A stretch of DNA of 34,480 nt from Candidatus Methylomirabilota bacterium. Lineage in GTDB: Bacteria; Methylomirabilota; Methylomirabilia; Rokubacteriales; CSP1-6. This document shows positions 1 through 34,480 of this stretch, piece by piece; position 1 is the first letter of the stretch; each line of letters opens with the position of its first letter. The position numbers and the translations under genes were made by a program. The notes beneath the pieces are model-generated. The model saw only the letters and a list, made by a program, of their open reading frames with translations, made no database searches and was not told the origin of the DNA. The stretch spans positions 1 to 34,480 of the forward strand of contig DASYTI010000241.1 of the NCBI GenBank assembly GCA_036002485.1. Direction: 5' to 3'.

Positions 1-1197
1 GATGCCGGTATCCGTCACCGAGATCTCGACGGTGCCGTCCACGAGCGCGGCGCGCACGTCGATGCGACCGCCCTCCGGCGTGAACTTCACCGCGTTCGAC
101 AGGAGGTTCAGGAGGACTTGCTTGACCTTCTGTTGGTCGCCGCGGATCTCGCCAACCCGGCCATCGACGTGCCGCTCGAGAGCGAGGCGGCGCCCTCCCG
201 CCCGCTCCCGCATGAGCAACAAGGTGTCGTCGATGGCCGGCGAGAGATGGAAGTCGTCCAGCTCCAGCTCCATGTGGCCCGCCTCGATCTTCGCCAGATC
301 GAGAATGCTGTTGATGAGCGCGAGCAGGTGGCGTCCGGCGCGCAGGACGCGCTCGAGCGGCTCAATCTCGTCCGCGCGATTGAGGTCGCGGGCGTCTTCG
401 AGCAGCAGATCAGTCACGCCGATGATGGCGTTGAGCGGAGTCCGGAGCTCGTGGCTCATGTTTGCGAGGAATTGCGATTTGTGCTGGCTCGCGGCCTCGA
501 GCTCGCGGCTCTTGATCTCGATCTCGCGGAAGAGGCGCACGTTCTCGATGGCGAGGACGGCCTGGTCGGCGAACGTCTTCAGCAGCTCGACTTGTATGCT
601 CGGAAAGAGGCCTCTCTCTTCGCGCGCGATGCTGAGCGCGCCGATACACGTATCCTCGCGCAACATGGGGACGACGATCTGGCTGTGAAAGCCGAGGATC
701 GACGCCATTCTCGACGATGGCCCACTGTACGCGGCCTGGACATCAGCGACGTGCACGATGCGGCCTTCGCGAATCGCAGGGCCAACGAGACCGCGCGTGT
801 TCGGCGTTGGGTTCGGCGTCGGGTAGATTTCATGCAATGCTGCCACCGCTTCGGGGGTGAGGTTGTAGTGCGCGGCCAGATGAATCAGCTGACCGTCGAA
901 GCGGTACACCGTACCGAAGCGGCCACGACACAGGCGCGTGGCGTGCTGCACGATGGTATCGAAGACCGGCTGGTAGTCCATGGGCGATCTGGAGATCACC
1001 CGCAGGATCTCGCTCGTCGCGGTCTGCTGCTCAAGCGCCTCGGTCAACGCGCGATCTTTCGCTTTCTCCCGCTCCAGGCTCTCCGCGAGGCGTTGCTCGA
1101 GTTCGTGAACCCGCGCCGCTCCCTCCGTCGGTGCCTTACGGGCGAGCGGTGGCGTGGCTTTCGCCTTCACCTTCGCGGGCTTTGCACGGCGACCCAT
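1..1197 (-). CDS. GAF-domain sensor histidine kinase (3' end beyond window)
   Basis: The first 399 residues are in the window and the gene runs off at base 1. After a basic, low-complexity N-terminus and a short coiled coil (about 28-60) comes a GAF sensor domain (about 75-220). A HisKA dimerisation domain follows, with phospho-acceptor His249 in MSHELRTPLN. The HATPase domain begins with the N-box LLNLLSNAVKFTP (Asn368) and the first glycine box VTDTGI lies at the window edge. No membrane segment is visible, so the protein is probably cytosolic and senses a diffusible ligand or works with other sensors. The ATG at 1197 is preceded by a good GAGGAG site. Family members often end in receiver domains, but that part is not visible here. 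The signal is unknown. Confidence 0.9.
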   Translation of the reverse strand, partial: MGRRAKPAKVKAKATPPLARKAPTEGAARVHELEQRLAESLEREKAKDRALTEALEQQTATSEILRVISRSPMDYQPVFDTIVQHATRLCRGRFGTVYRFDGQLIHLAAHYNLTPEAVAALHEIYPTPNPTPNTRGLVGPAIREGRIVHVADVQAAYSGPSSRMASILGFHSQIVVPMLREDTCIGALSIAREERGLFPSIQVELLKTFADQAVLAIENVRLFREIEIKSRELEAASQHKSQFLANMSHELRTPLNAIIGVTDLLLEDARDLNRADEIEPLERVLRAGRHLLALINSILDLAKIEAGHMELELDDFHLSPAIDDTLLLMRERAGGRRLALERHVDGRVGEIRGDQQKVKQVLLNLLSNAVKFTPEGGRIDVRAALVDGTVEISVTDTGI

Positions 1198-1240
1198 TCG
1201 CCTCTCCTCGCCCTCCTACACGCCAGCGATCGACGAAACG

Positions 1241-1429
1241 CTACGCGAACGGAGCCGCGTTAGCAAGCGGAGGTGGCGGCGGGGCCAATGACGTCCGCGA
1301 GGGTACCGACGGGCGCTTGGGGGGATTGATCCAGACTTCGCCAGGATGCGCCGGCGCGTGAGGCGGGCCTGCGGCGAAGCGCTCCGGATGCGTGGCGTAG
1401 GCCGTGGCCAGCACGGTCGCCCCTTCGGC
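1241..1429 (-). pseudogene. Remnant of a transposase C-terminus (IS3/integrase-core type)
   Basis: Between the oxidoreductase and the histidine kinase, one minus-strand frame reads ATVLATAYATHPERF, then GEVWINPPKRP, then a proline-rich tail ending at a TAG (1241-1243). The combination HPERF, a proline-rich linker and VWINPP is, from memory, typical of the extreme C-terminus of integrase-core (IS3-like) transposases. Only about 60 codons remain. No start, DDE catalytic core or terminal inverted repeats can be seen, so this is read as decayed debris of an insertion sequence. The match is by recall only, and a chance reading frame cannot be excluded. The rest of the 1198-1439 gap shows nothing else recognisable. 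Confidence 0.5.
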
Positions 1430-1439
1430 GCCACCCCAG

Positions 1440-2414
1440 CTAGCCTACCTCCGATACCAGGACGCGGCGTCCCTGCTTCGACGAGGCGTGCGCGGCCTCT
1501 ACCACCTGGAGGGCGACCAGCCCCGCCTCGACGTCCACCGCGGGCGGCGTGCGGGTCGCCACCGACTCGAGGAAGAGCTTGAGCTCGTGGCCGAGCGGCT
1601 CCGGCCCCGTGGCCTTGTGCGTCTCCACCACGCCCTCGGGCGCGCTCCAGACATCCCCGCTCTTGACGTGGCGGTTCATGAGCACGCGAACCTCGCCCGT
1701 GCCGAAGTCCCCCGCCAGCGTCCCCTCCTCGCCCACGATGACGCAGTCGCGATAGGTGCCCGGCGCGAAGTAGCCCGCCTCGACGAAAGCCGGCACCTGC
1801 CCGTACTCGACGGTGCAGAAACCCAGATCGTCCATCCCGCGTCCGAGGAAATCGCGCAGGGTGGCCGTCACCGCCGTCGGCGCGTGCCCGAGCAGATAAG
1901 CGAAGAGGTCGAAGTAGTGGATGCCGTCCGTCTGGGTCACCCCCACGTCCGTCCGCGGCCGCTTGAAGCCCGCGAAGCGCCCGGTGCAGTAGCGCACGGC
2001 CCCGATGGCGCCGCTCCCGATCCGCTCGCGCATGAACTGCGTCACGGGATGAAAGCGGAAGATGTGGCCGACCTGGAGGATGCGTTTGGTGGAGCGGACG
2101 ATGTCGGCGAGCGCGCGTCCCTCCGCCACGGTGAGCGTCAGCGGCTTCTCCACGAAGCAGTCCTTGCCGCTCCGCAGACACTCACCGGCGAGGGCCAGGT
2201 GATTGTCGGCGGGCGTCACCAGATCCACCGCGTCCACGTGGGCCAACGCGGCGCGGAGATCCGCCACCGCGCGCGATTCCGGCACCCCGGCCTTGACGGC
2301 GAAGGCCCGGCGCTCCGCCGAGAGATCCGCGACCCAGATCTCGCACCCGAGCTCGCCCAGCACGCGCAGGTGCTTCTCCCCCCAGCGCCCCAGACCCACG
2401 AGCAGGACTTTCAC
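1440..2414 (-). CDS. Gfo/Idh/MocA family NAD(P)-dependent oxidoreductase
   Basis: The 324-residue protein opens with the Rossmann dinucleotide motif VGLGRWGEKHLR (about 6-17). It contains the family hallmark EKPLTL, whose lysine is the usual catalytic residue, and later the conserved HYFD segment in the substrate-binding half. Family members oxidise or reduce sugar or sugar-nucleotide hydroxyls. The preceding glycosyltransferase suggests a role in surface-glycan or nucleotide-sugar metabolism, but the substrate is not readable from sequence. The start is the GTG at 2414, which overlaps the glycosyltransferase stop in a GTGA, so translation is probably coupled. Longer readings upstream lie inside the glycosyltransferase and are shadows. 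This is the last gene of the five-gene operon. Confidence 0.88.
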   Translation of the reverse strand: MKVLLVGLGRWGEKHLRVLGELGCEIWVADLSAERRAFAVKAGVPESRAVADLRAALAHVDAVDLVTPADNHLALAGECLRSGKDCFVEKPLTLTVAEGRALADIVRSTKRILQVGHIFRFHPVTQFMRERIGSGAIGAVRYCTGRFAGFKRPRTDVGVTQTDGIHYFDLFAYLLGHAPTAVTATLRDFLGRGMDDLGFCTVEYGQVPAFVEAGYFAPGTYRDCVIVGEEGTLAGDFGTGEVRVLMNRHVKSGDVWSAPEGVVETHKATGPEPLGHELKLFLESVATRTPPAVDVEAGLVALQVVEAAHASSKQGRRVLVSEVG

Positions 2415-3181
2415 TCCCGGATCCTTCCCTCGCCGCCCAGGTCTTCGGCGATCTCGTAGCGCAGGAGACGGTCTTTCATCCACCGCACCACGAGGAGATC
2501 CTTGAAGGCGCTCCACGCGCGATTGCCGATGCCGTACTTCGATTGCCCGAAGCGACGCGGGCGATGATTGACGGGCACCTCGAGGACGCGGAAGCCCCGC
2601 ATCTTGAGCAGGGTGGGGATGAAGCGATGAAACCCTTTGTAGAGGACGAGATCGCGCAGGCACTCGCGCCGGAAGGCGCGAAAGGTGCAGCCGCTGTCCT
2701 GGATGGTCTCGTCGCTCACGGCGTTGCGGATCCGATTGGCCACCCGGGAAGACACACGGCGTATCCAGGAGTCACCGTCGCCGCGATTCACGCGCCAGCC
2801 CGTGACCGCGTCCCACCGGTCGAGGTGGGCGAGCATCCCCGGGATGTCGTGCGGATCGTTCTGGAGGTCGGCGTCCATGACGACCACCCAGCGCCCGCGC
2901 ACCGATTTGAAGCCGGCATCCGTGGCGGCCGTCTCGCCCGCATTGGTCTTGAGGCGGATGAGCCGCACTCTCGGATCCTGCTCACGAAGTCCCCGAACGA
3001 TCTCGGCGCTCCGGTCGCGGCTGCCGTCGTCCACGAAGACGACCTCGAATCGGATGCCCGTGGGATCGAGGACCTCGCGGATCTCGGGCCAGAGGAGGGG
3101 GAGGTTCTCCTCCTCGTTGAACACGGGCACGACGATGGAGAGGTCGAGTGGACTCGCGGACGGCGGGGAGATCGCGCTCAC
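2411..3181 (-). CDS. Family 2 glycosyltransferase (dolichol-phosphate-mannose-synthase type)
   Basis: The 256-residue protein has a GT-A fold start, LSIVVPVFNEEENLP (about 13-27), then VVFVDDGSRD and a DAD metal-binding motif in VVMDADLQNDP. The late RFGQSKYG motif is typical of enzymes that transfer a sugar from a nucleotide donor to a polyprenyl phosphate (DPM1/ArnC-like). No C-terminal membrane helices are present, so it is a short, soluble or peripheral form. The start is taken as the GTG at 3181, which overlaps the ubiX stop in a GTGA; the reading frame stays open upstream, but only over ubiX. It is coupled in turn to the Gfo/Idh/MocA gene. Sugar and lipid substrates are unknown. Confidence 0.88.
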   Translation of the reverse strand: MSAISPPSASPLDLSIVVPVFNEEENLPLLWPEIREVLDPTGIRFEVVFVDDGSRDRSAEIVRGLREQDPRVRLIRLKTNAGETAATDAGFKSVRGRWVVVMDADLQNDPHDIPGMLAHLDRWDAVTGWRVNRGDGDSWIRRVSSRVANRIRNAVSDETIQDSGCTFRAFRRECLRDLVLYKGFHRFIPTLLKMRGFRVLEVPVNHRPRRFGQSKYGIGNRAWSAFKDLLVVRWMKDRLLRYEIAEDLGGEGRIRE

Positions 3182-3762
3182 GCGCGCGGGGGGCGCCGGT
3201 TGGTGCCCTGCCACTCGCCGACCAGGGTCTGCGGGATCTGCAGCCGATCGAGCACCCGCGCCAGGGTATGGTCCACGAGGTCCTCGATCTGCTTGGGACG
3301 CTGATAGAAGGCCGGCATGGGGGGCAGGATCACCGCACCCATCTCGGCCAGCTGGGTGAGCATGCGTAGGTGGCCCACGTGCAGCGGCGTCTCGCGCACG
3401 AGCAGGATGAGGGGCCGGCCCTCTTTGAGGGTCACGTCGGCCGCCCGCGTCATGAGATTGTCCGCCAGACAGTGGGCCACCGAGGCCGCCTCTTTCACGC
3501 TGCACGGCGCGATGACCATGCCGTCGGTCTTGAAGGAGCCCGAGGCGATGCTCGCGCCGATGTCCTTGTTGTCATGGCGGTGGGTGGCGAGCGCCTCCAC
3601 GTCCTTCACCGCCCAGTCGGTCTCTTCCACGATGGTTCGCTTGGCGGGATCCGAGAGCACCAGGTGGGTCTCGACCCCGGGGGCCGCGCGCAGCAGCTCG
3701 AGAAGGCGTATGCCGTACACCACGCCCGAGGCTCCGCTGAGGCCGACCACGATCCGCCTCAC
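3178..3762 (-). CDS. ubiX: Flavin prenyltransferase UbiX
   Basis: The 194-residue protein matches the usual UbiX length and opens with VGLSGASGVVYGIRLLE, the flavin-binding start of the family. It also carries the conserved stretches SGSFKTDGMVIAPCS, LADNLMTRAADV and LVRETPLH, and ends with MPAFY and QIEDLVDH. UbiX attaches a dimethylallyl group to FMN to make prenylated FMN, the cofactor of UbiD-type (de)carboxylases. No ubiD gene is in this window, so the partner must lie elsewhere. The GTG start at 3762 overlaps the stop of the upstream DUF507 gene by four bases, and its own stop overlaps the glycosyltransferase start. Confidence 0.95.
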   Translation of the reverse strand: MRRIVVGLSGASGVVYGIRLLELLRAAPGVETHLVLSDPAKRTIVEETDWAVKDVEALATHRHDNKDIGASIASGSFKTDGMVIAPCSVKEAASVAHCLADNLMTRAADVTLKEGRPLILLVRETPLHVGHLRMLTQLAEMGAVILPPMPAFYQRPKQIEDLVDHTLARVLDRLQIPQTLVGEWQGTNRRPPRA

Positions 3763-4055
3763 AGGCGAAGCCTCCGCTTGAACACCTCTTCACGGGTCTT
3801 GCGGTAGAGGACGTCCCACTCGGCGCTGCCCTCGGGCGCCGGGCGCGAGTAGCTCGCGAGGGTCTTGCGCACTTCCTGATCCACCGTCTCCTCGAGACGT
3901 CCTTCCTCCTCGAGGACGCGGAAGACCTCGGTCCGGAGGTGACCGCGCACCTTGTCGTCGGCAAAGCCCCGGATGACCACGCCCTCCGTCTGCGCCAGGT
4001 CGGCCACGACCCGATCGGCGAGCCCGAAGAGACGCTCGCGGCTCATCCGCATCAC
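3759..4055 (-). CDS. DUF507 family protein, second copy
   Basis: This small, charged, mostly helical protein has 98 residues and no signal peptide or membrane segment. The pattern of an acidic EEEGRLEETVDQEV block followed by a Tyr/Ser-rich link and a basic KTREEVFKRRL end matches DUF507 (PF04368), whose function is unknown. It has the same layout as the next gene upstream (4052-4330), so the two are tandem paralogues. The GTG at 4055 overlaps the upstream stop in a GTGA; an ATG at 4052 is an equally possible start one codon later. In other genomes DUF507 genes are usually found in diverse deep-branching Gram-negative lineages (recalled). Coupling to ubiX suggests co-production, not a shown function. 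Confidence 0.85.
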   Translation of the reverse strand: MMRMSRERLFGLADRVVADLAQTEGVVIRGFADDKVRGHLRTEVFRVLEEEGRLEETVDQEVRKTLASYSRPAPEGSAEWDVLYRKTREEVFKRRLRL

Positions 4056-4330
4056 AGGACAAACCCCCGCTCCCGCGCGAGCTTGGTCTTGGCCAGGGTG
4101 AAGAGCCGCTTGTAGTCGGAGGCCGAGTCCTTGATGAGCTTGGCATTCTCCATCAAGAGCGTGGTCACTTCCGTCTCGATCTTCTCCTCGGCCAGGAAGT
4201 TCTCGGACAGGATGTGACGCACGACGTCTCGAGCCCGGGCCTCGTCCTTGATCTCGACGAGCTTGCGTCCCACGAGCCGCTTGACGACGGATTCGGCCAT
4301 CCTGCCCGCGATGTCATCGCGCCTGGACAT
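4052..4330 (-). CDS. DUF507 family protein, first copy
   Basis: The 92-residue cytosolic protein is rich in charged residues. Its layout is N-terminal basic helix, ARDVVRHILSENFLAEEKIETEV, a YKRL-containing helix, and the C-terminal block LARERGF. It matches DUF507 (PF04368), of unknown function, and it is a paralogue of its downstream neighbour. The ATG at 4330 is the first start after a recognisable promoter at 4342-4371. No Shine-Dalgarno site precedes it, and the predicted transcript leader is only about five bases, so initiation may be leaderless. It heads the operon DUF507-DUF507-ubiX-glycosyltransferase-oxidoreductase. Confidence 0.87.
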   Translation of the reverse strand: MSRRDDIAGRMAESVVKRLVGRKLVEIKDEARARDVVRHILSENFLAEEKIETEVTTLLMENAKLIKDSASDYKRLFTLAKTKLARERGFVL

Positions 4331-4341
4331 ATGAACACTCG

Positions 4342-4371
4342 AGACTACACGCGCATGTCTCGGGGTGTCAA
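4342..4371 (-). promoter_or_regulatory. Sigma-70-like promoter for the DUF507-ubiX operon
   Basis: On the minus strand a perfect -35 box TTGACA (4371-4366) is followed, after 18 bases, by TAGTCT (4347-4342). The expected transcription start near 4335 leaves only about five bases before the DUF507 ATG at 4330. The box pair lies in the 63-base gap after the histidine kinase gene, so the five-gene operon can be expressed independently of the signalling cluster upstream. Confidence 0.55.
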
Positions 4372-4393
4372 GCGGAAGTAGCCGAGAAATCGG

Positions 4394-5923
4394 TCAAATC
4401 TCGGCCTCGGCCGCGGGCAGAAGCAGCCGGAACCGTGAGCCCTTTCCGGGCAGGCTTTCGACCTCCACGGCCCCGCCATGGGCCTCGGCCAGGGAGCGGA
4501 CCACATGGAGCCCGAGACCCAGTCCGGAAGCCGCCTTTGTCTCCGGATGAGCGATCCGCACGTAGCGGTCGAAGATCCGCGGCAGATCCTCGGCGGGAAT
4601 GCCAATCCCTTCGTCCTCCACGGTCAGCTCCATCGTGTCCGGGCGGTCGCTGGCGACCGCGGCGGCGACCCGGACGCGCCCACCGCGCGGCGAATACTTG
4701 ACCGCATTCGACATCAGGTTCTTGAGCATGCGATCCACCGCGTCGCGATCGGCCGACACCGCGCCCAGCCCTTCGGCCACTTGACCCTCGATGCGGTGGC
4801 GCGGGTGCTGCGAAGCGAAGAGGTCGACATTGCGCTCGACGAGCTCGCCGAGATCCACGCGCTCGGGCCGAAGCTCCAGCGGGCGCCCCGCCTCGATGCG
4901 GGAGAGATCGAGGAGATCGGTCACGATACGACCCAGACGCTGCGCCTCCGTGCGCACGTGCCCGAGATAGCGCCGCGCTTGATCGGGCGGGACGACACGC
5001 TCGAGCAGGAGCTCGCTGAAGCCCTGGAGCGCTGTGAGGGGTGTGCGGAGCTCATGGGAGACCACGGACAGGAACTCGCTCTTCGCCTGGTCGATCTCGC
5101 GCAGCCGACGGGTCGCCTGCTCGACCTTGTCCTCCAGCTCCTGGGCAAAGCGCCGCTGCTTGAGCTCGAGCTGCGCATTCTCGACGGCCAGAGCCAGGTG
5201 GAGCGCCACCTCCCGCGCCGAGCGGCAGGCGGCGGGACCGAGATCGCCGGCCCGCTCGATGGCAAGCACGCCGACGCGGCCGGCTCCCGTCTCGAGCGGC
5301 AGCACGAGGCCCCGTGACGGGGTGGGTCCGAGGACCGCCTTCACGCGCAGGCGCGGGTCGGCGTCGAGATTGACGGCCAGGATGGTCGCGCCTGTCTCGA
5401 GGGCCCGACCGGCCGCCGAATCCTTGCGAAAAGCCGCTCCGAAGGCCGTCGATCCGGCAACGGCGAGAGTCCCGTCACCGGCGCGAAGCACGAGCCCGGC
5501 ACGATCGGCCCCAAGCGCCCCGCCGACGAGGGCCACGGCCTTTTCGAGCCTGGCCTCGAGCGGCGCCTCGCCTCCCAGCGCGCGCTGGATAGCGAGGAGG
5601 GCGGCGAGCCTCGCGCCCCGCGCGCCCGCCTGGTCGACGAGGCGACCCAAGGCGATTCCAAGAACGAGAGGGGCGGCGAGCGCGACCAGCGCATCGAAGG
5701 TCGCCGGCGCGAGGCCCTCGCGCTCGATCATGGGAAATACGTGCAGCCCCTGGAACAGCCCGGCCATCAGGCCGACCAGCCCCGCCGCCGAAGAGCCCCA
5801 ATGCAAGGCTGCCCAGGCGGCCGGCACGAGATAGAGGTGACGGAGCGGTATCGCCAGGGCGCCATCCACGCTGGCCGTGGCCAGCGCGATCGCCGCAACC
5901 AGGGCGAGGGGGCCGGCAATCAT
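4394..5923 (-). CDS. Membrane-anchored GAF sensor histidine kinase
   Basis: The 509-residue protein starts with three or four hydrophobic segments (about 1-95). A GAF-like domain (about 105-250) and a coiled coil (about 250-280) follow. The HisKA domain has phospho-acceptor His290 in VVSHELRTPL. The HATPase domain has the N-box KNLMSNAVKYSP (Asn406), DEGIGIP (437-443) and GLGLGLHVV (467-475), so all catalytic boxes are intact. The ATG at 5923 overlaps the stop of the CPBP-like gene in an ATGA and has an AGGG site. Upstream reading in this frame is a shadow of that gene. The likely partner is the receiver protein encoded at 7462-7848 in the same cluster. The signal is unknown. Confidence 0.9.
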   Translation of the reverse strand: MIAGPLALVAAIALATASVDGALAIPLRHLYLVPAAWAALHWGSSAAGLVGLMAGLFQGLHVFPMIEREGLAPATFDALVALAAPLVLGIALGRLVDQAGARGARLAALLAIQRALGGEAPLEARLEKAVALVGGALGADRAGLVLRAGDGTLAVAGSTAFGAAFRKDSAAGRALETGATILAVNLDADPRLRVKAVLGPTPSRGLVLPLETGAGRVGVLAIERAGDLGPAACRSAREVALHLALAVENAQLELKQRRFAQELEDKVEQATRRLREIDQAKSEFLSVVSHELRTPLTALQGFSELLLERVVPPDQARRYLGHVRTEAQRLGRIVTDLLDLSRIEAGRPLELRPERVDLGELVERNVDLFASQHPRHRIEGQVAEGLGAVSADRDAVDRMLKNLMSNAVKYSPRGGRVRVAAAVASDRPDTMELTVEDEGIGIPAEDLPRIFDRYVRIAHPETKAASGLGLGLHVVRSLAEAHGGAVEVESLPGKGSRFRLLLPAAEAEI

Positions 5924-6747
5924 CCCTGGAGCATCCGGTATGCGGCGAAGAACGCCAGTGTCGCCAGATAGCCGGGGAGCAGGCTCCCGCTCCACGCGCG
6001 CAGGGCGCAACTGGCCAACCCAAGCAGGGTGAGATAGAAGATCACCCCTGCCGCCACCTCGGCCGTATTGGGCAAGGTGGGGTCGACCAGGTAGCGGAGC
6101 AGTCCACCCGCCGTCGAGACCGCCGCCGCCGGCCAGAACGTCCACCGTCTCCAGAGGGTGGAGAAGAGCGCGCCGTGAAACAGCCACTCGACCGACAGCG
6201 CATTGGCGCCGGCGTCATAGGCCACCGCGGCAAGGTAGGCGCGGAGGCTCGGCACCGAAGCCGTATGGCCCAGCGTCAACGAGGCCGCGATCAGGAGATG
6301 AAGACCAAGGAAGGCGCCCGCCGCCAATCCCACCACGACCTGCTGAGACGTCCGCGGCCGAGCCCATCCTATCCATCGGACATCCGAACGCGCTCGCCCA
6401 GCCTCGCGCGCCAGAACGAGGGGAACGAGAAAGTAGAGGACCGCTCCCGTCGGCACCAGCCGCGTCACCAATGACGCCGCCACCAGCACGCCGGCCAAGG
6501 CCGCGGCGGGAATCCGCCAGCGCGAGGAACCGTGGAGAGCGATGACCCAGCCGGCCGCCAGCAATCCCGCATGGCTCCACCCACTCGCCGCGGCGTGACC
6601 CAGCCCTCGCCCGCCGCCGGTCAGCGTGTCCGCCGCGAGGGATATCGCGATTCCCATGGCGGAGATGAGCGCCACCTCGAGAAGTGGCCTGCCCAGGGCC
6701 GGGTGGGCGCGCGCCGCCGGATCAAACGGCGCGGTCAGCAGGCGCAT
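5920..6747 (-). CDS. CPBP/Abi-like polytopic membrane protein with degenerate catalytic motif
   Basis: The 275-residue protein is mostly hydrophobic, with about seven or eight predicted membrane segments. The stretch VEWLFHGALF (186-195) aligns with the CPBP (CAAX protease and bacteriocin-processing) motif EExxxR. The first Glu is Val186 and the Arg is His191; only Glu187 remains. The C-terminal SGSLLPGYLATL resembles the family's last motif but lacks its usual histidine. It may be a non-proteolytic relative or an unrelated membrane protein; I treat family membership as tentative. The ATG at 6747 overlaps the HD-GYP gene by 26 bases. The stop overlaps the histidine kinase start by four bases, so the product probably acts with that sensor. 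Confidence 0.7.
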   Translation of the reverse strand: MRLLTAPFDPAARAHPALGRPLLEVALISAMGIAISLAADTLTGGGRGLGHAAASGWSHAGLLAAGWVIALHGSSRWRIPAAALAGVLVAASLVTRLVPTGAVLYFLVPLVLAREAGRARSDVRWIGWARPRTSQQVVVGLAAGAFLGLHLLIAASLTLGHTASVPSLRAYLAAVAYDAGANALSVEWLFHGALFSTLWRRWTFWPAAAVSTAGGLLRYLVDPTLPNTAEVAAGVIFYLTLLGLASCALRAWSGSLLPGYLATLAFFAAYRMLQG

Positions 6748-7477
6748 CGACGATCAGGTCCAGGAAGAGCGCGGTCAATCGAGGCTCGAGGGTCAGTCCC
6801 GCGTCATCTTGCATGACCTGGACGGCCTCTTCCCGTAAGAGCCGGCGGCGATACGGGCGCTCCGAGGTCAGCGCATCGTACACGTCTGCAATGGCGACGA
6901 TGCGCGCGCCTATGGGGATGCAATCTCCCGCCAGCCCGTCTGGATAGCCGCTGCCATCGTGGCGCTCGTGGTGGTGGCGAACGATGAGCGCGGCATCGGC
7001 GAAGAACTCGAGCGGCGCCACGATCTGGGCGCCCGTGAGCGGGTGTCGTCGCATGGCGATCCACTCCTCGGCCGTGAGGGGGCCGCGCTTGCGCAGGATG
7101 TGCTCGGGCACCCCGATCTTGCCCAGGTCATGGAGCAGCCCGGCTTCCCCAATGATCCTGACTTCGGGCCCCCCGAGGCCGGCGGCCAGGGCCAGGCGCC
7201 GCGCCAGCTCCGCCACGCGCTCGGAGTGGCCACGCGTGTACTCGTCCTTGGCCTCGAGGGCATTGGCGAGGCCGAGAAGGCTCTGGAGCACGGAGCGCTG
7301 GACCTGCCGATGGCTCCTTCTGAGATCCACGGCATAGGCGAGGGCCTGCTGATAGGCGGCCCTCAGCTTGTCGTGCGCGCGGGTTGTCTCTTCCTCGCGG
7401 GCGCGAGAAACCTCGTAGAGCGCGCGGAGGTCCCGCGCGTACGCGAGGGCCTGGGCCAGCGCTACATCGGCCGCCAT
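6722..7477 (-). CDS. HD-GYP domain protein, probable cyclic-di-GMP phosphodiesterase
   Basis: The 251-residue protein has an N-terminal coiled-coil region (about 1-65) and an HD-GYP domain (about 70-230). Metal-binding and signature residues are present: HSERV (His84), HDLGKIGVPEHIL (His116-Asp117), RRHPLTG, VRHHHERHDGSGYPDGL with the GYP at 177-179, and IADVYDALTSERPYR. HD-GYP enzymes hydrolyse c-di-GMP. No receiver domain is fused here. Instead a separate single-domain receiver gene lies directly upstream, overlapping by 16 bases, so the two together resemble a split RpfG-type regulator. The ATG at 7477 is the start. Confidence 0.93.
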   Translation of the reverse strand: MAADVALAQALAYARDLRALYEVSRAREEETTRAHDKLRAAYQQALAYAVDLRRSHRQVQRSVLQSLLGLANALEAKDEYTRGHSERVAELARRLALAAGLGGPEVRIIGEAGLLHDLGKIGVPEHILRKRGPLTAEEWIAMRRHPLTGAQIVAPLEFFADAALIVRHHHERHDGSGYPDGLAGDCIPIGARIVAIADVYDALTSERPYRRRLLREEAVQVMQDDAGLTLEPRLTALFLDLIVDAPADRAV

Positions 7478-7848
7478 GATCGCGTGTCGGGCACGAGGGC
7501 CTCGACGAGAGCCAGCAGGGCCAGCGGTGAGAACGGCTTGGTCAGATACTCGTCGGCGCCGGCGGCGCGCCCGCGCGCGCGATCGGCCTCCCGCCCGGCG
7601 GCGGTGAGCATGACGATGGGAATGCGCGCGAGGGCCGGCTCGCTCCTGAGCTGCCGGCAGACCTCGAAGCCGTCGAGGCGGGGCATGTGCACGTCGAGCA
7701 AAACGAGGTCGGGAATGGTCCGCCTGGCCACCACGAGCGCTTCCGCGCCATCAGAGGCCTCGACCACGCGGACATCGGCATCTTCGAGCGTGAAGCGCAC
7801 CAAATCCACGATGGGCGGCTCGTCGTCTACCACCAGGATGGTCGTCAT
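7462..7848 (-). CDS. Single-domain (CheY-like) response regulator
   Basis: The 128-residue protein is one receiver domain with every conserved residue: acidic pair Asp8-Asp9 in VVDDE, phospho-acceptor Asp52 in LLDVHMP, Thr82 in MLTAAG and Lys104 in TKPFS. No output domain is attached, so it must act by binding a partner. The HD-GYP gene overlapping its 3' end by 16 bases and the histidine kinase two genes on are natural candidates. The ATG at 7848 has no clear Shine-Dalgarno site. A 7-bp hairpin with arms GCGCTGG/CCAGCGC (7852-7870) lies immediately before it and may affect initiation. It is the first gene of the signalling cluster. Confidence 0.93.
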   Translation of the reverse strand: MTTILVVDDEPPIVDLVRFTLEDADVRVVEASDGAEALVVARRTIPDLVLLDVHMPRLDGFEVCRQLRSEPALARIPIVMLTAAGREADRARGRAAGADEYLTKPFSPLALLALVEALVPDTRSWRPM

Positions 7849-7984
7849 GGCGCGCTGGTGTTGCCAGCGCCGTGCCAGACGAGAAACCGCGGTGTGACGA
7901 GGGGTTACGGCAGGATGGGGACGGGCGGTGCCCGGCCGGCTGGGCTATCGCGCCAACCAGGTGCCGCGCGGACCGGGCAGCCGG

Positions 7985-8401
7985 CTACTGTGAGTGGGCG
8001 CGGCCGAGGACCAGGAGCCGGGTCAGTGCGCGGGCCAGCGCGTCCAGTGCCCGCGCGAAATCGATCTCCTCGGACTCTCCCGTCGGGCTCCTGCCCTGGA
8101 GCCGCATCTCGGCGCGCCGGCGAGCACGCTCGGCCCGGTCTCGGTCGATCTCTTCCGGGCGCTCGGCGTGCTCGGCCAGGATGATGACGCGCTCGGCGCG
8201 CACCTCGGCGAAGCCTCCGGCCACCGCCAGATATTCCTGCCGCTGGCCCACGCGATACATCACCTCGCCGGGAGCCAGGGTCGTGAGAAAGGCGGCATGG
8301 CCAGGCAGGACACCGAAGTAGCCCTCGACCCCAGGGGCCACCACTTCCTCGGCCTCGGTGCTCACGAGCATGCGTGTCGGGGTCGCCAGCTCGAAGCGCA
8401 T
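7985..8401 (-). CDS. atpC: F1Fo ATP synthase epsilon subunit
   Basis: The 138-residue protein has the N-terminal beta-sandwich of the family: FELATPTRML, then GVEGYFGVLPGHAAFLTTL, then YLAVAGGFAEV. A C-terminal helical hairpin rich in Arg/Ala/Glu follows. Epsilon sits on the central stalk, links gamma to the c-ring and can inhibit ATP hydrolysis. It is the last gene of the atp cluster, separated from atpD by an unusual 130-base gap holding a degenerate repeat. No T-rich terminator is visible in the 136 bases between its TAG and the response regulator gene; that stretch has GC-rich inverted repeats only. Confidence 0.95.
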   Translation of the reverse strand: MRFELATPTRMLVSTEAEEVVAPGVEGYFGVLPGHAAFLTTLAPGEVMYRVGQRQEYLAVAGGFAEVRAERVIILAEHAERPEEIDRDRAERARRRAEMRLQGRSPTGESEEIDFARALDALARALTRLLVLGRAHSQ

Positions 8402-8405
8402 CAGA

Positions 8406-8516
8406 TCAGCCCTCGCGTTCTACTCAGCACTCGCCTCGCCGCTCTCGTCGCCTGCGGCTCCTCGGCAGCGTCTCAGCTCGAACATCTATTCAGCCCTCGG
8501 CTCGCGCCGGCGGCTC
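8406..8516. repeat. Degenerate direct repeats in the atpD-atpC gap
   Basis: The 130-base spacer between atpD and atpC contains two related units. The first is 8419-8460, beginning TCTACTCAGCACTCG and ending GCGGCTC. The second is 8485-8516, beginning TCTATTCAGCCCTCG and ending GGCGGCTC. A third partial copy of TCAGCCCTCG lies at 8406-8415. The core TCAGCmCTCG therefore occurs three times in about 95 bases. No reading frame of useful length crosses it. It looks like an intergenic repeat family inserted into an otherwise compact operon. Confidence 0.6.
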
Positions 8517-8531
8517 TTGCTTCACTCGGCA

Positions 8532-10855
<2,324 letters not shown>

Positions 10856-10866
10856 GCGTCGGGGTC

Positions 10867-12393
<1,527 letters not shown>

Positions 12394-12395
12394 GC

Positions 12396-12941
12396 CTATC
12401 CCCTCACCAGCCGCTCGCGCAGGCGCGCGAGCTGCCCGTCGAGACTGCCGTCGAGAATGAGACTGCCGACCTGGGCGACGAAGCCGCCCAGGAGATTCGT
12501 GTCCGTGATCTCCTCGAGGATCACCTGCTTGCCCACCGCGGCGTTCAGGCGGTTGGTCAGCTGGCTCTTCTCACCTTCGGTCAACGGGATGCTGGTGCGC
12601 ACCTGGGCGCGGACGCGGCCCAGGTCTGCATCGATCAGACCGCGGTAGGCGGCCACGATGGCGGCCAGGTGGTCGATGCGTCCTCTTTCCGCCAGAAGTC
12701 CCGCGAACTTCTTGACGAGGGGCCCAGAGCCCGCCCTGCCCGCCAGCTCTTCCGCCACCGCCCGTCGCTCCACCGGCTTGATCCAGGGCCGCGCGAGAAC
12801 CTCTTGGGCCTCGCCACTCGCTCCGAGAACCTGCACGAGAGCTTCGAGCTCGCGGCCCGCGGCCTCCCCTGCTCCAGCCTCGACGGCGGCGCCATGAAGC
12901 GCCTTCGCATACCGTCGGGCCGTGCCTTCCTGCGCGCGCAT
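12396..12941 (-). CDS. atpH: F1Fo ATP synthase delta subunit
   Basis: The 181-residue protein starts with [19 protein letters not shown], the conserved N-terminal helix of the delta/OSCP family. It ends with the family motif [21 protein letters not shown] in outline, followed by LARLRERLV. Delta joins the F1 head to the peripheral b-subunit stalk. The ATG at 12941 is chosen because it precedes the conserved helix directly and lies five bases after the atpF stop. The frame is open further upstream, but there it only shadows atpF. Confidence 0.95.
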
Positions 12942-12946
12942 GTCGC

Positions 12947-13507
12947 CTAGTTCTTCTGGCCCATCCGGCCGATAGCATCGTCGACGATGCGGCGATGGTC
13001 CGCGTCGTTGAGGCTCTTCTTGATCAAGCGCTCCGCGGCGGAGATCGCGAGATCGGCAACCTCCTGGCGAAGCTCCTGGCGCGCCCGGCGGACGTCCTGG
13101 TCCATCTCCTGGCGCGCGCTCGTCACCAGCCGTGCGGCCTCGGCCTTGGCGGCCTCGACCAGGCGTCGCTGCTCGTCGGCGGCGTCCTTGAGGGCTTCGG
13201 CGCGGATCTGCTGGGCCTCGGCATGCGCGGCCTGGATCTTGGCGAGATGCTCCTCGCGCTCCTTCTGGGCCTGGGCGCGCGCCGCCTGAGCCTCGTCGAG
13301 CGATTTCTGGATGGCCTGGCTGCGCTCGTCCATCTTGGCGAGGAGCGGCTTGTAGAGAAGCTTGCTCAGGAGAAACAGGAGGAGAAGGAAATTGAAGGCC
13401 TGGATGAGCAGCGACCAGTCGAGGCTGATCAGACCCCCCTCGCTGGCGAAGGCCGCGGTCGGGGCGCAAGTGGCCAGGAAGACAATGAGGGCAAGGGCAC
13501 GGCGCAT
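12947..13507 (-). CDS. atpF: F1Fo ATP synthase b subunit with N-terminal leader-like segment
   Basis: The 186-residue protein begins with a basic-hydrophobic stretch, MRRALALIVFLATCAPTA, ending AFASEGG, which resembles a cleavable signal peptide. The usual single membrane anchor (about 34-55, rich in Leu/Phe) comes next, then a long charged coiled coil of about 120 residues forming the peripheral stalk. A leader-like N-terminus on b subunits is known in some Gram-negative groups (recalled). It is the first gene of the atp run here; no a-subunit (atpB) or c-subunit (atpE) gene lies before it. The ATG at 13507 has a GGAG site. A weak promoter-like TTGTTC-17-TATAGC lies at 13549-13521 but would leave almost no leader. 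Confidence 0.93.
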   Translation of the reverse strand: MRRALALIVFLATCAPTAAFASEGGLISLDWSLLIQAFNFLLLLFLLSKLLYKPLLAKMDERSQAIQKSLDEAQAARAQAQKEREEHLAKIQAAHAEAQQIRAEALKDAADEQRRLVEAAKAEAARLVTSARQEMDQDVRRARQELRQEVADLAISAAERLIKKSLNDADHRRIVDDAIGRMGQKN

Positions 13508-13592
13508 CGTGAGTTCTCCGGCTATAATACGTTGTGAAATAAGGAACAACCTTTAGACGTGTATCACGCCTACGGGAAAACTGTCAAGCGGC

Positions 13593-14684
13593 TTAAGCCC
13601 GCCGGCCGGAAATGACTCCCCCGCCCACCACGAGGTCGCCGTCGTAGAAAACGACCGACTGCCCTGGGGCCGGCGCCCGCTGGGGTGTCTCGAAGCGCAC
13701 CTCGACTCGCCCGTTCTCCAGTGGCCAAACGGTCGCCCGCGCGGGCTCGTGACGATGACGAATCTGCGCGGTCACGGCCAGCGCCCCCTCCAGCCGCTCA
13801 ATGGCGATCCAGTTTGTCTGCTCGGCGACCAAGGTCTCCGCGTCGACGTCGCGGGCGTCTCCGACCACTACCGCGTTCTTCGCGGGGTCGAGCGCCGTGA
13901 CATAGAGGGTGTGGCCCAGAGCGAGGCCGAGCCCACGCCGCTGGCCCACCGTATAGTTCGCCAGGCCCTCGTGCTCGCCCACGACCTCGCCGGTCGCGTC
14001 CATGATGGGTCCGCGGCGGAAGGCGCCGGGAATGCGCGTGCGCAGGAAGCTGCGATAGTCGTCGTCGGGGATGAAGCAGATCTCCTGGCTCTCGGGCTTC
14101 TCGGCGGTGACGAGCCCGAGCGTTCGCGCCTTGTCACGCACCTCGGGTTTGGTCAGCGCTCCCACGGGAAAACGGGCGGCGCCGAGCTGAGCCTGGCTGA
14201 GCGGCCACAGGAAATCGGACTGGTCCTTTCGGGCGTCCGCGCCCCGCCAGAGGAGGAAGCGATCGGTGCGCGGGTCGCGGGTGATGCGCGCGTAGTGGCC
14301 CGTCGCCACGGCCGCCGCATCCCACGCTCGCGCGCGGTGCAGCAGCGTGCCGAACTTGATCTCGCGATTGCAGACGGTGCACGGCACCGGCGTACGTCCA
14401 GCTTCGTACTCGCGGGCGAAGTCGGCGATGACGGTTTGCTCGAACTCTTGCGCGCTATTGAGCAGGTAGTAGGGGATACCGAGCCGCCGCGCGACCTGGC
14501 GGGCATCGTCCACCGTGGCAGGCGAGCAGCAGCTGCCGAAGCGCGTGGCCGCATCATCGCTCTCCCGCCAGGGCCAGACGCGCAGGGTGACACCCACGAC
14601 GTCGAAGCCCTGCTCGACGAGCAGCGCGGCGGCGACAGAGGAGTCGACCCCACCGGAGAGACCTACGACGATGCGCTCGGCCAT
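13593..14684 (-). CDS. mnmA: tRNA-specific 2-thiouridylase MnmA
   Basis: The 363-residue protein has the PP-loop SGGVDSS (10-16) that activates the tRNA base with ATP. It also has PCTVCNREIKF, with the cysteine before Asn at 105, and ESQEICFIPD with Cys203. These two cysteines correspond to the catalytic and persulfide-carrying pair of the family. GQRRGLGLALG marks the central domain, and a beta-barrel finishes the protein. MnmA makes 2-thiouridine at the wobble position of Glu, Gln and Lys tRNAs, taking sulfur through a relay. It starts 17 bases after parB and probably shares its transcript. The 85 bases between it and atpF hold no gene. Confidence 0.96.
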   Translation of the reverse strand: MAERIVVGLSGGVDSSVAAALLVEQGFDVVGVTLRVWPWRESDDAATRFGSCCSPATVDDARQVARRLGIPYYLLNSAQEFEQTVIADFAREYEAGRTPVPCTVCNREIKFGTLLHRARAWDAAAVATGHYARITRDPRTDRFLLWRGADARKDQSDFLWPLSQAQLGAARFPVGALTKPEVRDKARTLGLVTAEKPESQEICFIPDDDYRSFLRTRIPGAFRRGPIMDATGEVVGEHEGLANYTVGQRRGLGLALGHTLYVTALDPAKNAVVVGDARDVDAETLVAEQTNWIAIERLEGALAVTAQIRHRHEPARATVWPLENGRVEVRFETPQRAPAPGQSVVFYDGDLVVGGGVISGRRA

Positions 14685-14701
14685 TCGATCAGTCTACGCG
14701 A

Positions 14702-15559
14702 CTAGGGGCGCCGGCCGCTGATGAGCTCGGCCAGGCGCTCGAGGTCCTCGGCCGACGTGTACACGATCTCGATGCGCCCGGCGCGCTCCGTGCCGACGAG
14801 GCGTACGCGCGTCGAGAGCGCTTCCCGCAGCGAGTCCTCGAGCGCGGTCAGCTCGGCCGAGCGGCGAGGGAGCCGCCGCGTCCCGAGCCGCCGCTTGTGC
14901 TGCACACCTTCCTCGGTGGCCCGCACGGACCAGGAATGGGCGAGGATCTCGTCTCGAAGCTTGAGCTGCTCGGCTCGGGAGGTGAGGGACAGCAGCGCGC
15001 GGGCATGCCCCATGGTCAGCCGTCCGCTCCGAAGATCCGCCTGAATCGCTTCTGGCAGCCTCAGGAGACGCAGACAGTTGGCGACCGTGCTGCGATCGCG
15101 CCCGACGCGCTGAGCAAGCTGCTCCTGTGTCCACGCAAAGTCGGTCAGAAGCCGCTGGTAGGCCTCGGCCTCTTCCATCGGATTCAGGTCCTCGCGCAGG
15201 AGGTTCTCGACGAGAGCCAGCTCCAGGGTCTCTGCATCTGTCGTCTCGCGGACGACAGCCGGAACGTGAGATAGCCCAGCCATCTTGGCCGCCCGCCAGC
15301 GCCGCTCCCCAACTATGAGCTGATATTTCTCGCCTGCCCGGCGAACCACGATGGGCTGAAGAACTCCCGACCTCCTGAGAGACTCGGCCAAATCGCGTAA
15401 ACTATCATCAGCAAAGGCTTTTCTGGGCTGATTTGGGTTTGCGGCTATGGCCTCGATGGGCAGATCCTGGATCTTGCCTGATGCATCCTGGCTCGAAGGG
15501 TAGGGAGAGGAAGCGAGCAGTGCTCCCAACCCGCGGCCAAGCCCATGCTTAGGATTCAT
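14702..15559 (-). CDS. parB: Chromosome-partitioning protein ParB (Spo0J family)
   Basis: The 285-residue protein starts with GLGRGLGALL, the conserved N-terminal motif that contacts ParA. The CTP-binding/clamp domain includes GERRWRAAKMAGL (about 84-96) and ENLLREDLNPMEEA (118-131). The helix-turn-helix WTQEQLAQRVGRDRSTVANCLRLL in outline (about 143-166) binds parS, and the C-terminal part dimerises. ParB loads at parS sites and slides as a CTP-dependent clamp for origin segregation. Two parS-like sites sit just upstream of parA (16325-16365). The ATG at 15559 overlaps the parA end by 11 bases; the frame stays open upstream only as a shadow of parA. Confidence 0.97.
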   Translation of the reverse strand: MNPKHGLGRGLGALLASSPYPSSQDASGKIQDLPIEAIAANPNQPRKAFADDSLRDLAESLRRSGVLQPIVVRRAGEKYQLIVGERRWRAAKMAGLSHVPAVVRETTDAETLELALVENLLREDLNPMEEAEAYQRLLTDFAWTQEQLAQRVGRDRSTVANCLRLLRLPEAIQADLRSGRLTMGHARALLSLTSRAEQLKLRDEILAHSWSVRATEEGVQHKRRLGTRRLPRRSAELTALEDSLREALSTRVRLVGTERAGRIEIVYTSAEDLERLAELISGRRP

Positions 15560-16313
15560 GTGCGAGAACCTCCTTGGCGAGTTCGAGGTACGCCACCGAT
15601 CCGGGGGAGCGAAGATCGTAGAACATGATAGGGCGCCCGTGACTGGGCGCTTCCGAAATGCGGACATTGCGGGGAATCAGCGTGCGCAAGACCTGGCCGC
15701 CGAGGTGGCCCTGCACCTCGGACTTGACCTGCGTCGCCAGGCTGGTCCTGCCATCGAACATCGTCAGCACGATGCCTTCCACTTCGAGTGATGGATTGAG
15801 GCGCTCGCGGACGAGCGCGATCGTCCTGAGGATGTGTGCCAGACCTTCAAGGGAATAGTACTCACACTGAAGAGGAACCAGCGCCCGGTCCGCCGCGGTC
15901 AATGCATTGAGAGTCAAGAGACCGAGCGAAGGGGGACAATCGATGATTATGTAGTCATAGCGATCACGAATCGTGACCAACACATCTCGAAGCCTGCTCT
16001 CTCGATTCTCCGTGGCAACCAGCTCAATCTCTGCACCGACCAGATCAATATCCGCAGGGATCAGCGCGAGATTCGGTATGCCCGTCTCTCGCACGGCATC
16101 CTCAATTGAACCTTCCTCGAGCAGGACGTGGTAGATCGTGCGGGTGAGACCTGACTTCTCCAGGCCGATACCTGTCGTGGCATTGCCTTGGGGATCGAGG
16201 TCGATAAGGAGCGTCTTGCGATCAGCCAGCGCTATGGCAGAGGCGAGATTCACGGCTGTGGTGGTCTTACCAACTCCACCCTTCTGGTTGGCCACCGCAA
16301 TCACTCGGCCCAA
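15549..16313 (-). CDS. parA: Chromosome-partitioning ATPase ParA (Soj family)
   Basis: The 254-residue protein has the deviant Walker A motif KGGVGKTTT (11-19), then LLIDLDPQGNATTGIG (Walker A') and YIIIDCPPSLGLLTLNAL (Walker B). It ends RISEAPSHGRPI, typical of the short chromosomal Soj type without an N-terminal regulator domain. ParA binds DNA nonspecifically with ATP and drives movement of ParB-parS complexes. The start is a TTG at 16313, chosen because it gives the family N-terminus and has an AGGGG site five bases upstream. The 75-base leader to rsmG holds the two parS sites, so ParB binding could feed back on this gene. Confidence 0.97.
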   Translation of the reverse strand: MGRVIAVANQKGGVGKTTTAVNLASAIALADRKTLLIDLDPQGNATTGIGLEKSGLTRTIYHVLLEEGSIEDAVRETGIPNLALIPADIDLVGAEIELVATENRESRLRDVLVTIRDRYDYIIIDCPPSLGLLTLNALTAADRALVPLQCEYYSLEGLAHILRTIALVRERLNPSLEVEGIVLTMFDGRTSLATQVKSEVQGHLGGQVLRTLIPRNVRISEAPSHGRPIMFYDLRSPGSVAYLELAKEVLAHES

Positions 16314-16324
16314 TATTACCCCTA

Positions 16325-16340
16325 TGTTCCACGTGAAACA
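16325..16340. promoter_or_regulatory. parS-like ParB-binding site 1
   Basis: TGTTCCACGTGAAACA differs by one base from the canonical bacterial parS TGTTTCACGTGAAACA. It lies in the gap between rsmG and parA, 12 bases before the parA start codon. The position inside the parAB leader fits both a segregation-complex nucleation site and autoregulation. Confidence 0.88.
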
Positions 16341-16349
16341 TCACTGGCC

Positions 16350-16365
16350 AGTTCCACGTGGAACA
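16350..16365. promoter_or_regulatory. parS-like ParB-binding site 2
   Basis: AGTTCCACGTGGAACA contains the perfect 14-base palindrome GTTCCACGTGGAAC. Its centre is 25 bases from the centre of the first site, about two and a half helical turns. The variant with G/C at the fourth base from the centre on both sides is a known tolerated parS form (recalled). Confidence 0.85.
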
Positions 16366-16388
16366 ATAAACGACAAGGACCCCCGGCA

Positions 16389-17051
16389 TCAAGAAGGCTT
16401 TTTGGCGAGGGCAAAAAGCCGCGAAATACCAAGAGTTTCGTACGAGATACTCCTCCATTCGACACCGGGCAGAGGACTCTCCAGGCGGGAGCGGGCCATC
16501 TCTGGTGGCCCAGAGGCGATGAGCACGCCGCCAGGCCTCAAGTAGTTCATGGCGACGGGCACCAGGTCTCCGAGCCTTCCCACGGCACGGCAAAGAGCCA
16601 CATCGAATTCGCCCACTAAATCAGGGTATTGAGTGGTGACATCCTCGGCTCTCCCATGACGCACGGCCACGTCGACGAGGTCGATCTCTCGAACGAGAGT
16701 GCGCAAGAATGAGATGGGTTTCCGTTTGGACTCGACGAGGGTAAGGGCGAGCGAGGGGTCAACAATGCGAAGCGGAATCCCGGGAATCCCTGCTCCTGTG
16801 CCGATATCTACGACGCGAAGTGTCGCATGCTGGGGCATCACTGATCGGAAGAGCAATGAGTCGAGAAAAAGACTCTTGCCAATGCTGGCAACTGTCTGGA
16901 GACCGGTCAGGTTATGGGTTCGATTCCAGAAGAGGAGAAGGTCGGCATACCGCTCGAAACCCATGCGCTCCTGATCGCTGGCGCGTCTCTGGAGCAGAGC
17001 TGGAAACGCGTCGAAGAGCGGTCCGAGGCTTCCGCCGCGCGCTCGGGGCAC
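16389..17051 (-). CDS. rsmG: 16S rRNA (guanine-527-N7)-methyltransferase RsmG (GidB)
   Basis: The 220-residue protein has the substrate-side motif WNRTHNLTG and the SAM-binding loop VVDIGTGAGIPGIPL. These are followed by VESKRKPISFLRTL, VRHGRAED and DVALCRAVG, all in family order. RsmG methylates G527 of 16S rRNA. The GTG at 17051 is chosen because it lies 11 bases after the yidC stop and gives the usual helical start GPLFDAFPALLQ. The ATG at 16964 would remove this helix. In most genomes jag, mnmE and mnmG stand between yidC and rsmG; here the genes abut. Confidence 0.93.
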   Translation of the reverse strand: MPRARGGSLGPLFDAFPALLQRRASDQERMGFERYADLLLFWNRTHNLTGLQTVASIGKSLFLDSLLFRSVMPQHATLRVVDIGTGAGIPGIPLRIVDPSLALTLVESKRKPISFLRTLVREIDLVDVAVRHGRAEDVTTQYPDLVGEFDVALCRAVGRLGDLVPVAMNYLRPGGVLIASGPPEMARSRLESPLPGVEWRSISYETLGISRLFALAKKPS

Positions 17052-17062
17052 GGCCGACCTGC

Positions 17063-18721
17063 TCAGGCCTTCTTGGCGGCCCGGCCGGTCGGGCGCTGGC
17101 TCGAGCTTCCGCGCTCCATGTAAAGCTGCTGGGCGATCTGGAGCACATTGGACAGGGTCCAATACAGCACCAGGCCGGAAGGCAGATTGAGAAACATGAA
17201 GGTGAAGACGACGGGCATGAGCATCATCATCTTGGCTTGCCGCGGATCGCCCATGGTCGGCGTCATCTTCTGCTGAATCAGCATCGAGATGCCCATCAGG
17301 ATCGGCAGCACATATGTGGGATCCTGCGCGGCCAGATCGCAGATCCAGAGGTTCATGCCGAACAATCGTCCGAAGCAGATGAAGGGCGCATTTTGCATCT
17401 CCACGGAGACCGAGAGCGCCACGTAGAGAGCGTAGAAGACGGGGATCTGCACGATCATCGGCAGGCAGCCGCCGAGCGGATTGACCCGTTGTTCGCGATA
17501 GAGCTCCATCGTCTCGCGCTGGACTCGCTGCGGATCGCTCTTGTGCTTGGAGCGGAGAGCATTGATCTGCGGCTGCAGCGCCTGCATGGCCTTCATGGAA
17601 CGCATGCTCTTGAGGGTGAGCGGAAAGAACACCACCTTGGTCAGGACGGTCAGAAGAATGATGGCCACACCGTAGTTGTGCGTGTAGCGATAGAACCAGC
17701 TGAGGAGCCAGAGAATGGGCACGGCGATCCATTCCATGGGGAGGCCGCCGTACTCTAGCGGCGCCGGGAAACCCCCGAAATAGACAGACTTTTCGAGCCC
17801 CACCCGGAGCGCCTTCAGCCTCTCGTATTCCTTGGGCCCCACATAGACCAGGACTCGCCCCTCCCAGGATTCCCCCGGCCCAAGGTTCGGCAGTGCGGTA
17901 CGCAGCGCCACCTGCACCACGTCATTGCCCTTGGCTTCGGCGAGACGGAATCCGGGACTGCGTGGCACGAGGGCCGAGAGGTACCACTCGCTCTCGAGTC
18001 CTATCCAAAGGCCCTCGCCGACGAGATCGGAGGTCTTGGCCAGCTCCTCTCGACGCGCGCTTCCGTTCACGGATCGCACCACGCGCGTCGGGTGTTGGCC
18101 CTGAAATTTCTCGGTGATCTCCTTGGGCCACGTCACGGGCGCCATCCAGCCCAGGACGAGCTCAGCGGTCTGCGGGATCCGACTGCGATTCTCGACGCGG
18201 ATCTCGCGGTCGAACTGATAGCCGTCGGCCCGAAAGCGAAGCGTCTGGGTGATCCTGAGGCCGAAGCCGTCCTCTCCCACGAGGGTCATCTCGCCCGTGG
18301 CGGCGCCACCGAGCTCGATGCTGTCCGATGACAACGAAAAGTCGACGACGCGCGGGGGCTGCCCTTGGCGCTCGACGGTGACCCCGCGCGGACCGAGCCG
18401 GCCGGGAATGATCATGGGCTTTTCGCCCCGATAGAGGAGATCCCAAGCGGTGAGATCCCCACCGTGGCTCCCAACCGCCGCGCGGTACAGCGGTCCGATG
18501 ACCCGAGCCGTACGCTCGGGTACCGAGGGCGCCGCTTGCGCGACGGGGGGCGTCACCGGGCCGGCCTGAGGAGCCGCCGGCTGGGGCGTTCCTTTGGGCG
18601 CCGGCGCCTCCGACTTCTGAGCGGGCGGGGGAGGAGTCTCAGGCGAGTGGACAAATAGCGTCTGGTACACAATCAACAGCCCGGCCATGAGCAGGGCCGC
18701 GATGATCGCGCGCTTCTCCAT
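17063..18721 (-). CDS. yidC: Membrane protein insertase YidC
   Basis: The 552-residue protein has an N-terminal membrane anchor (about 5-24) and a Pro/Ala-rich linker. A large periplasmic domain (about 75-325) marks the Gram-negative form. The conserved C-terminal core with five membrane segments starts near NYGVAIILLTVLTKVVFFPL. The positively charged groove arginine is in LKSMRSMKAMQ, and NPLGGCLPMIVQIPVFYAL and FLNLPSGLVLYW are family signatures. It inserts and folds inner-membrane proteins, alone or with SecYEG. The ATG overlaps the yidD stop by one base (TAATG), and rsmG follows by 11 bases. Confidence 0.97.
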   Translation of the reverse strand: MEKRAIIAALLMAGLLIVYQTLFVHSPETPPPPAQKSEAPAPKGTPQPAAPQAGPVTPPVAQAAPSVPERTARVIGPLYRAAVGSHGGDLTAWDLLYRGEKPMIIPGRLGPRGVTVERQGQPPRVVDFSLSSDSIELGGAATGEMTLVGEDGFGLRITQTLRFRADGYQFDREIRVENRSRIPQTAELVLGWMAPVTWPKEITEKFQGQHPTRVVRSVNGSARREELAKTSDLVGEGLWIGLESEWYLSALVPRSPGFRLAEAKGNDVVQVALRTALPNLGPGESWEGRVLVYVGPKEYERLKALRVGLEKSVYFGGFPAPLEYGGLPMEWIAVPILWLLSWFYRYTHNYGVAIILLTVLTKVVFFPLTLKSMRSMKAMQALQPQINALRSKHKSDPQRVQRETMELYREQRVNPLGGCLPMIVQIPVFYALYVALSVSVEMQNAPFICFGRLFGMNLWICDLAAQDPTYVLPILMGISMLIQQKMTPTMGDPRQAKMMMLMPVVFTFMFLNLPSGLVLYWTLSNVLQIAQQLYMERGSSSQRPTGRAAKKA

Positions 18722-18975
18722 TAGTCTCGGCGTTCCTCTCTCGGGCGAGTGAGCGCGCGCGGCGGCGGATCATAGCCGCCCGCATGGAAAGGATGACAGC
18801 GGCTGAGTCTCCGGATGGCAAGCCAGCCTCCGCGGGTCAGCCCATGCTCGGCGAGAGCCTGTCGCGCGTACTCTGAGCAACTGGGCTCGAAGCGACAGGC
18901 GGCGGGCAGGAGCGGCCGCAATACGAGCTGATAGCCACGCACGGCGGCGAGGGCGAGCCTGGCGCCCCAGCTCAT
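18721..18975 (-). CDS. yidD: Membrane protein insertion efficiency factor YidD
   Basis: The 84-residue protein carries the complete family pattern: a hydrophobic/amphipathic start with YQLVLRPLLP, then CRFEPSCSEYARQAL, then GGWLAIRRLSRCHPFHAGGYDPPP. The three conserved cysteines in these motifs are present. YidD is a small membrane-associated helper that works with YidC. The ATG at 18975 overlaps the rnpA stop in an ATGA, and its stop overlaps the yidC start, so rnpA-yidD-yidC are translationally coupled. Confidence 0.96.
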   Translation of the reverse strand: MSWGARLALAAVRGYQLVLRPLLPAACRFEPSCSEYARQALAEHGLTRGGWLAIRRLSRCHPFHAGGYDPPPRALTRPREERRD

Positions 18976-19325
18976 GGCCGGGTCACCGCCGCCAAGGCCT
19001 GCGTTATCTCTCGCGCGATTTCACCGGTCTCCACGACGAGCGTCGAAGCGCGAGCGACGAAGACCAGATCGAGTTTCCCCGGTCGCGTCTCCAGCCGGCG
19101 ATACGCCTCGCGGAGCCGGCGCTTGGCTCGGTTGCGGCTCACCGCGCCACGAATCTGGCGGCTCGCCGCAAAGGCCGCGCGCGTCTCACCCGAGCCCGGG
19201 CGCCAGAGCAGCACGAAGGCTCGCCGCTCTTCACGGCGGCCGTGCTGGAAGACCGACTGGATATCGTTGGAATGTCGGAGACGGGCGTCCCGGGAGAGCC
19301 CTTGCGCCCGGACGGCGGCCTTCAC
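18972..19325 (-). CDS. rnpA: Ribonuclease P protein component
   Basis: The 117-residue basic protein has an N-terminal LRHSNDIQSVFQHG and the RNase P signature SRNRAKRRLREAYRR (the RNR motif). It pairs with the RNase P RNA to trim the 5' leaders of pre-tRNAs. The GTG at 19325 is chosen because it lies 10 bases after the rpmH stop and gives a normal family length. A longer reading from 19394 would overlap rpmH by over half its length. The RNA partner rnpB is not in this window. Confidence 0.95.
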   Translation of the reverse strand: MKAAVRAQGLSRDARLRHSNDIQSVFQHGRREERRAFVLLWRPGSGETRAAFAASRQIRGAVSRNRAKRRLREAYRRLETRPGKLDLVFVARASTLVVETGEIAREITQALAAVTRP

Positions 19326-19335
19326 GCCAGCGCGG

Positions 19336-19470
19336 CTAGACGCTGAGCCGCTTGCGTCCTTTCGCGCGCCGCCGTTTGAGGACCTTGCGCCCACCTTTGG
19401 TCTTCATGCGGGCACGGAAGCCGTGTGTTTTCTTCCGCCGCCGCTTGTTTGGTTGAAACGTCCGCTTCAT
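19336..19470 (-). CDS. rpmH: 50S ribosomal protein L34
   Basis: This 44-residue, very basic protein is too short for a usual ORF cut-off. Reading the minus strand from 19470 gives [20 protein letters not shown], then [20 protein letters not shown] and the end RLSV. That matches bacterial L34 along its full length, including the usual KRTFQPN start and GRKVL motif. An AAGGAG ribosome-binding site precedes the ATG. A clear promoter lies at 19506-19534, so the rpmH-rnpA-yidD-yidC-rsmG unit starts here, pointing away from dnaA. Confidence 0.98.
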
Positions 19471-19505
19471 AGGGAAACTCCTTCTCTCGGTCGACGAGCC
19501 TGCGT

Positions 19506-19534
19506 AGTGTACTGACCGCCCTTAAGCAAGTCAA
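19506..19534 (-). promoter_or_regulatory. Sigma-70-like promoter for rpmH-rnpA operon
   Basis: On the minus strand TTGACT (19534-19529) and TACACT (19511-19506) are spaced by exactly 17 bases. The predicted start is near 19499, giving a leader of about 29 bases containing the AAGGAG site of rpmH. Both boxes match the consensus in at least four of six positions, including the most important bases. Confidence 0.78.
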
Positions 19535-19747
19535 GACGCGCGACCCCTTGCGGGCGAGTTTCACGGTGTGCTAACGTGCCGACCCTCACGTGTCTCCCGA
19601 CGCCTTTCGGAACTGGCCGCAGAGCGCGAGGGAGCGGCACGCACGAGTCGAAGTTGCCGGTGTGGAGTTTCATCGAACCTGATGATACGTCGGCTGCGGG
19701 TAGCGCCGGTTGGTCCAGCAGGACTCCCAAGTCTCGGTCGGGCAAGT

Positions 19748-19771
19748 AGTTATCCACATCGGTGGATAACT
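19748..19771. promoter_or_regulatory. Inverted pair of DnaA boxes
   Basis: Ten-base arms AGTTATCCAC and GTGGATAACT form a perfect palindrome around the four-base spacer ATCG. The left arm plus one base is the exact consensus DnaA box TTATCCACA (19750-19758). The right box reads TTATCCACC on the minus strand, one mismatch. A facing pair this close to dnaA fits origin recognition, autoregulation of dnaA, or both. Confidence 0.8.
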
Positions 19772-19815
19772 TTGTGTGTAACTCCTTGGGTGCCAACTAT
19801 GCGAATGGTTTAGCC

Positions 19816-21123
19816 GTGCTCGATACTCTCTGGAGCCGCCTGGTCGAAGCGCTCGAGGGCAAGATGCCCGCCGCCGCCCTCGATTCCTGGGTCCGACCCT
19901 GTCGCCTGCTGCAGATTCAAGGCGATCATTTGCGCATCGCCGCCCCCAACAAGTACACGCGCGACTGGCTCTACCAGCACCATGCCGATGCGCTGCAGCT
20001 CGCCGCGCGCGCGGTGCTGGGCGGGAATCCCCGCGTCTCCGTGGAGATCGACCGCGACCCCGCGCCCGCCGTCCCGTCGCCGCTCGAGGACTCGCTGCCG
20101 ACCACGACCGGCCTCAGCACGCGCTACACGTTCGAGTCCTTCGTCGTCGGCAATTCCAATCAGTTCGCCCAGGCCGCCTGCCAGGCCGTGGCCGAGCTGC
20201 CATCCCGAGCGTACAACCCGCTCTTCATCTACGGCGGCGTCGGTCTGGGCAAGACGCACCTGCTCCACGCGGTCGGACATCAGATCGGCAAGCTCTACCC
20301 GCAGCTCCGCGCGCTCTATCTTTCCTCCGAGCGCTTCACCAACGACCTCATCAACGCGATCCGCTATGATCGGACAGCGGAATTCCGCGCCAAGTACCGG
20401 ACGATCGACCTCCTGCTCATCGACGACATCCAGTTCATCTCGGGCAAGGAGCGGACGCAGGAAGAATTCTTCCACACTTTCAACGACCTCTACGAAGCCC
20501 GGAAGCAGATCGTGGTGTCCTCGGATTCCGCGCCCAAGGAGATTCCCGAGATCGAAGAGCGGCTCCGCTCCCGCTTCGAGTGGGGCCTCATCGCCGATAT
20601 CCAGCCCCCCGATTTCGAGACGCGGGTGGCCATTCTCAAGAAGAAGGCCGAGACGGAGCGGGTACGCCTGCCCGACGACGTCGCCTATCTGATCGCCAGC
20701 CGGATCAAGGCCAATATCCGCGAGATCGAGGGCTCGCTGACCCGCATGATCGCCTTCTGCTCGCTATCAGGCCGGGATATGAGCGTGGAGCTCGCTCAGG
20801 AGGTGCTGGCCGACCTCTGGGGCGAAGAAGAGAAGATCATCACCATCGAGCACATCCAGAAGAAAGTCGCCGAGGCCTTCGGCATCAAGCTGTCGGACAT
20901 GCGAGCGCAGAACCGCACCAAATCCGTCGCCTTCCCTCGGCAGATCGCCATGTATCTCTCCCGCCAGCTGACCCATGCGTCGCTGAGCGACGTTGGCCGC
21001 GCCTTCGGGGGGAAGGATCACACCACCGTCCTTCATGCCGTCACGAAGCTCCAGGCCATGGTCCAGGAAGACCCCAAGCTCAAGCAGACGATCGACACGC
21101 TCATCCAGGGGATCACCCTGTGA
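19816..21123 (+). CDS. dnaA: Chromosomal replication initiator protein DnaA
   Basis: From the GTG at 19816 the protein has 435 residues. The N-terminal DnaB/DiaA-binding domain opens LDTLWSRLVEALEGKMP and includes NKYTRDWL. A linker runs to about 100. The AAA+ domain has Walker A GGVGLGKTH (140-148) and Walker B LLLIDDIQF (199-207). The C-terminal box-binding domain ends with the DnaA signature DVGRAFGGKDHTTVLHAV (392-409). The frame also opens at a GTG at 19762, but that codon lies inside a DnaA box and adds 18 non-conserved residues, so 19816 is preferred. Neither start has a good ribosome-binding site. The usual dnaN-recF-gyrB-gyrA order follows. Confidence 0.95.
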   Translation: MLDTLWSRLVEALEGKMPAAALDSWVRPCRLLQIQGDHLRIAAPNKYTRDWLYQHHADALQLAARAVLGGNPRVSVEIDRDPAPAVPSPLEDSLPTTTGLSTRYTFESFVVGNSNQFAQAACQAVAELPSRAYNPLFIYGGVGLGKTHLLHAVGHQIGKLYPQLRALYLSSERFTNDLINAIRYDRTAEFRAKYRTIDLLLIDDIQFISGKERTQEEFFHTFNDLYEARKQIVVSSDSAPKEIPEIEERLRSRFEWGLIADIQPPDFETRVAILKKKAETERVRLPDDVAYLIASRIKANIREIEGSLTRMIAFCSLSGRDMSVELAQEVLADLWGEEEKIITIEHIQKKVAEAFGIKLSDMRAQNRTKSVAFPRQIAMYLSRQLTHASLSDVGRAFGGKDHTTVLHAVTKLQAMVQEDPKLKQTIDTLIQGITL

Positions 21124-21285
21124 TCCACCGCCGCCCCCAGGTCATGCACGCTGCTGTCCCCGACCTACGGTATCGATCCGTACCCGTCCTTTCCGGCGCT
21201 TGCCTGCCGTCCACAGCATCCACCGCTACGACGTCTCGTACGACGACGAAATTGGCGTTTTTCTCCTTAAACAACGGAGATTGAT

Positions 21286-22380
21286 ATGGAAGTTCATGTG
21301 GACCGGGATGCCTTCTTCAAGGGTCTCCAGATGGTTCACAATGTGGTCGAGCCGCGACAGACCTTGCCCATCCTTGCCAATGTCCTCTTGGAGAGCGATG
21401 GCGACACGCTGCGACTGACGGCGACCGACCTCGAGGTGGGGGCCCGCGTCTCGGTGCCGGCCAAGGTGCCGACGGGCGGGTCGATCACGCTGTCGGCCCG
21501 CAAGCTCCTCGAGATCGTCAAGGAGCTGCCCGCGGCTGGCCTCTCGCTGAAGGTCCAGGACAATGCCTGGGTGGCCCTCCGCTGCGGAGGCGCGTCGTAC
21601 AAGCTCGTCGGGCTCGGCGCCGCCGATTTCCCCTCTGTCTCCAGTGGGGAGGCCGCGACGTGGATCACCCTCGATGGCAAGCTCCTTCGAGACATGCTGG
21701 CCCAGACGACCTTTGCCATCTCCCACGACGAGAGCCGCTATGCGTTGAACGGCGTGCTCTTCGCGATCCAGGACCGCGAGATCCGGCTCGTGGCGACCGA
21801 CGGTCACCGGCTCGCCCTGGCCGTGCGCCCCCTGGCGGGGGCGGGCGGGCAGGTCTCAGGCATCGTGCCGCGCAAGGCCGTGCAGGAGATCGCGCGGGTC
21901 GTTGGCACGGGCGAGGACGTCCAGGTTGCCATCAGCGAGAACCAGTTCATTCTCAGGATGCCGAATGTTCTCCTGCTCGCCCGACTCATCGAGGGCGCCT
22001 TTCCGAACTACGAGCAGGTGGTCCCGAAGGCGCATCCCCAGCGGGTGACGGTGGGGCGCGCCGCCCTCATGGCGGCGCTGCGGCGCGTGTCGGTGCTCTC
22101 GGAGGAGCGGACCAAGCCGGTCAAGTTCACGCTCACCCCAGGGCTCCTCAAGCTCGCCGCCTACAGCCCGGATTTTGGCGAGGCCGAGGAGCAGATCGAG
22201 GTCCAGTACGGCGGTGAGGAGATGACGATAGGCTTCAATTCACGTTACGTGCTCGATGCGTTGGGTGCTCAATCCGCCGAGCAGATTGTGATGGAACTCA
22301 AGGATGGTTTGAGCCCCGGCGTGATCAAAAGCTTCGAAGAGGAGGGGTCGCTGTGTGTTATCATGCCTATGAGAATTTGA
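21286..22380 (+). CDS. dnaN: DNA polymerase III beta sliding clamp
   Basis: The 364-residue protein shows the three-domain clamp pattern. The start is MEVHVDRDAFFKGLQMV, with VEPRQTLPILANVLLES shortly after. Domain two is marked by DESRYALNGVLF and ATDGHRLAL, and the end LCVIMPMRI matches the family C-terminus PMR(I/L). It encircles DNA and tethers polymerase III. The ATG has an ACGGAG site seven bases upstream. The 162-base gap after dnaA holds no gene; its last 40 bases are AT-richer than the rest. No strong separate promoter is evident. Confidence 0.97.
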   Translation: MEVHVDRDAFFKGLQMVHNVVEPRQTLPILANVLLESDGDTLRLTATDLEVGARVSVPAKVPTGGSITLSARKLLEIVKELPAAGLSLKVQDNAWVALRCGGASYKLVGLGAADFPSVSSGEAATWITLDGKLLRDMLAQTTFAISHDESRYALNGVLFAIQDREIRLVATDGHRLALAVRPLAGAGGQVSGIVPRKAVQEIARVVGTGEDVQVAISENQFILRMPNVLLLARLIEGAFPNYEQVVPKAHPQRVTVGRAALMAALRRVSVLSEERTKPVKFTLTPGLLKLAAYSPDFGEAEEQIEVQYGGEEMTIGFNSRYVLDALGAQSAEQIVMELKDGLSPGVIKSFEEEGSLCVIMPMRI

Positions 22381-22404
22381 CGTTCTCATGGGGGCCGACA
22401 CGGG

Positions 22405-25856
<3,452 letters not shown>

Positions 25857-25873
25857 GAGCTCCCCCCGCTTCC

Positions 25874-28318
25874 ATGTCCCCCGAGCGCCAGACCCCCGTC
25901 CCGATCGAAGAGGAGATGCGGAAGTCGTATCTCGACTACGCCATGTCCGTCATCGTCGGACGGGCGCTGCCGGATATCCGCGACGGCCTGAAGCCCGTGC
26001 ATCGCCGCGTGCTCTACACCATGAACGTGATCGGGGTGGCCTGGAATCGGCCCTACAAGAAGTCCGCGCGCATCGTGGGCGACTGCATGGGCAAGTACCA
26101 TCCGCACGGCGATGCCCCCATCTACGAGGCGCTCGTGCGCATGGTGCAGGAGTTCTCGCTCCGCTATCCGCTCGTGGACGGGCAGGGGAATTTCGGCTCG
26201 ATCGACGGCGACCCCGCGGCGGCCATGCGATACACGGAAGCGCGCCTGGCCAAGATCGCCCACGAGATGCTGGCGGACATCGACAAGGACACCGTCGACT
26301 TCGTTCCGAATTATGACGAGAACGAGCAGGAGCCGGTCGTCCTGCCCACGCGGATCCCGAACCTCCTCGTCAACGGTTCATCGGGGATCGCCGTCGGCAT
26401 GGCCACCAACATCCCGCCCCACAACCTCACGGAGGTGGTGGACGGGCTCATCATGCTGATCGAGAATCCGGACGCCACCGTGGACGATCTGATAAAGGTG
26501 ATTCCCGGCCCGGACTTCCCGACGCGAGGCTTCATCTACGGCCGGACGGGTATCCGCGAAGCCTATACGACGGGGCGGGGCATCATCACGCTACGGGCCA
26601 AGGTTCACAAGGAGAGCCTTCGGGGTGGCCGCGAGGCGATCATCGTCACGGAGCTGCCGTACCAGGTCAACAAGGCGACGCTGATCGAGAAGATCGGCGA
26701 GCTGATCCGCGACAAGAAGATCGAGGGGATCTCGGAGCGGCGCGACGAGTCGAGCCGCGAGGGCATCCGGATCGTGCTGGAGCTCGGCCGCGGAGAGATC
26801 CCGGAGATCATCATCAACCAGCTTTACAAGCACACCCAGATGCAGACCACTTTCGGCATCATCATGCTCGCGCTGGTCGGACGGCGGCCGCAAGTCGTCA
26901 CGCTCAAGCAGATGCTCACCGAGTTCATCGGCTTCCGACGCGAAGTGGTCACGCGCCGCACCCAGTACGACCTCGCGCGGGCCGAGGAGAAGGCGCACAT
27001 CCTCGAGGGCCTGCGCAAGGCAGTCGATCAGCTCGATCTCGTGATCCGGCTCATCCGCCAGGCCGAGGATCCCGCCGCCGCCAAGGAAGCCTTGATTCGC
27101 CGCCTCGGGCTCTCGGAGATCCAGGCCCGGCACATCCTCGACATGCGGCTGCAGCGGCTGACCCAGCTGGAGCGACACAAGATCGTCGAAGAGCACGAGC
27201 AGACCCTGGCCTTGATCACCGACCTCAAAGACATCCTGGCCTCCGAGCAGCGGCTGATGGGCATCATCAAGGACGAGCTCATCGCGCTCAAGAACGAATT
27301 CGGGGACGAACGGCGTACGGAGATTGTTGGCGAAACGCAGGATCTCACCATCGAAGACCTGATGGCGGACGACGATATGGTGGTGACGATCACGCGCTCC
27401 GGCTACATCAAGCGGACGCACGTGGAGGCCTACCGCAGCCAGAAGCGCGGCGGCAAGGGCGTCACGGGGATGGAGACCAAGGAGGAGGACATCGTCGAGG
27501 ACCTCTTCGTCGCCTCGACCCATTCTTTCCTCCTCTTCTTCACCAACAAGGGTAAGGTCCACTGGCTCAAGGTGCACGAGATCCCCGAGGGCGGACGCCA
27601 GGCCAAGGGCAAGGCCATGGTCAACGTGCTCTCGCTGGCCGACGGTGAGATGGTCGCCACCTGCGTGCCCGTGCGGGACTTCGAGTCGGGCGGCTATGTT
27701 CTCTTGTCCACCAAGCGGGGCACGGTCAAGAAGACGGAGCTGTCAGCCTTCTCGCACCCGCGGGCGGGCGGGATCCTCGCCATCTCGCTCGATGACGGCG
27801 ACGAGGTCATGGCCGCTCGCCGCACGGACGGCCAGCGCGAGGTGCTGCTCTCGACCAAGCAAGGCATGATCATCCGCTTCCCCGAGGAAGACGTGCGGCC
27901 CATGGGTCGCACGGCCGGCGGCGTCCGCGGCATCGAGGTGGACGAGGGCGATCAGGTCATCGCCGCCGAGGTGGTTCAGGAGGGGGTCAGCGTCTTCACG
28001 ATCACCGAGCGCGGCTATGGCAAGCGCACGCCGCTCGAAGAGTACCGCCTCCAGGGCCGCGCGGGCAAGGGCATCATCGACATCAAGACCGAGGGACGGA
28101 ACGGCTCCGTGGTCGGGATGCTCCAGATCCGCGAGACCGACGATATCCTCGTGGTCACGACCAAGGGCAAGATGATCCGTATCCACGGGGGCGACATCAC
28201 GAGCCAGGGGCGTAATACCATGGGGGTGCGGGTGATCGACCTGGACGCCGACGATCGGGTGGGCAGCCTCGCCCGGGTCGAGGCCGAGGCCGAGCCGGCA
28301 GGAGCGCCCTCGTCATAG
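25874..28318 (+). CDS. gyrA: DNA gyrase subunit A
   Basis: The 814-residue protein starts [20 protein letters not shown] and has the catalytic tyrosine in [10 protein letters not shown]. The quinolone region reads [17 protein letters not shown], with Ala and Glu where E. coli has Ser83 and Asp87. The coiled-coil and gate regions are normal. The C-terminal beta-pinwheel contains the GyrA-box form QKRGGKG, which separates gyrase from topoisomerase IV. The ATG at 25874 is 17 bases past gyrB; the AGGAG overlapping the gyrB stop is 14 bases away, longer than usual. The same frame is open upstream across gyrB, but that part is a shadow. A terminator follows. Confidence 0.98.
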
Positions 28319-28339
28319 CGTGACCCCGGTGGGGGACAT

Positions 28340-28369
28340 GAGGCCGCCTGCGGGCGGCCTCTTTTGTTT
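28340..28369 (+). terminator. Rho-independent terminator after gyrA
   Basis: A nine-base stem GAGGCCGCC/GGCGGCCTC (28340-28348 and 28353-28361) with loop TGCG is followed directly by TTTTGTTT. It lies 21 bases after the gyrA stop and should end the dnaA-gyrA transcript. Confidence 0.9.
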
Positions 28370-28411
28370 CTGACATGCCTCTTGAGTGAAGAAGCGACGT
28401 TCTCCTCTGAT

Positions 28412-28436
28412 CCCTCTCCCCCCTTGGGGGAGAGGG
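28412..28436. repeat. GC-rich palindrome before serS (REP-like)
   Basis: An 11-base perfect stem, CCCTCTCCCCC (28412-28422) and GGGGGAGAGGG (28426-28436), closes a three-base loop. It is followed by CAGGGTGAGGGGG. This composition is, from memory, a common dispersed intergenic palindrome in high-GC genomes. It lies 30 bases before the serS GTG, and no T tract follows, so it is unlikely to be a simple terminator. Confidence 0.6.
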
Positions 28437-28466
28437 CAGGGTGAGGGGGAAGGAAGGAAACGCGCG

Positions 28467-29759
28467 GTGCTTGACATCAGGCTGATCCGTGAGCGACCGG
28501 AGGAGATCGAGCGCGCCCTCGCGCAGAAGGGCGGCGCCGAGCTCATCAAGGAGATCGCTGCGCGTGACGCCGAGCGCCGGCGCCTGATCCGGGAGAGCGA
28601 GGAGCTCAAGGCCCTCCGCAACAAGGCCTCGGAGGCGATCGGGCAGGCGAAGCGGCGCGGCGAGGACGCGGGCGCCGAGCAGACCCGGATGCGCGAGGTC
28701 AGCGATCGCATCAAGACCCTCGACGCCGAGCTGAAGGCTGTGGACGTGGCGATCGAAGAGCTCCTCGTGCAGGTGCCGAACCTGCCCCATCCGTCCGTCC
28801 CGCCCGGGACCACGGATGCCGACAATGTCGAGGTCCGGCGGTGGGGCACGCCTCGAACCTTCCCGTTCGAGGCCAAGCCGCACGAGGAAGTGGGCGAGGC
28901 GCTGGGCCTGCTCGATATCGAGCGCGCGACCAAGATCGCCAAGTCGCGCTTCGCCGTCCTCTGGGGGCCCCTGGCGCGCCTCGAGCGGGCCCTGGCCCAG
29001 TTCATGCTCGACCTGCATACGCGTGAGCACGGGTACACCGAGCTCTGGCTGCCGCACCTGGTGAGCGGGGAGACCATGCTGCGGACCGGCCAGCTCCCGA
29101 AGTTCGAAGAGGGGCTCTTCAAGACGCTGGAGGCGGACGAGAACCGCACGCTCTACCTCATTCCCACCGCCGAAGTGTCGCTGACGGCGCTCCACGGCGG
29201 GGAGGTCCTGGACGAGCGGACACTGCCCCGGCGCTATACGGCCTTCACGCCGTGCTACCGGCGCGAGGCGGGGACGTATGGGAAGGACATGAAGGGGATC
29301 TACCGCCAGCACCAGTTCGACAAGGTCGAGATGGTGAAGATCACGACGGCGGGTCAGGCCTACGAAGAGCTGGAGGCGATGGTGGCGAATGCCGAGGAGG
29401 TCTTGCGGCGGCTCGAGCTGCCGTACCGGGTGGTCGAGCGGTGCGTGGGCGATCTGGGCTTCAGCACCGCCAAGGGTTACGACATCGAAGTGTGGCGCCC
29501 CGCCATCGGGAGATACACCGAGATCTCCTCGTGTTCGACCTATGCGGATTTCGGCGGCCGCCGGGCGGACATTCGCTATCGCCCGGAGAGCGGGGGGCGC
29601 CCGGAGTTCGCCCATACGCTGAATGGCTCGGGCCTGGCCGTCGGACGGACGGTGATCGCGGTGCTCGAGAACTATCAAGAGGCCGACGGCACCGTGACCG
29701 TCCCGCCGGCCCTGCAACCATATATGGACGGGCTCGAGCTGATCGGGCCTGCCCGCTGA
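28467..29759 (+). CDS. serS: Seryl-tRNA synthetase
   Basis: The 430-residue class II enzyme has the N-terminal antiparallel coiled coil (about 25-105) that grips the long variable arm of tRNA-Ser. Motif 2 is in FTPCYRREAGTYGKDMKGIY and motif 3 in AVGRTVIAVLENYQ. It charges tRNA-Ser with serine using ATP. The GTG at 28467 gives the family start LDIRLIRERPEEIERAL and has an AAGGA site. The frame is open further upstream, but that is the palindrome region, giving a Gly/Pro/Arg-rich tail that is not conserved. A tRNA-Ser gene begins seven bases after the stop. Confidence 0.97.
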   Translation: MLDIRLIRERPEEIERALAQKGGAELIKEIAARDAERRRLIRESEELKALRNKASEAIGQAKRRGEDAGAEQTRMREVSDRIKTLDAELKAVDVAIEELLVQVPNLPHPSVPPGTTDADNVEVRRWGTPRTFPFEAKPHEEVGEALGLLDIERATKIAKSRFAVLWGPLARLERALAQFMLDLHTREHGYTELWLPHLVSGETMLRTGQLPKFEEGLFKTLEADENRTLYLIPTAEVSLTALHGGEVLDERTLPRRYTAFTPCYRREAGTYGKDMKGIYRQHQFDKVEMVKITTAGQAYEELEAMVANAEEVLRRLELPYRVVERCVGDLGFSTAKGYDIEVWRPAIGRYTEISSCSTYADFGGRRADIRYRPESGGRPEFAHTLNGSGLAVGRTVIAVLENYQEADGTVTVPPALQPYMDGLELIGPAR

Positions 29760-29766
29760 ATTGCGC

Positions 29767-29856
29767 GGAGGGGTGGCCGAGTCTGGTTGAAGGCGCCGGT
29801 CTTGAAAACCGGAACCTCGCAAGGGGTCGGGGGTTCGAATCCCTCCCCCTCCGCCA
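29767..29856 (+). tRNA. tRNA-Ser (anticodon UGA)
   Basis: The acceptor stem GGAGGGG pairs with CCCCTCC and the 3' CCA is encoded. The anticodon loop CTTGAAA, in a CCGGT/ACCGG stem, carries TGA (UCA codons). A long variable arm and a GGTTCGAATCC T-loop region complete a type II tRNA of 90 bases. It starts directly after serS, so enzyme and substrate can be made from one transcript. Confidence 0.97.
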
Positions 29857-29863
29857 AATTCCC

Positions 29864-31597
29864 TTAGGCCGTGCGCGTCGCCTCCTCGAGCGAGGCGGCA
29901 CGGTCGGCATGCGGCCGTACGACAAGCCGTCTCTTGTGGAAGGCCTCGAGGGTTGGACGATGGCCGATGCTGATCACGGTCGTCCGCGCGAGCCGCTCAC
30001 GCAGGAGCGCGTAGAGCCGCGCCTCCGTCCTCTCATCCACCGCCGAAGTCGCCTCGTCGAGAAAGAGCCAGTCCGGCTTCTGGACGAGGGCGCGGGCGAA
30101 GGCGATGCGCTGCTGTTCCCCCGGCGATAGCTGGAGCGCCCAGTTTCCGTTCTCGTCGAGACGCTCGCCCATCTTCGCCAAGCCCACGGCCTCGAGAGCT
30201 TCTCGCAGGGTGGTATCGAGGATCCCGTCGGCCGGCACAGGATAGCTCACGACATCGCGCAGCGTCCCGATGGGCAAGTAAGGCTTCTGGGGCAGGAAGA
30301 GAACGCGCGCATCGGCAGGCACGGTGATCCGCCCGCGGCCGAAAGGCCAGATGCCGGCGATGGCCCGGAAGAGCGTGCTCTTGCCCGAGCCCGTGGGTCC
30401 CGTGACCAGGACATTCTCGCCGCTCGAGATGTTTTCCTGCGCGCCCTGCAGGAGGGGCTGCCCGCCGGGAAGATGCAGGTCCACGCCTTCGAGCGAGAGG
30501 CTGCCGCCACTCTCCGCGCGATGGATGCCCTCCACGGCCGGGTTCGGTCGCACTCGGATCATGGCCGCCTCGAATCCAATGAGCCGGCTCACCACGGCCC
30601 GCCACTCGGCGACCTGCGGATAGAGCTGGGGGTCTACCACCACGCTCAGCGCCTCCTGGACTTTGCCGAAGGCCTGGGCCGTCTGGACGAGGCCGCCGAG
30701 GGCGATCTCGCCGCGAAAGAAGCGAGGCCCCGCGACCACGAAGGGAAAGATGATGGCGATCTGAGCGAATCCCACCGTGAATCCCGTCAGCCGCTTCTGC
30801 AGGCCCATGATGCTCCACCAGTTCGTCACGACATGGGCGAAGCGCTGGCGGAAATTCTGGAGCTCGTCGGGCTCGCCCCGGTAGAGGGCCACCCCCTCGG
30901 TGTTCTCGCGGAAGCGCACGAGGGCGAAGCGGAAGTCGGCTTCGTAGCGCTGCTGCTCGAAGTCGAGCCGGACGAGGCGGCGGCCGACCTTTTCCGTGAG
31001 CCAGGTGCCCACGATGGCGTACAAGAGCGCGGTCCAGACCATGTAGCCCGGCACCGTCCAGCCGAGCCACGGCAGGGTCATGGGGCCCGAGAGGAACCAG
31101 AGGATGCCCACGAAGGAGACCAGGGTGGTGGCGGCTCTGAGGAATTGCAGCCCCAGGGTGAGCGTCCGTGTGACGAAGAGCCGCACGTCTTCCGCGATGC
31201 GCTGGTCCGGATTGTCGGTCTCGCCGGCCAGGAGCTGCATGCGGTAGTACGCGCGATCGGCGAGCCAGGCGTTCAGATAGCGATCGGTGAGCCAGCGGCG
31301 CCACCGGATCTGCAGCATCTGGTTCAGGTAGAGCTGGTAGACGGCCACCACGATGTAGGCGGCGGCCAGCCAGGTGAAACGGAACAGCTGCTGGAGGAAG
31401 ACGTCGTAGTTCTTGTCCTGGAGGGAGTTGTAGAAAACATTGCTCCAGCGGTTGATGAGCACGTCGATGTAGACAAGCCCGAGATTCATGGCCACCACGA
31501 CGCCGAGGAGCCCCCAGGCCGCCCATCGATCCTCCGAGGACCAGTAGGGCTTGGCCAGGCTCCACATGTCGCGAAGGAATTGGCGAAGGTTCGTCAT
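29864..31597 (-). CDS. SbmA/YddA-like ABC transporter, fused permease-ATPase
   Basis: The 577-residue protein has six membrane segments in its N-terminal half (about 20-320). It carries the family motif RWRRWLTDRYLNAWLADRAYY and DNPDQRIAEDVRLFV, closely like E. coli YddA and SbmA/BacA. The ATPase domain (about 370-560) has Walker A GPTGSGKST, signature LSPGEQQRIAFARAL and Walker B WLFLDEATSAVDE. Relatives move peptides, cobalamin or long-chain compounds; the substrate here is unknown. The ATG at 31597 is preferred for its GAGAG site and fit to the family start; ATGs at 31627 and 31648 are in frame. It is the only opposing protein gene right of the origin and lies between two tRNA-Ser genes. 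Confidence 0.9.
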   Translation of the reverse strand: MTNLRQFLRDMWSLAKPYWSSEDRWAAWGLLGVVVAMNLGLVYIDVLINRWSNVFYNSLQDKNYDVFLQQLFRFTWLAAAYIVVAVYQLYLNQMLQIRWRRWLTDRYLNAWLADRAYYRMQLLAGETDNPDQRIAEDVRLFVTRTLTLGLQFLRAATTLVSFVGILWFLSGPMTLPWLGWTVPGYMVWTALLYAIVGTWLTEKVGRRLVRLDFEQQRYEADFRFALVRFRENTEGVALYRGEPDELQNFRQRFAHVVTNWWSIMGLQKRLTGFTVGFAQIAIIFPFVVAGPRFFRGEIALGGLVQTAQAFGKVQEALSVVVDPQLYPQVAEWRAVVSRLIGFEAAMIRVRPNPAVEGIHRAESGGSLSLEGVDLHLPGGQPLLQGAQENISSGENVLVTGPTGSGKSTLFRAIAGIWPFGRGRITVPADARVLFLPQKPYLPIGTLRDVVSYPVPADGILDTTLREALEAVGLAKMGERLDENGNWALQLSPGEQQRIAFARALVQKPDWLFLDEATSAVDERTEARLYALLRERLARTTVISIGHRPTLEAFHKRRLVVRPHADRAASLEEATRTA

Positions 31598-31660
31598 CGG
31601 CCGGCTCTCGGCAGTTTGTGGGTTCATGCGCCCAGTATGGCCGACCATCCAGCTTCTGGG

Positions 31661-31689
31661 TAGTCGCTGCGATGGGAATGCCTTATACT
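31661..31689 (+). promoter_or_regulatory. Possible promoter for tRNA-Ser(GCU)-tRNA-Arg
   Basis: TATACT (31684-31689) is a good -10 box about 19 bases before the tRNA-Ser gene. The best -35 at 17 bases is TAGTCG (31661-31666), only a weak match. The start would lie near 31696, leaving a 12-base leader. It lies between the ABC transporter start and the tRNAs. Confidence 0.4.
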
Positions 31690-31707
31690 CGGTAGGCTTG
31701 ACTGTTT

Positions 31708-31801
31708 GGAGAGGTGGCCGAGTCGGCCGAAGGCAGCCGCCTGCTAAGCGGTTACAGGGGCAAAACCTCTGTCCCGGGTTCGAATCCCGGCCTCTCCGCC
31801 A
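31708..31801 (+). tRNA. tRNA-Ser (anticodon GCU)
   Basis: The acceptor GGAGAGG pairs with CCTCTCC, and CCA is encoded. The anticodon loop CTGCTAA in a CCGC/GCGG stem carries GCT, reading AGC and AGU. The long variable arm (about 31751-31774) and the GGGTTCGAATCCC T-arm make a 94-base type II tRNA. The next tRNA gene starts four bases later. Confidence 0.97.
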
Positions 31802-31805
31802 GAAT

Positions 31806-31882
31806 GCGCCCTTAGCTCAGTTGGATAGAGCGTCGGACTACGAATCCGAAGGCCAGAGGTTCGACTCCTCTAGGGCGCACCA
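31806..31882 (+). tRNA. tRNA-Arg (anticodon ACG)
   Basis: The acceptor GCGCCCT pairs with AGGGCGC and CCA is encoded. The anticodon loop CTACGAA in a TCGGA/TCCGA stem carries ACG, which becomes inosine and reads CGN codons; TadA, needed for this editing, is not in the window. Length is 77 bases. TTTTTT follows immediately and may aid termination. Confidence 0.97.
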
Positions 31883-31897
31883 TTTTTTCAGTGGGTT

Positions 31898-31936
31898 GCG
31901 GAGAGTGAGGGCGGATGCGAGGCCCTCACTCTCCGC
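31898..31936. repeat. Perfect 15-bp inverted repeat after tRNA-Arg
   Basis: Arms GCGGAGAGTGAGGGC (31898-31912) and GCCCTCACTCTCCGC (31922-31936) flank a nine-base loop. A T-run precedes, not follows, the stem, so this is not a standard Rho-independent terminator, although it may still block or stabilise the 3' end of the tRNA transcript. The rest of the gap to the next gene (to 32075) shows nothing. Confidence 0.75.
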
Positions 31937-32075
31937 GTTCTGTCACGAGTTCGTGCTCGGCACCGTGCCCACGCGAGAAAACATGGCTCGACCAGCACGC
32001 TCTTCACCGCGGACCTCGACCTCCGAACGGACCGGCGTGGACGCGACGTCTGCCCTCATGAGGCACGGCTGATCG

Positions 32076-33056
32076 ATGCGCGCCGTGCTCTGTCGCGCGT
32101 GGGGAGCGGTCGAGGGTCTCCAGCTCGGCGACGCGCCGCCGCCCATTCCTGCCGACGGTGAGGTGGTCATCGCGGTCAGGGCGGCGGGGATCAACTACGC
32201 CGATGCCATCATGGTGGCCGGGCGTTACCAGACGAAGCCGCCGCTGCCGTTCAGCCCCGGCCTCGAGGCGGCGGGGATTGTCGCCGCCTGCGGAGACCGA
32301 GTGACACGCTTCAGGCCGGGCGACCGCGTGATGGCGATCCTGGCCCACGGCGGCCTCGCCGAGCTCGCGGCCGCTCCCGAGGCGGAAACCTTCGCCATTC
32401 CCGACCGCATGAGCTTCGAGGAGGCCGGCGCCTTTCCTGTCGCATACATCTCGAGCCACGTCGCCCTCCGCTGGCAGGCCCGGCTCGAGCTGGGCGAGAC
32501 GCTCCTGGTGCTGGGAGCGGCGGGAGGCGTGGGGCTCACCGCCGTCGAGATCGGCAAGGCCATGGGCGCGCGCGTGATTGCCGCGGCCAGCACGGCCGAG
32601 AAGCTCGCGGTGGCCCAAGAGCGCGGGGCGGATGACGGCGTCAATTATGTTGAGGAAAAGCTCACGGACCGCGTGATGGCGCTGACGGACGGCAAGGGCG
32701 CCGACGTGTGCTTCGATCCCGTCGGCGGAGATCTCTTCGACTCCGCCCTATCGTCGCTCGGGTGGGGCGGCCGCATCCTCCTCATTGGCTTCGTGGCCGG
32801 CGTGCCGCAGATCCCCGCGAACCGGCTCCTCGTGAAGCATCGCGCCGCGCTCGGATCCTCGTTGCGGTACTTCCGCTGGCACGCGCCGGACAAGCTCCGC
32901 CGGTCCGTCGAGGAGCTCGTGCAGTGGTACGGCGAGGGCAAGCTCCGGCCGCTCGTCACGCACCGTCTGCCCCTCGAGCAGAGCGTGGAGGCGATCCGGC
33001 TGCTCACGGACCGCAAGGCCCACGGCAAGGTCGTGGTGGTGGTGGAGCCGCGATGA
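32076..33056 (+). CDS. NADPH:quinone oxidoreductase family protein (zinc-free MDR)
   Basis: The 326-residue protein of the medium-chain dehydrogenase/reductase superfamily has a GroES-like N-terminal half with AAGINYADAIMVAGRY. Its Rossmann half has LVLGAAGGVGLTAVEIGKAMGARVIA, with ADVCFDPVGGDLF after it. No cysteine/histidine cluster for zinc is present, which fits quinone reductases (QOR type). The substrate may be a quinone, an enone or an acyl-CoA-type enoyl compound. The ATG at 32076 has only a weak site (GAGGC). Its stop overlaps the crotonase ATG in an ATGA, so the two are made together and may act in one degradation pathway. Confidence 0.87.
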   Translation: MRAVLCRAWGAVEGLQLGDAPPPIPADGEVVIAVRAAGINYADAIMVAGRYQTKPPLPFSPGLEAAGIVAACGDRVTRFRPGDRVMAILAHGGLAELAAAPEAETFAIPDRMSFEEAGAFPVAYISSHVALRWQARLELGETLLVLGAAGGVGLTAVEIGKAMGARVIAAASTAEKLAVAQERGADDGVNYVEEKLTDRVMALTDGKGADVCFDPVGGDLFDSALSSLGWGGRILLIGFVAGVPQIPANRLLVKHRAALGSSLRYFRWHAPDKLRRSVEELVQWYGEGKLRPLVTHRLPLEQSVEAIRLLTDRKAHGKVVVVVEPR

Positions 33057-33811
33057 TGGAGATCCGCGTGGAGCAGCACGGGCGGCACATCGTGATGGTG
33101 ACCATCGACAACCAGCGGCGCCTCAACGCTATGACCAGGCCGATGATGGCGGAGCTTGGGCGGGTGTGGGACGAGCTCGGGCGGGGCGACTGCCGCTGCA
33201 TCGTGCTGACGGGAGCGGGCGACCGCGCCTTCTGCGCCGGGGCCGACGTCAGCGGCGATCTCTCGGCCAGCGCGGAGACCGCGAAGATCGTCAGCCACGC
33301 GCTCCTGAAGACCGACGCGTACTCGAAGCCGATCGTGGCCGCGGTCAACGGCGACTGCGTGGGCGGCGGGCTGGAGCTCCTCCTCTCCACGGATATCCGG
33401 GCCGCCGCGCCCCACGCGCGGTTCGGCCTTCCCGAGGTGCGCTGGTCGATCTATCCGTTCGGCGGCGCCACCGTCAAGCTGATCCAGCAGATCGGGCACG
33501 TCCACGCGATGGATCTCCTGCTCACCGGTCGGCTCGTGGATGCGGGCGAGGCGGTGCGCCTGGGGCTCGTCAACCGCGTCGTGCCTGCCCCCGACCTCAC
33601 GGCGTGGGCGCTCGAGACCGCGGAGGCCATCGCGGCCAACAGCCCATCCGCGGTGCAGGCGGTGAAGCAGCAGATCAGCGCGACGATCGCCGATCACGCG
33701 CGCTCACGCGAGGCCCTCGACCAGGAGCTCGGCGACCAGGTGCGGGCCAGCGCGGAGTTCACCGAGGGTGTCGCCGCGTTTCGGGAGAAGCGCCCGCCCC
33801 GCTACGAGTGA
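33053..33811 (+). CDS. Enoyl-CoA hydratase/isomerase (crotonase) family protein
   Basis: The 252-residue protein shows the crotonase oxyanion-hole segments LTGAGDRAFCAGADV and AAVNGDCVGGGLELLL. Both catalytic-type glutamates align: Glu in GGGLELL and Glu in GLPEVRW. The C-terminal part contains LGLVNRVVP. Such enzymes hydrate or isomerise enoyl-CoA in fatty-acid or aromatic breakdown; the exact substrate is unknown. It begins at an ATGATG overlapping the upstream oxidoreductase stop, so the start may be 33053 or 33056. A 66-base gap without a gene precedes the next crotonase-like gene. Confidence 0.88.
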   Translation: MMEIRVEQHGRHIVMVTIDNQRRLNAMTRPMMAELGRVWDELGRGDCRCIVLTGAGDRAFCAGADVSGDLSASAETAKIVSHALLKTDAYSKPIVAAVNGDCVGGGLELLLSTDIRAAAPHARFGLPEVRWSIYPFGGATVKLIQQIGHVHAMDLLLTGRLVDAGEAVRLGLVNRVVPAPDLTAWALETAEAIAANSPSAVQAVKQQISATIADHARSREALDQELGDQVRASAEFTEGVAAFREKRPPRYE

Positions 33812-33877
33812 CCGGCGGCCCGTCTGGCGCCACGACTGGTGCACCGGGACGGTGGCGAGTGCTAGCATACGCGCATC

Positions 33878-34480
33878 ATGACCCCGGGGACCCCGCCGTC
33901 AGCGCCCGATGTGCGCATGGAGCGCGATGCGCGCGTCCTCACGCTAACCTTCGATCGTCCGGGCGACCAGAACCGGCTCACCCGCGAGGTTCTCCTGACG
34001 ATGCAGGGTATCGCCGACGATCTCCGCGATGACGACGAGATCCAGGCCGTGGTCGTGACGGGAAGCGGTTCAGAGTTCTTCTCGATGGGCATCCTGAACC
34101 CGGCCGTGCGGGCCAGCTACACGAAGGAGCAGATCCTCGACCTCGTCCGTATCGCCAACCGGCTCTACGATGCCATCGAAGCGCTTCCCCAGGTCGTCAT
34201 CGCGGCATTCAACGGCGCCGCGCGAGCGGGCGCGGCGGAGCTGGCCCTGGCGTGCGACATACGGCTGGCCGCCGCCCACGCGACGTTCAGGCTGCCGGAG
34301 GCGCTGTGGGGGGGCTTCCCCGGAGCGGGCGGGCCGGTGCGGCTCCCCGAGATCGTCGGCCGAGCGCGCGCCCTCGAGCTCATCTGCACCGGCCGCGAGA
34401 TCGACGCGGGGGAGATGGAGCGCCTCGGGCTCGTCCTCGCCGTGTACCCCGCCGATCGCGTGCGGGCGGAGGCCCAGGCC
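33878..34480 (+). CDS. Crotonase-family protein, partial at window end
   Basis: The first 201 residues are visible and the gene continues past the edge. It shares the fold pattern of its neighbour: FDRPGDQNRLT, VVVTGSGSEFF, then AAFNGAARAGAAELALACDIRLA and RLPEALWGGFPGAGG. The usual oxyanion segment (F)xAGADL is replaced by FFSMGILNP, and GGG(x)E by GAAE. The glutamates equivalent to the hydratase pair are present. So the fold is crotonase but the chemistry may differ. The ATG at 33878 has no clear ribosome-binding site. It is probably a paralogue of the gene at 33053. Confidence 0.82.
   Translation, partial: MTPGTPPSAPDVRMERDARVLTLTFDRPGDQNRLTREVLLTMQGIADDLRDDDEIQAVVVTGSGSEFFSMGILNPAVRASYTKEQILDLVRIANRLYDAIEALPQVVIAAFNGAARAGAAELALACDIRLAAAHATFRLPEALWGGFPGAGGPVRLPEIVGRARALELICTGREIDAGEMERLGLVLAVYPADRVRAEAQA

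Follow-up and report, generated by a model that had tools for sequence, protein, structure and literature searches.

A membrane protein gene placed between the genes of an HD-GYP c-di-GMP phosphodiesterase and a histidine kinase belongs, by sequence, to the CPBP fold family. Alignment indicates that its product has lost the catalytic positions of the CPBP proteases, and the gene is under purifying selection. We favour, with some reserve, the view that the protein is a dedicated membrane partner of the kinase encoded downstream, by analogy with Abx1 for CovS and SpdC for WalK. The gene lies in a window (the whole stretch of DNA analysed) of 34,480 nucleotides, and the features discussed below are collected in Table 1.

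Table 1. Features of the CPBP-like gene and its neighbours (nucleotide positions of the window; residue numbers of the CPBP-like protein)
Feature	Position	Strand	Remarks
CPBP/Rce1-like membrane protein gene, predicted catalytically dead	5920..6747	-	275 aa, ATG start, nine predicted helices
ATGA overlap of CPBP gene stop (TGA 5920-5922) and kinase start (ATG 5921-5923)	5920..5923	-	sequence
Residues 263-267, expected motif 4 (HxxxN) site	5947..5961	-	register uncertain
Invariant D222-P223, after helix 7	6079..6084	-	49/49
R218-Y219, Y219 aligned with the motif-2 catalytic His	6091..6096	-	Y 48/49, F 1; R218 invariant in 49
VEWLFH at residues 186-191, what is left of motif 1 (canonical EExxxR)	6175..6192	-	sequence and profile alignment
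Stretch with lineage-specific H150, Y177, D178	6214..6300	-	each 49/49
Histidine kinase: membrane part, GAF, HisKA, HATPase	4394..5923	-	Pfam domains; key residues intact
HD-GYP c-di-GMP phosphodiesterase	6722..7477	-	HD_5 E 1e-39; HD and GYP motifs intact
Single-domain response regulator receiver	7462..7848	-	phospho-acceptor Asp intact

An earlier note, made from the letters alone, had described a CPBP-like membrane protein whose reading frame overlaps both neighbours. Both statements hold: the overlap with the HD-GYP gene is 26 nt (6722-6747) and that with the kinase gene is the ATGA of Table 1. The profile search and structure comparison that the note proposed as checks likewise found the fold family. 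In the Pfam search PF02517 matched the window protein with an E-value of 8e-4 and 20.0 bits, slightly below the curated cut-off of 22.4 bits. Among the 33 aligned homologues, 32 matched the profile at E-values up to 1, the best at 3.5e-9. A PF02517 search of eight genomes of the family reported six copies, five of them above the cut-off, while the copies in G000 and G004 were not reported. When the profile of the CPBP homologues was aligned with a profile of 14 canonical CPBP proteins, hhalign gave a probability of 96%. NCBIfam and PHROGs contained zero matches for the window protein, and a search of PDB sequences with the homologue profile found no CPBP chain, the sole row being an unrelated deaminase (E 0.017). 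A scan for promoters and terminators found none, which says little.

The AlphaFold2 model, built from the 33-member alignment (pLDDT 91.8, pTM 0.89), has nine long helices and one short one. VIA-align ranked Rce1 (4cad; Z 11.4, rmsd 3.7, 207 residues aligned) first and SpdC (6u0o; Z 9.8, rmsd 2.6, 150 residues aligned) second, followed by GPCR chains with Z of 7.5 or less. Foldseek returned the same top two, with weak E-values (0.37 and 0.41) that alone are not significant. Because Z-scores under about 13 can reflect a common arrangement in helical bundles, as the tool warns, sequence-profile evidence is needed beside these structural matches. The PF02517 matches, the VIA-align ranking and the profile-profile alignment together indicate a CPBP/Rce1-like fold, and we file the protein in that family, not as a protease.

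A catalytic CPBP protease is expected to carry EExxxR with both Glu and the Arg, FxxxH as motif 2 and HxxxN as motif 4, and the present protein falls short of this pattern. Columns were tallied over 49 full-length homologues, whose profile was aligned with the 14 canonical proteins. These are every non-family row among the 20 PF02517 rows from 12 genomes searched, and they come from eight genomes, six within the family and two outside it (G037 and G038, 3 proteins). In this register V186 stands at the first Glu, E187 at the second and H191 at the Arg. The first Glu column holds A in 36 homologues, T in 5, G in 4, V in 2 and S in 2, and Glu in 0/49. The second is E in 48 and G in 1 (the sister species L034), and the Arg column is R in 47 and H in 2 (the window and L034). 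Motif 4 is harder to place, as the local profile alignment reaches no further than residue 262, and in the global one the canonical His faces a gap. If residues are counted on from the GSLxPG anchor without a gap, T263 falls on the His and F267 on the Asn, the 49 homologues having A (25), S (12), G (7) or T (5) at 263 and F (48) or R (1) at 267. However, the loss of motif 4 is independent of register, because neither His nor Asn occurs in columns 258-267 of any of the 49 homologues. The last columns of L169 and L179 are unreliable, both being damaged near the C-terminus. In the canonical controls, which are the other CPBP genes of the eight related genomes, the first Glu, the second Glu and the Arg are each kept in 14/14, the motif-2 His in 13, the motif-4 His in 14 and the Asn in 11.

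The passages of PMC11980579 drawn on here assign the first Glu and the motif-2 His to bridging the water, and the motif-4 His and Asn to the oxyanion hole. In the corresponding passages of PMC10811503, mutating E140, E141 or H173 of MmRce1 impairs activity, and the water ligands are named as the second Glu and the His. On either published account the active site is, by the alignment, gone despite the retained second Glu, and the protein reads as a dead protease. The earlier note had seen in VEWLFH that the first Glu and the Arg are replaced and one Glu is left, and had proposed a pseudoprotease. The profile alignment bears out this reading of the window, and the catalytic loss is real and deeper than noted, since the first Glu, both His and the Asn are absent in 49/49. 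The loss of the Arg does not extend to the family, however. As 47/49 keep it, the change to His is peculiar to the window and one sister species and is not the cause of the family's inactivity. A pseudoprotease is well supported because the CPBP fold is detectable and the motifs of the homologues are not intact; the flanking genes are in place in 48/48 loci. In the sister-species homologue (L034:8175-8999), where dN/dS against the window copy is 0.26, the second Glu has become Gly and the Arg His, so what remains of the motif is eroding in the window/L034 sub-lineage.

The gene nonetheless evolves under constraint. Its dN/dS was 0.24-0.35 in the seven species pairs computed, well under 1, and above that of its neighbours in most comparisons (exceptions include the kinase in two pairs and HD-GYP in one). 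Invariant in 49/49 homologues are G144, H150, Y177, D178, G180, R218, D222, P223, Y238 and R271, and 16 columns, the start Met included, are invariant among the 33. Taking helix ends from the model, eight of the ten polar helix positions conserved in at least 95% (47/49 sequences) lie in one membrane half (H150, T158, Y177, D178, N182, R218, Y219 and Y238, with H150, N182 and Y238 near the membrane middle), and E187 and R191 lie in the opposite half. The net charge is +2.8 and +1.9 at inside loops 119-133 and 202-203 and near neutral (+0.2 to +0.5) at three other inside loops; outside loops range from -0.3 to +0.9. In the model, these charges favour an extracytoplasmic position for the half with the invariant polar residues, which may form a binding site. 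A bolder version, which we hold loosely and think rather doubtful, is that the CPBP fold was turned into a receptor subunit. H150, Y177, D178, R218, D222, Y238 and R271 would then be a ligand- or proton-sensing site and the old centre would be filled by Tyr and probably Phe, giving a protease-derived sensor for a sensor-less kinase that controls c-di-GMP.

For the kinase start we took ATG 5921-5923, in preference to the GTG far upstream that the mechanical ORF list gives. The N-terminal part of the kinase matched DUF4118 in 38 of 44 homologues at E-values up to 0.1, the window copy not being among these. In its model (pLDDT 87.2, pTM 0.73) helices with short loops precede the GAF domain, and an extracytoplasmic domain is absent. 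Active residues are kept nearly everywhere: the kinase His in 48/49 (1 gap), the receiver Asp in 49/49, the HD in 50/50 and the GYP in 49/50 (1 gap), with single substitutions in up to 2/50 at other HD-GYP metal-motif positions. The receiver and HD-GYP are encoded by separate, unfused reading frames (Table 1).

Gene order was surveyed in 51 loci from 50 genomes. All 48 loci with both flanks assembled have the order HD-GYP, CPBP, kinase that the earlier note suggested looking for; the remaining three end at contig ends, two without the kinase side and one without the HD-GYP side. Five of the 48 were flagged as mixed strand because of distant receiver genes, and their kinase, CPBP and HD-GYP genes are on one strand. 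Between the HD-GYP stop and the CPBP start the median spacing is -26 nt, with less than 60 nt in 47/48, the exception being L175, where the HD-GYP match is split in two. The CPBP stop and kinase start overlap in 32/47 loci, a count biased towards overlap since the start codon nearest the stop was taken. In L169 a 742-aa open frame was considered as a CPBP-kinase gene fusion and rejected, the frame being shifted inside the CPBP gene and the kinase lying in another frame. Conserved order by itself carries little weight, since the atp, DUF507 and UbiX genes around the module show the same constancy. Positions 3759-4330 (minus strand) hold what we take to be two adjacent DUF507-type genes with a UbiX-like neighbour; the pair stays together beside the UbiX-like gene in most loci, and is also found in G037 and G038. 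A second GAF-HisKA-HATPase kinase (1-1197, minus strand) is cut by the window end. Between 12399 and 23478 are found, on one strand, OSCP (ATP synthase delta), MnmA-like, ParB and GidB genes and then, on the opposite strand, genes for DnaA, DnaN and a RecF/SMC-like protein. This gene content suggests a replication-origin region, and such a location may be part of the reason why the local order of genes varies so little.

Searched at the protein level, 60 genomes yielded 33 matches, in 33/36 genomes of the window's own family and 0/24 outside it. The phylum profile search, which covered 95 genomes of 300 asked for, placed the gene in 50/57 own-family genomes and 0/38 others. Each genome has one copy, which in G076 is split over two contigs. 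When a public genome collection was scanned for a single peptide pattern, 31 loci were confirmed, each of them under the title Candidatus Rokubacteria or Rokuibacteriota; such a scan reaches only pattern-bearing sequences, and relatives elsewhere are possible. In G037 and G038, from the same taxonomic order and other families, atpC and the DUF507 genes are about 0.65 kb apart with no receiver, HD-GYP, CPBP or kinase match between them, which makes the module look like an insertion into a gene order that was there before it. Among the seven own-family genomes without the gene, the site is assembled in G087 only; the contigs of G088 and G021 end inside the region, and AtpD and DUF507 queries were unmatched in G005, G015, G074 and G086. 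The G087 locus (L160, G087:C80, 1454-3356) reads atpC, HD-GYP, DUF507, with no receiver, CPBP or kinase match between atpC and DUF507. A search of the whole G087 assembly found no CPBP orthologue, and the best match to the kinase there, at 36%, does not rise above that of a paralogue in the sister genome G026 (35%). Since G087 lacks those three genes at this locus and keeps HD-GYP, the CPBP gene is tied to the kinase and receiver more than to HD-GYP, by a co-loss that is one event in one metagenome-assembled genome. The lone HD-GYP of G087 is also a possible natural test of that enzyme's own role.

Partial distance correlations were computed given AtpD, UbiX and one DUF507 over the 35 of 51 loci with all required genes (L024, L169, L179, L181 and L182 excluded by name). 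CPBP against the kinase core gave 0.66, the highest among module pairs. Against the kinase membrane part the value was 0.24, below those of the non-module DUF507b (0.45) and AtpC (0.32). The correlation thus supports a link of CPBP to the kinase core, and not to the membrane part, which is the expected contact surface.

From the operon structure, the one co-loss and published CPBP-kinase precedents we infer a sensor or adaptor role, and control of the kinase is in our judgement the likeliest mechanism, by a modest measure. Physical contact, sensing, the direction of regulation and the receiver-to-HD-GYP step are all conditional here. The protein would sit beside the kinase's small membrane-helix bundle, sense or relay a membrane or periplasmic cue through its lineage-specific invariant polar residues, and switch the kinase from one of its two states, kinase and phosphatase, to the other. 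Phosphate would pass from the kinase to the single-domain receiver, which in turn would govern how active the separate HD-GYP enzyme is and, through it, the amount of c-di-GMP; the comparison for this last step is an RpfC/RpfG-like route in split form. The role as kinase partner is supported by the absence of the catalytic residues in 49/49 while kinase, receiver and HD-GYP retain their key residues nearly everywhere, by the adjacency, the stop-start overlaps, the G087 co-loss and the kinase-core correlation, and by the kinase model and the Abx1 and SpdC precedents. It is weakened by the equal constancy of the flanking genes, the low membrane-part correlation, the lone HD-GYP in G087, the single genome behind the co-loss and the bias in the overlap count.

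A decaying protease pseudogene would explain the Gly at E187 in L034 and the His at R191 in L034 and the window, as well as an in-frame stop in the G093 homologue and the shifted frame in L169. However, the matches of the phylum profile search in other genomes are without internal stop, and the 16 invariant columns and the dN/dS values contradict decay; we regard this explanation as extremely improbable and reject it. Conservation could also mean that enzymatic activity survives, at an active site that has moved to lineage-specific residues such as H150, Y177, D178, E187, R218, D222, Y238 and R271, all present in 49/49 except E187 (48/49). Other roles are on record for CPBP proteins in the passages cited, DidK being reported as an esterase (PMC10811503) and LnsB as acting in lipoprotein N-acylation (PMC7387801). 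Yet small residues fill the first-Glu position, Tyr or Phe fills that of the motif-2 His, and E187 is Gly in the sister species, and we think a relocated site quite unlikely.

A stronger competitor, though still improbable to us, makes the protein a non-catalytic scaffold, or an assembly factor, whose partner is not the kinase but perhaps an envelope enzyme, as SagB is for SpdC, with the place in the operon incidental. SpdC is described both as binding kinases and as forming a complex with SagB (6u0o), and the constancy of the flanking genes' local order suits this explanation too. Against it, the immediate neighbours are HD-GYP and the kinase in 48/48 loci, and the gene is missing in G087 together with the kinase and receiver.

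In RpfC/RpfG-type systems a membrane kinase, a receiver and an HD-GYP phosphodiesterase are encoded together, the receiver being fused to HD-GYP. The present module resembles them in its intact kinase, receiver and HD-GYP residues and differs in that its receiver and HD-GYP are separate and a CPBP-fold gene stands between HD-GYP and the kinase. For the proposed partnership with the kinase, the nearest likeness is Abx1 of group B Streptococcus, a PF02517 membrane protein acting on a kinase. According to the passages of PMC3578759 drawn on here, CovS is regulated by Abx1, which binds the transmembrane domains of that kinase, and function was still restored by Abx1 carrying alanine in place of the conserved Glu and His, the authors adding that protease activity could not be ruled out. 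The protease residues are thus dispensable there but still present, whereas our protein is without the first Glu and both His; here, moreover, the kinase gene follows directly and the opposite flank is taken by an HD-GYP gene. SpdC/LyrA of Staphylococcus aureus shares the CPBP fold, the reported loss of key catalytic residues (PMC7387801) and kinase binding by transmembrane contacts. It is reported to bind WalK and nine other kinases, the transmembrane parts sufficing for WalK and SaeS (excerpts of PMC5854430), and inactive CPBP scaffolds, with the SpdC-SagB complex, are discussed in PMC12214887 as excerpted. SpdC is described with eight predicted transmembrane segments and a C-terminal region and binds 10/16 kinases, whereas our protein, in its model, has nine helices and lacks that extension, and its gene has one kinase gene as constant neighbour. 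APH-1 of gamma-secretase is likewise given as a CPBP-related, non-catalytic subunit (PMC7387801), but it is eukaryotic and belongs to a protease complex instead of a kinase, and no clear match to its structure was found (5a63_C, Foldseek E 2.7). A search of a limited literature collection for CPBP or HD-GYP in Rokubacteria, for PF02517 with histidine kinase and HD-GYP, and for CPBP pseudoproteases found nothing. The window protein resembles Abx1 and SpdC, the two studied CPBP (Abi-domain) proteins that act on kinases, and differs from them in three ways: the catalytic loss is family-wide, the pairing is constant with one kinase gene and the predicted output is an HD-GYP enzyme. Annotations often call CPBP proteins proteases or 'abortive infection' proteins. 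A lineage that has lost the catalytic positions and keeps the gene beside one kinase separates a regulatory from a protease role, in contrast to Abx1, where those residues remain. It would provide a one-kinase, one-partner system for testing how CPBP proteins act on kinases.
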